Part shown: in pieces, positions 1 through 64,000 of the stretch
How the letters are laid out: the number at the start of each line of letters is the position of its first letter
Numbering within the stretch: the stretch's first letter is position 1
Origin: Arthrobacter sp. 31Y
GTDB lineage: Bacteria > Actinomycetota > Actinomycetes > Actinomycetales > Micrococcaceae
Direction of reading: 5' to 3'
Assembly: GCF_000526335.1 (NCBI RefSeq)
Contig: NZ_JAFW01000001.1
Coordinates: 2,480,001 to 2,544,000 of the forward strand
DNA length: 64,000 nt
Position numbers and translations under genes: made by a program
The notes under the pieces: model-generated
Databases searched by the model: none
What the model was told of the DNA's origin: nothing
The model's input: only the letters and a program-made list of their open reading frames with translations

Positions 1-280
1 CAAGGGTGGCCACAAAGACGCCCTTATTGGGCTGGCGGAGGAGTAGCCGTTCACCGGCCAGCTCGGCGAAAGCTTCGCGGACGGTGTTCCGGGAAACGCC
101 CAGATCCTCGGCAATGGTGGCTTCGGTGAGTTTGGCGCCCGGGACCAGGAATCCTTCGGCCAGTTGGTAGCGCAGCTCCTCCGCGACTCTCTCGGCTACG
201 GACGGAACTTTCATCCGGACCCTGGCCCGCGCACCATCAATGCCAGCGTGTTCGCTTTTTTCCTGATCTGCACCGGCCAT
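1..280 (-). CDS. GntR-family transcriptional regulator, N-terminal part (runs off the window)
   Basis: About 93 N-terminal residues are visible, reading leftward from an ATG at 278-280. After a short charged leader comes a winged-helix GntR domain: a VAERVAEELRYQLAEG helix, PGAKLTEATIAEDLGVSRN and TVREAFAELAGERLL, the family's classic helix-turn-helix. The ligand-binding domain lies outside the window, so the FadR/VanR or other subclass cannot be assigned. The gene is divergent from the pxp cluster at 390, and a perfect palindrome lies between them. I infer that it represses or activates that cluster and itself. Confidence 0.9.
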   Translation of the reverse strand, partial: MAGADQEKSEHAGIDGARARVRMKVPSVAERVAEELRYQLAEGFLVPGAKLTEATIAEDLGVSRNTVREAFAELAGERLLLRQPNKGVFVATL

Positions 281-317
281 GACACCAAAATTACACGATT
301 GCCGAAAACTAGGATCG

Positions 318-338
318 CTGGATTGTTGAACAATCCAG
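318..338. promoter_or_regulatory. Perfect palindrome, likely GntR operator
   Basis: Left half CTGGATTGTT, one central G, right half AACAATCCAG: a 10+1+10 perfect inverted repeat. It lies between the start codon of the GntR gene and pxpA. The TTGT-N-ACAA core resembles operators of FadR-type GntR proteins. Location and symmetry support an operator for the divergent regulator; binding itself is inference. Confidence 0.75.
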
Positions 339-389
339 CAGATTGGTGCATTCTAGATGTAACGCACATCACGAGGCAGGGATCACATC

Positions 390-1148
390 ATGGCAATCAT
401 CGATCTGAACAGCGACGTCGGAGAGTCCTTCGGACGCTGGACGCTCGGTGATGACGCGGCCATGTTTGAGTCCGTGTCCAGTGCCAACGTTGCGTGCGGA
501 TTCCACGCTGGCGACCCCAGCGTCATCCGCAGCACCTGCGAAAAGGCGGTTGAGGCCGGCGTCGTTATTGGCGCCCATGTTGGCTACCGCGACCTCGCTG
601 GATTTGGCCGCCGCTTCATGGACATCGATCCCGGTGAACTGGCCGATGACGTGGTCTATCAGATCGGTGCGCTTCAAGCACTGGCGGCCACAACGGGAGC
701 CCGTGTCCAGTACGTCAAACCGCACGGCGGCCTCTACAACGCGATTGTGAAGCACACCGCCCAGGCGCGCGCCGTCGTCGATGCTGTGAAATCGGTTGAC
801 CCCAACCTTCCGATCCTTGGCCTCCCCGGCTCCGAGGTCCTGCGCCTCGCTGAGGAAGCCGGCATTAGGGGCGTCTCCGAAGCGTTCGCAGACCGTGCCT
901 ACAACCCGGACGGCACGCTGGTTTCCCGCTCACAACCGGGCGCCGTTCTCCATGACCCCTCGGAAGTGGCTCAGCACGTCCTGCGTATGGCTACCGAACA
1001 GACCGTCAGGACCATTGACGGTTCCATCCTGAAAATCCGCGCAGAGAGCATCTGCGTGCATGGTGACTCACCCGGAGCCGTGGCAATGGCTACCGCAGTG
1101 AAGTCCGCTCTGGGCGATGCCGGCGTAACTGTCGGCTCGTTCCTCTAG
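390..1148 (+). CDS. pxpA: LamB/YcsF family protein, 5-oxoprolinase subunit A
   Basis: The product of 252 residues has the usual length and the family's hallmark stretches: [10 protein letters not shown] at the N-terminus, [11 protein letters not shown] around residue 35, [15 protein letters not shown] around 60-74 and [10 protein letters not shown] near 110. In Escherichia coli and Bacillus, PxpA works with PxpB and PxpC in ATP-dependent opening of 5-oxoproline to glutamate. It is the first gene of a tight same-strand cluster (permease, pxpBC, biotin carboxylase). The start follows a purine-rich GGCAGGGA. The true substrate could be a related cyclic amide because of the extra biotin carboxylase. 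Confidence 0.92.
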
Positions 1149-1195
1149 CCCATCCCGGGCGCCCCGCACCATCCCTCATCCCCCCGGAGGACATC

Positions 1196-2545
1196 ATGAC
1201 CAGCACCAACAACGCAGCCAAGGCAGTGACAAGGAAGCCACCGCCCGGTGCCATCAAGGCGTACGTCGCAAGTCTCACCGGAACCTCGCTTGAGTACTAC
1301 GACTTCGCGATCTATTCGGTGGCCTCGGCCCTCGTGTTCCCCAAGATCTTCTTCCCCGGCAACGACGAATTCGTGGCGTTGCTCCTCTCCTTCTCAGCGT
1401 TTGCGGTTGGTTACTTGGCCCGGCCGATTGGTGGCGTGATCTTCGGTCGCCTGGGAGACAAGATTGGCCGTAAGTACGTCCTGGTATTCACGCTCGTCCT
1501 GATCGGCGTTGCTACGGTCCTCATCGGTGCGCTGCCTGACTACTCAGTGATCGGCGTCGCGGCCCCCACCATTCTTGTGTTGCTGCGTTTGGCGCAGGGC
1601 ATTGGCGTTGGTGGCGAATGGGGCGGTGCAGTGCTGCTGTCCAGCGAATTCGGCGACCCCAACAAGCGCGGCTTCTGGTCTTCCGCGGCCCAGATCGGCC
1701 CGCCCGCCGGCAACCTCATGGCTAACGGTGTCCTCGCCATTCTCGCCGCTTCCCTCAGCGAACAAGCCTTCCTGTCTTGGGGTTGGCGCGTAGCCTTCCT
1801 GGCCTCCGCACTTCTGGTGGGCTTCGGCCTGATCATCCGGTTGAAGCTTGAAGAAACCCCCGTATTCAAGGCCATCCAGGCCCAGGGTGACCGTCCCAAG
1901 GCTCCCATCAAGGAAGTCTTCACCACGCAACCCAAGGCGTTGGTGGCCGCGGCTCTCTCCCGTGTTTGCCCTGACATCCTGTACGCACTGTTTACGGTGT
2001 TCGTGGCTGTTTATGCCACCAAGGAACTGGGTATGACCACCGGCAACGTGCTGTCCGCCATCTTGATCGGCTCTGCATTCCAGCTCTTCCTCATCCCCGC
2101 GGCCGGTGCGCTGACGGATCGTTTCAACCGTCGCTGGGTCTACGGCATCGCCGCAGCTGCAACAGCGGCTTACATTCCCCTGTTCTTCCTGATGATCCAG
2201 GGCAAGTCCGTAGCCATGCTGACAGTCGGCACCGTGATCGGTCTGGCACTCCACGCCTTCATGTACGGCCCCCAAGCGGCCTTCATCACCGAGCAGTTCC
2301 CGGCCAGGCTCCGCTACGCCGGCAGCTCGCTGGCCTACACCCTGGCTGGTGTCATTGGTGGAGCCGTTGCTCCCATCATCTTCACCGCGCTGTACGGCGC
2401 GGCAGGTGGCGGCTGGTACCTGATCGCCGTCTACATCCTGGTGGCCTCTGTTGTCACCATCGTCGGCATGCTCCTCGGCCGCGACCCCGAGCCGGAAGAA
2501 GATGTCCGACTGATGCAGGGGACGCACGCTCAGCCGGCGACGTAA
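1196..2545 (+). CDS. MFS transporter, metabolite:H+ symporter (MHS) type
   Basis: A 449-residue, 12-helix permease. The N-terminal GTSLEYYDFAIYSVAS matches the MHS subfamily signature. GRLGDKIGRKYVL is the cytoplasmic loop 2-3 motif and GIGVGGEWGGAVLL lies in helix 4. CGGAGG precedes the ATG by a few bases. MHS proteins usually import organic acids or osmolytes (shikimate, alpha-ketoglutarate, proline/betaine). Its place between pxpA and pxpBC suggests uptake of 5-oxoproline or of the substrate this cluster handles; that is inference from position. Confidence 0.9.
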   Translation: MTSTNNAAKAVTRKPPPGAIKAYVASLTGTSLEYYDFAIYSVASALVFPKIFFPGNDEFVALLLSFSAFAVGYLARPIGGVIFGRLGDKIGRKYVLVFTLVLIGVATVLIGALPDYSVIGVAAPTILVLLRLAQGIGVGGEWGGAVLLSSEFGDPNKRGFWSSAAQIGPPAGNLMANGVLAILAASLSEQAFLSWGWRVAFLASALLVGFGLIIRLKLEETPVFKAIQAQGDRPKAPIKEVFTTQPKALVAAALSRVCPDILYALFTVFVAVYATKELGMTTGNVLSAILIGSAFQLFLIPAAGALTDRFNRRWVYGIAAAATAAYIPLFFLMIQGKSVAMLTVGTVIGLALHAFMYGPQAAFITEQFPARLRYAGSSLAYTLAGVIGGAVAPIIFTALYGAAGGGWYLIAVYILVASVVTIVGMLLGRDPEPEEDVRLMQGTHAQPAT

Positions 2546-2551
2546 CGAAAA

Positions 2552-4204
2552 ATGGAAACCGTGATGCACACAGCTACAGCCAAGAGGGTTCGCTCCGTCA
2601 GGCCCGTCGGCACCCGCGCCGTGCTGGCCGAATTGGACGGGTTGCAGGACGTCCTCGCCCTGCAGGACATGCTCAACAAGTCTCCGCTGCCCGGGCAGGT
2701 GGACGTTCTTGCCGCCGCGGAAACGGTCATGGTGGTGGGTGAGTCCGCGGCGGCCACCCGTGCCATTGGCGCACGGCTCATGGAATTGGAACTGTTTGCT
2801 CCGGAGGTCACTGACTCCGGGCTGGTGGTCATCGATACCGTGTACGACGGCGACGACCTCGCCGATGTCGCGGAGCTCACCGGACTGAGCGTGGAGGGCG
2901 TCGTTGCGGCGCACACGGGCCAGGTCTGGACCGTAGCCTTCGCTGGTTTTGCGCCTGGGTTTGGATACATGGTGGGCGAAAATGAGGTCCTCACGGTTCC
3001 ACGGCGCTCCTCCCCAAGGACTGCCGTTCCCGCTGGATCGGTGGCTCTGGGTGGACAGTATTCCGCGGTCTACCCCCGCAGGTCTCCGGGCGGTTGGCAG
3101 CTGATTGGCCGGACCGGGGCGCGGATGTGGGATCTGGACCGAGCCCAGCCAGCTCTTGTCAGGCCCGGCGATCGGGTTCAGTACCGCGCGGTCCGCGAGG
3201 TTGTGACTGCTGGAGCTTCGGAGGCCCGCGAGCCCGAAAAGGAGCACCACGCTGAGTCCGGTCTTCGGATTCTCAATCCAGGTGCACAGAGCCTGATCCA
3301 GGACCTCGGCCGTCGGGGTTTCGGTCCGCTGGGTGTCTCTGCCGCCGGGGCCCTGGACAGGGCATCCCTGCGGCGGGCTAACCGGCTGGTAGGGAACGCT
3401 CCTTCAGCTGCGGCCATCGAGTCGGTCAATGGCGGGCTCACCGTTGAGGCCGTCGGAGACCAGGTGATTGCCGTGGCAGGTGCGCCGACGGCGCTGACTA
3501 TCGAGTCGCCGTCGTGGCTTGGGTCCGACGACGGCGACGTCCAGCCGGGTGCGACACGGACCGTCCCCATGGCCGCACCGTTCGCGTTGCTCGACGGCGA
3601 AGTGCTCACCCTGGGTGCTCCCGAATCGGGATTCCGGAACTATCTGGCGATCCGTGGCGGGGTGGAGGTGCCGGAGGTGCTGGGTAGCCGTTCGGCGGAC
3701 ACTATGAGCGGAATTGGGCCGGCGCCATTGGTCATCAGGCAGGTCCTCGCCGCCGGTGATCACACGGCGTCCACTGCGGTTGGTGCGCCCGAGTTGCAGC
3801 CCGACTTCCCCGGCGTGGGCGTCACGGTGCTGGACGTTATCCCCGGGCCGCGTGCTGACTGGTTCGACCAGGAAGCGCTCGATTCCCTCTGCAGCCAGGA
3901 ATGGCTGGTCACCCCGCAGTCCAACCGCGTGGGCATGCGCCTGGATGGCACACCGCTGAAGCGAACGCGGGAGGGCGAACTTCCCAGCGAGGGCACCATG
4001 GCCGGCGCCCTCCAGATTCCGCCTGCTGGACTGCCCGTCCTGTTCCTGGCAGACCACCCCATCACCGGCGGGTATCCCGTGATTGGTGTGGTGCGCGATG
4101 AACATCTTGATCTCGCCGCGCAGGTCCCCCTTGGCGGAAAGATCCGGTTCCGGCTGGTTCCGGATTCCCCAGACTTCACCACAACGAAGACCCCAGAGAA
4201 GTGA
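2552..4204 (+). CDS. pxpBC: Fused 5-oxoprolinase subunits B and C (KipI-KipA / carboxyltransferase type)
   Basis: One 550-residue chain joins two proteins that are separate in E. coli. Residues ~20-215 are PxpB/KipI-like (GFAPGFGYM, then a [17 protein letters not shown] stretch and [11 protein letters not shown]). Residues ~230-550 are PxpC/KipA-like ([37 protein letters not shown], and [15 protein letters not shown] with [11 protein letters not shown]). A linker rich in Glu separates them. The gene begins 6 nt after the permease stop; an in-frame ATG at 2564 is an alternative start. The family is also annotated as biotin-dependent carboxyltransferase, which matters because a biotin carboxylase follows. 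Confidence 0.9.
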
Positions 4205-4211
4205 GTATTTG

Positions 4212-5972
4212 ATGCGCAAGGTCCTGATCGCGAACCGTGGCGAAATCGCAGTCCGCGTCGCCCGAGCCTGTGACGACGCCGGCATCCTGTCGGTGGCTGT
4301 CTACGCAGACATCGATGCCGATGCCATGCACGTTGGCGCTGCCGACGAAGCCTTCAGCCTGGGTGGAAATTCGCCGGCTGACACGTACTTGAACATTGGA
4401 AAGCTGCTTGCCGTGGCGGAGAAGTCCGGCGCGGACGCCGTTCACCCCGGGTACGGTTTCCTGTCCGAGAACGCCGACTTTGCACAAGCAGTGCTCGACG
4501 CCGGCCTTGAGTGGATCGGTCCGTCACCGGAGTCGATTCGTCAGTTGGGCAACAAGATCACGGCCCGTGAAATCGCTGTCCGGGCGGGAGCTCCGTTGGT
4601 TGCCGGCAGCGACGGTCCCGTCTCCTCTGCGGCGGAAGCCCGTTCCTTTGCGGAGGAACATGGACTTCCGCTTGCCATCAAGGCGGCGTTCGGCGGAGGT
4701 GGCCGTGGGCTGAAGGTGGTCCGCGAACTCGCCGAAGTTGAGGAAGCGTTCGATTCCGCGGTACGAGAAGCTGTTGCTGCCTTTGGGCGTGGCGAGTGCT
4801 TCGTGGAGCAGTACCTTGACCGGCCGCGGCACGTCGAAGCACAGATCATCGCGGACAAACTCGGCAACGTAGTTGTGGTGGGCACACGCGATTGCTCCCT
4901 CCAACGTCGCCACCAGAAACTGGTGGAAGAGGCTCCGGCTCCGTTCTTGAGCGATGAACAGCGCCAGCAAATCTACGACGGCTCCAAAGCGATTGTTCGC
5001 GAAGCCGGCTACTACGGGGCCGGAACGGTGGAGTTCCTGGTCTCCGCCGATGGCGCCGTGGCCTTCCTCGAGGTCAACACACGCCTGCAGGTTGAGCATC
5101 CCATCACCGAGGAAACTGCCGGGATTGACCTCGTGCAGGAGCAATTCCGGATTGCCGCCGGACTGTCGTTGAGTATCACTGAGGATCCCGTAGCGCGGGG
5201 ACACTCGTTCGAGTTCCGTATCAACGCTGAGGATGTAGGCCGCGGGTTCTTGCCGTCCCCCGGCACGGTGGCTTCCTTTGAGGCGCCCACCGGTCCTGGC
5301 ATCCGTTTGGACACCGGAGTCCGGTCCGGCTCCTTCGTGGCGCCGCAATTCGATTCCCTGTTGGCCAAACTGATCGTCACCGGAGCTGACAGGCAGCAGG
5401 CCCTGCGCCGTGCCCGGCGTGCCCTGGCCGAAATCAACATCACGGGCCTGGCCACGGTTCTGCCATTCCACCGGGCCGTTCTGGAATCTGAGGACTTCAC
5501 CTCCGTAGCCGGCCTTCGCATCCACACCCGGTGGATCGAAACCGACTTCGCAGACCAGATCCCCGTGGATCCCGAATACAGCGTGCTTGCCCCGGAAGGG
5601 CAGCGGCGTACCATCACCATTGATGTGGACGGCAAACGCCTCGCTGTTGGACTTCCGGCGGACCTTTTGGAGGGCTGGGCTCGTTCCGGGCAAGGATTGC
5701 CGGCTGCCTCGGACGTGACCGGGCTGCCGGGTTCTGTCACCAGTGCAGACTCACCAGCCGAGTCAGCCCTCATCTCCAGCATGGCCGGCACTGTTGTGAA
5801 GTGGCTTGTTGAACCTGGCGCTGACGTAGCTGCCGGTGACCCTTTGGTGGTCCTGGAAGCCATGAAGATGGAAACCCAGGTGCCCGCGCACCGCTCAGGT
5901 ACGCTCTCAGAAGTCCTTTCCGCGCCCGGTGGCGTGGTCACGGCTGGCGCAGTACTGGCTCACATCTCGTAA
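4212..5972 (+). CDS. Biotin carboxylase with C-terminal biotinyl carrier domain (AccC/AccA3-like)
   Basis: Starting from the ATG at 4212 ([16 protein letters not shown]), this is a 586-residue acyl-CoA-carboxylase-alpha-like protein. The biotin carboxylase N-domain is followed by an ATP-grasp domain with the Gly-rich loop [12 protein letters not shown] and the [11 protein letters not shown] motif, then the C-terminal BC domain. A biotinyl domain at the end carries EAMKMET, with Lys552 as the expected biotinylated residue. It lies 7 nt after pxpBC. The same frame is open upstream to 4083, but that part overlaps pxpBC. No beta carboxyltransferase (AccD) is nearby, so the carboxyl acceptor may be a pxpBC-bound substrate; this is inference. 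Confidence 0.92.
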
Positions 5973-5985
5973 AACCCGCTCATCC

Positions 5986-6039
5986 GTTGCCAACCCGCTT
6001 TTCCGTTGCTGCCAAGCGACGAAAAAGCGGGTTGGCAAC
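5986..6039. terminator. Long imperfect hairpin between convergent genes
   Basis: Arms of about 24 nt (GTTGCCAACCCGCTTTTCCG... and its near-complement ...AGCGGGTTGGCAAC) pair with about two mismatches across a short loop. It lies between the stop codons of the biotin carboxylase and the alditol-oxidase-like gene, so it can act as a bidirectional terminator. T-rich bases sit inside the stem rather than after it. Confidence 0.7.
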
Positions 6040-6050
6040 GTGGTTAAGGG

Positions 6051-7298
6051 CTAGGACGTGACGGCGACGCCCAGGACGCTGTCCAGCAGCTTATTCCGGA
6101 ATTTACCCGAAGGATCGTTGGACTGAACCAAAGACCGGAAGTCCTCGAACCGCGGGTAGAGCGCGGCGAAGTCATACTGGCCGGGAGTGAAGAGCTTGCC
6201 CCAGTGCGGGCGCGCACCGAACGGACGCAGGGCCTCCTCGAGCTCGGGCAGCACTGCTTCCACCTCGGGCTGCATCGGCTTCCAGGTGAAGTGGAGTGCC
6301 ACGCTTTGCTGCTGATAGAACGGGCTGAGCCAGAACTCGTCAGCTGCCACTGTACGGATTTCAGAGACGAACAGGAGCGGCGCAAGTTTGTGGGCGAGTT
6401 CCCGGACAGCCTGAAGTGCGGCCGGAGCCTGGTCCAGTGGCAGGAGGAATTCGCTTTGCAATTCCTCGCCGTTGCTCGGCGTGAACTCGTGACGGAAGTG
6501 TGGCAAACGGTCCAGCCACTTGCCTGCGACGTCCAGTTGCTCGGTGCAGTTCTCCGCAGACATATCCGGCAGGGGATGCATGGCTGCCGTTGCAGGGGTT
6601 GCTCCGAACAGGTCCGGCAACGGGGCCTCGGTGTCCAGTGCTTTGAGCCAGACTTGGGGAATGGTGTCGCCGGTGTAGGTGGTGAAGAAGCTGACGCTGT
6701 AGGCACTGGATGCGATGTCCTGGAAGTTCGCCAAAGCATGATCCCACGACAGGTTGGTGAGCACGCGCTGCCGGACCTCATAGCTCGGCCGGACCGCTAG
6801 TTCCAGCCCTGTGACGATGCCGAGAGCACCCATACCCACCACGCTGGCGAGGAATTCGTCGTCGTCCGCTGTAAGGGTCACCAGCTCGCCGGAGGCGCGC
6901 ACCAGGTCAACGCTGACGACGGCGGCAGCCAGCGAGGGGTTGTTGACTCCGCTGCCGTGCGTGCCGGTTTGGATAGCGCCCGCAACGGAGATGTGCGGGA
7001 GGGACGCGAGGTTGTGGATCGCATAGCCCTGGTCCTCAAGCGCGCGGCCCAGAGCCCCGTAGCTGATGCCACCGCTGACCTTGACCGTGCTTTTCGCGGA
7101 GTCCAACACCACCTCCTGGGGGAGGGCATCGAGGAGGATGTGAGTTCCGTCGGTGTCTGCAACGGTGTTGAAGGAGTGCCGGGAACCCAGGGCCTTGATC
7201 CGGGTCGCATGAGTTACGAGTTCGCGCAGCTGATCCACGGTGGTGGGCCGCTGGACGTCCGCTGACGAGTACTCAAGATTTCCTGCCCAGTTCTTCAT
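6051..7298 (-). CDS. FAD-dependent alditol / aldonolactone oxidase family protein
   Basis: A 415-residue VAO-type flavoprotein. The N-terminus MKNWAGNLEYSSADVQRP and LGSRHSFN (His41) resemble Streptomyces alditol oxidase, where the equivalent His carries covalent FAD. GTHGSG follows near residue 100, and PHWGKLFT near the C-terminus is shared with aldonolactone oxidases. The ATG at 7298 has GGGAG ahead of it; the same frame is open to 7397 but without a good ribosome site. It likely oxidises sugar alcohols (xylitol, sorbitol) with O2 to give aldose and H2O2. It is divergent from a LacI regulator, which fits sugar-alcohol control. Confidence 0.85.
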   Translation of the reverse strand: MKNWAGNLEYSSADVQRPTTVDQLRELVTHATRIKALGSRHSFNTVADTDGTHILLDALPQEVVLDSAKSTVKVSGGISYGALGRALEDQGYAIHNLASLPHISVAGAIQTGTHGSGVNNPSLAAAVVSVDLVRASGELVTLTADDDEFLASVVGMGALGIVTGLELAVRPSYEVRQRVLTNLSWDHALANFQDIASSAYSVSFFTTYTGDTIPQVWLKALDTEAPLPDLFGATPATAAMHPLPDMSAENCTEQLDVAGKWLDRLPHFRHEFTPSNGEELQSEFLLPLDQAPAALQAVRELAHKLAPLLFVSEIRTVAADEFWLSPFYQQQSVALHFTWKPMQPEVEAVLPELEEALRPFGARPHWGKLFTPGQYDFAALYPRFEDFRSLVQSNDPSGKFRNKLLDSVLGVAVTS

Positions 7299-7335
7299 CG
7301 AATGATCTCCCGCTTGTATTTGTAGACTCCCGCAA

Positions 7336-7351
7336 TTGTTAACGTTCACAA
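7336..7351. promoter_or_regulatory. Candidate LacI-family operator
   Basis: TTGTTAACGTTCACAA is a 16-bp inverted repeat with one mismatch per half and the central CG step typical of LacI/GalR operators. It lies between the divergent oxidase and lacI-type genes, about 40 nt before the oxidase start. Confidence 0.6.
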
Positions 7352-7426
7352 CTAATTGCGTCAAGAGGAGTCCAAGACGGTAACGGATAGAGTTCAAGAA
7401 ATCCGCTGTCTACCAGGAGTTGCAAC

Positions 7427-8431
7427 GTGAGCAAGGGATCCAAGCCCACTATTCGGGATGTGGCCAAGGCGGCGGACGTCTCGCTGACCACCGTGTCCTA
7501 TGTGCTCTCCGGTCGCCATGGGGGCACCACCCGGATCAGTCAGCCCACGCAGGACCGCGTTTTGGCAGCGGTAAAAGAGCTCGGGTATGTGCCCAATCAG
7601 GCCGCGCGAGGGATGCGTCGGGGCAAGACGGACGTAGTGGCTGTGGCCATCGGAAACCTGGAATGGCCGTGGGACCGTGCCCTCGCCACCGCCGCAGCAA
7701 GCATCCTGCCCCAGCACGGCTACCAGCCCGTGATTCTGTTGGGAGACGACTGGCGGAAGTTCATGATGTCCGGCGGCGCCGATGGTGTCATTATCGGCTA
7801 CTTCCCGGAAGCAAAGTCCGAGGACCAGACAGTCACCGAGCTGGCCCGGCGCGGGGTTGCCCAAGTAGTGATCTCAGGGACCATGAAGCCTGCTGGATTC
7901 GACGTCCTTGCTCCTGAGGCCGACGCCGGGCTTGCCGAGTGCATGGAATTCCTCACAGCGTCGCACCGAAGAATCGGCTGCATCAGGAGAGCTGACCCCA
8001 CCGGCCGGCCTAAGAGCCGCTTTGCGGCCTACGCAGCCGGGCTTGAGAAAGCGGGGATTCCCTTGGACGAGGCCTTGGTCAGGACGTCGCATCACCGCCC
8101 GGCCGCTGCGTATCAGTCTGCTCTTGAGCTGCTCCAGCTGGTGGACAGGCCCACGGCCATCCTTTGCACCGACGACATGGAGGCGCTGCAGACGATCCGT
8201 GCCGCCTACCGCCTTGGCCTCCGCGTGCCCGAGGATGTCCAGATAGTGGGGGTCGGGAATTCCACTGAGGGGCAGGATTACGATCCCGCCCTTACTACTG
8301 TTGGTCCGGACCCGATCTTCGAGCAGGTTGTCCGCATGCTGCTGGATCGACTCGCTGGAACTACCCCGGCCGCGGGCATCCGGGTGGCGTCGCCGTGGAA
8401 GTTGCACCGCCGCGGCACCACTAGCGGCTAA
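7427..8431 (+). CDS. LacI-family transcriptional regulator
   Basis: A GTG start with AGGAG eight bases upstream gives 334 residues. The N-terminal helix-turn-helix reads TIRDVAKAADVSLTTVSYVL (residues ~7-26), followed by the hinge region NQAARGMRRGKTDVVAVAI. The rest is a periplasmic-binding-protein-like effector domain (ILCTDDMEALQTIRAAYRLG, VQIVGVGNS). The divergent alditol oxidase and the intervening palindrome make that oxidase the obvious target. The effector is probably a sugar or polyol; this is inferred. Confidence 0.92.
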   Translation: MSKGSKPTIRDVAKAADVSLTTVSYVLSGRHGGTTRISQPTQDRVLAAVKELGYVPNQAARGMRRGKTDVVAVAIGNLEWPWDRALATAAASILPQHGYQPVILLGDDWRKFMMSGGADGVIIGYFPEAKSEDQTVTELARRGVAQVVISGTMKPAGFDVLAPEADAGLAECMEFLTASHRRIGCIRRADPTGRPKSRFAAYAAGLEKAGIPLDEALVRTSHHRPAAAYQSALELLQLVDRPTAILCTDDMEALQTIRAAYRLGLRVPEDVQIVGVGNSTEGQDYDPALTTVGPDPIFEQVVRMLLDRLAGTTPAAGIRVASPWKLHRRGTTSG

Positions 8432-9427
8432 CTAGTCCTTCAACGGACGGCGCGCCAGCCAGGCAGCCACGATCGCGCCTGAGATGTTGTGCCACAGCGA
8501 GAAAACAGCCGACGGCAGTGCCGCTAACGCACCGAAATGCGCGGTCGCCAGGGTCGCTGCAAGTCCAGAGTTCTGCATTCCTACCTCGAACGCTAGCGCA
8601 CGGCGCGCCTTGTCATCCAGGCGGCCGAGCTTGCCCGCCAGGTAGCCGAGGCCCAAGCCGAATCCGTTGTGGAGGACTACCGCCAGGAACACGATGGCTC
8701 CTGCGGCAACGATCTTGCTGGCGCTTCCAGCCACCACTATGGCCACGATGAGGGAAATCACGACGGCGGAAGCCCACGGAAGTGCCGGAAGCACCTTTGC
8801 GACGAGCTTCGAGAGGAAGAGCCTCGCCAAGAGCCCGGCGATGACGGGCAGCAGCACGGTCTTCACGATGTCCATCACCATGGCGCCTGCATCGATGTGC
8901 AGGAAGGATCCAGCGAGGAAGAGCGTCAGTGCGGGGGTCACAAGAGGTGCGATCAGCGTGGATACCGAGGCCACGGCCACAGAAAGGGCAACGTCCCCCT
9001 TGGCGAGGAACGCCATGACGTTGGAGGCGGTCCCGGAAGGAGCGCAGCCAACGAGGATCAGGCCGACGGCAAGTTCCGGTGGAAGCTGCAGGAGGACCGC
9101 AATGAGCCAACCTGCACCGGGCATGATCACGTAGTGCGCCATGATTCCCAACGCCACAGCCCACGGACGGCGGGCCACCGAGGCGAAGTCAGGCGGGGTC
9201 AGCGTGAGGCCCATGCAGAACATGATGACGCCCAGCAGGTACGGAACAGCGATGCCCATGGGTTTGAACAGATCGGGAATCAGGAAGCCGAGAACGCCGG
9301 CAACCACCACCAGAAGCGGGAACACTGTGACGGCAATACGCGCGATTTTGGCTTCAGCGGCCAGTGCGGGATTGACGGGGGCAGCGGGTTCTTCGGTTTT
9401 CGAGGGGGAATTGGTTGCCTCAAGCAT
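8432..9427 (-). CDS. Bile acid:sodium symporter (BASS) family transporter
   Basis: A 331-residue membrane protein with about nine or ten hydrophobic helices after a Pro/Ala-rich cytoplasmic leader. The motif GCAPSGTASNVMAFLAKGD matches the conserved Na+-binding region of BASS/SBF proteins, and FEVGMQNSGLAATLA is the second hallmark. The stop codon abuts the stop of the lacI-type gene, so the two converge. Bacterial members carry organic anions such as pantoate or keto acids; the substrate here is unknown. Confidence 0.9.
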   Translation of the reverse strand: MLEATNSPSKTEEPAAPVNPALAAEAKIARIAVTVFPLLVVVAGVLGFLIPDLFKPMGIAVPYLLGVIMFCMGLTLTPPDFASVARRPWAVALGIMAHYVIMPGAGWLIAVLLQLPPELAVGLILVGCAPSGTASNVMAFLAKGDVALSVAVASVSTLIAPLVTPALTLFLAGSFLHIDAGAMVMDIVKTVLLPVIAGLLARLFLSKLVAKVLPALPWASAVVISLIVAIVVAGSASKIVAAGAIVFLAVVLHNGFGLGLGYLAGKLGRLDDKARRALAFEVGMQNSGLAATLATAHFGALAALPSAVFSLWHNISGAIVAAWLARRPLKD

Positions 9428-9511
9428 TCATCCATGCTCACATCCAGCCCCCAAACCGGACGACTTCTTTACATCCATGCAGGGGAATATGTCAGACAAC
9501 CGTCGTTCGCA

Positions 9512-9577
9512 CCCAACTGAGTAACAGCAATCGCTCCACTGAGGGCTCATTGGGACGTTTGCTGTTACTCAGTTGGG
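9512..9577. terminator. Perfect 19-nt inverted repeat upstream of the BASS gene and downstream of sulP
   Basis: The left arm, 9512-9530 (CCCAACTGAGTAACAGCAA), is an exact reverse complement of the right arm, 9559-9577, with a 28-nt loop. It follows the sulP stop by about 10 nt on the minus strand, so it probably terminates sulP transcription. The first 11 bases of the left arm recur at 63977-63987 at the window edge, suggesting a repeated hairpin family in this genome. Confidence 0.7.
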
Positions 9578-9587
9578 AGGGACAGGT

Positions 9588-11084
9588 TTAGGAGTTGAGC
9601 TTTCCAGCCAGTCGCTCGCGCATTCGAACACTGGCCTCATTGAGCCCGATGAACTCGACTTCACGCCCGTGATTCCGGTACTTCTCTGTCACCGAGTCCA
9701 GCACAGCAACCGTGGAGGCATCCCAGATGTGCGAGCCGTGCAAATCGATGATCACCCGATCTATGCCCTCTGAGGAATCTTTCGCATAGTCGAACTGGGT
9801 GTACAGATCATTGGAGGAAGCGAAGAACAATTCGCCGTCAACCGTGTACGTCGCAACGTTTTCGCCGTTGAGTTCCAGTTCTGTCCGCTCAACGGTCGCG
9901 AAATGGGCCACCCGCCGCGCAAAGAGCACCATAGCGGTCAAGACGCCGACGCCGACACCCACCGCCAGATTGTGCGTCGCCACTACAGCGGCGACGGTAA
10001 TCAGCATGACGGCGGTCTCGGACTTGGGCAGGCGTTTGAGCGTGGACACACGAATCGAATGCCAGTCGAAGGTGATCAATGAAACGAAGATCATCACCGC
10101 CACCAACGCCGCCATGGGGATCATGCCCACAACATCGCCCAGGACCACCACCAGTACCAGCAGGAAAACGCCGGCCAAGAACGTCGAGAGTCGGCTTCGA
10201 GCCCCTGAGCCCTTGACGTTGATCATGGTCTGGCCAATCACCGCGCAACCACCCAGGCCACCAAGGAAACCAGTGACGATGTTGGCCGCACCCTGGCCCC
10301 AGGAGACGCGGGTCTTATTGGAACGCGTGTCCGTGATGTCATCCACCAGCTTGGCGGTCATCAGGGATTCCAGCAGGCCCACCATCGCCATGGACAACGC
10401 GAAGGGTGCAATGATCTGGAACGTCTCCAGATTCAACGGAACGTTGGGCAGGAAGAAACCGGGGAGGCTGTCCGGGAGTTCACCCTTGTCGCTGACGGTC
10501 GGAACGTCGATACCGCCCACCACTGTCACCAAGGTGATGAAGACAATGGCCACCAGTGGCGCGGGTATGGCCGAGGTCAAGCGGGGCAGCCCGAACACGA
10601 TCACCAAGCCCACAACCACAATGGGGTAGACCATCCACGGCACGTTGAAGAGCTCCGGCATCTGGGACATGAACACCAGGATCGCCAGGGCGTTCACGAA
10701 GCCGATCATCACGGACCGAGGGATGAAACGCATCAGCTTGGTGACGCCCAGAACGGCCAGGATGATCTGGAAAACGCCCGCCAGGATGATGGTGGCAATG
10801 AGGTAGTCGAGCCCGTGCTCCTTCATGACCGGGGCGATCACCAAAGCAACAGCACCTGTGGCCGCGGAGATCATGGCAGGACGCCCGCCCACCATGGCAG
10901 TGACCACGCCCATGGTGAAGGAAGCGAACAGCCCGATGCGGGGATCCACTCCGGCAATCACTGAGAACGCGATGGCCTCGGGGATCAACGCCAAAGCCAC
11001 CACGAGCCCGGCAAGGGATTCCGTCAACAGGCGGCGGGGCGAGCGGAACGTCGCCCGCAGTGACATGAGTTGCTCGGGAGTCAT
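9588..11084 (-). CDS. SulP family inorganic anion transporter with STAS domain
   Basis: A 498-residue protein. The N-terminal membrane domain of 10-14 helices starts with SLAGLVVALALIPEAIAFS, the conserved SulP helix 1 pattern, and the Gly-rich GGLGGCAVIGQTMINVKGSGARSR-type loop lies near the middle. A cytoplasmic STAS domain occupies the last ~100 residues (VIIDLHGSHIWDASTVAVLD). AAGGACCC precedes the ATG. Members move sulfate, bicarbonate or dicarboxylates. It starts 20 nt after the RelA/SpoT-type gene on the same strand, so the two are probably cotranscribed. Confidence 0.9.
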   Translation of the reverse strand: MTPEQLMSLRATFRSPRRLLTESLAGLVVALALIPEAIAFSVIAGVDPRIGLFASFTMGVVTAMVGGRPAMISAATGAVALVIAPVMKEHGLDYLIATIILAGVFQIILAVLGVTKLMRFIPRSVMIGFVNALAILVFMSQMPELFNVPWMVYPIVVVGLVIVFGLPRLTSAIPAPLVAIVFITLVTVVGGIDVPTVSDKGELPDSLPGFFLPNVPLNLETFQIIAPFALSMAMVGLLESLMTAKLVDDITDTRSNKTRVSWGQGAANIVTGFLGGLGGCAVIGQTMINVKGSGARSRLSTFLAGVFLLVLVVVLGDVVGMIPMAALVAVMIFVSLITFDWHSIRVSTLKRLPKSETAVMLITVAAVVATHNLAVGVGVGVLTAMVLFARRVAHFATVERTELELNGENVATYTVDGELFFASSNDLYTQFDYAKDSSEGIDRVIIDLHGSHIWDASTVAVLDSVTEKYRNHGREVEFIGLNEASVRMRERLAGKLNS

Positions 11085-11104
11085 GGGTCCTTACAGTGCG
11101 GGCT

Positions 11105-12211
11105 TTACAAAGCAGTCTGGCGGTAGCGCTCAATCTGCTTTAGACGCCGCAGGAGGCTGTCGCGCCGCGGGTGCGGGACGACGTCGGGCGCCTCAGCGGT
11201 GAGATCAAGGTGTTCGGTCCCGTATTGCCACAGCAGGAGGTCATCCAGCAGGCGATCCGGGCCGGGGGAGTAGCGGTGGTCCAGGGCTTTGCGGACCTCA
11301 GTGATCCGGTTGGCGCTGAGCAGTCCTGCAAGCTCCACGGTCTTGGTGAGTCCGTGGGCGGCGAGCAGTTCGGCAGCCCATCCCCAGTCATCATCAACTT
11401 TACGGTCAACGTGCGGCAGAAGCGTACGCCAGACGTCGCGGACCCGGTTGGGCGTCAGGGGCAGACCGCCATCGCCTTCGAGATCCCAGTAGCCGCGGAC
11501 TTCCTCATACCGTTCGTGAAGATCGGCGAAGGCACTCTCCACGGTTTCCAACATGGCCGCGGTGGCTGTGAACTGGCGGTCGAAATGCGGTGTCCAAGCG
11601 CGCGGGTCTTCGGCCTTGAATCGGATGTCGTGCTCGATCTCGCTCCAGGCATGCGCAAACACGGTACGGATCTGGCATTCGAAGAAGTAGCTGCCATTGG
11701 CGGGCATGTCCGGATTGAAGACGTGTTGGTATTCCTTCACGGCCTCGTTCTGGATGGTCCGCAGAATGAGGTGGCGGCTGGAGTATCCGTAGGTTCCGGA
11801 CTCGATGGAGCCGATGTCCTTCTCGCGATCACCGCGGCAATCAAAAAGTTGGCGCTGGCGCTTGATGATGTTGGCCACCGCTGCGTTTTCCGCCGGCAGT
11901 TTGGTGATGACGCGGATGCCCACCATGTCATTCAACGTGCGGAACGGGTCCGGGAACTTCAACACCCGCGGACCGCCCGGCTCCAGGGGATCATCCGTGC
12001 GGGAAATCTTTTCTCGGAAAGACTCCACGGTTTTGGTCCGCCCCGTGACAAACAGGGGAGTGACCTCGGCGTCGTTCAACATGTCCCGCAAAGTGAGCAG
12101 AACATCCCGTGTGACCCGCTTCAATGCAGGGCGAACACGCTCGTAGAGCGCCACGTTCGCATCCACAGCGTCGCGCTGAGCCTGGTCCAGGCTGTCCCAA
12201 TTGCTTGCCAT
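11105..12211 (-). CDS. RelA/SpoT-domain (p)ppGpp synthetase-like protein
   Basis: A 368-residue protein with only a synthetase-type domain; no HD hydrolase, TGS or ACT domains are seen. Motifs match alarmone synthetases: VTGRTKTVESFREK (56-68), NDMVGIRV (94-101), YGYSSRH (141-147), FECQIRT (177-183) and HAWSEIEHD (187-195). About 150 C-terminal residues are family-specific and unassigned. The product could be (p)ppGpp or another pyrophosphorylated nucleotide; some relatives act as toxins. It precedes sulP by 20 nt. A GGGGG run before the ATG is the only ribosome-site candidate. Confidence 0.88.
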   Translation of the reverse strand: MASNWDSLDQAQRDAVDANVALYERVRPALKRVTRDVLLTLRDMLNDAEVTPLFVTGRTKTVESFREKISRTDDPLEPGGPRVLKFPDPFRTLNDMVGIRVITKLPAENAAVANIIKRQRQLFDCRGDREKDIGSIESGTYGYSSRHLILRTIQNEAVKEYQHVFNPDMPANGSYFFECQIRTVFAHAWSEIEHDIRFKAEDPRAWTPHFDRQFTATAAMLETVESAFADLHERYEEVRGYWDLEGDGGLPLTPNRVRDVWRTLLPHVDRKVDDDWGWAAELLAAHGLTKTVELAGLLSANRITEVRKALDHRYSPGPDRLLDDLLLWQYGTEHLDLTAEAPDVVPHPRRDSLLRRLKQIERYRQTAL

Positions 12212-12321
12212 GCCCCCAGCTTACGGGGCGGGTCCGACACTGAACCGAGCCACCCGCCGTCGGGGTGCCTCTAGCCAAACTTGTGAAACGTCACGATAGG
12301 CTCAGTACAAAGGAGGGCGCA

Positions 12322-13143
12322 ATGTTGCGGCACAAGTACAGCTACGGCGAACACCCCAGCCAATGGGGCGAACTCTTCATACCTGAACCGTCCAACGGAA
12401 ACCATCGCGGCGCGTCCAGCGTGGCCGGTGGAATCGCCGTTGTGATCCATGGCGGCTACTGGCGCTCACAGTATGGCGCTGAGCTCGGGGAGCCCCTTGC
12501 GCGGGACCTTGCCGCGCATGGAATCACCGCGTGGAACCTCGAGTACCGGCGGGCCGGAAACGGTGGTGGTTGGCCCCATACGTTCGAGGACATCCTCGCC
12601 GGAATCGACCATCTCTCTCACATCGCCGGCGACCATGACCTCCAACTCGGCAAAGTAGTGGCGCTGGGCCATTCGGCCGGAGGCCACTTGGCGGTCTGGG
12701 CCGCCGGGCGGCAAAAGCTGTCCTCCATTGGAACGCCCGACGCCGATCGTCAACTTCAGCGCGGATCAGAGGACAACGCCGTGCACCTGACCGGTGTGGT
12801 CAGTCAGTCGGGCCTCCTGAACCTCGCTGCGGCGGAGAAACTTAACCTCAGCAACGGTGCCGTCTGTAACCTCATGGGCGGCGATTCCCATAGATTCCCT
12901 AAACGGCATAAATACGCAGATCCCATGAGTTCACTGCCCATCAACGTCCCCGTCTATGCCGTGCACGCCACAGATGACGAGGACGTTCCTGCAAGCCAGT
13001 CCGAGGCGTACGTGGCGGCTGCAACGGCGGCCGGAAGTGCTGCCCAGTTGCTGCGCGTCCCCGGCGACCATTTCGACCTCATCGACCCCAAGGCCGTGGC
13101 TTACAAGAAATGCCGCGAGCTGGTGCAACGGCTGCTCTCGTAA
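12322..13143 (+). CDS. Alpha/beta hydrolase, esterase / kynurenine-formamidase-like
   Basis: The ATG at 12322 has a near-perfect AAAGGAGG eight bases upstream and gives 273 residues; the frame is open to 12265. The oxyanion-hole motif HGGYWR is at 43-48, and the nucleophile elbow GHSAGGH places Ser117. The likely Asp and His are in ATDDEDVP and PGDHFDLID near the C-terminus. The HGG-x-W pattern and size resemble BD-FAE and bacterial kynurenine formamidases, but no tryptophan-catabolism genes are adjacent, so the substrate stays open. Confidence 0.82.
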   Translation: MLRHKYSYGEHPSQWGELFIPEPSNGNHRGASSVAGGIAVVIHGGYWRSQYGAELGEPLARDLAAHGITAWNLEYRRAGNGGGWPHTFEDILAGIDHLSHIAGDHDLQLGKVVALGHSAGGHLAVWAAGRQKLSSIGTPDADRQLQRGSEDNAVHLTGVVSQSGLLNLAAAEKLNLSNGAVCNLMGGDSHRFPKRHKYADPMSSLPINVPVYAVHATDDEDVPASQSEAYVAAATAAGSAAQLLRVPGDHFDLIDPKAVAYKKCRELVQRLLS

Positions 13144-13184
13144 TCTGTGGTTCCTGAGGGCCCGCCTCTGGCAGAGTGGTCCCC

Positions 13185-14120
13185 ATGCTGACAGTCATTG
13201 GTGAAGCCTTGGTGGACGTCGTTCAACGCTCCTCGGGAATTGAGGCGCACGTGGGCGGGAGTCCACTGAACGTTGCCGTCGGCTTGGCGCGGCTGGACCA
13301 CCCGGTCCAGTTCATCGGACGCTACGGCAGGGACGCGTACGGCGATTCCATTGCTGCGCACCTCCGTTCCAGCTCGGTGATGGTTCCGGTGCCGCCGGAC
13401 GAGAAGCCAACCAGCGTGGCCACCGCGCAGATCGACGACGACGGCGCCGCCACCTACGCCTTCGACCTCGCTTGGGAGCTTCCCGGGCTCGCCGGACGGT
13501 TGCCGCTCATGCTGCAAGGCTCCACTCTGCTGCACACCGGATCCATTGCCACCTTCCTGGAGCCGGGCGCCGCGGAGGTGATTGCCGCCGTCGAGCATGC
13601 CCATCCGAGCAGCACCATCAGCTTCGATCCCAACTGCCGTCCCAGCATCATCACTGATGTTGAGTATGCGCGAACCCAGGCCGAGCGCTTCGTGGTGCTG
13701 TCCGACGTCGTGAAGGCCTCGGACGAGGACCTCGAATGGCTGTATCCCGGCGTTGATCCGGTGGAATCCGCGCGCCGCTGGCTGTCTTTGGGCGGTGAGG
13801 AGGGACCGGCTTTGGTGGTGGTGACGCGTGGTTCACGTGGTCCGTGGGGCATCACCCGGGCAGGAGAAACCCAGATTGCCGCGCCAACCGTGAACGTGGT
13901 GGACACTGTGGGCGCAGGGGATTCGTTCATGGCAGGGCTGCTGTCCGCCATTGTGGACCATGGGCTGGACGGCGCGCAGAACCGGTCTGATCTCCGGGCG
14001 ATGCCAGTGGAAACCCTGGCAGCCATCATGGATCATGCCACTCGTGCGGCCGCCGTCACGGTGTCGCGGGCGGGCGCGAATCCGCCCACGCGGGCTGAGC
14101 TCAACCACGGAGTGGCATAG
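13185..14120 (+). CDS. PfkB-family carbohydrate kinase (fructokinase-like)
   Basis: A ribokinase-fold protein of 311 residues. MLTVIGEALVDVV starts the first strand, GGSPLNVAVGLARL is the N-terminal PfkB pattern, and DTVGAGDSFMAG near residue 240 is the C-terminal signature with catalytic Asp246 and the anion hole. An in-frame GTG at 13176 is an alternative start; neither has a strong ribosome site. It probably phosphorylates fructose or another free sugar. It stands alone, three bases from a convergent stop. Confidence 0.88.
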   Translation: MLTVIGEALVDVVQRSSGIEAHVGGSPLNVAVGLARLDHPVQFIGRYGRDAYGDSIAAHLRSSSVMVPVPPDEKPTSVATAQIDDDGAATYAFDLAWELPGLAGRLPLMLQGSTLLHTGSIATFLEPGAAEVIAAVEHAHPSSTISFDPNCRPSIITDVEYARTQAERFVVLSDVVKASDEDLEWLYPGVDPVESARRWLSLGGEEGPALVVVTRGSRGPWGITRAGETQIAAPTVNVVDTVGAGDSFMAGLLSAIVDHGLDGAQNRSDLRAMPVETLAAIMDHATRAAAVTVSRAGANPPTRAELNHGVA

Positions 14121-14123
14121 GTC

Positions 14124-15185
14124 CTATCCGGCCCCGTGCCCTTCAGCCACTTCCTCACCGGCTTTGACGGGTCCCGGCGGAGTGCCGTCTCCGAACGGGC
14201 TGCCGCCGAGGGATTCCCGTCCGTGATCGGTGAGCCAGCCGGATAGATCAGGACCGGCAGGGACGATCTTGGTGGGGTTAATATCCTCGTGCACCATGTA
14301 GTAGTGCTGCTTGATCTGCACGAAATCAATGGTGTCCCCGAAGCCCGGTGTCTGGAACAAATCCCTGGCATAGGCCCACAGCGCCGGCATCTCGCTGAGT
14401 TTGTTGCGGTTGCACTTGAAGTGGCCGTGGTAGACGGCATCGAAACGGGCCAGGGTGGTGAAGAGGCGGACATCGGCCTCGGTGATGGAATCACCCACGA
14501 GGTACCGTTGACCGCTCAGTCGCTCCTCCAGCCAGTCCAAGGCAGTCCATAGACGGGTGTACGCGGCCTCGTACGCTTCCTGGGATCCGGCGAAGCCGCA
14601 CCGGTAAACGCCGTTGTTGACCTCGGTGAAGACGCGCTTGTTGACCTGGTCGATTTCCTCGCGCAGGTGCTCCGGGTACAGCTGTGGTGCTCCGGGACGG
14701 TGGAATTCCGTCCACTCGGAGGAGAAGTCCAACGTGATCTGGGGGAAGTTGTTGGTGACTACCGCTCCACTGGGGATATCCACCATTGCAGGGACGGTGA
14801 TGCCGCGGGGGTAGTCGGGGAAGCGGCGGAAGAACGCGTCCTGGAGCCGCTCGATGCCCAGCACCGGGTCCTTGCCGTCCGGGTCCAGATCGAAGGTCCA
14901 GGATCGTGCGTCGTGCGTGGGGCCAGGCTGGCCGAGGCTAATGACATCTTCCAAACCAAGAAGCCGGCGCACGATCACTGCACGGTTGGCCCACGGGCAA
15001 GCCCGCGCTGCAATCAATCGGTAGCGGCCAGGCTCTACGGGCCAGCCAGGCTCACCGTTGGGTCCGGCCGCACCGTCACGGGTGATCCTGTCCTCGATGT
15101 AGTTGGTGTCCCGGTTGAACTCGCCACCAGTGACATAGGCCCCGAGGGTGCTGTGTTCTTCGACTTCGCTGGTCTTCTCACTCAT
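14124..15185 (-). CDS. Glutathionyl-/mycothiol-hydroquinone reductase (Xi-class GST, YqjG/ECM4 type)
   Basis: The 353-residue length and layout match Xi-class glutathione transferases. The catalytic Cys63 sits in ARACPWANRAV. The N-terminal thioredoxin-like part includes VPAMVDIPSGAVVTNNF, and the C-terminal helical part holds YLVGDSITEADVRLF and FKCNRNKL. These enzymes reduce thiol-conjugated hydroquinones. Actinobacteria of this group normally use mycothiol, so the physiological thiol may differ from the family name. It is convergent with the PfkB kinase and divergent from the HAD gene at 15279. Confidence 0.9.
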   Translation of the reverse strand: MSEKTSEVEEHSTLGAYVTGGEFNRDTNYIEDRITRDGAAGPNGEPGWPVEPGRYRLIAARACPWANRAVIVRRLLGLEDVISLGQPGPTHDARSWTFDLDPDGKDPVLGIERLQDAFFRRFPDYPRGITVPAMVDIPSGAVVTNNFPQITLDFSSEWTEFHRPGAPQLYPEHLREEIDQVNKRVFTEVNNGVYRCGFAGSQEAYEAAYTRLWTALDWLEERLSGQRYLVGDSITEADVRLFTTLARFDAVYHGHFKCNRNKLSEMPALWAYARDLFQTPGFGDTIDFVQIKQHYYMVHEDINPTKIVPAGPDLSGWLTDHGRESLGGSPFGDGTPPGPVKAGEEVAEGHGAG

Positions 15186-15278
15186 GACTTCACACTATGC
15201 CGCGCTCCCTGAACCGCGCGACCTTGGCACGGCCTTCCCGCGACCTTGTAGGCCGTTGGGCCCACGTAGACTGGCCTG

Positions 15279-16088
15279 ATGCGGCTCGTAGCAAGCGATA
15301 TTGACGGAACCATCCTCGGTCATGACGGCAAAATCAGTGACCGGACCATCAAGGCATTTCAGGCGTGCCGCGACGCAGGGGTGGAGCTCGTCTTCGTCAC
15401 GGGTCGCCCGCCGCGCTGGTTGTACCCGCTCCAGGAGCAGCTGGGTCACAGCGGGATTGTGATCTGTTCCAACGGGGCTGTGGTGTGGGACCTCGAATCA
15501 GAGAAGGCCCTGTCCTCCTGTGTCCTGGACGCCGAATCCGTCTTTGAGGCCCGCCGCATCATCAAGGACATCCGACCGGACGCCCTGTTCGCTGTTGAGA
15601 CCCTCACGGGTTTCCAGCTGGAACCGGGCTTCATCGAGAACGAAACCAGCGAGCTCCTCGCGGAGTTCACCCCAAAACCGCTGGCCGAGACGCTGACGGC
15701 GGATGACGCCGTCGTGAAGTTCCTGGCAATCACCCGCAAAGGGACGCCGGACGAGTTCCTCGCCGAAGTGCAGCCAGCCGTCGCGCACTTGGTGAGCACG
15801 ACGCACTCAGCGCCTCGGACCGCGATGCTGGAGATGTCTGTTCCCGGCATCAACAAGGCCGTCACGTTGGCCCAGTACGCAGGGTCCTTGGGCATCGAAG
15901 CCGCTGATGTGGTGGCGTTCGGAGACATGCCCAACGACATTGAGATGCTTCGCTGGGCCGGTCATGGTTACGCGATGGCCAGCGGACACCCGGAAGCCAT
16001 CCTCGCCGCCGGGCGGCAGGCGCCGCACTTCGACGACGACGGCGTGGCCCAGATTCTCGAGGCAAAGCTCACCGAGCAGCGGGTCTAG
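15279..16088 (+). CDS. HAD superfamily phosphatase, Cof/IIB type
   Basis: A 269-residue protein. Motif I SDIDGT (nucleophile Asp7, acid/base Asp9), motif II VTGRPP near residue 46, and motifs III/IV around GINKAVTLAQYAG and FGDMPNDIEMLRWAG identify a type IIB HAD hydrolase. Such enzymes dephosphorylate sugar phosphates, flavin or nucleotide monophosphates. No ribosome site is evident before the ATG. A second Cof-type HAD lies at 56837. Confidence 0.88.
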   Translation: MRLVASDIDGTILGHDGKISDRTIKAFQACRDAGVELVFVTGRPPRWLYPLQEQLGHSGIVICSNGAVVWDLESEKALSSCVLDAESVFEARRIIKDIRPDALFAVETLTGFQLEPGFIENETSELLAEFTPKPLAETLTADDAVVKFLAITRKGTPDEFLAEVQPAVAHLVSTTHSAPRTAMLEMSVPGINKAVTLAQYAGSLGIEAADVVAFGDMPNDIEMLRWAGHGYAMASGHPEAILAAGRQAPHFDDDGVAQILEAKLTEQRV

Positions 16089-16155
16089 TCAGCCCCGCAC
16101 TGGTGATGTCCGATTCCTGCCAGCCAGAGTTCGCGCTGGCTGGTGGAATGTTGTC

Positions 16156-16980
16156 ATGAACTTCGAACACCACCAGACAGCTGCTCACTTCCGATCCCTC
16201 CACACCAGCCAAAAACCACTGGCGCTGAGCAATGCCTGGGATGTGGCCAGCGCCGTGATCACAGAAGCAGCAGGCGCAACTGCCATTGCCACTACCAGTG
16301 CGGGAGTCGCCTGGTCCTTGGGTTTTCCCGACGGCGACCGACTGGACAGGGCGCGCGCCATGGCCGTGGTCGCCAGCATCGTTAGGGCCGTCAACGTGCC
16401 TGTTACCGCGGACATAGAGGGCGGCTACTCAGAGACGCTGGAGGGAATTGCAGCCACAGTCGTCGAGCTTCTTGAGGCCGGCGCAGTGGGCATCAACATG
16501 GAAGACGGCTCCCGGGACCCCGGCGACTTTGCACACCGGATCTCGGCTGCGCGGGATGCCGCACGGACCGCCGGCCGGGACTTGTTTATCAATGCAAGAA
16601 CCGATGTTTTCCTGGCAGGAGCCGGAACAGCGGAGCAGCAGATAACCGAGGTCCTGGCCAGAGCTGAAAAGTACGTGGAAGCAGGCGCCGACGGAATCTT
16701 CGTTCCGGGAGCCTCAGATGCAGGCACTATTGCAGCGCTGACCGCCGGGATATCTGTTCCCGTCAACGTCATGGTGGTTGCGGGATCGCTGAGCGTCACC
16801 GAGCTCGGAAGGCTTGGCGTCTCCCGTGTCAGCCTCGGGTCCAGCATCGCCCAAGCCGCCTACGCCGTCGCTCAGCGAGCAGCCGAAGAGTTAAACACGG
16901 CCGGCACGTACATGGCAGTCGCGGACGCCGTGGACTACGGACTCCTCAATGGGCTGTTGGACCCGGCCAACAAGAACTAA
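16156..16980 (+). CDS. Isocitrate lyase / PEP mutase family protein
   Basis: A TIM-barrel protein of 274 residues. The ATG at 16156 gives MNFEHHQTAAHFRSLH; the open frame reaches far upstream but overlaps the HAD gene. Matching patterns are LSNAWDVASA, TTSAGVAWSLGFPDGD, VTADIEGGY (metal-binding Asp/Glu) and INMEDGS. Family members include methylisocitrate lyase, phosphonopyruvate hydrolase and oxaloacetate decarboxylase. The classic KKCGH lyase loop is not seen, so a PEP-mutase-like or decarboxylase role is more likely. Its stop overlaps the stop of the convergent gene by 4 nt. Confidence 0.85.
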   Translation: MNFEHHQTAAHFRSLHTSQKPLALSNAWDVASAVITEAAGATAIATTSAGVAWSLGFPDGDRLDRARAMAVVASIVRAVNVPVTADIEGGYSETLEGIAATVVELLEAGAVGINMEDGSRDPGDFAHRISAARDAARTAGRDLFINARTDVFLAGAGTAEQQITEVLARAEKYVEAGADGIFVPGASDAGTIAALTAGISVPVNVMVVAGSLSVTELGRLGVSRVSLGSSIAQAAYAVAQRAAEELNTAGTYMAVADAVDYGLLNGLLDPANKN

Positions 16981-17939
16981 CGGCGGAAGGGCCTCCTATC
17001 GCTAAGAGGGAGGTCCTTTCTCCAGCGCGGAATCCAGCAGCGCACTGAATCGCGGTATCGCTGGAATTCGGTACCGAACCGCTTCTCCAAGTCCGCCTCT
17101 TCGTGGGGCCGGACGGCGTAATTCCACAACAGCGAGCCAAGAACCGCGTAGGCGACCACCAGCCACGAACCCAGCATCAGGCCCACAGCTACCCCTTGGG
17201 AAATGCCTGCCACGGCCATGGGATTCCTCACCCACTTATACGGTCCGGCGATGACAAGGCGGTTGGGCATCGCGGAGGGCAAGGGGGTGCCGCCTCCGGC
17301 TGAGGACATGGTCACCGCGGAAGCAATACCCAGGGCACTGGCCAATATCAGCACCACGAGGCCGGCGGGCGCTGCACCAGAAGGGAACGGCACAGAAATG
17401 TGCCATCGCTGCTCGAACCATCTAATGACGGACGGAAGAACCACCAGGAAGAATCCCCAGAAGAGGATCAGTTGGCCCATGGTTGCTCCCACATTGCCTG
17501 CTGTGCCGCCACGGTTGGACGCCGGACGGAACGCGAAGGGCCCGCGCACCATCAACTCCGTGGGGACGCGGCCCTGCACCACAAAGAACAGAGCAACCAC
17601 TGAACACGCGGCGGCGGCCAACATGAGCAGGACGCCCCAGCCCGCTTCAGTAGAGATTGTTGCGTAGGCGGCCAAAGAGACCGCAACCAGACCCGTCCAT
17701 CCGGTGGCCACGACTGCTGCTGCCCTGACGCCGAGTGCCGCGACACCCGAGCCAACGACGAACAAGGGAATGTCGAAGACGGCTACGGCAACGGGATCCA
17801 GGCTGCCCAGAGTGGAAGTGCGTATGACGGGTGACAGGAAAACTCCCACCCACCACATCAGCCCGGCCAAGGCTTGAACAGCGAAGTAGGCCCGGCCCCA
17901 CCCTTGTGCCCGCGGTGTGGAAGGAGCCAGAGGATTCAC
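16977..17939 (-). CDS. Integral membrane protein with isoprenylcysteine methyltransferase-like C-terminus
   Basis: A 320-residue protein with about nine predicted membrane helices. The C-terminal ~90 residues contain GPYKWVRNPMAVAG and EEADLEKRFGTEFQRYRDSV, the ICMT/NnrU-type S-adenosylmethionine-binding pattern (R-NP and H/E-E). The N-terminal half is a poorly conserved membrane region. It starts with GTG overlapping the TGA of the upstream epimerase gene (GTGA at 17936-17939), so the pair is translationally coupled. The methyl acceptor, probably a lipid or prenyl compound, is unknown. Confidence 0.72.
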   Translation of the reverse strand: MNPLAPSTPRAQGWGRAYFAVQALAGLMWWVGVFLSPVIRTSTLGSLDPVAVAVFDIPLFVVGSGVAALGVRAAAVVATGWTGLVAVSLAAYATISTEAGWGVLLMLAAAACSVVALFFVVQGRVPTELMVRGPFAFRPASNRGGTAGNVGATMGQLILFWGFFLVVLPSVIRWFEQRWHISVPFPSGAAPAGLVVLILASALGIASAVTMSSAGGGTPLPSAMPNRLVIAGPYKWVRNPMAVAGISQGVAVGLMLGSWLVVAYAVLGSLLWNYAVRPHEEADLEKRFGTEFQRYRDSVRCWIPRWRKDLPLSDRRPFRR

Positions 17940-18802
17940 GGGTGCCGCACGCCCTCACCGGCGAGCAAAGCGCGGTAGCCCTCTTTGTACGTGGGGAAGG
18001 TGAGCTCAAATCCAGTGGCCCTTAACCGTGCGTTTGAACAGCGTTTGTCGCCGGGGCCGGCGTCGGACGCGCTGTCAGGTGCCGCCGTCGTGGGTTCCGG
18101 GCACCCCATCTCTGAGGCGAGGAAGCGCATGACGTCGCCCATTTCCGCCGCGTGATCATCAACGCCCACGTAAACCGGATCCGGGGCGGCTTCCATGGTG
18201 GTGAGGTGGACGATCATGGCCGCGGCGTCGTCCCGGTGCACGCGATTGGTGTGGCGGGGCAGGGCCGGGATGACAGCCTTGCCGCTGCGGACTTGGTCGA
18301 TCAGCCGAGTGCGTCCCGGCCCGTAGATTCCGCCCAATCGCAGGGAGATGGGCTGCGTGTTGGTACCGCGCGTCCGGGCGAACAGGAGGTCTTCGGCTTC
18401 CACCAGGACCTTGCCGCTGAACCGGGTGGGCTCCGTGGGCGTGGACTCGTCCACAACAGCTCCACCGGAATCCTTATACACAGCGGTGGAGGAGACGAAC
18501 AGGATTCGACGCGGCTCCATCGATTGCCGTTCCAGTGCATCCAGCACGTTCTTCACGCCGTCCAAGTACGCCGCCCGGTAAGCCTCTTCGGTGGATGCAT
18601 CTGCGGCGATGGACACCACAACAATGTCCACATCTGCCGGCAGTTCCGGCAGCTCAGTGGAGAGGTCCGCGAACACGCCGTGGATCTCTGCGGGCAGCTT
18701 TTCGGGGGACCTGCGCAAGCCCACCACGTCATGGCCTTCCGCTGCGAAGCGCAGTCCAACTTCGGTTCCGAGGTCGCCGCAGCCGGCAATCAACACAGTC
18801 AT
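17936..18802 (-). CDS. NAD(P)-dependent epimerase/dehydratase-like (atypical extended SDR)
   Basis: A 288-residue Rossmann protein. VLIAGCGDLGTEVG is a dinucleotide-binding variant (GCGDLG) typical of atypical SDRs of the YeeZ type. RRILFVSSTAVYKDSGG contains the Ser/Tyr pair, and RLGGIYGPGRTRL is the family's mid-region motif. It is the first gene of a two-gene operon with the ICMT-like membrane protein. The catalytic YxxxK is incomplete (Y-KDSG), so catalysis is uncertain. Confidence 0.82.
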   Translation of the reverse strand: MTVLIAGCGDLGTEVGLRFAAEGHDVVGLRRSPEKLPAEIHGVFADLSTELPELPADVDIVVVSIAADASTEEAYRAAYLDGVKNVLDALERQSMEPRRILFVSSTAVYKDSGGAVVDESTPTEPTRFSGKVLVEAEDLLFARTRGTNTQPISLRLGGIYGPGRTRLIDQVRSGKAVIPALPRHTNRVHRDDAAAMIVHLTTMEAAPDPVYVGVDDHAAEMGDVMRFLASEMGCPEPTTAAPDSASDAGPGDKRCSNARLRATGFELTFPTYKEGYRALLAGEGVRHP

Positions 18803-18939
18803 GTCCCTAGTTTGTCAGTCCTGCAGTGTCATCTTGTTCCCAGCTTCCATACAACCTGCGTTCAACTTGCCTCCGTAGGCTTCCAGCCAAGTACCCGTTC
18901 GCACGGTTTATCTGTCTCATTGAATTTGTAGGGGGAACC

Positions 18940-19212
18940 ATGGCTAAGCGTCGGATCAACAACGTCAACACCGCACCTTTGCGGCGCATCGAACCGGATC
19001 ATCACTGGCGTTCGCTTCGCCAGGGAGACCGCGTCAATGTCACCCTGACTCCTGGTTTCCAGTCCGCAGGCGTTGTGGACGCCGTAACCGGCGATGCCAC
19101 CGCGGTGTGGGTGGAGCTCGACGACGGTCGCGGCCGGACGCTGGTCCACGTCAGCGACGGCGTGGCGATTGTTCCGCAAACAACGACGGCGGCCCTCCCG
19201 CAGGAGAGCTAA
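18940..19212 (+). CDS. Small conserved hypothetical protein
   Basis: The 90-residue product starts at an ATG preceded by GGGGGAA. The N-terminus is basic (MAKRRINNVN) and the middle (RQGDRVNVTLTPGFQSAGVVDAVTGD then VWVELDDGRGRTLVHVSDG) looks like a small beta-barrel of SH3 or Tudor type. I do not recognise a named family. The gene is divergent from the epimerase gene and 13 nt ahead of the GDPD gene on the same strand. Confidence 0.7.
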   Translation: MAKRRINNVNTAPLRRIEPDHHWRSLRQGDRVNVTLTPGFQSAGVVDAVTGDATAVWVELDDGRGRTLVHVSDGVAIVPQTTTAALPQES

Positions 19213-19225
19213 CCGCACCTTTGCG

Positions 19226-20023
19226 ATGGGCTACGCTACGGGAGTGACGCTGCCCTATTTCCTCCGCAAGGACGGTTCGGTGGGCCCTTTGGCCTTCGCC
19301 CACCGGGGATTCTCCTTGGATGGCCTGGAGAATTCCATGGCCGCGTTCCAGGCTGCCGTTGAGCTCGGAACCGTGCACCTCGAAACCGATGTCCACACGA
19401 CGTCCGACGGCGTACTGCTGGTGTTCCACGACTCCTCCTTGGAACGCGTGACCGATTCCGTGGGCAAGGTTTCGGAGCTGACCGCTGCTGCGGTGGCTGC
19501 GGCACGTATTGGCGGGGTGGAGCCGGTGCCAACTTTCGATGAGCTGGTGACCTCATTGCCCCATGCCCGGCTGAACCTGGACGTCAAAGACTGGAACTCC
19601 GTGGGCCCCATGGCTGCGGCTATTGAGAAGCACGGCGTCCATGACAGGGTTTTGGTCACCAGCTTCTCGGATAAGCGCCGTAGAGCTGTTCTGGCCAAGC
19701 TGTCCCGCCGCGTGGCGTCCTCGGCAGGCAGTTCACTCACCGCGCTTTTCGTTGTTCTGGGGCCCGTGCTTCCGGTTCCTTTGGCGCGCAAGCTGCTCTC
19801 CGGCGTCGACGTTTTCCAGGTTCCCGTGCGCTACGGCCGGTTGCCCGTGGTGACGCCCGGATTCGTACGGCGCGCGCACCGTCTGGGGAGGCAGGTTCAT
19901 GTGTGGACCGTCAACGATCCGTCGGAGATGGAGCGCTTGTTGGACCTCGGCGTGGACGGGATCGTGTCCGACCGGCTCGATCTGCTCAAGGAAGTTCTGG
20001 TGCGCCGGGGCGAGTGGGTCTAA
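19226..20023 (+). CDS. Glycerophosphodiester phosphodiesterase
   Basis: A TIM-barrel GDPD of about 266 residues. FAHRGFSLDGLENSMAAF supplies the HRG and E-N motif, and LETDVHTTSDGVLLVFHD supplies the metal-binding E-x-D and catalytic H. NLDVKD and VHVWTVNDPSEMERLLDLGVDGIVSD complete the pattern. There is no signal peptide, so it is cytoplasmic. It cleaves glycerophosphodiesters to glycerol 3-phosphate and an alcohol. ATG 19226 and GTG 19244 are both possible starts. Confidence 0.9.
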   Translation: MGYATGVTLPYFLRKDGSVGPLAFAHRGFSLDGLENSMAAFQAAVELGTVHLETDVHTTSDGVLLVFHDSSLERVTDSVGKVSELTAAAVAAARIGGVEPVPTFDELVTSLPHARLNLDVKDWNSVGPMAAAIEKHGVHDRVLVTSFSDKRRRAVLAKLSRRVASSAGSSLTALFVVLGPVLPVPLARKLLSGVDVFQVPVRYGRLPVVTPGFVRRAHRLGRQVHVWTVNDPSEMERLLDLGVDGIVSDRLDLLKEVLVRRGEWV

Positions 20024-20041
20024 CCCTTTCCGCGGCGAGGG

Positions 20042-21871
20042 CTAGTCCCGGGTTTCGATCGCGGCAGGCCGAACTTGGCTGGCGCGGATCCTTTCCAGAT
20101 CGAACTTGTTACTCCGGTCGAAGGTGAAGATGCCGTTTTTCTCCTGGAACACGTCCGTGAGCTGGGTGTAGCAATAGCCAAACATGTCCGGGTTATCCAG
20201 CAGCACAGAGCAGAGTCCGTCGAACCGGGTGTAGAACTCTTCCTCGCTGCTTACCCGCTGTCCGTAGCCCCAGGACGTTGCAACGTCGCTTCCTTCCACA
20301 GCCTGACGGGCCTCGACTTCGTTCCACCAGATGCCGCCGAACTCGGAGACGAAGTAGGGCTGGCCGGCGTACGGCACGGAGTACTCTTCGCCGTCTGCTT
20401 TCCGGTTGATGTAGGGCTTCCCCTCGGCGAGGCCCTGCTGCTCAATGCGGAAGCGGTCCGGGTCCTGCTCGTAGGAGTGGGAATCGTAGATGTCAGTTTC
20501 CCGGATCCGGTGTGCGTAGCCGGAAGCATCAATGACCGGCCGGGTGGGGTCAGCGAGCTTGGTGGCCAGGAACATGGCTTCGGTGACGTCGTCCAGCACC
20601 GTCAGGCGGTCGTGCAGTACTTGGTGCGTTTCATTCAGGGGGCACCAGCCGATGATGGACGGGTGGTTGAAGTCCCGCTTGAGAACCTCGAGCCACTGGG
20701 CCACGAAGCTCGCTGTTGGCTGTTGGTTGTGCCCTACGGTTCCGCCGCCGGAGACACCCCAGTCGCCAAACTCGCCCCACACCAGGTATCCGAGGCGGTC
20801 TGCGTGGTAGAGGAAACGCTCCTCGAAGACCTTCTGGTGCAGGCGGGCTCCGTTGAAGCCGGCGGCCATGGACAGCTCGATGTCCTTGACCAGCGCAGCC
20901 TCATCCGGCGAGGTCATGAGTGACTCCGGCCAATAGCCCTGATCCAGGACGAGCCGTTGGAAGACGGCCTTTCCATTGATGCGAACCACCTTGCCGTCCA
21001 GCGCAATTGAGCGCACCGCTGCGTAGCTGTTGACGAAGTCCACAACTTCACCGGAGCCATCCCGGACTGTCACTTCGAGGTCATAAAGGAAGGGATCCTC
21101 GATGGACCAGGGACGCAGGGATTCCGCGGGTATTTCCAGCCGAAGGGAGGGCGTGAGATCCAGGTCAGCCCGGGCAGAGGACTCAATCCGGCCGCCTGAA
21201 CCGTCAGACAGGACCGCAGTAACCGTGTGACCGCCCCTGTTCTGGCTGATCGGCACCTCCACTGTGATACTTGAGTCCGCCAGGTTGGGAGTCATCCGCA
21301 GGCGCTTGATGTGAACCTCAGGGACCGCTTCCAGCCAAACGGTCTGCCAGATTCCCGTGGTCCGGGTGTACTGGCAGTGGGTGTTGTTGTACCAAGTGGC
21401 TTGCTTGCCGCGTGCCTGCATTTCGTGCCGCGAATCCCTGGCCCGCACCACGATCACCGCTTCCGTCCCGGGTTCAGCAACTCCTCCCAGGTCCGCTGTG
21501 AAGGGTGTGAAGCCGCCTCGATGCCGGGCAACCTCAATTCCGTTGACCCACACGGTGGCGTCGTGATCCACAGCGCCGAAATGAAGCAGGACACTCTGGC
21601 CCGCCCACTCTTGAGGGATCGCCACGGTTCGCCGGTACCAAACGGCCTCCATGAAATCCACGTGTTCGATCCCGGAAAGCACTGATTCCGGTGCAAAAGG
21701 AACCAGAATCTCGCTGGTGAGTTCACGGGTAGCGAGCCCGCGCTCCAGGCCGGAGTCACCGGCGTCGATCTCAAAACCCCAGGTTCCGTTGAGGTTCATC
21801 CACTTCTCGCGGATTAGTTGTGGGCGGGGATGCTCGGGCTTGGGCACGGTGGAGTTCACATTTTGGCTCAC
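20042..21871 (-). CDS. Glycoside hydrolase family 2 (beta-galactosidase/beta-glucuronidase type)
   Basis: Starting from GTG at 21871 the protein has 609 residues; the frame is open farther to 22006, but those residues overlap the divergent promoter and start and look non-native. Three domains are present: a jelly-roll sugar-binding part (LNGTWGFEIDAGDSG, WYRRTVAIPQEW, HFGAVDHDATVWVNG), an immunoglobulin-like part, and a TIM barrel with HPSIIGWCPLNETHQ (acid/base Glu) and YFVSEFGGIWW (nucleophile Glu). There is no signal peptide, so it acts on imported oligosaccharides. Exact sugar specificity cannot be read. Confidence 0.9.
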   Translation of the reverse strand: MSQNVNSTVPKPEHPRPQLIREKWMNLNGTWGFEIDAGDSGLERGLATRELTSEILVPFAPESVLSGIEHVDFMEAVWYRRTVAIPQEWAGQSVLLHFGAVDHDATVWVNGIEVARHRGGFTPFTADLGGVAEPGTEAVIVVRARDSRHEMQARGKQATWYNNTHCQYTRTTGIWQTVWLEAVPEVHIKRLRMTPNLADSSITVEVPISQNRGGHTVTAVLSDGSGGRIESSARADLDLTPSLRLEIPAESLRPWSIEDPFLYDLEVTVRDGSGEVVDFVNSYAAVRSIALDGKVVRINGKAVFQRLVLDQGYWPESLMTSPDEAALVKDIELSMAAGFNGARLHQKVFEERFLYHADRLGYLVWGEFGDWGVSGGGTVGHNQQPTASFVAQWLEVLKRDFNHPSIIGWCPLNETHQVLHDRLTVLDDVTEAMFLATKLADPTRPVIDASGYAHRIRETDIYDSHSYEQDPDRFRIEQQGLAEGKPYINRKADGEEYSVPYAGQPYFVSEFGGIWWNEVEARQAVEGSDVATSWGYGQRVSSEEEFYTRFDGLCSVLLDNPDMFGYCYTQLTDVFQEKNGIFTFDRSNKFDLERIRASQVRPAAIETRD

Positions 21872-21933
21872 ACTCAAAAACCTAACGTGAGATGGGGTTG
21901 AGTACCACCGGCCGCCGCGCAAGGATGAATAGC

Positions 21934-22896
21934 GTGACCCGATTCCGTTTAGCCATCCTTGATGATTACCAGCAGGTCTCCGGCGATTACGCCCCGTGGG
22001 ATTCACTGCTCGACGACGGCGTGAAAGTGAGCGTCTTCAGCGCACCTTTCGTCTCGGAAGAGCAAGCAGTGGCCGCCTTGGCACCTTTCGACATCATTGT
22101 GGCGATGCGCGAAAGGACCCGTTTTCCACAGGACGTCCTCGAGGCCCTGCCGAATCTGAAGCTGCTGGTGACCACTGGCATGGCCAATGCCGCGATTGAC
22201 CTGGAGGCAGCGGCGGAGCGGGGGATCGTGGTGTGCGGGACCAGTGGCTCACCCGCCGCGGCACCTGAACTGACATGGGCGCTCCTGATGGCCTTTGCCC
22301 GGAATCTCACGGTGGAGGAGAACTCGCTGCGCGCAGGCGACTGGCAGACCGGCGTCGGGTTTGAACTCGAAGGCAAGACGCTGGGAATCGTTGGCTTGGG
22401 CAAGATCGGCAAACGCATGGCAGGGTACGCGAAGGCCTTCGGGATGGACGTCCTGGCGTGGAGCCAAAACCTCACGGCCGAGGCTGCCGCTGATGCGGGC
22501 GCCCGCAAGGTGAGCAAAGAGGAGCTGTTCCGCGAGTCCGATGTCGTGACGTTGCACCTCCGGTTGTCCGAGCGGACGGAGGGGATTGTGGGTTCTAAAG
22601 AGCTGCGTCTTCTGGGTCCGGAAGGCGTACTGGTCAACACCGCACGTGGCCCCCTGGTTGACGAAGCGGCGCTGATCCAAGCCCTGGAGGAGGGGTGGAT
22701 CCGCGGTGCCGCGCTGGATGTTTTCGACGACGAACCCCTTCCCACCGGGCACGCACTGCTTCATTCCTCGCGGACAGTGCTCTCGCCGCATATTGGTTAC
22801 GTGACCCACGAGAGCTACCGGCAGTTCTATGGCGGAGCCTTCGAAGATGTGAAGGGCTGGCTCGCGGGATCGCCCGTGCGGGTGCTCAACGGCTAG
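21934..22896 (+). CDS. D-2-hydroxyacid dehydrogenase family protein
   Basis: About 320 residues from GTG 21934, which has AAGGA eight bases upstream (ATG 21925 is the alternative). The NAD-binding motif GIVGLGKIGKRMAGYAKAFG lies mid-protein, followed by LHLRLSERTEGIV, NTARGPLVDEAAL (catalytic Arg), a Glu in ALDVFDDEPLP, and SPHIGYVTHESY (catalytic His). It reduces or oxidises 2-keto/2-hydroxy acids. Glycerate kinase lies 240 nt downstream, which suggests but does not prove a hydroxypyruvate/glycerate link. Confidence 0.88.
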   Translation: MTRFRLAILDDYQQVSGDYAPWDSLLDDGVKVSVFSAPFVSEEQAVAALAPFDIIVAMRERTRFPQDVLEALPNLKLLVTTGMANAAIDLEAAAERGIVVCGTSGSPAAAPELTWALLMAFARNLTVEENSLRAGDWQTGVGFELEGKTLGIVGLGKIGKRMAGYAKAFGMDVLAWSQNLTAEAAADAGARKVSKEELFRESDVVTLHLRLSERTEGIVGSKELRLLGPEGVLVNTARGPLVDEAALIQALEEGWIRGAALDVFDDEPLPTGHALLHSSRTVLSPHIGYVTHESYRQFYGGAFEDVKGWLAGSPVRVLNG

Positions 22897-22920
22897 TTCG
22901 GTGTAGCTCGCTGCGGCGGG

Positions 22921-23003
22921 GGCGCACCCGTTTGCGCCGCTCGCACCTGTTCGGCGTAACTGCCGCACCCTTTCGCGCCACGCGCACCAGAGGTTACGGG
23001 CGC
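22921..23003. repeat. Dispersed ~84-bp repeat, copy 1
   Basis: Four blocks occur in the same order and near-identical spacing as at 45718-45802: GGCGCACCCGTT, CGCACC..TGTTC, GC(A/G)CCCTTTCGCGC and CAGAGGTTA(C/G)GGG-GCG. The segments between blocks differ. It lies in the 239-nt gap between the 2-hydroxyacid dehydrogenase and glycerate kinase genes. No gene is seen in that gap. Confidence 0.6.
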
Positions 23004-23135
23004 GCTTGGCGGCAGCGGGCGCGACGACCCCGGGAGACCCTGAAATGCGCGTCGGGAGAGACCCGCCCAGCTGAACCAGCCGCTACATTACGCGCTGGGC
23101 AAGCGCTTTCCCGACGAAGCTGGCAAGATGGACCC

Positions 23136-24278
23136 ATGCGTATCCTCATCGCCCCGGACAAGTTCAAGGGATCCCTCACCGCCGCCGAAGCCGCGTCGGC
23201 CATGGCCGAAGGCGCCCTGCGCGTTTACCCGGATGCCGTGACCACCCAGTTCCCTGTAGCCGACGGCGGCGAAGGCACCTTGGACGCTGCCATAGCGGCG
23301 GGTTACGAGGAACGGAACAATGCGGTCGTGGGCCCCATCCTCAAGCCTGTAGGAGCATCATGGGCCATCCGCAAGGACGCTTTCGGCGGGGCCAGCGCAG
23401 TCATTGAGACCGCGATGGCCTCCGGCCTTGCTCACATGGAGCCCACACCTGAGAATTCGCTGCGAGCCCACAGCTACGGCTGCGGCCAGCTCGTAGCGGC
23501 GGCCCTCGACGCCGGTGCCACCGAGATCGTGCTCGGCTTGGGCGGCTCGGCGATGTCCGACGCCGGCAGCGGCGCCTTGCGCGCGCTCGGGCTCAAACCC
23601 CTTGATTCGGCCGGGAATGTAGTGCCCCTCGGCGGCGGATCCCTTGCCGACGTCGTTGCCTTGGATGTCTCCGAGCTGGATCCCCGGCTGTCTGCCGTAA
23701 AGTTCCGGATCGCCGTCGACGTTCAAAACCCGCTATACGGACTGGAAGGTGCCGCGCATGTTTTCGGCCCCCAGAAGGGTGCGGATGAGGACGCCGTTGA
23801 GAAACTCGACGCCGGTCTCCGCAATTGGGCGTCGCTCCTTCGGGAGGCCACGGGCCGCGATGTCAACGTTCCGGGAGCTGGAGCAGCAGGCGGTTTCCCG
23901 GCGTCGTTCCTGGCGTTCACTGACTCCGCGCTGGAAGGCGGCTTCGCGCTGGTGGCCGGGCTTACGGGCCTCGCGAAGCACTTGGGCGAGGCCGATCTGG
24001 TGATCACCGGCGAAGGCTCCATGGACGAGCAGTCGCTCACCGGCAAGGCACCCATCGCACTGGCTGACGCCGCAAGCGTACACGGCATCCCGGTGATCGC
24101 GGTGGCTGGACGTATTACCGTCACGCCTGAAGACCTGGCGAAGCACGGCATTGTTGCTGCAGCCCAGTTGCTGGACGTGGCGCAGCGCAAGGATGGCGTC
24201 CCGGACGTCGCCGACGCCGTGGCTAACGCTGCCAAGTACCTGGCGTGGGCCACCAGTCAGGTACTTGAAGGAGCGTAA
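23136..24278 (+). CDS. Glycerate kinase (GarK/GlxK family)
   Basis: The ATG at 23136 gives MRILIAPDKFKGSLTAAEAA, the family's characteristic start, and a 380-residue protein of normal length. VADGGEGTLDA, GLGGSAMSDAGSGAL and GEGSMDEQSLTGKAP are the conserved glycine-rich and substrate motifs. Open frame upstream of 23136 covers the repeat region and is not coding. It phosphorylates D-glycerate to 2- or 3-phosphoglycerate, feeding glyoxylate or sugar-acid breakdown into glycolysis. Confidence 0.93.
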   Translation: MRILIAPDKFKGSLTAAEAASAMAEGALRVYPDAVTTQFPVADGGEGTLDAAIAAGYEERNNAVVGPILKPVGASWAIRKDAFGGASAVIETAMASGLAHMEPTPENSLRAHSYGCGQLVAAALDAGATEIVLGLGGSAMSDAGSGALRALGLKPLDSAGNVVPLGGGSLADVVALDVSELDPRLSAVKFRIAVDVQNPLYGLEGAAHVFGPQKGADEDAVEKLDAGLRNWASLLREATGRDVNVPGAGAAGGFPASFLAFTDSALEGGFALVAGLTGLAKHLGEADLVITGEGSMDEQSLTGKAPIALADAASVHGIPVIAVAGRITVTPEDLAKHGIVAAAQLLDVAQRKDGVPDVADAVANAAKYLAWATSQVLEGA

Positions 24279-24347
24279 TTACTGCCGGTAGCCCTCAACT
24301 TCGCTGATGGGGTGCGGTTCAGCGGTAGCCGGCGGCATACTGGGGAC

Positions 24348-24791
24348 ATGAAATTTACAACCACCATTGTGGGCGAAGGCAACAAAGCGGGCATCGAAGT
24401 TCCGGACGAGGTAGTTGAAGGACTCGGCGCAGGCAAACGGCCGCCGGTGGTGGTGACCATCAACGGCCAAAGCTACCGCAGCAGCATCGCGGTGATGGGC
24501 GGGAAATACATGGTGGGCGTCAGCTCGGCCAATCGCGAGCTGACGGGCGCCGCAGCGGGCCACACTGTGGAGGTGGGCCTCGAGGTGGACACCCAGCCAC
24601 GCGTTGTGGAGGTACCGGAAGATCTTGCAGCTGCTCTGGACGCCGAGCCGGAAGCGAAGGCCTTCTACGGAACGCTCAATTACAGCGCTCAACGGCGGTA
24701 TGTTGAACCGATCGGTGAGGCGAAGACGCCGGAAACCCGCGCACGGCGGATCGCCAAGGTGGTTACCGATCTGAAGGCCGGCAAGAAGTAG
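24348..24791 (+). CDS. DUF1905 / YdeI-type protein
   Basis: The 147-residue product starts MKFTTTIVGEGNKAGIEVP, matching the DUF1905 beta-barrel (GAGKRPPVVVTINGQSYRSSIAVMGGKYMVGVS), followed by the bacteriocin-protection YdeI-like tail (EDLAAALDAEPEAKAFYGTLNYSAQRRYVEPIGEAKTPETR, in fragments along the last 60 residues). The biochemical function is not established. A GGGGA lies just before the ATG. It follows glycerate kinase but with its own 70-nt gap. Confidence 0.85.
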   Translation: MKFTTTIVGEGNKAGIEVPDEVVEGLGAGKRPPVVVTINGQSYRSSIAVMGGKYMVGVSSANRELTGAAAGHTVEVGLEVDTQPRVVEVPEDLAAALDAEPEAKAFYGTLNYSAQRRYVEPIGEAKTPETRARRIAKVVTDLKAGKK

Positions 24792-25089
24792 CCCTTTTGG
24801 CTGAGCAAAAGATAAATGCCCTGATCCATGTCACGTTTCGCTTCGCGGCATCACTACTTAGTTGTGACAGGCTGCCGGGTGCATTTCGGATGCGGAACCG
24901 CAGCCACGGCTGACGAGAAAACGAGACCCTTTCGTTGGCCGGTCACGGCGCACGAGCAGGGCCCCTCTTTTGGCCGGCCGGCCGTGCGTATGTCCGCTCG
25001 CTCTAGCGGACAGTGTGGCCGGTTCTGACTTAGACCCCCGGGGCCGGCCACACACCCCCGCGGTTTGGTGCGCCCCTCGGGGTGATAGC
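24792..25089. other. 298-nt non-coding stretch with consecutive hairpins
   Basis: No convincing gene is seen. Two adjacent perfect hairpins stand out: 24991-25012 (TGTCCGCT, 6-nt loop, AGCGGACA) and 25013-25053 (GTGTGGCCGG ... CCGGCCACAC with a 21-nt loop). GC-rich self-complementary runs (TGGCCGGCCGGCC near 24971, and CCCC-TC-GGGG near 25073-25082) flank them. It is downstream of both the DUF1905 gene and the minus-strand aminotransferase gene, so transcription termination is the simplest role; a structured RNA is possible. Confidence 0.5.
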
Positions 25090-25893
25090 TCAGATGCGTT
25101 CCAAAGATTCACGCTGATACGCGTCGTGCAGGAGATGTACAAACTCGTGGCTCGCCGCCAGCCGCTGGCCACCGATGCTTTTCACTCCTATTCCGGGGGT
25201 CCAGGAATTGAGCACAGCGGCAGACATGGCTTCATCAATTGAGGCAGAGTTAATTTGCCGTGTCTCCTGCGCAACACCCTGGGCACGAAGCTGTCTCTGG
25301 AGAATCTGCATGGTGACGCCGTAGAGGATGTCCGCCTTGGGCCACGTCACTCCTGTACCGTCCCAGAACGCGAGATTCCAAATGGTCGCTTCGCTGAGCC
25401 GCCCGCTGCGATCCATGAACGCTGCATCGTCGAAACCGTGTTCCTTTGCGTGGCGAAGAAGGAGTGTCTTAGACACTTCTCCCACATGCTTCACTTGTGC
25501 CAAATGGCGTTCGTGCTGCACAAGATCCAGCGCCAGGGGAGTTGGCGGCGGTGACACAGGATCCGCAACTTTCACTAGTACATTAAGGTCAGGTTGGGCG
25601 GCGAACCTAAATTCACCTGGCTTGGAGCTGATGTAGACCATCAGTGAAGAATCCGCGGAATCGGCGGCAGTGAGAGCAGCACTCATATATCCCAGGATCG
25701 ATGAGTCGGAGAGGTGATGCCCGAAGAGCAGATCACTTCCCTCCCTCAGGCGGTTAAGGTGTAAATCCAAGCCACGGACACGCCCGCCTCGAACCTGCAT
25801 GGCTGTGAAATGGGCATAGCCTGCGAACGCCAAGGGGGCGAGGTCCTCAGCCGTCGGGGTATTACCGTTGAGATACGTCGTCGAAATTGTCAT
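25090..25893 (-). CDS. Class IV aminotransferase-family protein
   Basis: A 267-residue fold-type IV PLP protein. HLNRLREGSDLLFG matches the N-terminal substrate-loop Arg region; VKHVGEVSKTLLLRHAKEHGFDDAAFMDRSGRLSEATIWNLAFWDG matches the central region in which the Lys of VKH is the likely Schiff-base lysine. Relatives include D-amino-acid transaminase, branched-chain transaminase and aminodeoxychorismate lyase; the last residues give no clear choice. It is divergent, with only 25 nt between starts, from a MerR-type regulator. Confidence 0.82.
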   Translation of the reverse strand: MTISTTYLNGNTPTAEDLAPLAFAGYAHFTAMQVRGGRVRGLDLHLNRLREGSDLLFGHHLSDSSILGYMSAALTAADSADSSLMVYISSKPGEFRFAAQPDLNVLVKVADPVSPPPTPLALDLVQHERHLAQVKHVGEVSKTLLLRHAKEHGFDDAAFMDRSGRLSEATIWNLAFWDGTGVTWPKADILYGVTMQILQRQLRAQGVAQETRQINSASIDEAMSAAVLNSWTPGIGVKSIGGQRLAASHEFVHLLHDAYQRESLERI

Positions 25894-25910
25894 GGATCGA
25901 ACTTAAGAGG

Positions 25911-25924
25911 TGACACCAGTGTCA
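25911..25924. promoter_or_regulatory. Dyad overlapping the merR-type start
   Basis: TGACAC-CA-GTGTCA is a perfect 6-bp inverted repeat located between the divergent aminotransferase and merR-type genes and overlapping the regulator's GTG. MerR proteins bind such short dyads inside promoters. No clear -35/-10 pair with the usual 19-nt spacing could be fixed. Confidence 0.45.
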
Positions 25925-26284
25925 AAGGCAAGCGAGTCAACGCTCCGGGTGGGTGACTTAGCTGTCCTGACCGGTGTGGCACCACGCCTGCTGCGCTACT
26001 ACGAGGGCCGTGGTCTTCTGTTCGCCGATCGATCCCCTACCGGACAGCGTCTGTTTGGGCCTTCCGCGGTGGAGCGGGTTCAGCATATTCGCTCACTGCT
26101 GGCGGCCGGACTTCCCACCAGCGTTATCCGAGAACTCATTGACTGCATATACCAGCCGGGGAGGTTGGAGCCTTGCGCGGTTCCCACGTTGATGGCCCAC
26201 GTTGAGGACTATGACAACCGCATTGCGGATCTTGTCAGCACCCGCGCTGCCCTTCAGGGTCTGATCGACTCTTCGACGGAGTAG
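25919..26284 (+). CDS. MerR-family transcriptional regulator
   Basis: About 121 residues with an N-terminal winged helix LRVGDLAVLTGVAPRLLRYYEGRGLL and the second helix pair RLFGPSAVERVQHIRSLLAAGLP. A short coiled-coil tail (HVEDYDNRIADLVSTRAALQGLID) forms the dimer; no Cys metal site is seen. GTG 25919 has AAGAGGTGA ahead of it; GTG 25910 is in frame too. The divergent aminotransferase is its likely target. Confidence 0.85.
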   Translation: MSKASESTLRVGDLAVLTGVAPRLLRYYEGRGLLFADRSPTGQRLFGPSAVERVQHIRSLLAAGLPTSVIRELIDCIYQPGRLEPCAVPTLMAHVEDYDNRIADLVSTRAALQGLIDSSTE

Positions 26285-26768
26285 CCCGCCGCGTTAGTCC
26301 GTCTGCGCCGCCGAACCAGCCACCCGCCGTCGTCGCCGCCCCGTAGTACTTAGGGCTGGTTCAGCTGAGATTCGGCACTGTTTTGCGTAGGGAACCATCC
26401 AGTGTTGGTACACAACCACCGAGACAGTAAATGGCGCTTGGGGACTGTTGATGGAGCACGAGGACTGCCGGAACAACTACTGCCTTGAGGGGTGGATCTG
26501 GAAACAAATTGGCGAGTTCCCTGATGAGCCTTGCCCGGATTGCTCGGCTGTGGACGAAGGCTCGCGTCAGGACCCGTCGCTTGAGCAGCCCAATGCATCG
26601 TGGCTCCAGATTTTTCGGCAGCGGTTTCCCCCTCCTGGCTCTGGATCTTCCCGCTGGAGATAACACCGTAAGGGTCTTAACTTTGCTGCGGACCTGCGCT
26701 ATCTTAAGCCAACCTGCGTCGGGCTGGCTGGGGAGCGCACGCCACGTCAATCGAAGTGAGGTAATGCA
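26285..26768. other. 484-nt region with no confident gene
   Basis: Between the merR-type gene and the small secreted protein at 26769. It contains one weak small coding candidate (26451-26663, listed separately) and otherwise no recognisable RNA, repeat or promoter. The base composition drops in GC around 26380-26470 relative to neighbours. Confidence 0.4.
26451..26663 (+). CDS. Possible small cysteine-containing protein
   Basis: A 70-codon frame starting at ATG 26451, preceded by a GGGGA. It begins MEHEDCRNNYC and contains PCPDCS, a spacing that could bind zinc, and ends Pro/Gly/Ser/Arg-rich. No homologue is recognised and codon use is only weakly biased to G/C at third positions, so it may not be a gene. 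Confidence 0.3.
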   Translation: MEHEDCRNNYCLEGWIWKQIGEFPDEPCPDCSAVDEGSRQDPSLEQPNASWLQIFRQRFPPPGSGSSRWR

Positions 26769-27068
26769 ATGCGCATCAAAATTCTGTCCGCTGCACTCTG
26801 TGTTGGCGCCCTGACCGCGTTGTCTGCGACGCCGGCTTTTGCTGCCGGCCAAGTGGAAAAGGGCCCGGAGAACTCCAATTCCATCTGCTCATACTCTGGC
26901 CTGAATGATGAACCCGATGCTGCGTATCCTGAAGGCGGGCGGGTTCAGTCCTATGGCCAAGCCGTGAGGCAGGGGCTTAAGGCCGAACTGGCTGAGCAGG
27001 GTGAATCGCCTAGCCTGCTCTGCAACGGCCACAGGCTTCCGTGGCAGGAGGTGACGGGTAGCCACTGA
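26769..27068 (+). CDS. Small secreted hypothetical protein
   Basis: A 99-residue protein with a clear Sec signal peptide (basic MRIK, hydrophobic LSAALCVGALTALSA, cleavage after TPAFAA near residue 26). The mature part holds two Cys (SICSYSG and LLCNGHRLPW), which may form a disulfide, and several acidic residues. GAGG lies about 9 nt before the ATG. I recognise no family. It is isolated between a regulator gene and a convergent MFS gene. Confidence 0.68.
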   Translation: MRIKILSAALCVGALTALSATPAFAAGQVEKGPENSNSICSYSGLNDEPDAAYPEGGRVQSYGQAVRQGLKAELAEQGESPSLLCNGHRLPWQEVTGSH

Positions 27069-27141
27069 CGTTTGGCCAGGAAAATGGCTGTTTCTTCAGG
27101 GATCATCCCGGCGGGAGGCAGCCATCTGGGCCTGTGGCCGC

Positions 27142-28401
27142 TTAGGCGACTACCGCCGTCGTCGACGCCTTCCGCGCTATCAGCCAGGTTCCCGCCGCCG
27201 CCGCAAGGAAGACCGCACCCAGGACGGCCCAGCCCAGCGCACCGTGTTCGACGACGGTGGCGGTCACCACGAGCGGCGCGAGCATGGCCCCCAGAGCGGA
27301 TCCCATACCGAACATCCCTTGGTAAGCGCCTGCTTGGAGTGGGTTGGCGAGCTCGAAGCTGAGTCCCCACGCTCCGGCTTGCGAGAGGATTTCCGCGAAC
27401 GCATGCAGGAGAGCTGCGCCGCACAGCAGGGCGATGGCGGCGATGACCGGCGCCCCGCCCGCCGATGCGTAGAGCACGCAGGCCACAGCCATGAGCACCC
27501 CACCTGTCATCACGATCTTTCCTGCGCGACGAGGGTGGTCGGTGCCCCGGGAGAGCGGCACTTGCAGCAGGACGACACACAGGGTGTTGATGACAAGGAT
27601 GACGGATATCAGGACCTCCGGGGCGCTGGTGTCCTGTGAAATCCACAATGGAACGCCCATCTCGGCGAGCCCGAACTGCATGCCAAAAATACCGGACAGA
27701 ACGGTCAGAAGGACGTAGCGACGATCCTTGAAGGGGGAGATTCCGCGCTTCGGTGCAGGGGTGGCGGGATCGCGGCGCGGCGCGTCTACACGCTTGGGGA
27801 GGCGGCGCAAGTACAGCGCGCTCAGGATGTAGACCACGCCGGCGCACACCATCATTCCCCGAAATGCGTCGGCGGTTCCGGCCAACAGTGCGAGTCCGGC
27901 CATCATGCCTCCAACGGCAATGCCGAGGTTGGTGATGGTGCGGAGGACTGCGCGCGCATTCACGCGGTTCGGGCCGTCGAACGCCCGGGCGATGATCGCG
28001 GAACGCGTGGCGTTCGCGCCACGGTTTACTCCCACAGCGATGCAGGCAATCACGACGGCGGTGCTGAAGTTCCCGGCGAATGTGTAGCTTGCGATCGCGA
28101 GACCTTCGATGGCGACCATGCCCACTAGGAGTCGACGTGCTGAAAAGTGGTCGGCGAGTCGACCGCCGATATACGACGTCGCGACGCCCACCCCGCTGGA
28201 CACCGTGAGAATCACGGCGATTTCCACGGCGTTCAATCCCACGAAGCGGCTGAAGTACAACACCGTCAACGTGAGGAAAATACCGCGGCCCACTGTGGCT
28301 ACGAGGATGGCGGAAGCAAGGATCTTGAGGGTGGGATCTGAGAGCGCGACGCGGAGGCTGTGCCTTTGGGCCGGAGCGGTGTCTGGGAGGGATTTAGTCA
28401 C
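27142..28401 (-). CDS. MFS transporter, probable exporter
   Basis: A 419-residue, 12-helix major facilitator protein starting with GTG. GGRLADHFSARRLL is the loop 2-3 motif, and NRGANATRSAIIARAF with the following NARAVLRTITNLGIAVGG resembles drug-efflux MFS proteins. It is divergent from the wHTH regulator at 28458 with 56 nt between starts, the standard arrangement of an exporter and its repressor. The substrate is unknown. Confidence 0.88.
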   Translation of the reverse strand: MTKSLPDTAPAQRHSLRVALSDPTLKILASAILVATVGRGIFLTLTVLYFSRFVGLNAVEIAVILTVSSGVGVATSYIGGRLADHFSARRLLVGMVAIEGLAIASYTFAGNFSTAVVIACIAVGVNRGANATRSAIIARAFDGPNRVNARAVLRTITNLGIAVGGMMAGLALLAGTADAFRGMMVCAGVVYILSALYLRRLPKRVDAPRRDPATPAPKRGISPFKDRRYVLLTVLSGIFGMQFGLAEMGVPLWISQDTSAPEVLISVILVINTLCVVLLQVPLSRGTDHPRRAGKIVMTGGVLMAVACVLYASAGGAPVIAAIALLCGAALLHAFAEILSQAGAWGLSFELANPLQAGAYQGMFGMGSALGAMLAPLVVTATVVEHGALGWAVLGAVFLAAAAGTWLIARKASTTAVVA

Positions 28402-28457
28402 ACATGTAGTTCTGCCACCCCCTGCCAGCGGTTGGTATTGATGTAGCGTAATGCTTC

Positions 28458-29411
28458 ATGTTGAAGTACGAGTTATCAGACGCAGATCTGGGCGGCGTGC
28501 GCTTTGGCATCTCGCCTTTATGTGAACTGGGACTTTCCCTGAGGGCTATCCGCGACCCGAGCCAGTATCCACTTCAGCTGCCCTGGCTGCGTCGGACGGA
28601 AGAGGCCCGCTCACGCTTGGACCTGGATGGATTGCTGGCGTTGGTGGATGACCGATTGTGGACACCGGACTTCCTGAACCCGAGGCCCGAGTCCCCACTT
28701 ACGCGGATCGATGACGAGTTTGCGGCATTGGAGCAGATTTCGGCCACCCAGTTTCATGGGGACCTGATCCGGGTGCACGGCGCAGTTCCGTCCATCTTTT
28801 CCGGCCCTGTTGCTCCAGCTATCCGGCGTATGGTCCGAATCCTCCGGGAGTTTTGGGACGCCTGCTTCGCGCCGCACTGGCTGCGTATGCGCACTATCCT
28901 GGAAGCGGACATCGTCTACCGCGGCCGGCAGATTGCGCAGGGCGGGTTGTTTACTATGCTGAACGACTTGTCTGGCGCTGTGGAATTCGATGGCCACGTG
29001 ATTTCCGTGCGGTTGAAGAACCCGGCGTCGCGGACCGAAAAGACGGATGGCTTGGGGTTGACCCTTGTTCCCACCATGTTCACCCGCAGGGCTTCTGCTC
29101 CCGTGAACCACGGCGACCCACCGCTGCTGATGTACCCGGCGCGGGGCCAAGGTGCCATGTGGGAGGCGGAGCGGGTCACGAATCCGGCCGCGATAGTGGC
29201 CGTTTTGGGAGAGGTTCGGACCAGCCTGCTCACGGCCTTGGCTGCCCCCGCCTCGTCCACCGAGTTGGGCCTTCGTTTTGGCGTCACAACGTCCGCCGTG
29301 AATCAGCATCTTAGGGTGCTCCGAGACGCCGGACTGGTGACCTCAACCCGTTATGGCCGCAGCGTGCTCTACTTCAGGAGCGAATTGGGCGCGTCGTTGC
29401 TGCTGGGGTGA
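28458..29411 (+). CDS. ArsR-type winged-helix regulator with DUF5937-like N-terminus
   Basis: A 317-residue protein. The C-terminal ~75 residues are an ArsR-like helix-turn-helix (LLTALAAPASSTELGLRFGV, then TSAVNQHLRVLRDAGLVTSTRYGRSVLY). The N-terminal ~230 residues match the effector-like region seen in DUF5937 regulators (SPLCELGLSLRAIRDP, WDACFAPHWLRMRTILEADI). No metal-binding Cys pair is seen. It likely controls the divergent MFS exporter. Confidence 0.85.
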   Translation: MLKYELSDADLGGVRFGISPLCELGLSLRAIRDPSQYPLQLPWLRRTEEARSRLDLDGLLALVDDRLWTPDFLNPRPESPLTRIDDEFAALEQISATQFHGDLIRVHGAVPSIFSGPVAPAIRRMVRILREFWDACFAPHWLRMRTILEADIVYRGRQIAQGGLFTMLNDLSGAVEFDGHVISVRLKNPASRTEKTDGLGLTLVPTMFTRRASAPVNHGDPPLLMYPARGQGAMWEAERVTNPAAIVAVLGEVRTSLLTALAAPASSTELGLRFGVTTSAVNQHLRVLRDAGLVTSTRYGRSVLYFRSELGASLLLG

Positions 29412-29458
29412 TCACTGAGGCGGCCCGACGGCGGCAGGCGGGTGGCGCCGTCGTGCGT

Positions 29459-30010
29459 TCAGTCTTTGCGCAGAGTGTACGTGCTGACAACGTTGCCCTT
29501 GGTGGTGGCGTACTGGTTCTCCAGCACGAGCCGGTGTAGGGGATCGCCGTCTTCGAAGAGGCGCCGCCCGCTGCCGGCCACCACCGGGTGCGTCATCAGG
29601 GTGAGTTCGTCGAGGATGCCTGCAAACAGGAGCTGGCGGACCAAGGAGATGCTGCCGCAGACCGCGATTTCGCCGCCTTCCCGCGACTTCAGCTCGGTGA
29701 CGAACTGCTCAACATCGCCCTCGATCAGGTGCGAGTTCTCCCATTCAAGGGGCTCGGTGAGGGTGCGGGATGCAACGAACTTCTCGATCGGGTTGATGAA
29801 TGCTGCAAAGTCGTCGTCTTGCTGCGCGTTCGGCCAATATCCGGCCCATTCCTGGTAACTGACGCGGCCCAACACCACGGTGTCCACGGTGTTGATCATT
29901 TTGGTGAGTCCCGTACCGAGTTCGTCGTCGAAACTGTCGAACTGGAACTTGAAGGGGTCCTGAACTACGCCGTCCACTGAGTGGAAAAGGCCAGCGGTAA
30001 CTTTGCGCAT
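29459..30010 (-). CDS. Dihydrofolate-reductase-like (RibD C-terminal domain) protein
   Basis: A 183-residue protein; GGAGATCC precedes the ATG. Family patterns: HSVDGVVQDP near the start, TVVLGRVSYQEWAGYW, and EIAVCGSISLVRQLLFAGILDELTLMTHPVVAGSGRRLF near the C-terminus (in order). These RibD_C/YwjB-type proteins are NADPH-binding reductases of mostly unknown substrate. Nothing in the neighbourhood assigns one. Confidence 0.88.
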   Translation of the reverse strand: MRKVTAGLFHSVDGVVQDPFKFQFDSFDDELGTGLTKMINTVDTVVLGRVSYQEWAGYWPNAQQDDDFAAFINPIEKFVASRTLTEPLEWENSHLIEGDVEQFVTELKSREGGEIAVCGSISLVRQLLFAGILDELTLMTHPVVAGSGRRLFEDGDPLHRLVLENQYATTKGNVVSTYTLRKD

Positions 30011-30051
30011 GTGGATCTCCTGTTGGGCGGCGGGTGCTTGATTTGTTGGTT

Positions 30052-30390
30052 TTAGGCGGCGCGGCTGGCGGTTTGAAGGCCTCGGGATGGGAGTGCAGTC
30101 ACGTTGCTGAAGTCTGCCGCGAGGCGTACCGGAACCGCGTGGAGTGCGGCGTAGCCCTGCAGTTGTTCCAGTGCGTCCGGGTCAATGGTTGCTTGGGACA
30201 GGTCCATCTCAACGCCGAGTCCGCCGCCCAGGCTCTTGGTGCGTTGGACCACCGGGTAGAGCCCCTGGAGGCTGGAGGTGGTCACTCGACCGGTCGCTGC
30301 GATCTGGATCTGTTCGCCGTCAACGTCGACGCGAACAACTACGGAGAGCTTGTCGCTGGCCAATGTACTGCCTTTCATCCTTGCTGCCAC
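30052..30390 (-). CDS. Hypothetical STAS-like protein
   Basis: About 112 residues from GTG 30390, which has GGGGGACG upstream (ATG 30378 is an alternative). The beta-alpha pattern LSVVVRVDVDGEQIQIAATGRV followed by VEMDLSQATIDPDALEQLQGYA suggests an anti-sigma-antagonist/STAS-type fold, but no conserved phosphorylatable Ser is evident. It lies 41 nt upstream of the DHFR-like gene on the same strand. Function unknown. Confidence 0.55.
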   Translation of the reverse strand: MAARMKGSTLASDKLSVVVRVDVDGEQIQIAATGRVTTSSLQGLYPVVQRTKSLGGGLGVEMDLSQATIDPDALEQLQGYAALHAVPVRLAADFSNVTALPSRGLQTASRAA

Positions 30391-30556
30391 GCTGCAGCGT
30401 CCCCCAGCGTATGCGTCGAGTGTGACCTGCGCAACATTACGACGGCGGGGCTGCCGCCCTTGCTGCAGTCACATAGCACGTATTTCTGCGAGGAAACTGT
30501 ATTCTCTACCGAGAGGCCTCTATCAGGCCATCCATAGCCTGAATATTGGGGGAGAA

Positions 30557-32434
30557 GTGCGCTCAAGTACCGCCGCTGGCGTGCCGGAAAAATCACGTCA
30601 ACTGAGGCTTTTATCCAAGCTGACAGCTGCGCTTGTGGCCGCGCTGTTGATGATGGTCGGGCTCCCGGCGACACCGGCAAGTGCGGTGACTCCAGCCGCA
30701 AAAGACCCCGATCTCACCTCCGTGGAGCTGGTTTCAGGAGCCGAGCTGACGCCCGGGCAAACAGCGCGTGTGCGGTTTGCGCTAAGCCAACCGGCTCAAA
30801 GCGTCGTATTCAACTACTACGATGAGTCCCTCTCGGAGACCCGCCAGCTCACTTGGTCAGGGAACCCCGGCGCGGGCGCCTTTACCGCGGAAGCGACGGC
30901 CGCCGTTGGCGGTGCTGACTATTATGACGGCCTGCACAGGTTGTCATCCATTGTCGTCAGATACCAAAAGCCAGGTTTGGACTACCCCTATTATGTTCAA
31001 TTCCTTCGTGATAGCAGTGGCGAAGGTGTGAATGTGGACGGCCGCGGGGATCCTCGCCTTCAGTCGATGGACTTTGTAGTAAAGAACCCGTCCCGTGTCC
31101 TGGCTGTGCCGCAGAACTCTATTGCGCCAAGCTTTGCACCAAAGCAGGATTCAGACTGGAATCAGTCGGTACAGGGAACCATTTCTCCGGGCTCATGGAG
31201 CGCAGGCGTCAATCGCATCAAGGTGCAGTGGGTAGCCGATGGCGTCGTTGGGAATTACGGCAACATGGAAACCACTAAACCTTTCGTTGGTTGGGCATCC
31301 TCGCGGGACTTTGGGAAGGACCTAAGACTACGGATCACTACCACCACACCCGGGTTCAAGGCAGTATCCGCCGAGTCGGTGCCGTACCTGTTCGTCGCCG
31401 CCAGCCCCTTCGTTATATCAGGCAAGCCGTGGATCGGTTCCACGTTGAAAACCAACTTTGATGTCGCATCCATTAAGGGCATTCCCGTCGGCTCGACCCC
31501 CAAGGTGGAAGTGCTTTGGCGAACCAGGTCGACATCCTATGCTGGAGCGCCGTTGGCACCTGGCGCGAGCTACTTGGTCAAAGACTCAGACGGCGGGGGT
31601 TCCATATCGGTTGTGGTTGTCATTTCCCTTGACGGCAAAATTGTGGGTCGGTTCGGCAGTGATTGGACGGTCGATGTGACTAACCCAGCTCCGTCGCGGC
31701 AGTTTGAGAGCAGGGGAGTTAATGACTACTACATGGTTCGAAGTGCTGACGGCAGGCTTTGGAAGTGGGGCCCGTACTTTGGTGCGTTCCCCAGGGAAAT
31801 CGGATCGGGGTGGAATGTCTTTGACAAGATCTTCTCCCCCGGGGACTTCAACGAGGATGGGTTCCCCGATGTGCTGGCCCGGAAACCGTCCGGAGAGTTG
31901 TGGATGTATCCCACCGACGGACAGTCTTGGTGGAAACCCGCGTCCGTGGTGGGCGTCGGCTGGCAGGGCATGACTGAACTCATTGCTCCCGGCGATTTCG
32001 ACTCGGATGGCCACGACGACGTCCTGGCGAAGGACCGCGACGGCAGGCTGCTCCTTTACCCCGGCAACGGCAAGGGCGGCTGGTTGGCTCCCCGACAGGT
32101 TGGTGCTGGTTGGAATATGTTCAACAGGGTCTTCTCGCCCGGTGACTTCGACGGAGACTCGCACGCAGACCTCCTCGCCACGAACAGCAGTGGCCAGCTG
32201 TTCCTCTATTCCTCAAACGGCAGGGGCGGATGGCTTGGCGCCAAGGTGATTGGCTCCGGTTGGCAGTCCTTCAAAACGATCTACAGCGCAGGGGACAGGG
32301 ATGGCGACGGCTGGCACGATGTTCTGGGCGTCGACGGCGCAGGGTACATGTATGTCTACCCCTTCAAGTCGGGTAACTGGAAGCCCCGGGGGTTGGTCGG
32401 CGCCGACTGGGACGTCTTCACTGCATTGTTCTAA
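30557..32434 (+). CDS. Secreted FG-GAP/VCBS repeat protein
   Basis: GTG 30557 with GGGGGAGAA upstream gives 625 residues and places a signal peptide correctly (LLSKLTAALVAALLMMVGLP, cleavage near TPASA, residue ~44); farther upstream frame is non-coding. Residues ~45-160 form an Ig-like beta domain, and 160-385 carry further beta-rich segments (FVVAASP.. ISGKPWIGSTL). From ~385 to the end there are four to five FG-GAP repeats with calcium-type loops DFNEDGFPD, DFDSDGHDD, DFDGDSHAD and DRDGDGWHD. There is no LPXTG or membrane anchor. It probably acts extracellularly in adhesion or glycan binding; this is inference. Confidence 0.83.
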   Translation: MRSSTAAGVPEKSRQLRLLSKLTAALVAALLMMVGLPATPASAVTPAAKDPDLTSVELVSGAELTPGQTARVRFALSQPAQSVVFNYYDESLSETRQLTWSGNPGAGAFTAEATAAVGGADYYDGLHRLSSIVVRYQKPGLDYPYYVQFLRDSSGEGVNVDGRGDPRLQSMDFVVKNPSRVLAVPQNSIAPSFAPKQDSDWNQSVQGTISPGSWSAGVNRIKVQWVADGVVGNYGNMETTKPFVGWASSRDFGKDLRLRITTTTPGFKAVSAESVPYLFVAASPFVISGKPWIGSTLKTNFDVASIKGIPVGSTPKVEVLWRTRSTSYAGAPLAPGASYLVKDSDGGGSISVVVVISLDGKIVGRFGSDWTVDVTNPAPSRQFESRGVNDYYMVRSADGRLWKWGPYFGAFPREIGSGWNVFDKIFSPGDFNEDGFPDVLARKPSGELWMYPTDGQSWWKPASVVGVGWQGMTELIAPGDFDSDGHDDVLAKDRDGRLLLYPGNGKGGWLAPRQVGAGWNMFNRVFSPGDFDGDSHADLLATNSSGQLFLYSSNGRGGWLGAKVIGSGWQSFKTIYSAGDRDGDGWHDVLGVDGAGYMYVYPFKSGNWKPRGLVGADWDVFTALF

Positions 32435-32454
32435 AGCAGCGGGCAACTTTGTAG

Positions 32455-32548
32455 CGAAACGCCAAGTGCCGCCGTCGTACTTCCCAAAAGTACGACGGCG
32501 GCACTCGCCGTTTGGGGGTGGTGATCGCTAGGCGGTCTGGCCTGCGTG
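32455..32548. repeat. Direct repeat, left copy: hairpin plus stray 3' end of a pfpI-like gene
   Basis: This matches 34129-34225. The first 28 nt (32455-32482) are identical, an 18-nt hairpin arm pair follows (32465-32482 with 32488-32505), and the last 23 nt (32526-32548) are identical to the stop-codon end of pfpI on the minus strand (codons for HAGQTA and stop). Between them the loop and spacer differ. Upstream pfpI codons are absent here, so it is a relic of duplication. The hairpin can terminate the FG-GAP gene. Confidence 0.75.
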
Positions 32549-32627
32549 ATTCACAGCCCATGGGGAAGGTGCCCGCCTCGGGGTGCGCCGCATCCCCGGC
32601 ACGCAGGCACGCCTGGGCGAGCTGGCT

Positions 32628-33014
32628 TTAGCTCGGGTGGAGCTCGCCGATGCGGGCTACAGGTGTGTTCGAGGTCGGGCAGGCCCAAACACCGCGTTCC
32701 CCTGCCAGCTGCGCGACGAGGGGGTGGTTTTCGGGGTGCCAAGGACACCGCGGCCAGTTGCTTTCCGGGGCTCTGCGGTCCTCGATGACCCACTCTTGAA
32801 CCTGGTCCGCGACAACAACGACCTGCTCACCCGGAGTAAGGTCCAGTCGAACGAAGACGCCCCGACCAGTTGCATCCTCGACGTTATAGATCATCGCTGA
32901 TGCGACCTTGGAATCGTCGTGCCAATCGTCTAGTTCAACCCGGGGTCGGCCCAGGCCGCTGGTGGCTGCATCGGTCAATACATATTCAAGGGCGTCGACA
33001 ATCAATTCCGTCAT
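32628..33014 (-). CDS. Conserved hypothetical protein with CPxH..WxCP pattern
   Basis: A 128-residue protein. The first 90 residues form an alpha/beta segment (VVVVADQVQEWVIEDRR). The end holds WPRCPWHPENHPL and GVWACPTSN followed by VARIGEL, an arrangement I have seen only in uncharacterised actinobacterial proteins; the two Cys and His residues may bind metal. The ATG overlaps the stop of a weak upstream frame. It lies inside the repeat-bounded islet. Confidence 0.6.
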   Translation of the reverse strand: MTELIVDALEYVLTDAATSGLGRPRVELDDWHDDSKVASAMIYNVEDATGRGVFVRLDLTPGEQVVVVADQVQEWVIEDRRAPESNWPRCPWHPENHPLVAQLAGERGVWACPTSNTPVARIGELHPS

Positions 33015-33243
33015 TCGTCAACTGCCCCTTTCTGCATTGCAGGTGATTTCCGCATACCGAGGCTGCCGCTATGTACGCAGAAGCGTGGGTTCAGCAAAGC
33101 TGAAGGTGCCTCCACCGCGAACTCCAGTGTCAGTACCTCAGCGTAGAGGGTAGGAACCTTTGGGTTTGGGATGGTCGCGGGGGATGGAGGTGCCAGTTCA
33201 GTGTGTGCGAGCACGATTGACGCATCTCGTCGTGTTCAAGGAG

Positions 33244-33465
33244 CTACGGCTCTTCCACATTCTCGAGCTCGTCTCCGAAAGGGTCGAGTCCGCGCTCCCT
33301 CAGGAAGTCTTCGATGAAGCCGAACTCTGTCGCACTGAGTTCCGCTCCGACATCCCAAATCGAATCGCACTCATCGCAGCACTGCAGGACTTCACCCGTG
33401 GCTTTGACGCGGTATGTGACTACGCGGCCCTGCTCGCACATCGGGCAAATGATGTAGACGCTCAT
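33244..33465 (-). CDS. Small zinc-ribbon protein
   Basis: A 73-residue protein. Cys7-Pro-Met-Cys10 and the Cys29-Cys30..Cys33 cluster (LQCCDECDSIW) form a probable zinc ribbon, followed by an acidic tail (FIEDFLRERGLDPFGDELENVEEP in pieces). The ATG overlaps the TGA of the upstream frame (ATGA), suggesting coupled translation. Function unknown; possibly a nucleic-acid or protein-binding accessory factor. Confidence 0.6.
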   Translation of the reverse strand: MSVYIICPMCEQGRVVTYRVKATGEVLQCCDECDSIWDVGAELSATEFGFIEDFLRERGLDPFGDELENVEEP

Positions 33466-33695
33466 GGGGTCAGGAAAGCACGTGCAAGCCAGCTCGTGCT
33501 GTGGGAAACGACTGTCGTGACCTTGGTTTCGTCGGTAATACCGAATTGCTTTGCCATTGATTCAAGATACGTGTTGACGCGCGGCCCACCAATTGGGGCC
33601 AAGCTCTGTGGTGTGACAGGTTCAAGGTTACGTAGGTCCGAGTGGGCAAGCACGGCGGAATAGCGGGCCGCGCCGGGGATGCTGAGGCCGAACAT
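33462..33695 (-). CDS. Hypothetical protein coupled to the zinc-ribbon gene
   Basis: From ATG 33695 the frame encodes 77 residues (MFGLSIPGAARYSAV... with GGPRVNTYLESMAKQFGI). Its TGA overlaps the ATG of the zinc-ribbon gene by ATGA, the main reason to believe it. No family is recognised. The frame is open upstream to 33857 but those codons overlap the promoter of the plus-strand secreted-protein gene. Confidence 0.4.
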   Translation of the reverse strand: MFGLSIPGAARYSAVLAHSDLRNLEPVTPQSLAPIGGPRVNTYLESMAKQFGITDETKVTTVVSHSTSWLARAFLTP

Positions 33696-33855
33696 GTCGC
33701 AGATCCCGGTCAACTTTCCTTTGCCGTGGTGCAAGCGTCTCTCCGGCCTGCGCGAGCTGTGGCGCCTTGCAATCATGGGCACTCCTGCCCATTTTGGCTC
33801 CTTGTCCGCGCTGATAGTTTGGCCATACTCGTTCAGGCCTATGTGGGGAGAGACC

Positions 33856-34104
33856 ATGAAGCATCAAAAGACCATTGCCCGTGTTGCAGCAGCGATCGCA
33901 CTTGCCGCGGGAGGGCTCGCGGTTGCGGCGCCCGCGCAGGCCGCGGGCTACACCTACCTGTACCCGACAGACTTCAGCTCACAGTCCTCGTGCAACACGA
34001 AGCGCCTCACCATGAACTCCTCCTGGACCCGCGCGAGTCAGTGCTTCATCATGACCGACACCGGGAAAGTCGTGTGGAAGTTCTCCGTCACCGTGCGTGG
34101 ATAG
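33856..34104 (+). CDS. Small secreted protein
   Basis: An 82-residue product with a textbook signal peptide (MKHQKTIARVAAAIALAAGG, cleavage after APAQA near residue 31). The ~51-residue mature part contains two Cys (SSCNTK and SQCFIM), aromatic residues and a beta-rich tail (GKVVWKFSVTV). GGGGAGA precedes the ATG. No family is recognised. Its gene is the last of the islet, ending 24 nt before the right repeat. Confidence 0.65.
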   Translation: MKHQKTIARVAAAIALAAGGLAVAAPAQAAGYTYLYPTDFSSQSSCNTKRLTMNSSWTRASQCFIMTDTGKVVWKFSVTVRG

Positions 34105-34128
34105 TCTCGCTGCCAAGTCTTCAAGTCA

Positions 34129-34225
34129 CGAAACGCCAAGTGCCGCCGTCGTACTTCTTGTGAAAGTACGACGGCGGCACTTGCCGTAGGTGGGCCGGCG
34201 ACCGCTAGGCGGTCTGGCCTGCGTG
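34129..34225. repeat. Direct repeat, right copy, including the pfpI terminator
   Basis: Counterpart of 32455-32548. The hairpin arms here are 34139-34156 and 34164-34181 (AGTGCCGCCGTCGTACTT and its exact complement). This is the natural position downstream of pfpI, whose last codons and stop (34205-34225) form the right end of the repeat. Confidence 0.75.
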
Positions 34226-34771
34226 CTGGCCCTCGGAGATTTCCTCCACAAGCTTGCTGTTGAAGGCGGGGAGGTCGTCCGGGTTGCGGCTGGTGACCAA
34301 GCCTTGGTCGCACACCACTTCTTCATCAGTCCAATTGGCGCCTGCATTCTTCAGGTCCGACTGGAGCGTGTGGAACGAGGTGACGTTGCGGCCCTTGATG
34401 ACGCCGGCGTCGATGAAAATCCACGGGCCGTGGCAGATCGATGCAACTGGCTTGTGCTGTTCGAAGAACGCGCGCGTGAAGTTCTGGGCATCCTTGTCCA
34501 CGCGGAGGTTATCCGCGTTGACGACGCCGCCCGGGAGAACCAGCGCGTCGAAATCGGAGGCGTTTGCGTCGGCCACGGCAAGGTCGACGTCGAAGGTGTC
34601 ACCCTTCTCCACGCCATTGAAGCCTTGGAGCTTTCCCTTGGATGGGGCCACGAGCGTTGGCTCGCCGCCCGCGTCCTTGACGGCCTGCCATGGGCTGGTG
34701 AGCTCCACCTGCTCCACGCCGTCCGTCAACAGGAATGCGACCTTCTTGCCTGCGATGTTGTGTTCTGACAC
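34205..34771 (-). CDS. pfpI: DJ-1/PfpI family protein (type 1 glutamine amidotransferase-like)
   Basis: GTG 34771 with GGAGGAACA upstream gives 188 residues. KKVAFLLTDGVEQVELTSPW starts the fold; DALVLPGGVVNADNLR and ASICHGPW (nucleophile Cys in the elbow, His next to it) are the DJ-1/PfpI active-site patterns. Members act as stress-related protein or aldehyde deglycases/hydrolases; the exact activity is debated. It is divergent from the DUF2975 gene. Its 3' end and terminator are duplicated 1.7 kb away. Confidence 0.88.
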   Translation of the reverse strand: MSEHNIAGKKVAFLLTDGVEQVELTSPWQAVKDAGGEPTLVAPSKGKLQGFNGVEKGDTFDVDLAVADANASDFDALVLPGGVVNADNLRVDKDAQNFTRAFFEQHKPVASICHGPWIFIDAGVIKGRNVTSFHTLQSDLKNAGANWTDEEVVCDQGLVTSRNPDDLPAFNSKLVEEISEGQHAGQTA

Positions 34772-34914
34772 TGTTCCTCCTCGTTGCGCAGCGGGGTGCT
34801 TTTGGGCGTGAGCCGCCGCTGTGAGAGTTGTTTGTCTGACCTGTTCCAGCCTAAGGAAAGAGGCTTTAGTAAGCAAGCTGACTAATTCTGAGAGCTTGCT
34901 GCATGTTGCTTAAG

Positions 34915-34950
34915 TATCGAATAACAATAGAATCAGGTTGTTGTTCGATA
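34915..34950. promoter_or_regulatory. Long inverted repeat upstream of DUF2975/XRE genes
   Basis: TATCGAATAACAA (34915-34927) and TTGTTGTTCGATA (34938-34950) are complementary at 12 of 13 positions across a 10-nt centre, ending just before the AAAGGAG ribosome site of the DUF2975 gene. It may be an operator for the XRE protein encoded second in the operon. A second repeat (AGCAAGCT at 34872, AGCTTGCT at 34893) lies upstream. Confidence 0.6.
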
Positions 34951-34960
34951 AAGGAGTCTC

Positions 34961-35452
34961 ATGGGAAAGCTGACAATCCTCGCGCTGCGGATAGTAATCG
35001 CGATGGTGCTGGCCGGTTCGTTGTTCGTGCAGGTGCGGATGGTCCCGCTGCTCTCCGTCGACCTGGTTGAGGCCGGCGCCCCGGATGGTCCTCGAGTTGC
35101 GCTGCTGGCCATCGTGGTCCTGGGAATTCTGTGTGTCCAAGTGGTTGCCGTCTGCGTGTGGTGTTTGCTGACCATGGTGCGCCGCGGGACGGTGTTCTCC
35201 CACCGGGCCTTCCGATTTGTGGACATCATTTTTGGAGCCATCGCTTTCGCGGCGGTACTGATGTTTGGCATCGCAGTGATCCTGGCGCCCGGCGAGATCG
35301 CCCCAGGAGTCGTGCTGCTGATTTGCGGGGCAGCATTGATGATCGGGGGAGCGGCGCTGATTGTTCTGGTGATGCGCGCACTGCTCGCCCAGGCCGTGGC
35401 GCGGGACGTCGAAGCCGCTGACCTGCGGGCCGAGCTGGACGAGGTGATCTGA
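34961..35452 (+). CDS. DUF2975 membrane protein
   Basis: A 163-residue protein with four membrane helices in two pairs (LRIVIAMVLAGSLFV, ALLAIVVLGILCVQVVAV, IIFGAIAFAAVLMFGIAVIL, VVLLICGAALMIGGAALIV) and a charged C-terminus. AAAGGAG precedes the ATG. DUF2975 proteins are almost always followed by a small YozG-like XRE regulator, as here, where the stop and next start overlap (TGATG). The role is unknown; the pairing suggests a membrane-linked transcription switch. Confidence 0.85.
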   Translation: MGKLTILALRIVIAMVLAGSLFVQVRMVPLLSVDLVEAGAPDGPRVALLAIVVLGILCVQVVAVCVWCLLTMVRRGTVFSHRAFRFVDIIFGAIAFAAVLMFGIAVILAPGEIAPGVVLLICGAALMIGGAALIVLVMRALLAQAVARDVEAADLRAELDEVI

Positions 35453-35739
35453 TGCCGATCATCGTGGACATTGACGTCATGCTGGCCAAGCGGAAAATGC
35501 CCGTAGGAGTGCTCGCTGAGAGGGTAGGCATCACGCCGGCCAACTTGGCTGTACTTAAGAATGGCCGCGCGAAGGCTGTGCGTTTTACTACGCTCGAAGC
35601 GCTGTGTGAGGTGCTGGAGTGCCAGCCAGGGGATCTGCTGCGGTGGGAATCTGAAGATCGCTGGGATAGCGGAGACCCATCTGCCGGTGGGCCAAGTCCA
35701 TCAGTTCCCTCGTCCCAACCGGCTACCCAGGAGTCATGA
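35452..35739 (+). CDS. YozG-like XRE-family regulator
   Basis: A 95-residue protein. Residues ~1-66 form a compact Cro/CI helix-turn-helix (VMLAKRKMPVGVLAERVGIT, then PANLAVLKNGRAKAVRFTTLEALCEVLECQPGDLL). The tail is Ser/Pro-rich and probably disordered. It overlaps the DUF2975 gene by one base of the stop. It most likely binds the inverted repeat upstream of the operon and the membrane protein may control it. Confidence 0.88.
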   Translation: MPIIVDIDVMLAKRKMPVGVLAERVGITPANLAVLKNGRAKAVRFTTLEALCEVLECQPGDLLRWESEDRWDSGDPSAGGPSPSVPSSQPATQES

Positions 35740-35806
35740 ACGGGCTCTCGGTCAGCAACGCGTCACCCACCTGAATCCGTGCCAGAGCACCTCAAATTCT
35801 CCGTCC

Positions 35807-36010
35807 TCAGGGTACCGCTTCGAGGCTGGATGATGAGCTCGGCTGGATTGAAAAGAAGAGCGGGGAACGCAACCAACCTTCGGATGCGCCTACCGTTACT
35901 ACGTTGGGGCGCTCCGTGCCGATTGAGGTGATGAGCTGCGCGTGTGCCCCGCTCTCGTAGCTCAAAATCCGGGCCTCGGGATCGTGGGCAGGTGCGAAGC
36001 CAAGATCGGC
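35807..36010 (-). pseudogene. Remnant of a Gfo/Idh/MocA-type oxidoreductase
   Basis: Read leftward between stop codons at 36011 and 35807, the frame gives ADLGFAPAHDP and then YESGAHAQLITSIGTERPN and VVTVGASEGWLRSPLFF. That run matches the C-terminal beta-sheet pattern of Gfo/Idh/MocA oxidoreductases (Y-x-S-G-A, two strands, then a GxEGW turn). There is no start codon or Rossmann domain. The rest of the 359-nt gap (35740-36098) shows nothing else except an AT-rich promoter-like patch near 36034-36062. Confidence 0.5.
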
Positions 36011-36098
36011 CTAAAGCCAGCGCGGTCAGCACCATAATTGAAATGTTCGGTAAAATAGCATTGTCCGCCGCCGGTGGAGATGATATGTTTTCTGAACA

Positions 36099-37217
36099 AT
36101 GAAGGAAAAGTTGGGAAGCCAAGCGCGAATGGATGGTTCGGACGAGCCCAAAACTCTGAGTGAAGTTGTTCGACGTTGCGTAAGCCTGATTTGTGCCAAC
36201 CTCCCCGATGAGTGGCTGGCCGAGGCAGGCTCTGAAGTACCAACAGGAGCCGGTGTGGCTGCTGATGCCATTGTGCGCATCACAAGCCCCGATGGCGTAC
36301 AGGCGACATTGGTTTTAGAGGCCAAGCGCCTCATAGAACGCCGCGACGTTTCTTCGGTGATCACTCAGCTACGGACAGCGACTGATCCCTTTCAGAACGT
36401 CACCGGTGTAGTTGCAGCCCGATATCTCACTCCGTCCGTACGCGAGATGTTGACTGAAAGAGGCGTGTCCTACGCAGATGCAACGGGAAACGAATTCCTC
36501 ACAGTGTCAAGGCCAGGCATACTCGTCATGCAGTCGGGAGCTGACAAGGATCCTTGGCGACGCCCAGGCCGTCCACGCGGCACCCTCAAGGGTGCCCCTG
36601 CGGCAAGAGTTGTTCGGGCCTTGGTGGACATTCCTGGGCCTTGGAGAATCAGGGAGCTCATCGAGGCTTCCGGCGCGTCAACGGGCGCTACTTACCGTGT
36701 CGTCGGGTTCTTGGAACGCGAAGGTTTGCTGTTTCGTGACGAAGCGGGAAGTTTGAATCTCGGGAGTTGGCGTCAGCTCGTGCAGGAATGGGGGAAGGAC
36801 TACGGCTTCGTGCGCAGCAATCGCATCACGAGCTACATTGAACCCCGCGGATTGCCCGCGCTCTTACAAAAAGTCGCCGCAGCTGGAGACTTAGAGTACG
36901 CAGTAACAGGCAGCCTTGCGGCAAGCGAGTGGGCAGCGTACGCGCCAGCTCGAGCAGCCCAAATTTACGTAGCCGATGCAGCCAAAGCAGCCCAGCGATG
37001 GGGTCTCCGACCAGCTGAATCTGGCTCGAATGTGCTCCTTGCTGAGCCCGAAGCTGGTTTCGTTTTTGACCGTTCACGAACAAACCGTGACGGGATTGTC
37101 GTTGTTGCGCCTGCTCAGGCGGCGGTAGATCTTTTGACGGGGCCCGGACGAAACCCCTCCGAAGCCGAAGAACTCATGGATTGGATGGAACGGAATGAGC
37201 TTTCTTGGCGGCAATGA
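36099..37217 (+). CDS. AbiEi-like type IV antitoxin with nuclease-like N-terminus
   Basis: A 372-residue, three-part protein. Residues ~20-145 have an alpha/beta region with D56...LEAKR (74-77), resembling a PD-(D/E)xK core, and SYADATGNEFL (124-134). Residues ~165-235 are a winged helix (RVVRALVDIPGPWRIRELIEASGASTGATYRVVGFLEREGLL in order). Residues ~245-372 match the AbiEi-type C-terminal domain (YAVTGSLAASEWAAYAPAR, IYVAD, NVLLAEP, APAQAAVDLLTGPGR). It overlaps the next gene by 23 nt. ATG 36129 is a possible later start. In known AbiE pairs the first protein neutralises the toxin and represses the operon; the nuclease activity is not established. Confidence 0.72.
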   Translation: MKEKLGSQARMDGSDEPKTLSEVVRRCVSLICANLPDEWLAEAGSEVPTGAGVAADAIVRITSPDGVQATLVLEAKRLIERRDVSSVITQLRTATDPFQNVTGVVAARYLTPSVREMLTERGVSYADATGNEFLTVSRPGILVMQSGADKDPWRRPGRPRGTLKGAPAARVVRALVDIPGPWRIRELIEASGASTGATYRVVGFLEREGLLFRDEAGSLNLGSWRQLVQEWGKDYGFVRSNRITSYIEPRGLPALLQKVAAAGDLEYAVTGSLAASEWAAYAPARAAQIYVADAAKAAQRWGLRPAESGSNVLLAEPEAGFVFDRSRTNRDGIVVVAPAQAAVDLLTGPGRNPSEAEELMDWMERNELSWRQ

Positions 37218-38052
37218 TGAACTGCTGATCAAGGCGAGGTCAGCGCTTCTGGACGCACTTCATGCCCTCAGCGAGTACGGTCCCGCGGTTATTGTCATTG
37301 GCGCCCAGGCCGTCTACATGCATACAGGAGATGCGCCTGTGGCGTTGGCGGAAGCAACCAAGGACAGCGATTTAGCCATTGATCCGCGGACGCTCCGCTC
37401 GGAGCCCTTGCTTGAAGAAGCTATGGAGCGTGCCGGATTCTATCTAAATCCGTTCAGCAATCAACCAGGTGCTTGGATGAACGCTGGGGGCATACCTGTT
37501 GACCTGATGGTGCCGGAAGCTTTGGCTGGCGCCGGGGCGAAGAGCGTCCGAGGCGGCAGGATACCTCCACACGACAAGAAGGCGACTCGGAGGGCCTTGG
37601 GCCTGGAAGCCGCAGTAGTCGACTTTTCCGAGATGGAGATTCTGGCGCTGGACGAAAGTGACAGTCGTCGATGCAAGGCTCTTGTAGCGGGGCCTTCAGC
37701 GCTCCTTGTAGCCAAGCTGCATAAAATCGCTGAGAGGCTCGGCTCGCCTGGCCGTTTGAACGATAAAGACGCCCACGACATCTACCGCCTCCTCGTGAGC
37801 GTAGAAACGGCCGAGTTTGCCGACCGACTGTGCGAGCTGCTTGAGAACTCAGTCAGCCAAGCGGTGACGCAAGAGGGGCTTCAACACCTGAAGTCACTTT
37901 TTGCCAGCGGCCCGGACGCTGTTGGTTCGATAATGGCGGGTCGTGCCGAGGAGGGCATCGGTGACCCCTACAACGTATCCCTCTCAGTGTCCTTGCTGGC
38001 CGCTGACGTCCTCGTTGCGGTAAACAACGAGCGAATCGATGCTGTGAAGTAG
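37195..38052 (+). CDS. AbiEii-like nucleotidyltransferase, putative toxin
   Basis: A 285-residue protein with a DNA-polymerase-beta-type nucleotidyltransferase core: VIGAQAVYMH (residues 34-43) is the G-x-x motif region and TKDSDLAID (55-63) gives the paired acidic residues. PSALLVAKLHKIAERL and KDAHDIYRLL (~165-200) match the conserved Lys and Asp segments of AbiEii-like proteins. It starts inside the preceding gene (23-nt overlap), typical of toxin-antitoxin pairs. AbiEii toxins transfer nucleotides to RNA in related systems; here this is inferred from the fold. It could instead be a non-toxic nucleotidyltransferase. Confidence 0.7.
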   Translation: MSFLGGNDELLIKARSALLDALHALSEYGPAVIVIGAQAVYMHTGDAPVALAEATKDSDLAIDPRTLRSEPLLEEAMERAGFYLNPFSNQPGAWMNAGGIPVDLMVPEALAGAGAKSVRGGRIPPHDKKATRRALGLEAAVVDFSEMEILALDESDSRRCKALVAGPSALLVAKLHKIAERLGSPGRLNDKDAHDIYRLLVSVETAEFADRLCELLENSVSQAVTQEGLQHLKSLFASGPDAVGSIMAGRAEEGIGDPYNVSLSVSLLAADVLVAVNNERIDAVK

Positions 38053-38126
38053 TTGAATTTTCCGGCCCGCCGCCTATCCCGGATTGATTATCGGTTTCGA
38101 GAACCGTAGTCCAATGTTCCTAATTC

Positions 38127-39482
38127 CTACTTCCCCTTCTTCCCGCCCCGCTTAGCCGCAGCGTTCATCGCCGACTTCACCGCTGGCGGCAGCCCCGCCG
38201 TCTCGGTTTCCGGCTCGGCGACGGTCCCGCGCCAGCGAGCCAATCCCTTCATGCCGTGGTAAATCACCAGGGCTGCAGCGGACCCGAGCGCAATGCCCGT
38301 GAACTTCAGCTCGCCAATGGTCCAGGTGTAGTCAGCAATGCCGATGATCAGAGCAACAGCAGCGGTGGTCAGGTTGATCGGGTTGGAGAAGTTGACCTTG
38401 TTCTGCACCCAGATCTTCACGCCGAGCACACCGATCATGCCGTACAGCATGGTCGCGGCGCCGCCCAGGACACCAGCCGGGACGGTGGCGATGAGTTCGC
38501 CGAATTTCGGGGAGAAGCTCAGCAGGATGGCGAAGATACCGGCCACCCAGTAGGCCGCCGTCGAGTAGACCTTCGTAGCGGCCATAACGCCGATGTTCTC
38601 CGCGTACGTCGTGGTACCGGAACCGCCGCCAAACCCGGCAAGTACCGTCGCGGCGCCGTCGGCCATCAGTGCGCGGCCGGAGACGCCGTCGAGGTTCTGG
38701 CCTGTCATGGCGGCCACCGACTTCACATGCCCCACGTTCTCAGCCACGAGGACCAGCACCACGGGCACAAACAGCCCCACTACGCCAATGTGGAATTCGG
38801 GCGTCTGGAACAGCGGCAGGCCAATCCACGCGGCGGCGTCCATCTTTTCGTAGGACACCTCGCCGCGCATCATCGCCACGAGATACCCCACCACAACACC
38901 CACCAAGATGCTCAGGCGCCCCAGAATCCCACGGAACAGCACAGAAACCAGGATGATCGTCACCAGCGTGATCAGCGCGGTGACGGGTGCGAGGTCGAAG
39001 TTCGCCTTCGCGGCCGGTGCCAGGTTCAGGCCGATCAGCACCACAATCGCGCCGGTAACGATCGGCGGCATGAGCCGGTTGATCCATTCGGCGCCGAACT
39101 TCTGGACTACCGCACCAATAAGCGCCAGTACGACGCCGGCAAGCACCACGCCGCCCAAGGCGCCACTCACGCCATACTGCTGCTGGGACGCCATGATGGG
39201 GGCGATGAACGCGAAGCTCGAACCCAGGTAGCTGGGCACGCGGCCCTTGGTGATTACCAGGAAGAGAAGCGTGCCGATGCCCGAGAAGAGGAGGGTGGTT
39301 GCCGGCGGCATGCCCGTGATGATGGGCACCAGGAAGGTGGCGCCGAACATGGCAACCACGTGCTGCATGCCGATGCCGATGGTCAGGGGCCAAGCGAGCC
39401 GCTCGTCGGGAGCCACCACGTGGCCGGGACGGATGGACTTGCCGTTGCCGTGGAGCTTCCATTTGGTGCCGAGCATGCTCAT
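38127..39482 (-). CDS. uraA: Uracil-xanthine permease (NCS2 family)
   Basis: A 451-residue, 14-helix transporter. HVVAMFGATFLVPIITGMPPATTL is the family's N-terminal region. LVLVAENVGHVKSVAAMTG is the NCS2 signature with the conserved Glu, and GGGSGTTTYAENIGVMAATK follows with the second substrate Glu. The tail is Lys/Gly-rich. GAGGAAGG lies before the ATG. Uracil is the likely substrate because the divergent neighbour is a RutE-like reductase of pyrimidine breakdown. Confidence 0.93.
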   Translation of the reverse strand: MSMLGTKWKLHGNGKSIRPGHVVAPDERLAWPLTIGIGMQHVVAMFGATFLVPIITGMPPATTLLFSGIGTLLFLVITKGRVPSYLGSSFAFIAPIMASQQQYGVSGALGGVVLAGVVLALIGAVVQKFGAEWINRLMPPIVTGAIVVLIGLNLAPAAKANFDLAPVTALITLVTIILVSVLFRGILGRLSILVGVVVGYLVAMMRGEVSYEKMDAAAWIGLPLFQTPEFHIGVVGLFVPVVLVLVAENVGHVKSVAAMTGQNLDGVSGRALMADGAATVLAGFGGGSGTTTYAENIGVMAATKVYSTAAYWVAGIFAILLSFSPKFGELIATVPAGVLGGAATMLYGMIGVLGVKIWVQNKVNFSNPINLTTAAVALIIGIADYTWTIGELKFTGIALGSAAALVIYHGMKGLARWRGTVAEPETETAGLPPAVKSAMNAAAKRGGKKGK

Positions 39483-39737
39483 GGCGGGGCCTTCCTCAGA
39501 AGAGTATTGGGATTCGGTGCAACATTACCGCCATTGCGGGGCCCGCTCTACGCGCCTCGCGCGCTTGGGCGCGCGCAAAACTGGCCTCACAACGCAAGGA
39601 AACAACACGCGGAGTTGCGCGCTGTGCCCAACGTCACGGGCCGTCATGGGAAGAGGACAAGGGAAGTTGAAGTTGCAACCATGGAAAGCAGAAGTGCCCG
39701 GCCGGTTCAGCGCATGGGCCAAGCGAAAGGTTTACGA

Positions 39738-40343
39738 ATGACGATCGCCCACGAAGAAGCAGTCATAGACGCCGCAGCAGTCGACGCCATTTTTGCCGAA
39801 GCCCGCACGGCCAACAGCTTCGCCGGTGAGGTCACCGACGAGCAGGCCCGCGCCATCTACGAACTCACCAAGTTCGGCCCCACAGCCTTCAACTCCCAGC
39901 CGCTTCGCGTGACCTACGTCCGCTCGGACGAGGCCCGCGCCAAGCTGGTGGACACTCTTTCGCGCGGCAATCAGGCGAAGACCGCATCCGCTCCGCTGGT
40001 AGCCATCTTGTCCTACGACACCGACTGGCAGGGTCAGTGGGACAAGTTCCTGCCCGCCTACGGCGCGCCCAAGGCCATGTACGACGCCGACCCCGCTTTT
40101 GCCGCTGCTACGGGCAACAACAACGCTCATTTGCAGGCAGGCTACTTCATCCTGGCTGTGCGCTCGCTTGGTTTCGCAGCTGGCCCCATGACCGGTGCCG
40201 ACTTCTCCGCAATCGACGCCGAGTTCTTCCCGGCCGGCGATCAGAAGAGCTTCCTGGTGGTCAACATCGGCCAGCCCGGGCCGGACGCCTGGGGCGAGGC
40301 CAAGCCGAAGTTCGCTTACGACGACGTTGTTCGCACCGTCTAA
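39738..40343 (+). CDS. rutE: Malonic semialdehyde reductase / RutE-like nitroreductase
   Basis: ATG 39738 gives 201 residues, the right size for RutE; the open frame upstream covers the antisense of the permease gene and is not coding. Family patterns: ARTANSFAGEVTDEQARAIYELTKFGPTAFNSQPLRV, SAPLVAILSYDTDW, AGYFILAVRSLGFAAGPMTGAD and NIGQPGPDAWG, in that order. The FMN-dependent enzyme reduces toxic malonic semialdehyde to 3-hydroxypropionate in the Rut pathway. No other rut genes are in view, so it may serve another aldehyde. Confidence 0.88.
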   Translation: MTIAHEEAVIDAAAVDAIFAEARTANSFAGEVTDEQARAIYELTKFGPTAFNSQPLRVTYVRSDEARAKLVDTLSRGNQAKTASAPLVAILSYDTDWQGQWDKFLPAYGAPKAMYDADPAFAAATGNNNAHLQAGYFILAVRSLGFAAGPMTGADFSAIDAEFFPAGDQKSFLVVNIGQPGPDAWGEAKPKFAYDDVVRTV

Positions 40344-40360
40344 TTGTTTCCAAGCAAAAA

Positions 40361-40393
40361 ACGCCCGCTCACTTTCCAGTGAGCGGGCGTTTT
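40361..40393. terminator. Bidirectional intrinsic terminator
   Basis: ACGCCCGCTCACT (40361-40373) and AGTGAGCGGGCGT (40378-40390) pair perfectly across a 4-nt loop. A-run before and T-run after serve the rutE gene on the plus strand and the DHA2 transporter gene on the minus strand. Confidence 0.9.
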
Positions 40394-40421
40394 GCCTTAA
40401 CAGGTTTGCCTTATTAGGAGG

Positions 40422-41894
40422 CTAGGACGCTTCGTCGAAGTCGTCGATGCCCGCAGCTTCCGCATTCTGGCGGCGCTTCACGCGCGACGGGACCACCAGC
40501 GCTGCAAGGAGGGCCAGCACGCCAACCCCTGCCGAAACCCAGAAGCCGATGGTGAAGGCATCATCGGAGGGTGCGCCTTGCGGTGTGACGTTGGAGGAGA
40601 TCAGCGCGGCGATGACGGCCGTGCCGATGCTGCTGCCGATGGTCCGCAGCACGGTGTTGGCGCTGATGGCCTCGCCGGTCTGCGTTGCGGGCACACTCTC
40701 AACGATCGCATTGGAGGTCGCCGCGAGGGCCATCCCGATGCCGATGCCGGTGAGAATGCCGGAGACCACGATCTGCCATTCTTCGCCGTGCCCGAGTGCG
40801 GGAATGACGAAAGCTACGGTGACAGCCACGGCACCAAGAATCATGGGGACCTTGGGTCCAACCTTGCGGATCAGTGCGCCAGCAACGACGCCGGAAATCA
40901 CCATGGCCACGACGGTCGGCAGCAAGTAGATGCCGGCTTCACTCACGGTCTTTCCGAAGCCGTAGCCAAGGACCGTGGGCAGCTGAAGGATGGTGGGGAC
41001 CAGCACAAACGTGCCGAACATCGCGAAACCGAAGGCCAACGCAACAATGTGGGCAGTCCACACGCCACGGTTGCGGAACAGCCGTACGTCGATCAGCGGT
41101 TCTGCTACTCGCAATTCCACCAACACAAACGCGATCAGGGCGATGCCGCCACCGATGAGCAGGCTGACGGTCTTGCTGTCGCCCCACCCCCACGTCTGGC
41201 CTTCGCTGATCGCGAGCAGCACGGCAACCAGGCCGACCGAAAGGATTCCGGTGCCCAGGATGTCGAGCTTGCCGGGAGTTTTGACCGGAGACTCGGGCAT
41301 TCCGAAGATGGCGCCAAGGAGAGCGATGAGCACGAGTCCGGCAGGTAGCCAGAACAGCCAGTGCCAGGAGAGGGCTTCAACGATCGGCCCTGCTGCAACG
41401 ATTCCAACACCGGCGCCGATGCCGAAGATGGCGGACAGCAAGCCGATAGTGACACTGACCCGCTCCTTCGGGAGCTCATCGCGCACGATCCCGATGGATA
41501 GGGGCATCACCGCACCCGCTGCACCTTGGAGTACTCGGCCAATGATCAGCACGGTCAGGTTCGGTGCCAGGGCCGCGAGTACGGTGCCCACCAACAGCAG
41601 GGAGAGGACGACGATGAGGACTTTCCGCTTACCCACCATGTCGCCCAAGCGGCCCAGGATCGGGGTCAGTACAGAGGCGGACAGCAGATAGGCCGTAAGG
41701 ACCCAGCTCGCATCGCTCGTTGCGACGCCAAGATCCTTGCCGATGGTGCCAAGGGCCGGCGCCACGAGCGACTGCAGGACGGCGAAGGACAGGCCACCCA
41801 GGGAGAGATAGGCAATGATCGCGGTGCCCCGTCTGCGGTGAGCCTCCTGACCCGGTGCCGGCGCGCTTTGAGGCCGCTCGATGGTGCTGGACAT
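40422..41894 (-). CDS. DHA2-type (14-helix) MFS drug transporter
   Basis: A 490-residue transporter of EmrB/QacA type. VATSDASWVLTAYLLSASVLTPILGRLGDMVGKRKVL carries the early motif and loop 2-3 motif, and GRVLQGAAGAVMPLS is the helix-4 signature of proton-coupled exporters. GISLP-like motif C is replaced by GIGAGVGIVAAGPIVE. It is divergent from a TetR gene with paired inverted repeats between them, the usual pattern for a substrate-inducible multidrug exporter. Confidence 0.9.
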   Translation of the reverse strand: MSSTIERPQSAPAPGQEAHRRRGTAIIAYLSLGGLSFAVLQSLVAPALGTIGKDLGVATSDASWVLTAYLLSASVLTPILGRLGDMVGKRKVLIVVLSLLLVGTVLAALAPNLTVLIIGRVLQGAAGAVMPLSIGIVRDELPKERVSVTIGLLSAIFGIGAGVGIVAAGPIVEALSWHWLFWLPAGLVLIALLGAIFGMPESPVKTPGKLDILGTGILSVGLVAVLLAISEGQTWGWGDSKTVSLLIGGGIALIAFVLVELRVAEPLIDVRLFRNRGVWTAHIVALAFGFAMFGTFVLVPTILQLPTVLGYGFGKTVSEAGIYLLPTVVAMVISGVVAGALIRKVGPKVPMILGAVAVTVAFVIPALGHGEEWQIVVSGILTGIGIGMALAATSNAIVESVPATQTGEAISANTVLRTIGSSIGTAVIAALISSNVTPQGAPSDDAFTIGFWVSAGVGVLALLAALVVPSRVKRRQNAEAAGIDDFDEAS

Positions 41895-41909
41895 GATTCT
41901 CCTCGGGAT

Positions 41910-41970
41910 GTAAACGGTTGATTACTTAGACAGTAAATCAAGATAGTTACCTATGTCAACAATCGTTTAC
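41910..41970. promoter_or_regulatory. TetR operator region
   Basis: Nested inverted repeats occupy the gap between the exporter and the TetR gene: GTAAACG (41910-41916) with CGTTTAC (41964-41970), and TTACT (41922-41926) with AGTAA (41932-41936). The outer pair is symmetric about the middle of the gap, as expected for a regulator binding two promoters. Confidence 0.6.
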
Positions 41971-41999
41971 TTGCCTGGTTGCCGAGCTAGAGTGGGGGA

Positions 42000-42653
42000 G
42001 TGGGCAACGAAGTGCAGGAATCAAAGACACTCGACGGCGCGGCATCGGTGGCGGACGACGAACTGATCCGTTCGGGTCGGGACGCGGACGTCACGCGGCG
42101 TGCGCTAGTCCGGGCTGCCCGCAGGCGCTTCGCAACCGAGGGCTATCGCGCCACCACGGTTCGCCATATCGCAGGGGACGCGGGCGTCAACGTCGCGTTG
42201 ATCAACCGGTACTTCGGTTCCAAAGAGGGCCTATTCGAGGCATGCATGAACCGCACTGTTGATGAGCTGGATCCCCAAACCAGGGTGCGTGCGGCCAGTG
42301 TTGACGAGGTCATCGCCCGGCTCCTCACACACGTCGTCGAAGCCCCCAACGCAGACGATCCCCTGCAGCTCCTTCTTCTGCTCCGTTCATCCGGCGATGA
42401 AAACGCCGACGCGATCCGCCGCAGGACCTTGGAACGCTTCACCGAACAACTCGCCGCCGCAGCAGGGTGGAGCGCGGATGTTCCCGCATCGCAGCCCTTG
42501 CTCCTTCGTGCCCAGATGGCCATCGCCCTGATGCTCGGTCTGGTGATGCTGAGGACCGCCACGGAGGTGCAGCCCCTGGCTTCAGCCTCCGCCGATCAAC
42601 TCACGGAGCCCCTGGAGCAAGTTCTCCGAGTGCTGCTGGACACCCGGACCTGA
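42000..42653 (+). CDS. TetR-family transcriptional regulator
   Basis: A 217-residue protein with a GTG start behind a GGGGGA. Residues ~32-80 are the TetR DNA-binding domain (RALVRAARRRFATEGYRATTVRHIAGDAGVNVALINRYFGSKEGLFEACM in order). The C-terminal domain is a ligand-binding helical bundle of the AcrR/TetR_C type. It likely represses the divergent DHA2 exporter. Confidence 0.9.
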   Translation: MGNEVQESKTLDGAASVADDELIRSGRDADVTRRALVRAARRRFATEGYRATTVRHIAGDAGVNVALINRYFGSKEGLFEACMNRTVDELDPQTRVRAASVDEVIARLLTHVVEAPNADDPLQLLLLLRSSGDENADAIRRRTLERFTEQLAAAAGWSADVPASQPLLLRAQMAIALMLGLVMLRTATEVQPLASASADQLTEPLEQVLRVLLDTRT

Positions 42654-42794
42654 TAGACCCGTGGTCTTTGCGTTCCCGCATTGGTCGTAGGCTTGCCATG
42701 GAGCGCGGGCCTGGACATGGCCGCCGCGTAGGAGCTGCAGCAGAGTAGCTCCGTAGGCCTTGCCCGATGGTCTGTTTGATCCATTTCCAGGGTC

Positions 42795-43901
42795 GTGTCC
42801 GAATCGGGGACTGGCATGGGCAACGTTGCTCCACTGGACGGCAATTTTCGTGACGAGTCCACCACAAATGACAGCGACGAGGTGCTGGTCTCACGTGTCC
42901 GGGCGGGGGATAACGATGCCTTTGAGACCCTGTTCGAACGTCATCGTTCGATGGCCCTGTACATAGCTTCCAGGCAGGCCGATAACGTCGCTGACGTCGA
43001 GGACATTGTGGCCGATGCATTTGTGGCTGTGCTTCAGTACCTAACGGCAGGGAAGGGCCCTGACACGTTCTTCCGCGCATACTTGCTGACCACAGTAAGG
43101 AGAATCGCGTACAAGGCAAACCAGGCAGGCTCGCGGACCCGGCCCACCGAGTCATATCTCCTGGATAGTGCGGAGCTTCATCATGATTCAATCCTGGCGT
43201 AGTTCGAATCCACAGCTGTAGCGCAGGCTTTCTCGTCTCTGCCCGAGCGCTGGCAGGCCGTTCTTTGGTACGTGGACATTGAAGGGATGAAGCCAAAAAC
43301 GGCATCGTCGATGCTCGGCCTGAGCCCCAACGGGGTTTCGTCACTGGTCCTTCGCGCAAGAGAAGGCCTTCGTCAGGCATATCTGCAAAGCCACATCTCA
43401 ACGTCCGTTGGCAAGGGATGCCAGGAGTACTCTTCCCAGCTCGGTGCGTACGCCCGTCAAGGCCTCAGTGCAAGATCCGAGCGAAAGGTCCGGGCGCATT
43501 TGGACGGATGCCCGAAGTGCACTGCGATGCTGCTGGACCTGGGTGATGTCCAATCGGCAATGCGGGCCGCACTCTTCCCCCTCATCACCGGCATCGCATT
43601 CACCGTGGCGTTTCCGCCCCTGGCCGCTGCTTCGGCTGGCGCCGGAGCCCTGGCCGTTTCGCATGGTGAGCGTTCAGTCTCAACGCCGACGCCGATGATG
43701 TGGAAGATTCGATCAGGTTCCCTGACGATTCGTGAAGATGAGTGGGATATTCATTTGGCTATGACGGCCACCGTAGCTACGAACCGTCACAAGCCAGCTG
43801 GTCCAGCCCCACACAGGCCGGAAACCACACGATCAAGCCATCGTGACGGGCCCCAGCGAGCCCAGAAGAGCGGGTGGTTTGCCCGTCTTCTGGGACACTG
43901 A
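42795..43901 (+). pseudogene. ECF-like sigma factor fused to zinc-finger anti-sigma domain, interrupted by one TAG
   Basis: One continuous frame of 369 codons is split only by TAG at 43200-43202. Before it: sigma region 2 (AFETLFERHRSMALYIASRQ, VEDIVADAFVAVLQYL, FRAYLLTTVRRIAYKANQAG). After it: region 4 (AFSSLPERWQAVLWYVDIEG, KTASSMLGLSPNGVSSLVLRAREGLRQAY) and then a ZAS-type zinc site C...HLDGCPKC, a membrane helix and a positively charged tail. The residue at the stop is probably Glu in relatives (GAG to TAG). ATG 42816 with GGGGA is an alternative start. It may be truly broken, a sequencing error, or read through. Confidence 0.82.
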
Positions 43902-43916
43902 GGCGACGTGCCGTCC

Positions 43917-45578
43917 CTACGCAATAACCCCGTCTACCAGCGCCTTCGCTTCTTCCTGCACCTGTGCCAAGTGGTCCGCGCCCTTGAAGGACTCGGCGTA
44001 GATCTTGTACACATCCTCGGTACCGGAAGGGCGGGCCGCGAACCAGGCGTTTTCCGTGACAACCTTCAGGCCGCCAATCGAAGCGCCATTGCCGGGAGCC
44101 TCGGTGAGTTTGGCCGTGATCTCTTCGCCCGCCAACGAAGTCGCGGTGACATCGGCAGCGGAGAGCTTGCCCAGTTTGGACTTCTGCTCGCGGGTAGCAG
44201 CGGCGTCAATACGGGCGTAAACGGGTGCGCCGAACTGATCGGTGAGGCCCTTGTAGAGCTGCGATGGAGATGACCCGGTGACTGCCGTGATCTCGGAAGC
44301 CAGCAAGGCCAGCAGGATGCCGTCCTTGTCCGTGGTCCACACGCTGCCATCGAGCTTGTTGAAGGATGCGCCGGCAGACTCTTCGCCGCCGAAGGCACCT
44401 TCGCCGGACAGAAGTCCGGGGACGAACCACTTGAAGCCAACCGGAACCTCAACCAACTTGCGGCCCAGGCCGGCCGCAACGCGGTCGATGATCGAGGAAG
44501 AAACAAGCGTCTTGCCAACCACGGACTCCGGGTTCCAGCCGCTGCGGTTCCGGTACAAGTAGTCGATGGCGACGGCGAGATAGTGGTTCGGGTTCATCAA
44601 ACCGCCGTCCGGTGTGACGATGCCGTGGCGATCGGCGTCGGCGTCGTTACCGGTAGCCACGTCGTACGCGGCGGTGCCGTCGGCGCCAGCGGCCATGCGC
44701 TGGATCAGGGACGCCATGGCCGACGGGGACGAGCAATCCATGCGGATCTTCTCGTCCCAATCCAGGGTCATGAAAGCCCACTGCGGATCGACGGTGGGGT
44801 TCACAACGGTGAGGTTGAGCTGATGGCGCTCGCCGATTTCGCCCCAGTAGTCCACAGAGGCGCCCCCCATGGGGTCGGCGCCGATGCGGACCCCGGCGTT
44901 GCGAATCGCATCAAGGTTCAGCACGGATGGGAGATCGTCCACGTAGCTGCTGAGGAAGTCGAACTTGCCCGTTGTGTCAGCGGTAAGGGCATCATTCAGC
45001 GGCATGCGCTTGACGCCGCGGAGACCGTTCTCGAGCAGCTGGTTGGCGCGGTCGGCGATCCATCCGGTGGCGTCGGTGTCTGCCGGACCGCCGTGGGGAG
45101 GGTTGTATTTGAAGCCACCGTCGCCTGGCGGGTTGTGGCTGGGGGTGACCACGATGCCGTCAGCCTGGGGCGTACCCGGCGCGGCTTCGCGGTTGTACTT
45201 GAGGATGGCGTGGCTCAGCGCCGGCGTCGGGGTGTAGGCGTGCCGGGCGTCCACCAGAACGGTGACGCCATTGGCGGCTAGTACTTCCAGAGCAGAGTTC
45301 TGTGCCGGCTCACTGAGGGCGTGGGTGTCGCGGCCGATGAACAGCGGCCCTGTGATGCCCTGGCGGCCACGATATTCCACGATTGCCTGCGTGATCGCAA
45401 GGATGTGCGGCTCGTTGAAGGACGCCTTCAAGCTGGATCCGCGGTGCCCGGACGTACCAAACGCCACGCGCTGCGCAGGGTCGCCCACATCCGGAGTTAC
45501 GTCGAAATACGCATCCAGCAAGGCTGTGATGTCAACAAGGTCCTGGGGAAGGGCAACTGTGCCCGCTCGGCTAGCCAT
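43917..45578 (-). CDS. pgm: Phosphoglucomutase, alpha-D-glucose-phosphate specific
   Basis: A 553-residue enzyme from ATG 45578 ([17 protein letters not shown]); the frame reaches 45590. [10 protein letters not shown] and [17 protein letters not shown] (phosphoserine loop, Ser in TPSHNPP) are the signatures. [10 protein letters not shown] is the metal-binding loop, [10 protein letters not shown] the sugar-binding loop, and [15 protein letters not shown] the phosphate-binding loop. It interconverts glucose 1- and 6-phosphate for glycogen, trehalose and cell-wall sugar precursors. Confidence 0.95.
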
Positions 45579-45717
45579 GGGGTCCAGCATGCCAGACCAT
45601 GGGGTCTGCTGACACGAAATGTCCGGGATCCGGCCCCTGTGACGCCGAATGGCGTTGTTTCGTCAGAACAAAAACGGCAAAGTCAGCAAAGATTCATTCC
45701 CCGTTCAGACCACATCA

Positions 45718-45802
45718 GGCGCACCCGTTCCCCCTGGGCGCACCACTTGTTCACCAGTGGCGCGCCCTTTCGCGCTATTCGCTACAGAGGTTAGGGGTGC
45801 GG
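45718..45802. repeat. Dispersed ~84-bp repeat, copy 2
   Basis: The same block order as copy 1 at 22921-23003: GGCGCACCCGTT at 45718, a CGCACC/TGTTC block, GCGCCCTTTCGCGC, and CAGAGGTTAGGGGTGCG near the end. It lies in the 264-nt gap between pgm and the SDR gene, which otherwise holds only a short frame (from 45649) that I do not trust. Confidence 0.6.
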
Positions 45803-45842
45803 CCGGGGGTAGGGGTAGCGAACAACCCAGTGGCAGATAACG

Positions 45843-46598
45843 CTAGACGGCGGTGTAGCCGCCATCAGCGAGTACATAAGAGCCGGTCATGAAGCTGGCC
45901 TTGTCCGACAGGAGGAACGTTGTGACGTTGGCGATCTCCTCCGCCGTGCCCAGTCGGCCGAGCGGGTGCTTTGCTTCGAGGCCGCTGATGACCTCTTTCG
46001 GCGCTGCAGCCAACAGGGGAGTATCAATGTAGCCGGGTCCTACCGCATTGACCCGAAGCCCCTGGGCTCCGTATTCAGCGGCAGCATTCTTGGTCATGCC
46101 CACTACGCCGTGCTTGGCTGCGGTGTACGCGGCGTTGCCGGGGGCGGCTACAGCGCCGTGAATGGATGCCATGTTCACAATGGCACCCTCGGATGCGCCT
46201 GCGGCAAGGATGGCCGGGACTTGGTAGCGCATTCCGTAGAGGACGCCGCTCAAGTTAATGGCGATGACCCGGTCCCAGTCTTCGATGTCGATTTCTCCCA
46301 CAGGAGCGCTGGCGCCGCCGATGCCGGCGTTGTTGACGGCGTAGTTGAGCGCACCGTAGGTCTCCACTGCGAAGTCGACTGCTTTCTTGCTGTCCTCGGC
46401 CACAGCTGTGTTGCCTTGGAACGGTACTGCCTTGCCGCCGTCGGCCGTGATCTCCCCGGCCACGCGCGTGGCGGCGTCGAGGTTGACGTCCACAACAACT
46501 ACGTTGACGCCGTTCTTCGCGAGGTCCTTGCTGATTGCTTCCCCGAGGCCGGAGCCCCCGCCGGTGACGAGCGCGGTTTTGCCTTCGAAGTTACCCAT
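45843..46598 (-). CDS. Short-chain dehydrogenase/reductase, 3-hydroxyacyl or glucose dehydrogenase-like
   Basis: ATG 46598, with a perfect AAAGGAGGA ribosome site, gives 251 residues. TGGGSGLGEAIS is the cofactor loop, an NNAGIGG motif follows, the catalytic Ser lies in VNMASIHG and the YxxxK in YTAAKHG. ADGGYTAV is the terminal motif. A classical SDR; the Asp after the second strand (VVVVDVN) favours NAD. The frame is open upstream to 46850 without ribosome site. Substrate unknown. Confidence 0.9.
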   Translation of the reverse strand: MGNFEGKTALVTGGGSGLGEAISKDLAKNGVNVVVVDVNLDAATRVAGEITADGGKAVPFQGNTAVAEDSKKAVDFAVETYGALNYAVNNAGIGGASAPVGEIDIEDWDRVIAINLSGVLYGMRYQVPAILAAGASEGAIVNMASIHGAVAAPGNAAYTAAKHGVVGMTKNAAAEYGAQGLRVNAVGPGYIDTPLLAAAPKEVISGLEAKHPLGRLGTAEEIANVTTFLLSDKASFMTGSYVLADGGYTAV

Positions 46599-46815
46599 GA
46601 TTCCTCCTTTGCGGGACGGGTCCCGCAGATTTCGTTGGTGAGCGATGTTGAGATCGCTATTACCGAAAACCAAGTCGGGCTCGAAAATATTCCATGCGTA
46701 TGCATGAATGTGACCCTCCTCGCAACGGTGGCACACACGCGGGGCGCGCGCTACCTTATGTGGCGCCCCCGGCGGCGGTAGTGTTGGGACAAAGACCAGA
46801 TCCAGGGGGATACCT

Positions 46816-47487
46816 ATGTCAGACCAGCCATCCAAGGGCAACGAGGACAAGCCCGCGGGCTACGAACCGCCGCAGTACGTCCCGCCCGCACAGTTCAGCG
46901 CGCCCGAGCCAGGCACGTTCAGCCAGGGCCCGTCCGCCGAAAGCGCACCTGAGCAGGGTGCGCCTGAGCAGGGCGCACCTGAGTACGGCGCCAACGCCAC
47001 CCAGCCGCTCCCGCCCTACGAACAGGGCGCGCCCGGGCAGAACCCGTACACGCAGCCGCAGGAGCCGGCCGGCACGTATGCGCCTGGCGATTACAGCCAG
47101 CAGCCCCCTTCCCCATACGGCCAGCCGCCGAGCCCTTACCAGCAACAGGCGTTCAACCAGCAGCCCTATGGCCAGCAGCCTTACGGCCAGCCGCAGTCAC
47201 CCTACGGCCAGCCCGCCTACTACGCCATGCAGGCCGAGCCCAAGGGCCTGAGCATCGCAAGCATGTGCTGTGGCATCGCCATCTATGTTGGCTTCGGGTT
47301 CTTCATCCTCCCGCAGATCGCCGCAGTAGTCCTGGGCCACCTCGCCTTGAAGCGCGAGCCTGCCGGCAAGGGAATGGCGATCGCCGGTCTGGTGATGGGT
47401 TACCTCGGCGTGGCGCTGACGCTGATCTTCGGCATCATCTTCTTCGTCGCCATTGGCGCGTCAAGCGGCAGCCGCTACAACTACTAG
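46816..47487 (+). CDS. DUF4190 membrane protein with Pro/Gln/Gly/Tyr-rich N-terminus
   Basis: A 223-residue protein. Residues 1-140 are low-complexity, dominated by P, Q, Y, G and tandem runs (APEQGAPEQGAPEYG; QQPYGQQPYGQPQSPYGQP). Residues ~145-215 contain two membrane helices separated by GHLALKREPAGKGMAIAG, the DUF4190 signature. A disordered cytoplasmic tail attached to a small membrane anchor is common in actinobacteria, but the function is unknown. A GGGGGATA precedes the ATG. Confidence 0.85.
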   Translation: MSDQPSKGNEDKPAGYEPPQYVPPAQFSAPEPGTFSQGPSAESAPEQGAPEQGAPEYGANATQPLPPYEQGAPGQNPYTQPQEPAGTYAPGDYSQQPPSPYGQPPSPYQQQAFNQQPYGQQPYGQPQSPYGQPAYYAMQAEPKGLSIASMCCGIAIYVGFGFFILPQIAAVVLGHLALKREPAGKGMAIAGLVMGYLGVALTLIFGIIFFVAIGASSGSRYNY

Positions 47488-47494
47488 AGCACGT

Positions 47495-47551
47495 ACGACG
47501 GCGACCCTTGCGTCAGGTGGGATTTCCACCGGACGCAAGGGTCGCCGTCGT
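47495..47551. terminator. Strong bidirectional terminator hairpin
   Basis: Arms 47495-47514 (ACGACGGCGACCCTTGCGTC) and 47532-47551 are perfectly complementary over 20 nt, and the 17-nt loop adds a GGTGG/CCACC inner stem. It lies between the convergent DUF4190 and POT genes. The CGACGGCG core resembles the hairpins at 32465 and 34139. Confidence 0.85.
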
Positions 47552-47579
47552 TATGTGTGCACGCCGTCAGCCAGGAACC

Positions 47580-49049
<1,470 letters not shown>

Positions 49050-49133
49050 TTTCTCAATGCTGGCACTGACTGCGGGCATTGTCACATCGATGAATGCCCG
49101 GGGCAACCACTTCCCATATGTTAGACGCGGGTC

Positions 49134-50570
49134 TTAGTGCGTCTCGAGGGCTGCTGCGAGCTGGAGAAGCAACAGCTCAGATCCGGGCTTGCCAATCAGC
49201 TGAATACCCATCGGCAGGCCACCCGGCGTTGTGTGCACCGGAATACTGATGGCCGGGAGCCCGCACACGTTCACCATGGAGGACCACGGTGCATACTCAC
49301 ACTGCCGTTTGTAGTCCTCGTCAGCATCGCCGACCCACTCGCTCGGCCATTGTTCACCGCTGTGCCCGCCGCCGGTAAACCAACCGATCGGCCGCGGTGT
49401 CTGGGCCAAGGTGGGCATGAGGATCAGGTCCCACTCCGCGTACTGCGCCACGGTATCGTGCTCGAACTGCCGCAGGAATCTCAGCGCTTCATTGATCTTC
49501 AAAGCGCTCCGCTGTTGCGCCCGACGCCGGAAGGTACGGGTCAACGGTGTCAGCAAGGCTTCGCGCTGGGGTGCTATCCGGGCACTCCCGACGCCGGCAG
49601 TCCAGGCCGTGGTGAATGATTCGGGATAGCGGTTGTCATACCGGATGTCGGCTTCGCTGACGTTATGGCCGGCTTTTTCAAGCAGCTTCGCCCCCAGCAT
49701 GAGGGCGTCCATCGCTTCCGGCTCGATCTCGAACGGATACACGCCAGCCCAGGGGCTGTCCAAACTCACGCCGATTCTCAGGGGTTCCGGCGCCAACCCC
49801 ACAGTGGCGAGGTATCCGCCGTCGGGCGCTAGATCCCGGGGGACCAGCGCGTCCATCAGCAGCGCCGCGTCTACCGCGGTCCGGGCGAGCGGCCCGGCAA
49901 CCACCAGCCTGGCGGCATCGCCCGCGCTCGCGCCCGATGGCACCAGACCCCGTCCCGGCTTCAGCCCCACCAGTCCGCAGGCACCTGCTGGAATCCGGAT
50001 GGAGCCACCGCCGTCGGTTCCCGGCGCAAACGGAACAAGTCCTGCAGCCACGGCGGCGGCGCTACCGCCCGAGGATCCGCCGGAGCTGCGTCCCAAGGCA
50101 TGCGGATTGCGCGACGGCGGTGCCACACGGTTTTCGCTGTACGCCGTGAGTCCAAACTCCGGAACTTGGGTCTTGCCTAGCGAAATGACACCCCGCCCCT
50201 TCAAGGTTGCCGCAAGGGCGCCGTCCTCCGGCGCCGGCTTGTGCTCAAGGGCTGCGCTGCCGTGCGTGGTGGGAACTCCGGCAACATCGGTGAGGTCCTT
50301 GAATGCGATGGGCATGCCGTGAAGGGCGGGGAGTTCTTCGCGGCGTCCCTCCCTGGTCAGGCGCGCGTACAGCCCGTCTGCAGCCTCGGCGTCTTTGAGG
50401 GCCTGTTCGGCTGTGACGGTGACGAAGGCACCCAGTTGCTTGTTCCGCGATTCAATCGCCCGCAGGAAATGCTCGGCGGATTCACGGGCAGAGAGTTCCC
50501 CCGCAGCCAAAACGTCGCGGAGCTCAACAGCTGTCAACAGGGACAAGTCGTGCAGGTAAGGATCAGCCAA
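49134..50570 (-). CDS. Amidase signature family enzyme
   Basis: About 478 residues starting at TTG 50570, chosen because GGAG lies nine bases upstream; the frame is open to GTG 50621, which lies inside peptidase E. GMPIAFKDL supplies the catalytic Lys, GRSSGGSSGGSAAAVAAG the cis-Ser, and GGGSIRIPAGACG the nucleophile Ser. The start overlaps the peptidase E stop by 8 nt, so translation is likely coupled. It hydrolyses amides; the substrate may be a peptide amide or aromatic amide. Confidence 0.87.
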   Translation of the reverse strand: MADPYLHDLSLLTAVELRDVLAAGELSARESAEHFLRAIESRNKQLGAFVTVTAEQALKDAEAADGLYARLTREGRREELPALHGMPIAFKDLTDVAGVPTTHGSAALEHKPAPEDGALAATLKGRGVISLGKTQVPEFGLTAYSENRVAPPSRNPHALGRSSGGSSGGSAAAVAAGLVPFAPGTDGGGSIRIPAGACGLVGLKPGRGLVPSGASAGDAARLVVAGPLARTAVDAALLMDALVPRDLAPDGGYLATVGLAPEPLRIGVSLDSPWAGVYPFEIEPEAMDALMLGAKLLEKAGHNVSEADIRYDNRYPESFTTAWTAGVGSARIAPQREALLTPLTRTFRRRAQQRSALKINEALRFLRQFEHDTVAQYAEWDLILMPTLAQTPRPIGWFTGGGHSGEQWPSEWVGDADEDYKRQCEYAPWSSMVNVCGLPAISIPVHTTPGGLPMGIQLIGKPGSELLLLQLAAALETH

Positions 50571-51306
50571 GGAAACGTGGCTCCAAACGTTCCTCCACAG
50601 CAACAGCGTCCACGCTCTCACCGGCGCCGGCGGTCACCCGGAAGGCAGCCTTGTTCTTCAGCTCGGACACCACCTCCACAAGTTCCGTGCCCCGGTAAAC
50701 CAGCCCGACGCCGTCGTCCGTGCAGTGGGTCTCGCCGAGCGTGCCGTTAGCCACCAGCTTGTGGATGGCCGGTGCGCGCCGCAGTTCGGAGTCGTAGTGG
50801 ACACCGTTTGCATAGGGGAGGAAGCCGAGCGCATTGCTGACAGGTTTGAGTTCCGGGCCAAAGGAGTCGGTCACGCCACCCTGATACCAACAGATGGAGC
50901 CCGCTGAGACGCCGGCCAGGATCACCCCGTTTTCCCACGCTTTCCGCAGGATTCCGTCCAGTCCGTGTGCCCGCCAAACGGCCAGCAAATTCACCACCGA
51001 ACCGCCGTTCACCCACACGACGTCCTGCGCCAGGAGGTGCTCCTCCGGGTCAGCGATGTTGGGCATGGTGAAGAGGTTGAGATGACTGAAATCGAACCCC
51101 GCAATGCGCGCTGCCTGGTCCATTTCCGCAGCCCACCAGCGCTGGTCACCGGATGCTGTGCCGATGTGTGTCACCCGGGGAGCGCGGCCGGAAGCGCCGG
51201 ACAGCTCCACTGCGTAATGCATCAGGTGATTGAACTCGATCCTGGTCCGCTCACCTGGCCTGTAGCCGCCGGATGTCGCGAGGATCGTTGCTTGCCCAGT
51301 AGTCAT
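50563..51306 (-). CDS. Peptidase E-like (S51 family) serine peptidase
   Basis: From ATG 51306 with GAGGAG ahead, 247 residues. ILATSGGYRPGE begins the fold, VVWVNGGSVVNLLAVW and LAGVSAGSICWYQGG (nucleophile Ser) are the S51 patterns, followed by THCTDDGVGLVYRG with the likely acidic/His residues. Peptidase E cleaves Asp-X dipeptides. It is coupled to the amidase gene downstream and near the POT peptide transporter. Confidence 0.88.
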   Translation of the reverse strand: MTTGQATILATSGGYRPGERTRIEFNHLMHYAVELSGASGRAPRVTHIGTASGDQRWWAAEMDQAARIAGFDFSHLNLFTMPNIADPEEHLLAQDVVWVNGGSVVNLLAVWRAHGLDGILRKAWENGVILAGVSAGSICWYQGGVTDSFGPELKPVSNALGFLPYANGVHYDSELRRAPAIHKLVANGTLGETHCTDDGVGLVYRGTELVEVVSELKNKAAFRVTAGAGESVDAVAVEERLEPRFLG

Positions 51307-51479
51307 ACGGGTACTCCTCACAGGCCGATTGCAGGGGTGCGCTTCTGTCCCAGTCTTAACGTCCGCGCGCCGGGAAGCAAGGGCGGGGTGGCTTTGACGT
51401 TGCTGTGTCCGGTGAAGTTACGGTGTGACGCCCCGGGGACTAGGCTGGATGCTGGACTTATTCGATGGAAGGGAACGCC

Positions 51480-51806
51480 ATGAGCGACTTCGATACCGTA
51501 CCTGTGGGCGACATTCCGGCCGACGCCAGCATCCTGGACGTCCGCGAAGACTACGAGTGGGTGGCCGGGCACGCGGAAGGTGCACGGCATATCCCCATGG
51601 ACCAACTGCCGGCACGCCTGGACGAGCTCGATCCGGATGATGACCTCTTTGTCATCTGCCGCACCGGAGGACGGTCATTCCGCGCTGTCCAGTGGCTCGT
51701 GGGACAGGGCTATTCTGCCGTGAACGTTGCTGGTGGCATGGACATGTGGTTTGAGACCGGGAAGCCCATGGTTTCGGATAACGGGCTCAAGCCGGTTGTT
51801 CTGTAG
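51480..51806 (+). CDS. Rhodanese-like domain protein
   Basis: ATG 51480 with GGAAGGGAA upstream gives 108 residues, a single rhodanese domain (SILDVREDYEWVAGHAEGARHIPMDQL in order). The active-site loop CRTGGRS has the nucleophilic Cys followed by an Arg-rich pocket, so sulfurtransferase activity is plausible. There is no signal peptide. It lies 33 nt upstream of pheA on the same strand. Confidence 0.9.
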   Translation: MSDFDTVPVGDIPADASILDVREDYEWVAGHAEGARHIPMDQLPARLDELDPDDDLFVICRTGGRSFRAVQWLVGQGYSAVNVAGGMDMWFETGKPMVSDNGLKPVVL

Positions 51807-51838
51807 CACGCGCATATAACCAGCAAGGAATATTTCCA

Positions 51839-52771
51839 ATGTCGGCAGTCACCTACACGTTCCTCGGTCCCGAGGGCACCTTCACCGAAGCTGCCCTCAT
51901 GCAAGTTCCGGGGGCTGCTGACGCCACCCGCATTCCGTGCACCAACGTCAACACAGCGCTGGATCGGGTCCGCGCCGGCGAGGCTGACGCGGCCATGGTG
52001 CCCATCGAGAACTCGGTGGAGGGCGGGGTTACTGCCACCTTGGACGCGATCGCCACAGGCCAGGAACTCCGGATTATCCGTGAGGCCCTTGTTCCCATCA
52101 CCTTCGTGCTCGTGGCGAGGCCCGGCGTCGAGCTCTCTGACATCAAGCGGATCTCGACGCACGGCCATGCCTGGGCGCAATGCCGTCTGTGGGTGGACGA
52201 GAACCTCCCGGACGCCGATTACGTCCCGGGCTCCTCGACGGCGGCGTCCGCCATGGGCCTGCTTGAAGACGACGCTCCCTATGAAGCGGCCATTTGTGCC
52301 CCCTTGGTTGCTGCGGGACAACCCGGCCTCAACGTCCTCGCCGAAGACATCGGAGACAACCCTGACGCGGTCACCCGGTTCATCCTGGTGAGCAAGCCCG
52401 GCCTCCTTCCGGAACGCACGGGCGCGGACAAGACCACCGTGGTGGTCCCGCTGCCTGAGGACCACCCGGGCGCGCTCATGGAAATCCTGGACCAATTCGC
52501 GTCCCGCGGCGTGAACCTGAGCCGCATCGAATCACGGCCCACCGGACAATACCTGGGCCACTACTTCTTCAGCATTGACGCAGACGGGCATGCCACCGAT
52601 TCCCGGGTGGCGGACGCCTTGGCCGGACTGCACCGGATCAGTCCGGCAACCCGGTTCCTGGGCTCCTACGCCCGTGCGGACAAGCAGCCGGCCGTGGTGG
52701 CACCGCATACCTCGGACGCTGCTTTCTCCTCTGCACATGCGTGGGTTGACTCGATCCTGAAGGGCTCATAG
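51839..52771 (+). CDS. pheA: Prephenate dehydratase
   Basis: A 310-residue enzyme of normal length for the monofunctional type. FLGPEGTFTEAALMQ starts the catalytic domain, VPIENSVEGGV is the central motif, and DNPDAVTRF is the catalytic Thr-Arg-Phe region. An ACT domain (residues ~200-275: HPGALMEILDQFASRGVNLSRIESRP) gives phenylalanine feedback control through ESRP. The product, phenylpyruvate, leads to phenylalanine. CAAGGAA precedes the ATG. Confidence 0.95.
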   Translation: MSAVTYTFLGPEGTFTEAALMQVPGAADATRIPCTNVNTALDRVRAGEADAAMVPIENSVEGGVTATLDAIATGQELRIIREALVPITFVLVARPGVELSDIKRISTHGHAWAQCRLWVDENLPDADYVPGSSTAASAMGLLEDDAPYEAAICAPLVAAGQPGLNVLAEDIGDNPDAVTRFILVSKPGLLPERTGADKTTVVVPLPEDHPGALMEILDQFASRGVNLSRIESRPTGQYLGHYFFSIDADGHATDSRVADALAGLHRISPATRFLGSYARADKQPAVVAPHTSDAAFSSAHAWVDSILKGS

Positions 52772-52877
52772 CCGTCGTCCACAGGGCGCATTGGTTGCCC
52801 TTTCGCAAGGATGCTTCTGTGCGTATGCTTGCCTGATCCATAAACGATGGATGAATGCCAAACGAAAGGGAGCGGTC

Positions 52878-53096
52878 ATGACTGTCCACAGCGATGACAA
52901 AGACGGCCAGGGCATGATCGTCAATCCCAAGCCTTCAAGTGAAAACGAAGCTGACTGGGACGGCGATGAAGCTGATCGTGCGGATCGCCTGCGTTTTGAA
53001 GAAGAACAAGCCATGATCAAGGAGCAGTCCGAGGCCCGGGCTGCCGCCAAGGCGGCGGCTGAAGAAGCAGGGAAGAACGCAGCCCAACCTGAATAA
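52878..53096 (+). CDS. Small acidic, charged hypothetical protein
   Basis: The 72-residue product starts at ATG 52878 with AAAGGGAG upstream. It is highly charged (DDKDGQGM, ENEADWDGDEADRADRLRFEEEQ) and ends in an Ala/Glu/Lys helix likely to be coiled. No domain is recognised. It is separated from pheA by 106 nt and from the convergent kinase stop by 9 nt. Confidence 0.6.
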   Translation: MTVHSDDKDGQGMIVNPKPSSENEADWDGDEADRADRLRFEEEQAMIKEQSEARAAAKAAAEEAGKNAAQPE

Positions 53097-53105
53097 GGGC
53101 GCTGT

Positions 53106-54167
53106 CTAGAGGGTCTTGGCTTTCGGTACGCGCACCAGCAATGACCCTGGCTCCACCTGAACAGTGACTTTGGTTGCTTCACCCGACGGGTCGCCGTCGA
53201 GCTGTGTGGCCATCGGTTCCTGGCTACGGATGGTGACTTTTCCGGAACGGTAGAAGCTCATCATGGGCAGGTTCGCATTGTGCTTGAACAGAACCTTTGT
53301 GTACATGGCGAGCCAGCCGAAAGCGCTGCGCGGGCTCATCACCACAATGTCCAGCATTCCGTCGTCGATCATGGCCTGCGGGATGAAGTCGATACCGCCG
53401 GGAATCAAACCACAGTTGGCGAACAGTACACTGCGGATTTTCCGTGCCTGTTCGGGCTGGTCATCCATGGTGATGGTGACGCGTTTGCGGCGGCCAGGCA
53501 GGTGCCGGACGCCGGCTTCGGTATAGGCGAGCCAGCCAACGCTTTTCTTGAGGTTATCCCTGGTGTCGCCAACAACCTCAGCGTCCAGGCCCATGCCGGC
53601 GATGACCAAGAAGGTGTGTTCGGCGGACTCGCCAGTGATCTCGTTGTCGATGCCCATGGTTGCAGTGTCGATGAAACGCTGGTGGCCGAACAGTGCTGTC
53701 TGGATGCAGCCCGCGAGGTCCGTGACGTCCAGATCCACGTTGCGGGCCAGCAAGTTTCCGGTGCCCAGCGGGATGAGGCCCATGGCCACGTTCTTGTGCG
53801 CCAGCGACTCTGCCACCACGCGCACTGTGCCGTCGCCGCCGCACGCCAGAACGACGTCGGCGCCGTACGCCAGCGCTTGGCGCGATTGCCCGTAGCCGGG
53901 GTCGTCCACGGTGGTTTCAAAGAACTTGGGCGCGTCCCATCCGGCGAGATCGCAGGCGTCGATGATGGCTTGGCGGGCCTCGTCGGCGTTGTTTTTCACG
54001 GGGTTGAGAATGACCGCCACGCGCTGGTCCCCGGGGCCGGGCTTGTGTGAGTCCTCCCGGACTGCGCTCCTGATGTGGCGGGCTTTCAATCGGCGCACAC
54101 CCCACCAACTGGAGACGGCAAAAGCCACGCCCCCAGCCAGAATCAGGTACAAGATCCAGTCGCTCAT
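53106..54167 (-). CDS. Diacylglycerol kinase catalytic-domain protein
   Basis: A 353-residue protein with an N-terminal membrane helix ([20 protein letters not shown]) and a DAGK/YegS-type domain. [19 protein letters not shown], then [16 protein letters not shown] with the GGDGT nucleotide motif, and [14 protein letters not shown] are diagnostic. It probably phosphorylates diacylglycerol, ceramide or another lipid at the membrane. It is divergent from serS with about 110 nt between starts. Confidence 0.9.
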
Positions 54168-54280
54168 GGTGCTCCAACACTATCCTCCTGGGCAGTCCCC
54201 TCTTTGCCGCGCTCCCAGGACGGACAGGCTTTGCCCGCTGCGGGCCGGAAATCCGCGGCAGATTCGAATACTCTTGTCTG

Positions 54281-55561
54281 GTGATCGACGTAAAAGACCT
54301 CAGCGAAAATCCGGACAAGTTCCGTGCCAGCCAGCGCGCCCGTGGCGCCGACGAGTCCGTTGTGGACGCGATCATCTCCGCTGACTCTTCCCGTCGTGCC
54401 GCGCTGATCCGCCACGAAACCCTCCGCGCCGAGCAGAACGCTTTCGGTAAGAAGGTGGCACAGGCCAAGGGCGAGGAAAAGCAGGCCCTGCTGGCGGAGG
54501 TCAAGGAACTCGCCAACTCGGTCAAGGCCGCGTCTGCTGAAGCCGCAGCTGCCCAAGCCAAGCAGGAGGAACTTCTCCGCGTTATCCCCAACCTGGTGGT
54601 GGATGGTGTCCCCGAGGGCGGCGAGGATGACTACGTAGTGGTCAAGACCGTGGGTACCCCCCGCGAATTCACGGACTTCGAGCCGAAGGATCACCTTGAA
54701 ATCGGTGAACTGATTGGCGCGATTGACATGGAACGTGGCGCCAAGGTTTCCGGCTCGCGTTTCTACTTCCTCCGCGGCGTAGGTGCGCGGCTGGAAATGG
54801 CGCTGTTGCAGATGGCCATGGAGCAGGCCATCAACGCTGGCTTCGTCCCCATGATCACCCCCACTTTGGTGCGTCCGGAGACCATGCAGGGCACCGGTTT
54901 TGATGTAAAGCACGACGCCGAGATTTACCGTCTCGCCGAAGACGACCTTTACCTCGTGGGAACCTCGGAGGTGGCCCTCGCCGGCTACCACGCAGACGAG
55001 ATCCTGGACCTTTCTGCCGGCCCCATCCGTTACGCGGGCCAGAGCTCCTGTTACCGCCGCGAGGCCGGATCCCACGGCAAGGACACCCGCGGCATCATCC
55101 GCGTGCACCAGTTCAACAAGGTGGAGATGTTCATCTACACCACCGTTGAGGAAGCTGCTGCCGAGCACCAGCGCCTGCTGGCTTGGGAAGAGGAAATGCT
55201 GGCCAAGTGCGAGCTTCCTTACCGTGTGATCGACACTGCTGCCGGCGACCTCGGCATGTCCGCGGCCCGCAAGTTCGACTGCGAAGCCTGGGTTCCCACC
55301 CAGAACGCCTACCGCGAGCTCACCTCCACCTCCAACTGCACCACTTTCCAGGCGCGCCGCCTCAACATCCGCGAACGCGCGGTCAATGACGAAGGTGTTG
55401 CCAAGGGAACCCGCGCCGTTGCCACGCTGAACGGCACGCTGGCCACCACACGGTGGATCGTTGCCATCCTTGAGCACCACCAGAACCCGGACGGCTCAGT
55501 CAACGTTCCCAAGGCACTGCAGAAGTACCTTGGCGGACTAGAGGTTCTGCCGGTTCTCTAG
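54281..55561 (+). CDS. serS: Serine--tRNA ligase
   Basis: A 426-residue class II synthetase starting with GTG. The N-terminal coiled-coil arm (residues ~30-105) contains Ala/Glu/Lys-rich helices. Motif 2 reads [27 protein letters not shown] and motif 3 [37 protein letters not shown] binds the adenylate region. It is followed by a strong hairpin terminator. An essential housekeeping gene. Confidence 0.97.
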
Positions 55562-55571
55562 TCCCTGCTTG

Positions 55572-55629
55572 CACCCTCCGACGGACAATTCACCCTTGCG
55601 TGCGCTGGTGAATTGTCCGTCCGGGGGTG
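55572..55629. terminator. Large inverted repeat between convergent genes
   Basis: GACGGACAATTCACC (55580-55594) and GGTGAATTGTCCGTC (55607-55621) pair perfectly, and the stem extends to about 23 pairs with two mismatches out to 55572-55629. It ends serS and overlaps the last ~40 coding bases of the minus-strand gene at 55590. Confidence 0.85.
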
Positions 55630-56618
55630 TTCCTTAGCGGAGTCAGCCCAGCCGCGAGAAGTTTTGCCGTGAGCAGGGCTGGATTGTTGGCGGTAGCCCA
55701 GTCCCAGCGCACCACCTTGAACCCAAGAGCCCGCAACCTGTCCTCACGTTTCTTCTCGGCAAGGACCGCTTCCCGAGCGCTCTGTCCACCCAGATATTCG
55801 TCCCTCAAGTACTTTGCATCGCCGTCGAACTCTCCGATTACTCCTTGGTCGCGCCAAAAGAAGTCCGTACGTGCCACAAACCCCCTGGCATCGCTGAACT
55901 CGTACTGTAGCTCCGGAGCAGGGAAGCCGAGAAGGTGAATCTGTGCGCGGCTAAGTGACTCACCCGCAGAGCCGGAATTCTCGTCAGCGAAGCCGAGAAT
56001 GAGGTTCACCCGTTGTCTCTTGGCTTCGGAAGCAAGGCCTTTGACCGCCGTCCCGAGGACCGCTTTGCTCATGAAAAGCGAGGGAAACCTGGCTGCGCTG
56101 ATTGCGTGATCGGCCAAGACAACGCCCTTGGTGAAGGAACTTCTGGCGAGGACATCCACGGCCGTTTGCGCCAGTCCTGTTAGCCGCAAACCGCGCAGGT
56201 ACACCGTGTCGGTTGAGTAGGAGTGCCGGTAGATGCCATAGCCTCGAATCCTTTCGAGTCCTGTAGTGCCAGCTGGCGCAAGGGCTGCAGCCGTGGTGTT
56301 GGGGCTTCGCGACCCTGCATGTCCGCGCGAAGCGTTGGCGAGATGGATGTGCGTTGGAACGCCGACTATGTGGAGTCCCCAGAACAACGCGGCTGTTTCG
56401 AAGCAGAACTCCGCGGAAGGGTTCTCCGCAGCCACGGCCCGGGCGGTCGCGGCGTATCGGTCCCATGGTTTGAGCCCGAGCCAATGCTCCTTGTCCACGT
56501 ATACCCCTTTGCGTACCCTGACCAGTTCGCCCTTCTTGTACCGTCGGCTGAGCTGCCGTGCGGATCCTGATTCGAGTCGGTGCCGGACGGCCACTATGAA
56601 TTCGTTCTGGTAGTCCAT
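55590..56618 (-). CDS. AbiEi-antitoxin-like N-terminus plus DUF559 nuclease-like protein
   Basis: A 342-residue protein. Residues ~1-60 resemble the winged-helix part seen in AbiEi-type proteins (SARQLSRRYKKGELVRVRKGVYV). Residues ~230-330 resemble DUF559/Vsr-like PD-(D/E)xK proteins (TDFFWRDQGVIGEFDGDAKY then EKKREDRLRALGFKVVRWDW). The middle is unassigned. Its C-terminus reads through the serS terminator hairpin (PGRTIHQRTQG), so the last residues may be recently acquired. Such fusions are common single genes in actinobacteria; function unknown. Confidence 0.75.
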   Translation of the reverse strand: MDYQNEFIVAVRHRLESGSARQLSRRYKKGELVRVRKGVYVDKEHWLGLKPWDRYAATARAVAAENPSAEFCFETAALFWGLHIVGVPTHIHLANASRGHAGSRSPNTTAAALAPAGTTGLERIRGYGIYRHSYSTDTVYLRGLRLTGLAQTAVDVLARSSFTKGVVLADHAISAARFPSLFMSKAVLGTAVKGLASEAKRQRVNLILGFADENSGSAGESLSRAQIHLLGFPAPELQYEFSDARGFVARTDFFWRDQGVIGEFDGDAKYLRDEYLGGQSAREAVLAEKKREDRLRALGFKVVRWDWATANNPALLTAKLLAAGLTPLRNTPGRTIHQRTQG

Positions 56619-56836
56619 GCCCCACTGTTGCTGTACGGGGGATCAGATGGCTCGCGCTGAGTGAGGCTATGTGGATGGCGTCCCGGTTATTCACCGTTAT
56701 GTGGACAAATCACCAGTGGATGCGGCGGTGAAAAGTCCGGGACAAGGTGAGAGTGCACCAGTATTCACCGTCCGTTAATCCACAGCTGTGGCGCCGGTCC
56801 TAGTTCAGCGTCGGAGGTGTCTGCTCTACTGTAAGT

Positions 56837-57682
56837 ATGACTATTTTGACTGATACTCCAGTTGCTGGCATCGATGACCAGCCAAATAACAACAACAAGC
56901 TCATGATCGCCTTGGACGTCGACGGCACACTTGTGGACCACGACGGCCACATGTCCCCGGCTGTTCGCTCCGCTGCGCAAGCGGTGGTTGCCGAAGGTCA
57001 CGACGTCATGATTGCCACGGGTCGCTCGCTTAACGCGACCCTTCCCATCATCCAGCAGATCGGTCTCGAACGAGGCTACGCTGTGTGCTGCAACGGCGGC
57101 GTGACCCTTCGCCTGGATCCCTCGTTGGAGAAGGGTTACCAGATCATCCACAAGGCAACTTTCGATCCTGCGCCTGCTCTGAAGGCCCTGCGCGAACGGC
57201 TGCCCAACGCAAAGTACGCGCTGGAAGATGAGGACGGGAATTTCCTCTCCACGGAGCGTTTTCAGGACGCCAGTTTCGGAGTGGAGTCCATCGGCGTCGA
57301 CTTCCAAACCATGTTGGATGCCACGGCAGTCCGCGTAGTGGTCTTCAGCAGTGAGAATACTTCGGACGAGTTCAACGAGGCTATCAGGCACATCGGACTT
57401 TCCGGCGTGACGTACTCGGTGGGGTGGACTGCTTGGCTGGACATCGCAGCCGAGGGCGTCACCAAGGCAAGCGCATTGGAGGTCCTGCGCCACAAGCTCG
57501 GAACGGACCAGGCCAACACGGTTGCCGTTGGCGATGGCCGCAACGACATCGAGATGCTCACCTGGGCTGGCCGGGGCATTGCCATGGGCCAGGCTCCCGA
57601 TGAAGTGATCGCCGTTGCGGATGAGGTCACCGCCTCAGTGCTCGACGACGGCGCGGCACAGGTCTTGCGCAACCTGCTGTAA
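56837..57682 (+). CDS. HAD superfamily phosphatase, Cof/IIB type
   Basis: A 281-residue protein with an Asn-rich N-terminal leader (DDQPNNNNK) before motif I ALDVDGT (nucleophile and acid/base Asp). ATGRSL is motif II; GVTKASALEVL and VGDGRNDIEMLTWAG are motifs III/IV. It is similar in class to the HAD at 15279 but not in leader. A phosphatase of sugar or nucleotide phosphates is likely. It lies upstream of an AraC gene but separated by a hairpin. Confidence 0.9.
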   Translation: MTILTDTPVAGIDDQPNNNNKLMIALDVDGTLVDHDGHMSPAVRSAAQAVVAEGHDVMIATGRSLNATLPIIQQIGLERGYAVCCNGGVTLRLDPSLEKGYQIIHKATFDPAPALKALRERLPNAKYALEDEDGNFLSTERFQDASFGVESIGVDFQTMLDATAVRVVVFSSENTSDEFNEAIRHIGLSGVTYSVGWTAWLDIAAEGVTKASALEVLRHKLGTDQANTVAVGDGRNDIEMLTWAGRGIAMGQAPDEVIAVADEVTASVLDDGAAQVLRNLL

Positions 57683-57701
57683 CAGCCCACTCGCCTCAGT
57701 C

Positions 57702-57729
57702 GGCAGCACCGCAGTTCTTGGGTGCTGCC
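57702..57729. terminator. Hairpin after the HAD gene
   Basis: GGCAGCACC (57702-57710) and GGTGCTGCC (57721-57729) pair perfectly with a 10-nt loop, 20 nt after the HAD stop and just before the AraC start. There is no T-run, so it may be a weak terminator or regulate the next gene. Confidence 0.55.
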
Positions 57730-57741
57730 TAGACTGGGGCT

Positions 57742-58581
57742 GTGTTCTACGAAGAGAGTCCCGCGCCGCCGGGGTTGCAGCCGTTCGTTACCCGGCTATG
57801 GTTCGTGCGCGCCCAGCCTCAGGCCCGGTACGAGAAAATCCTCCCCGGACCGGAATCGCACCTGATTCTCAACCTCTCGGAGCCGTACCGCCTCATCAGG
57901 CCTTCCGGAAACGCCGGCGAACCCACGGCAACGGAAGTGGCCACGGGTTTTTATGCCGGCCTGCAGCGCAGCTACGTCATCAGTGAGAATCCGGATCAAC
58001 TCTTCAACGTTGGTGCCCGCCTGACTCCCTACGGCCTTGCAGCGTTCACCCGCCAGCCGCCGTCGGGGTTTCAAAACCGCGTGGTGAACGCCGAGAGCAT
58101 CTTCCCCGGCTTTACGGAACTGCGCTCGCATCTAGCGGACGCTGAACCCGGGCAGGCATTCGCGGCCTTGGCAGGATTCCTGGAACAACAGATCAGGCCC
58201 GGCTACCGAGCGGACCCGAGGACCGTGCAGGCTGTCGAAACCCTTGCCAAGGAAGACGTGGAGATCAGCGTCCTGGCGGCAGCGCTGGGGGTCAGCGCCT
58301 CCACCTTGGAGCGAGTCATGATGCGGGACTGCGGGACCACCGCCAAGGCGTACTCGGACGTGTGCAGATTCAACAGGATCGTCAACCAGGCGGCAGTGCT
58401 GCCCAAAGGGTCGGTACCGGGCCGTGAGCTTCTGCACTTGGCCGATTACTACGATCAGCCGCACCTTATCCGGGCCTTTAAGCGCTTCAGCGGCTTTACG
58501 CCAACGGAGTACCTGCAGGTGGTCCAGAGCTACGGTGCGGAGTACGCCACTTTCGTCCCGCTGGAAGAAGTCGCCCGATAA
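57742..58581 (+). CDS. AraC-family transcriptional regulator (DUF6597-like N-terminus)
   Basis: A 279-residue protein starting with GTG. The N-terminal ~150 residues form a cupin-like sensor (ILPGPESHLILNLSEPYRL, GFYAGLQRSYVI). The C-terminal HTH_18 domain has ISVLAAALGVSASTLERVMM as helix-turn-helix 1 and LADYYDQPHLIRAFKRFSGFTPTEYLQ as helix-turn-helix 2. The neighbouring DUF1761 membrane protein gene begins 79 nt downstream and may be its target. Confidence 0.88.
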   Translation: MFYEESPAPPGLQPFVTRLWFVRAQPQARYEKILPGPESHLILNLSEPYRLIRPSGNAGEPTATEVATGFYAGLQRSYVISENPDQLFNVGARLTPYGLAAFTRQPPSGFQNRVVNAESIFPGFTELRSHLADAEPGQAFAALAGFLEQQIRPGYRADPRTVQAVETLAKEDVEISVLAAALGVSASTLERVMMRDCGTTAKAYSDVCRFNRIVNQAAVLPKGSVPGRELLHLADYYDQPHLIRAFKRFSGFTPTEYLQVVQSYGAEYATFVPLEEVAR

Positions 58582-58660
58582 GTTGCGGTTTTTATACAAG
58601 ACCCCATACTCTCCCGGGCGTACTGTGCATTCAGAACTGCACACCTTGGAGAGGACCCCC

Positions 58661-59056
58661 ATGGACATTCAGATCAATTGGCTCGCGGTGCTGTTGGCTG
58701 CGCTGGCCACTTTCGTGGTGGGTGGGCTTTGGTACTCGCTGCTGTTCGCCAAGCCGTGGCAAAAGGCCGCAGGTGTCAGCGATGAGCAGCTGAAGTCAGG
58801 AACGGCGCGAGTCTTTGTGGGGTCGTTCATCCTTGCCGTGGTGATGGCCGTTTTCCTGGCGGCGTTCATTGGTGGCGGCGGTTTCGCGTTCGGAACCTTT
58901 GCCGGCTTGGCCGCAGGATTGGGATGGGTAGCAACGGCGCTGGGCGTCAACTATCTGTTCGAGCGCCGTAGCCTGACGCTGTTCGCCATTAACGGCAGTT
59001 ATAACGTGGTCACTTTCACGGTGATGGGCTCCATCATCGGTGCGATGCAGGCCTAA
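58661..59056 (+). CDS. DUF1761 membrane protein
   Basis: From ATG 58661 (GGAGAGGA upstream) the product has 131 residues and four membrane helices (WLAVLLAALATFVVGGLWY, FILAVVMAVFLAAFI, FGTFAGLAAGLGWVATALGV, VVTFTVMGSIIGAMQ). SLLFAKPWQKAAGV is the DUF1761 motif. No function is known. Its frame upstream overlaps the AraC gene and is not used. Confidence 0.85.
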   Translation: MDIQINWLAVLLAALATFVVGGLWYSLLFAKPWQKAAGVSDEQLKSGTARVFVGSFILAVVMAVFLAAFIGGGGFAFGTFAGLAAGLGWVATALGVNYLFERRSLTLFAINGSYNVVTFTVMGSIIGAMQA

Positions 59057-59060
59057 GACG

Positions 59061-59801
59061 CTACTTGAAGACGGTCTGGATGGGCCCGCCGCCGGCTGAC
59101 TCGACGATGGCTTGCGCAACCACCCTCAACTTGACGTTCCGGTTGCTGGAGGCTTTCTTGATGAGCTCAATCGCCTCCTCCTGCGTGCAGCGGTTTTGCG
59201 CGATGATGATCCCTGTGGCGACGTCGATCACGGTCCGTGACTCCATGGCTGCCCGCAGGTTGGCGGCGGTTTGGCTGTGCTGTGCAATCAGCACGGCTAG
59301 CTGAAGCCCTTTGGACGCCTGCCCCACGTAGTCGTTTGCGCGTTGAACAGCGGCCTGGTCAAAGGCGTTGGGGCGGTCGGAATAAAGGTTGAGGCCAGCC
59401 ACTGAGGTGTCGTCCGGAAGCGGGAAGGGAACCGCCAGTACGGAACGAAGTCCATGGCCGGTGATTGCTTCGTTGTAGTCGGGCCACGTGTTGTCTTTGT
59501 CGAAGTCCGGGATATGTACCTGGCTGCCTTCGCGGCACGCGTGGAGACACGGGCCGTCGGCATACGCGTACTGAACCTCGTCCAGTTGCCGGGCACGTTC
59601 GCTGCTGCTGGCCACAGTGCCGGCCGTCCGGTGACGCATCAGCGTGATTCCGCAGTAAACCTCCGCGTCAGGGCTGCTGAACATGGCGGCCGAGTGACGG
59701 GCCAACTCTTCGAGGAACGCCTCGACGTCAGGGGTGCTCAGCAGCAAGTCCTGAACATCGGACAGTACCGTACTCGTCTCTGCGAGTTGGTGGTCTTCCA
59801 T
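59061..59801 (-). CDS. GAF and ANTAR domain protein
   Basis: A 246-residue protein. Residues ~20-165 are a GAF sensor (GPCLHACREGSQVHIPDF, LRSVLAVPFPLP, LNLYSDRPNAFDQAAVQRAND). Residues ~185-240 are an ANTAR RNA-binding domain (RTVIDVATGIIIAQNRCTQEEAIELIKKASSNRNVKLR in order). ANTAR proteins bind paired hairpins in mRNA leaders and antiterminate. It is divergent from the sigma factor gene, in an apparent stress-response neighbourhood. Confidence 0.93.
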   Translation of the reverse strand: MEDHQLAETSTVLSDVQDLLLSTPDVEAFLEELARHSAAMFSSPDAEVYCGITLMRHRTAGTVASSSERARQLDEVQYAYADGPCLHACREGSQVHIPDFDKDNTWPDYNEAITGHGLRSVLAVPFPLPDDTSVAGLNLYSDRPNAFDQAAVQRANDYVGQASKGLQLAVLIAQHSQTAANLRAAMESRTVIDVATGIIIAQNRCTQEEAIELIKKASSNRNVKLRVVAQAIVESAGGGPIQTVFK

Positions 59802-59866
59802 GTGGATCTCCGATCCGTGGAGGTGGCTACCTTTTGAGCCTAACCCCGCCTACCTGTTGAAAGCTA

Positions 59867-59882
59867 ATAGTAAGTGTGCTTC
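59867..59882. promoter_or_regulatory. ATAGTAAGT motif in the ANTAR/sigma gap
   Basis: ATAGTAAGTGTGCTTC lies between the divergent GAF-ANTAR and sigma factor genes. Its first nine bases recur on the opposite strand in the inverted repeat at 61945-61966 upstream of the envelope operon. A TAAG-NNNN-CTT(A/C) symmetry is visible. Shared regulation is inferred. Confidence 0.4.
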
Positions 59883-59943
59883 TCTTTCTTAGGAGTCTTG
59901 CCGTGGGCTCACCCTTTCCAGCTTGTTCGAGGATTGAAGTCCC

Positions 59944-60738
59944 ATGCGACAAATCCCACCCTTTGACGCCCCAACGCGGCCCTCCGCCGCAGTGTCCGGT
60001 GCCTACATTCGCCCTGGCTTCCAGGACAGCTTGGTCCTTGAGCACCTCAACCTGGCCAAGTCCATTGCCGCCAGATACTCCGCCCACACCTACGACGTCG
60101 ACGACGTCAGGCAGGTCGCGTACATGGGCCTCATCAAAGCCTCCCGTGGCTACGACGAGTCCAAAGGCGCGAGTTTTCCTGCCTACGCAGCCCCCACTAT
60201 CGCCGGGGAGGTTAAGCGCTACCTTCGCGACCATTGCTGGGTGGTGCGCCCTCCGCGGGGAATCCAGGACGTGAGGCGTCAAGTGCTGGCACGGACCGAA
60301 GAGCTGACTCAGATTCTCCAACGGACTCCGACGCCGGACGAAGTTGCAGCGGACCTGAGGCTGGACCCTAGGCAGGTTAGGGAAGCACTGATGGCTGGCA
60401 CCAGCAAGCGGCCAGACTCCCTGGATGCCCCTGCGTCCGAGGGACACGATGGCCTTCAGGGCACTCTTTCGGCCCTCGGCTGCCCAACTGACCGGCTTGA
60501 GGATGTGTTGGCGCTACGCAACTCCATCCGGGATTTGAGTGCGGAAGACAGGCACTTGCTCTACCGGCGCTACTACCGCGAGGAAACGCAGTCCACCATC
60601 GCCGCAGCTCTCGGAATGTCCCAAATGCAGGTCTCACGCAGGCTTTCGAGAATCCTTGAGGATCTCCAATCCCGGTTGTCGGACGGGGTGGGTGACGGAA
60701 GGGGCCGGAAGGCTTCGCCGGCGCTGGAGCCGCGGTGA
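59944..60738 (+). CDS. SigB/SigF-type RNA polymerase sigma factor
   Basis: A 264-residue protein. Region 2 (LVLEHLNLAKSIAARYSAHTYDVDDVRQVAYMGLIKASRGYD in order) with FPAYAAPTIAGEVKRYLRDH is typical of stress/sporulation-type group 3 sigmas. Region 3 (VLARTEELTQILQRTPTPDEVAADLRLD) and region 4 (EETQSTIAAALGMSQMQVSRRLSRILEDL) complete it. No RsbW-type anti-sigma gene is adjacent. It probably directs general stress genes such as those downstream. Confidence 0.92.
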   Translation: MRQIPPFDAPTRPSAAVSGAYIRPGFQDSLVLEHLNLAKSIAARYSAHTYDVDDVRQVAYMGLIKASRGYDESKGASFPAYAAPTIAGEVKRYLRDHCWVVRPPRGIQDVRRQVLARTEELTQILQRTPTPDEVAADLRLDPRQVREALMAGTSKRPDSLDAPASEGHDGLQGTLSALGCPTDRLEDVLALRNSIRDLSAEDRHLLYRRYYREETQSTIAAALGMSQMQVSRRLSRILEDLQSRLSDGVGDGRGRKASPALEPR

Positions 60739-60743
60739 CGGCA

Positions 60744-61826
60744 TCAGTCCACTGACAACACCACCGTCAGGATCCGGCGCAGGCTCATGGCCACGGACGC
60801 CGGCGCGTTGACAGGGGACTGGTTGGCAGCGGCCTCGGCCACAGCATCACCGAGGGCTGTGATGCTGTCCTTCGCCTCCGCCAAGCGACTGGCCAATTCG
60901 CCGGATTCTGCATCCCGCCAGTGATCTATCACGGCCGCAACGGCATTCAGGGACTCGGCCAGATTGCCCACTACGGCATCCGGGATGACTGTCCCGGCGC
61001 CTTCCTCCCAGATGGCACTCGCCAGGACGTCGGTAATGTCCTGGACGTGGAAAGTGAGCCGTTCAAGCGTCCGCAATTCAGCCAAATCACCCGGCAGGCG
61101 GGTGGCCCGACGGCGGGACCTGGGGTTCGCTTTGGCGCTCAGCTCAGCTTGGTGAACCGCAGTCCGCACGGCTGCGGCCGTGAGCGACAGTTCGTCGCTG
61201 CGGCTGGCCCATGCCTCGTGGTTGGGTGGCCACGACTCCTGCATTGCCTTGGCCATGTCCTTGAGTTGGCGGGACAACGCGCCTTGGTGGCCGGCGATTG
61301 CGGGGTCGATGTCGTCGAGGTGCAAAGGCGGGAAAACCAGCCAGTTCACGGCGAAGCCGACGGCAACGCCCAGTGCCATCTGGAGGACGTATGCAAAGGA
61401 GAATCCTTCGGCGTTTGAGTCTCCCAACACCAGTACGAACAGGGCTGCCATGGGAATCCATTCGGACGCTGTGCCCAGCCGCGGAAGGCCGCCGATCAGC
61501 ACGCCAAGTCCCACCACCAAGGCGACAGCCAGGGCCGTTGGTGCTGCCACGGTGGTGATGGCAAAGGCCATGCCGATGCCCAGGACCAGTCCCGCCAGGC
61601 TTTGCAGCCCATGCTTGGCGGAGTCCGCCACGGTGGGGTGCATGCTGACCAAGGCGCCCAGCGGGGCGTAGTACGGATAGGCGGCCGCGGACCCTGGCAT
61701 GAAGGGTGCGAGGTACCAGGCGAGTCCGGCTGCAACGGCTGTTTTGGCCGCGAAGAGAAGACGGTGGCGTGTAACGGTTTTTCGAAGCGCGGGGATCAGC
61801 CGCCGCCTGCTTGGCAGTTGGCTCAT
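60744..61826 (-). CDS. FUSC-family membrane protein (aromatic acid exporter-like)
   Basis: Starting at ATG 61826, about 360 residues with six N-terminal membrane helices (FAAKTAVAAGLAWYLAPFMPG, PLGALVSMHPTVADSAKHGL, VLGIGMAFAITTVAAPTALAVALVVGLGVLIGG) and a cytoplasmic helical domain, as in FUSC/YccS-type proteins. The frame is open to 61943, but the ATG at 61826 overlaps the stop of a small ORF with a strong ribosome site (TGATG), which decides the start. Members export aromatic acids or maintain the envelope. Its stop lies 6 nt from the sigma-gene stop. Confidence 0.82.
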   Translation of the reverse strand: MSQLPSRRRLIPALRKTVTRHRLLFAAKTAVAAGLAWYLAPFMPGSAAAYPYYAPLGALVSMHPTVADSAKHGLQSLAGLVLGIGMAFAITTVAAPTALAVALVVGLGVLIGGLPRLGTASEWIPMAALFVLVLGDSNAEGFSFAYVLQMALGVAVGFAVNWLVFPPLHLDDIDPAIAGHQGALSRQLKDMAKAMQESWPPNHEAWASRSDELSLTAAAVRTAVHQAELSAKANPRSRRRATRLPGDLAELRTLERLTFHVQDITDVLASAIWEEGAGTVIPDAVVGNLAESLNAVAAVIDHWRDAESGELASRLAEAKDSITALGDAVAEAAANQSPVNAPASVAMSLRRILTVVLSVD

Positions 61827-61891
61827 CAAGTCAACGTTCGCAGGTAAGGCGTCACCTGTCGAGCCGAAAGTGCTGAACGTGAGCGAAGCAT
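61826..61891 (-). CDS. Possible leader peptide coupled to the FUSC gene
   Basis: A 21-codon ORF (MLRSRSALSARQ...) starts at ATG 61891 with GAGGAAATTG immediately upstream, the best ribosome site in the region, and ends in TGA overlapping the FUSC ATG (TGATG). The peptide has four Arg and four Ser, and no attenuation hairpin is obvious. Its role would be translational coupling or sensing. Confidence 0.45.
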   Translation of the reverse strand: MLRSRSALSARQVTPYLRTLT

Positions 61892-61944
61892 CAATTTCCT
61901 CTGTGGTGGTGATTAGAACCGTCGCGAGCGGGTACACACCCATT

Positions 61945-61966
61945 GATAGTAACGATACTTACTATC
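61945..61966. promoter_or_regulatory. Inverted repeat before the envelope operon
   Basis: GATAGTAA (61945-61952) and TTACTATC (61959-61966) pair exactly around a 6-nt centre, between the FUSC leader and the operon starting at 62011. The right half shares ATAGTAAGT (reverse strand) with 59867. Confidence 0.5.
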
Positions 61967-62010
61967 CCGGCTGCTGTCCGCAGCCTGCCAACTGTGGAAA
62001 GAGAGCGACA

Positions 62011-62943
62011 ATGACTGAGAGCCAATCTCCGCAGGACGGAAGCTTCACAACGCCAAGGGGCGGGGCCCACACTGGGACCCAACCCTTCACGGGAAGCTAC
62101 CTGGACTCGCCGGACGTTGAAACTGAAACTTCGGGAATTACCACCACCGGTGCAGCCGCCGGTACTGCTGATTCCGGGACCGTCGAGACTGCAAAGCAAG
62201 AAGCCGCAGGAGTTGCCGGCGCAGTTGGCGACGCCGCCAGCGGTGTCGTGGACACTGCCAAGTCCGAGGCTGGTCATGTGGCCCAAGAGGTCAAGGTGAA
62301 TGCCCGCCAGCTGCTCACTCAAACCAAGGGGGAGCTGTCCGATCAGGCCCAAGCCCAGCAGCAAAGGGTTGCCGAGGGTTTGCGGTCAATCTCCGACGAG
62401 CTGTCCACTATGGCCAACTCAACGGAAAACGGTGGCGTTGCTACGGACCTGGTCCAGCAAGCAGCCCAGCGCTCTTCCTCGGTTGCTCAGTGGTTGGAGG
62501 GTAGGGATCCCGGTTCACTCTTGGATGAAGTCAAGGGTTTCGCACGCCGCAAGCCAGGAACCTTCCTGTTGCTCGCTGCCGGCGCCGGTGTCCTTGCGGG
62601 CCGTCTGGGTCGTGGCATGGCAGGCAATGCCTCCGATGCCGCCTCCCCGAGCGGCACTCCGGCCACCACGGAAACGCCTCGTGCGGTTTACTACCCGACT
62701 CAGGGTGGCGCGGTGACTCCTCCCGCCGTGGACCTCCCCGGCCCGACCGTCACCACCGCCGGATACGGCTCGGCGACCACCGCCAGCGCTGCAGGCACGG
62801 GCTACGATGCGGGCACTACGGGTGGCTACGACGGGTCCACGCTTCCTTACCCGGAGACCGAGACCGGCGGCGTTAAGGACCAGGGCGACCCGCTGGCAGG
62901 ACCGCTCGACCCCGATGACCCCCAGTATGGAGGTCACCGATGA
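62011..62943 (+). CDS. Alanine/glycine/threonine-rich envelope stress protein
   Basis: A 310-residue protein from ATG 62011 with GGAAAGAGAG upstream; the frame is open from 61699 but antisense to the FUSC gene. Residues ~50-165 form repeated amphipathic helices (VAGAVGDAASGVVDTAKSEAGHVAQEV), reminiscent of LEA/apolipoprotein-like stress proteins. One membrane helix (KPGTFLLLAAGAGVLAGRLGRG) follows at ~190-210, then a disordered Thr/Gly/Pro tail. It overlaps the next gene by ATGA and starts a three-gene operon. Function unknown. Confidence 0.78.
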   Translation: MTESQSPQDGSFTTPRGGAHTGTQPFTGSYLDSPDVETETSGITTTGAAAGTADSGTVETAKQEAAGVAGAVGDAASGVVDTAKSEAGHVAQEVKVNARQLLTQTKGELSDQAQAQQQRVAEGLRSISDELSTMANSTENGGVATDLVQQAAQRSSSVAQWLEGRDPGSLLDEVKGFARRKPGTFLLLAAGAGVLAGRLGRGMAGNASDAASPSGTPATTETPRAVYYPTQGGAVTPPAVDLPGPTVTTAGYGSATTASAAGTGYDAGTTGGYDGSTLPYPETETGGVKDQGDPLAGPLDPDDPQYGGHR

Positions 62944-63371
62944 GCAGTCCCGCCGATCTGCCTCCCACAGAAGCCCACATGAAGGCGGAGACTCTTCCCC
63001 TCGGCGAGCTCTTGGGTGACCTGACGCGGGACGTTTCAACGTTGATGCGTCAGGAAGTGGAACTGGCCAAGGCAGAACTCAAGGAGTCCGCCACCAAAGC
63101 AGGCAAGGGCGCGGGAATGCTGGGCGGAGCGGCTTACGCCGGCCACATCACCGTGCTGTTCCTGTCCATTGCCCTGTGGTGGGCGTTGGGCCAGCTTGTT
63201 GGCCCCGGGTGGTCCGCCGTCATTGTTGCGGTCATTTGGGGAATCATCGCTGCGGTCCTGGCCACGCTGGGCCGCAAGGAACTGAACACCATCAAGGGCA
63301 TGCCCCGGACCGCTGAAACGGTCAAGGAAATACCCCCGGCTTTGAAACCGAACACTGAGGAGTCACGATGA
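62940..63371 (+). CDS. Phage-holin superfamily / DUF1469-type membrane protein
   Basis: A 143-residue protein: amphipathic N-terminal helix (LGELLGDLTRDVSTLMRQEVELAKAELKESATKAGKG in order), then two membrane helices (YAGHITVLFLSIALWWAL, SAVIVAVIWGIIAAVLATLG). The layout matches the actinobacterial holin-family proteins now seen as ordinary membrane proteins next to DUF3618, not phage lysis genes. Both of its borders overlap (ATGA with the upstream gene, ATGA with the downstream gene). Confidence 0.87.
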   Translation: MSSPADLPPTEAHMKAETLPLGELLGDLTRDVSTLMRQEVELAKAELKESATKAGKGAGMLGGAAYAGHITVLFLSIALWWALGQLVGPGWSAVIVAVIWGIIAAVLATLGRKELNTIKGMPRTAETVKEIPPALKPNTEESR

Positions 63372-63964
63372 CGCAGAACCCCGACGCCCTGCGCGCCGAT
63401 ATCGAAGAAACTCGCCGGCGGCTGAGCACCAATGTTGATGCCGTGGCTGACAAGGTCACGCCCTCGCATATCGTCAACCGCCGTGTGGACAAGATCAAGA
63501 CTGCGGTCTTCGGAGCCCGTGATGACGCCAGCGATGCTGCTGGTAACGCCGCGCACAGGGCTGGTGAGGCCGTTTCCGACGTCGCCAACAATGTTTCCGG
63601 CGCCGTTTCGGATCTTGGCGATGCTCCTCAGGTGTTGACTCGCAAGGCGCAGGGCAGCCCGCTTGCCGCAGGCCTCATTGCCTTCGGCGCAGGTTTGCTG
63701 GTGGCCTCCCTGTTCCCCGCCTCAGAGAAGGAACGGGAAGCTGCCCAAGCAGTTAAGGAAGCAGCGCAGCCGCTGACTGATGAACTCAGCCACGCAGCCC
63801 AGGAAGTTGCCGAGCACCTGCGCGAGCCCGCTCAGGATGCCATGCAGAACGTCAAGGACAGCGCCACGGAAGCAGCAGCAAACGTCAAGGACGAAGGACA
63901 GGCAGCCGCCGCTGACGTCCAGGACCGCGCTGGCACCGCCAAGGACAACCTCAGCAACCAATAA
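63368..63964 (+). CDS. DUF3618 protein with Ala-rich helical tail
   Basis: A 198-residue protein. The N-terminus DALRADIEETRRRLSTNVDAVADKVTPS is the DUF3618 signature. A single membrane helix (AAGLIAFGAGLLVASLFP) lies at ~100-120, and the C-terminal 75 residues are a continuous amphipathic helix rich in Ala, Glu, Lys and Asp. This is the standard actinobacterial pair with the preceding holin-like protein. Stress-related envelope role is inferred. Confidence 0.92.
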   Translation: MTQNPDALRADIEETRRRLSTNVDAVADKVTPSHIVNRRVDKIKTAVFGARDDASDAAGNAAHRAGEAVSDVANNVSGAVSDLGDAPQVLTRKAQGSPLAAGLIAFGAGLLVASLFPASEKEREAAQAVKEAAQPLTDELSHAAQEVAEHLREPAQDAMQNVKDSATEAAANVKDEGQAAAADVQDRAGTAKDNLSNQ

Positions 63965-63976
63965 CACCCCGCCGAC

Positions 63977-63987
63977 CCCAACTGAGT
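63977..63987. repeat. Start of a second copy of the 9512 hairpin family
   Basis: CCCAACTGAGT repeats the first 11 bases of the hairpin arm at 9512, directly after the DUF3618 stop. The window ends 13 nt later, so the partner arm is not visible. It probably is the operon terminator. Confidence 0.45.
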
Positions 63988-64000
63988 CGCAGATGATGCC

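Follow-up and report, generated by a model that had tools for sequence, protein, structure and literature searches.

The window, a 64,000-nucleotide stretch of Arthrobacter sp. 31Y DNA, contains two overlapping genes, the first encoding a three-domain regulator and the second a nucleotidyltransferase (NTase), with a long dyad just upstream and the remains of an oxidoreductase gene on the left flank (Table 1). Both open reading frames and their 23-nt overlap were recovered as the initial annotation had described them. An alternative start of gene 1, possibly at 36129, would give a protein of 362 aa, as in the identical record P0001. The decayed oxidoreductase fragment that had been reported alongside is also real, and its intact counterpart is present in a sister genome (L171:783-1910, used as the tblastn query). 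Neither window protein was recognised by PADLOC or NCBIfam, and Rfam gave no match over 35500-38300.

Table 1. Coordinates of the features at the locus, in positions of the window.
Feature	Position	Strand	Remarks
Gene 1: three-domain AbiEi_2-type regulator, probable antitoxin	36099..37217	+	372 aa
N-terminal domain (NTD), PD-(D/E)xK-like	36099..36533 (residues about 1-145)	+	D56, E74, K76, Q90; profile similarity
Winged helix-turn-helix, IclR-type	36600..36740 (residues 168-214)	+	PF09339
AbiEi_2-type C-terminal domain	36738..37214 (residues about 214-372)	+	PF09952 in relatives
Gene 2: NTP_transf_8/GSU2403-type nucleotidyltransferase, probable toxin	37195..38052	+	285 aa
Gene 1 end / gene 2 start overlap	37195..37217	+	23 nt; comparable overlap in related loci
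Dyad, probable operator (predicted)	36045..36097		outer arms GTTCRG..AA / TT..CYGAAC; inner palindrome of TCCG-N7-CGGA type
Remnant of a GFO/IDH/MocA-type oxidoreductase (C-terminal half, decayed), flanking the cargo on the left	about 36025-35591	-	tblastn, Pfam families

Gene 2 had been annotated as an NTase with AbiEii-like motifs. The enzyme class is upheld and the motifs are present (VIGAQAVYMH at residues 34-43, TKDSDLAID at 55-63), but the family is PF12281 (NTP_transf_8) and not the DUF1814 family of AbiEii. PF12281 was matched by 102 of 120 aligned gene 2 sequences (E<=0.01; best 6.1e-12), while the window protein alone reached 17.8 bits, below the cut-off of 26.3. Residues T55, K56, D57, D59, D103, K174, K177, R181, R187, D192 and D195 are identical in all 120 sequences. 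For PF08843 (DUF1814), the window protein had no listed match at E<=1, only 4 of the 120 sequences matched (E<=0.01), and the sole match in the same genome lies on a different contig. The strict AbiEii motif hG[GS]x9-13DhD (PMC3985639) is absent, gene 2 having I-G-A (35-37) and D57-S-D59 with 19 residues between. Comparison with DUF1814 by hhalign gave a probability of 0.8 and a score of 20.5, within the range of the controls (shuffles up to 1.0 / 20.6; the gene 1 C-terminus 1.5 / 21.6), and the assignment was rejected.

The winged helix and AbiEi-type C-terminus previously proposed for gene 1 stand on different footings. The winged helix was located in the window protein itself by PF09339 (E 4e-4, 20.5 bits, slightly below the 22-bit cut-off), and the same family was matched by 103 of 121 aligned gene 1 sequences (E<=0.1). 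The C-terminal domain has no listed PF09952 (AbiEi_2) match in the window protein by itself and is assigned through close relatives: 75 of the 121 sequences matched (E<=0.1; best 1.5e-6), and four relatives, chosen because they were already labelled AbiEi_2, scored above gathering at about 214-347. Since PF09952 is tabulated as COG4861 (table in PMC7251935), gene 1 is tied to that group. PADLOC matches among the 121 sequences (CasR in 3 and 1, type IV Cas6 in 2, CARF3 in 1, PDC-M05A in 1 at 2.2e-5) were too scattered to be accepted as membership of those systems. A family profile search found no solved structure for the gene 1 antitoxin family.

The N-terminal D...ExK core noted earlier was borne out as D56, E74 and K76. 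These candidate catalytic residues and Q90 are all present in the window copy and are conserved among its nearest relatives (D56 in 113/119, E74 in 117/121, K76 in 114/121 and Q90 in 93/121), a set that includes the window protein and record P0001. The domain is not an extra peculiar to this locus: the AbiEi_2-type regulators reached have it as well, distant ones included. Its comparison with PD-(D/E)xK folds, which the initial annotation had proposed, gave similarity above controls, at profile level. In pairwise hhalign, whose values are uncalibrated against any database and for which the NucS sequences were chosen by phmmer, a wide NTD set aligned with NucS at probability 91.8 (score 42.9) and with Mrr at 40.0 (28.5), against at most 1.7 (17.7) for shuffles; the close set gave 49.0 and 9.8, with controls <=1.4. 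The E-x-K is in register with both families, while D56, as read from hhalign, is in register with Mrr and four residues off the NucS aspartate. Pfam searches with 117 NTDs found NucS_C in 6, Mrr_cat in 5 and PDDEXK_13 in 2. These are the three nuclease families among 22 matched by single NTDs at E<=0.1; the rest are not obviously nucleases and are mostly singletons (NMB0537_N in 3, RTC_insert in 2). In a PDB profile search the top matches were phage capsid proteins (E 0.018 and 0.047), which were attributed to chance; NucS reached 0.49 and EndoMS 0.88. Overall the NTD looks like a PD-(D/E)xK domain of the NucS/Mrr type. Unlike NucS/EndoMS and Mrr, it shares one protein with a winged helix and an AbiEi_2-type domain, and the triad is often missing from its relatives.

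The extent of this loss was determined on an alignment of 117 NTDs, three of them repeats. The NTDs had been selected by a D..G[NT] motif, and loci without it dropped, which makes D127 and G130 invariant by construction. Of the 114 distinct NTDs, 74 retain the strict triad and 40 lack it, although at least one 'broken' case (L052) seems misaligned and not lost; with D/E/Q allowed at 74 and K/R at 76, the triad is still absent from 29. A 90-row tree gave at least 21 changes of triad state. Among its 27 scorable triad-broken rows, 21 retain an intact NTase; triad state and NTase state showed no association (Fisher p 0.20; independent pairs median p 0.69). The NTD nevertheless remains alignable. 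To the earlier alternative of a built-in nuclease or one that has lost catalysis, the answer is that both occur, the triad being intact in the window copy and having repeatedly disappeared among relatives in which the pair persists. This repeated loss indicates that the family does not depend on built-in nuclease activity. As a separate observation, the NTase of locus L192 is partnered by an XRE-type regulator that has only a C-terminal stretch in common with gene 1.

Two other readings of the NTD were weighed against this pattern. It is quite possible, if short of probable, that the domain has a structural role alone or is a vestige, an inactive former nuclease that the repressor retains for dimerisation or as a DNA clamp. 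Recurrent triad loss in a domain that still aligns agrees with this, as does the XRE-type partner at L192; retention of the strict triad in about two-thirds of the distinct NTDs was judged more than drift would leave. An active two-enzyme defence, in which the NTD is a working nuclease cutting invading nucleic acid and the NTase/winged-helix part regulates or amplifies, appears unlikely. The complete set of catalytic residues here, their conservation in the nearest relatives and the likeness to NucS and Mrr are what such a system would have, but the many triad-less NTDs, the repeated changes of state beside intact NTases and, by contrast, the invariance of the NTase motif residues argue against it. 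Judged from its residues, catalysis by the NTD is possible in the window copy; it is not what the family preserves.

The dyad upstream of gene 1 was followed through the related loci. Among 78 valid upstream stretches, with that of the window counted and L119 excluded as mis-cut, 49 contain its pattern, compared with a mean of 0.12 and a maximum of 1 in shuffled stretches. The 49 matches comprise 47 distinct sequences and are exactly 53 bp long in 45 cases and 54 bp in 4. Because the search pattern itself fixes GTTC[GA], TCC, GGA and GAAC, the evidence lies in the unvarying length and in the columns left free. The percentage of paired positions was hardly above that of shuffles (17/500 as high) and further pair types were not (125/500), in a count of 19 pairs, 7 of which the pattern itself dictates and one of which (12 with 41) was entered one column off. 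The 29 stretches without the pattern include all of L132-L140 and, for example among nearer relatives, L083 and L093. Scanning for sigma-70 promoters gave nothing at the dyad, so any -10 box inside it is a by-eye reading. The gene 1 winged helix probably binds the 53-bp dyad.

Conserved pairing elsewhere, proposed earlier as a check, was found, and co-inheritance of the two genes is strong. In 76 of 80 genome loci (the best 80 of 114 found through gene 1) an NTase or a piece of one lies directly downstream of gene 1. In 68 of these the start modelled for the NTase falls within gene 1, giving overlaps of 14-29 nt. In the opposite direction, an NTase profile matched 13 of 296 and 15 of 384 genomes in two overlapping samples, and all matched genomes except one, which holds an NTase fragment, also have gene 1. 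Such pairing across many Actinomycetota records is more than chance. Both genes are intact in 66 of the 80 loci, both are broken in 1, and 2 are cut by contig ends. Gene 1 is intact with the NTase broken or missing in 10, and the reverse holds in 1, a count from non-independent relatives found via gene 1 motifs, draft assemblies included. The pair thus decays like a toxin-antitoxin module.

The distribution of the pair is sporadic, and its site is a variable spot, with different cargo in seven sister genomes. The GC3 values of the two genes are 0.55 and 0.64, compared with 0.85 for the next gene, and more than the winged helix is shared with gene 1 in only five others among 149 genomes (its own included). 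Gene 1 relatives, compared by gene 1 alone, are encoded on 24 plasmid records, all at <60% identity; none were found in phage and viral collections. That no toxin-antitoxin pair is present at all, the NTase being a harmless enzyme that modifies RNA or metabolites and gene 1 the regulator of its transcription, is distinctly unlikely: the sources consulted report no detectable effect on M. smegmatis growth for MenT2, toxin of the COG4861 pair MenAT2 (PMC10435456), and in the literature searched we found no function for NTP_transf_8/GSU2403, with GSU2403 in one passing mention and PF12281 nowhere, but the sporadic, mobile distribution, the one-sided loss of the NTase, the gene overlap and the autoregulation-type dyad all count against it.

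The closest parallels are AbiE and its siblings. In the bicistronic AbiE of Streptococcus agalactiae (AbiEi COG5340, AbiEii COG2253/DUF1814), as described, a regulator gene with a winged helix likewise stands upstream of an overlapping NTase gene. The abiE promoter has a long inverted repeat TGTT...AACA, TGTTGCTTTTA-N27-TAAAAGCAACA (PMC3985639), and the layout of the 53-bp dyad is like that of this operator. The systems differ in overlap (4 nt in S. agalactiae), in toxin family, and in the winged helix, which is N-terminal in the COG5340 antitoxin and internal in gene 1 and its AbiEi_2 relatives. COG4861-COG4849 pairs are named as AbiE siblings (PMC3985639), and Rv0837c, the putative MenAT2 antitoxin, is described as COG4861 (PMC7319586). 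By that published description MenAT2 resembles the present pair in having a COG4861 regulator with an NTase partner, whereas its toxin is classed as DUF1814. The T-x-D and K-x14-D of gene 2 are spaced like T39/D41 and K137/D152 of MenT1 (PMC11375011). The MenA1 antitoxin, however, is given as 68 aa without an apparent DNA-binding domain, and gene 2 showed no demonstrable profile match to the DUF1814 family.

We consider it likely that the pair is an AbiE/MenAT-like toxin-antitoxin module of the COG4861-type (AbiEi_2) branch, horizontally acquired, in which the NTD is an accessory nucleic-acid module with optional catalysis. Gene 2 would be the candidate toxin, probably adding nucleotides to RNA, by analogy at tRNA 3' ends, with the result that growth stops. 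Gene 1 would act as antitoxin and autorepressor, its winged helix probably seated on the dyad. Restraint of the NTase is most likely the task of the C-terminal domain, which might stimulate phosphorylation of T55, the invariant residue beside D57, as at MenT1 T39. The NTD probably makes contact with nucleic acid in a sensing or positioning role, and the module as a whole may serve in phage defence.

In the literature searched, as far as it was available, we found no account of what triggers COG4861-type antitoxins. A speculative and rather improbable proposal is that their NucS-like PD-(D/E)xK module recognises invader DNA or damaged ends and, where the triad is intact, also processes them, whereupon the antitoxin would leave its operator and the NTase toxin would be released. 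If so, COG4861-type antitoxins would make up a large class that could be called 'armed' or 'sensing', and the repeated losses of catalysis would mark lineages retaining recognition alone. The abiE-like geometry of the dyad, here found on a regulator family described as unrelated, and a NucS/Mrr-like domain with recurrent triad loss provide testable hypotheses for the control and triggering of the COG4861 branch.

Gene 1, a three-domain AbiEi_2-type regulator and the probable antitoxin, overlaps gene 2, a nucleotidyltransferase (NTase) and the probable toxin. The deposited protein identical to gene 1, P0001, is 362 aa long, a length consistent with translation from 36129.

Positions of the gene pair, its parts and its flanks in the window
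Feature	Position	Strand	Remarks
Gene 1	36099-37217	+	372 aa; overlaps gene 2
Gene 2	37195-38052	+	285 aa; overlaps gene 1
Winged helix of gene 1	residues 168-214		PF09339, E 4e-4
53-bp dyad	36045-36097		upstream of gene 1
Decayed GFO/IDH/MocA-type oxidoreductase piece	about 36025-35591	-	one flank of the pair
Permease gene	38127-39482		PF00860; other flank of the pair

In the best 80 of 114 loci, found through gene 1 in a scan of genome contigs, an NTase or a piece of it lay directly downstream of gene 1 in 76, which supports conserved pairing. Judged by single-frame coverage, both genes were intact in 66 of these 80 loci, gene 1 alone was intact, the NTase being broken or missing, in ten (L063, L064, L071, L088, L101, L102, L109, L116, L125 and L126), the NTase was intact with gene 1 broken in one (L096), both were broken in one (L129), and a contig end cut two (L105 and L127); single cases may be assembly errors, and relatives are not independent. 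Because the 80 loci had come through gene 1, each gene was then used to search two genome samples, of 296 and 384, that overlap. These added six intact gene 1 copies whose NTase is broken or absent (L035, L036, L037, L039, L216 and L219; L033 has the same reading as L116), and no intact NTase beside a broken canonical gene 1 was found in them. Such loss of the enzyme with the regulator kept is what a toxin with its antitoxin would be expected to show.

The initial annotation had called the pair AbiE-like. AbiEi_2 (PF09952, tabulated as COG4861 in PMC7251935) was matched by 75 of 121 aligned gene 1 sequences at E<=0.1, the match sitting in the C-terminal part of the four relatives examined. The NTases match NTP_transf_8 (PF12281): at E<=0.01 it was hit by 102 of 120 aligned sequences, the best at 6.1e-12, against 4 of 120 for AbiEii (PF08843). 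Gene 2 alone matched PF12281 weakly (17.8 bits), and neither window protein matched PADLOC or NCBIfam. When compared by hhalign with an AbiEii profile of 16 proteins, the NTase gave 0.8, within controls; the same run aligned its GAQ...TKDSDL with the AbiEii GG...T.D.DL stretch, and strict AbiEii motif spacing was absent. NTases downstream of four distant gene 1 relatives (L047, L048, L051 and L060) hit PF12281 and PF08843 alike at E<=0.01, so the two families appear to grade into one another. The window's genome also encodes a separate AbiEii (PF08843) protein above the cut-off on its second contig (G000:C2:76507-76992, L178).

Fourteen alignment positions of the NTase are identical in 120/120 sequences: G36, T55, K56, D57, D59, D103, K174, K177, R181, R187, K191, D192, H194 and D195. 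T55-x-D57 and K177-x14-D192 have the same spacing as T39-x-D41 and K137-x14-D152 of MenT1. In that protein, PMC11375011 identifies T39 as the phosphoacceptor, and activity is abolished by D41A and by K137A. By this spacing, we infer that the residues are equivalent.

The N-terminal domain (NTD) of gene 1 had been proposed to be nuclease-type, and profile comparison supported this. Set against profiles of NucS and Mrr made from genomes related to the window's, a wide NTD alignment (A4; 117 rows, 114 distinct) gave hhalign probabilities of 91.8 (score 42.9) and 40.0 (score 28.5), against <=1.7 (score 17.7) for 20 column-shuffled profiles, 0.3 for the NTase and 0.2 for the C-terminal half of gene 1 itself; drawn only from close relatives, the NucS profile is narrow, and the pairwise figures lack database calibration. 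The true pair NucS and Mrr gave 18.0 (score 25.1). With the NTDs of close relatives only as query, NucS gave 49.0 and Mrr 9.8, with shuffles <=1.4 (score 18.3). Pfam matches of single NTDs were few (NucS_C 6/117, Mrr_cat 5/117, PDDEXK_13 2/117), and 19 other families also matched, including NMB0537_N (3/117) and RTC_insert (2/117). In the alignment, E74-x-K76 is in register with both NucS and Mrr; D56 is in register with the Mrr aspartate, but four residues off that of NucS.

Among nearest relatives, D56 is kept in 113/119, E74 in 117/121, K76 in 114/121 and Q90 in 93/121, and the stretch just behind the NTD core is more strongly conserved (D127 and G130 121/121, N131 120/121). The NTD is not peculiar to the window's locus. 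A4 includes 14 distant members (L046-L059) that reach E about 8e-12 or lower with the profile, and 7 of these have D, E and K in place; PF12281 and/or PF08843 was found at E<=0.01 in downstream proteins of 7 of ten distant loci scanned, these being the ones with an NTase-like motif by eye among 15 inspected. This suggests that the NTD is part of the usual build of these regulators, as sampled through the full-length gene 1 profile, from which all the distant relatives came.

The two options first offered, a built-in nuclease or lost catalysis, would each apply to some members. The strict D-E-K triad is present in 74 of 114 distinct NTDs (75/117 before removal of repeats), and is absent even with D/E/Q allowed at position 74 and K/R at 76 in 29 (30/117 with repeats); among the triad-less rows, L052 seems to be misaligned. 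A quick tree of 90 sequences, made from the part of the gene 1 protein outside the NTD, requires 21 or more changes of triad state. Where the partner could be scored, the NTase is intact in 21 of 27 triad-broken rows and 55 of 62 triad-intact rows. Judged from these sequences, the family does not preserve catalysis of the NTD. No nuclease-like domain in COG4861-type antitoxins was found in literature titles and abstract openings, a scope outside which subscription journals and preprints lie.

Counting the window's own, 49 of 78 valid stretches upstream of gene 1 carry the dyad pattern, in 47 distinct sequences, compared with 0.12 matches in shuffles (run on 79 stretches, one mis-cut). The pattern fixed the core letters, and the evidence is the constant length, exactly 53 bp in 45 and 54 in 4, together with the free columns (T44 and T45 45/45, C48 44/45, C31 42/45). 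Cells changed on both sides numbered 54 (43 distinct sites) versus 33 in shuffles, 0/500 being as high; sliding the partner gave 10-28, and other pairing measures were weaker. Elsewhere in the 64-kb window the pattern matches once, at 13925-13982, with a different length. Some divergent loci without the pattern carry another palindrome, GTTTCAC...GTGAAAC in L136 and a similar one in L135; GTTTC..GAAAC-type palindromes lie upstream in L133, L135, L136 and L140, and are possibly a co-evolved operator. In the upstream regions of L111, L120 and L126, TATTATCYGAACATG places a −10-like box 6 nt ahead of the apparent start codon, which suggests that some family members have leaderless transcripts.

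The abiE promoter repeat, TGTTGCTTTTA-N27-TAAAAGCAACA, is bound by AbiEi, as described in PMC3985639, and the dyad resembles it in ends and span. There, the AbiEi regulator family is described as without sequence identity to COG4861, and COG4861-COG4849 pairs are named AbiE siblings (Dy et al. 2014). PMC7319586 assigns Rv0837c to COG4861, and PMC3968373 considers the Rv0837c-Rv0836c pair a possible member of AbiE.

Gene 1 was matched in 36 of 149 genomes, window's own included; in 29 of the same genus and one of the same order the match was around the winged helix only, and in five others it covered more of the protein. In seven sister stretches, similarity starts at 38126-38134 and beyond that the genes differ. 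GC3 of the pair is 0.55 and 0.64, versus 0.85 for the permease. At the same spot beside the permease, a sister genome has another NTase-type two-gene pair (L172:6826-7817): one 203-aa protein combining a MarR-like HTH with a Pol-beta nucleotidyltransferase, then a 126-aa ORF.

At one further locus (L192:1432-3152, genome G364), an NTase relative is partnered by an XRE-HTH regulator matching gene 1 in its C-terminal stretch only (profile positions 241-349); G364 additionally carries a gene 1 whose NTase is split (L036). The C-terminal domain of gene 1 most likely restrains the NTase, because it is the part common to the L192 partner, which has nothing else of gene 1. The pair would comprise a COG4861-type antitoxin and autorepressor and an NTase toxin, whose overlapping genes follow a dyad operator. 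RNA is the probable substrate of the NTase, and the nuclease-like NTD is best seen as an accessory nucleic-acid module. By kinship only, a role of the pair in phage defence is plausible.
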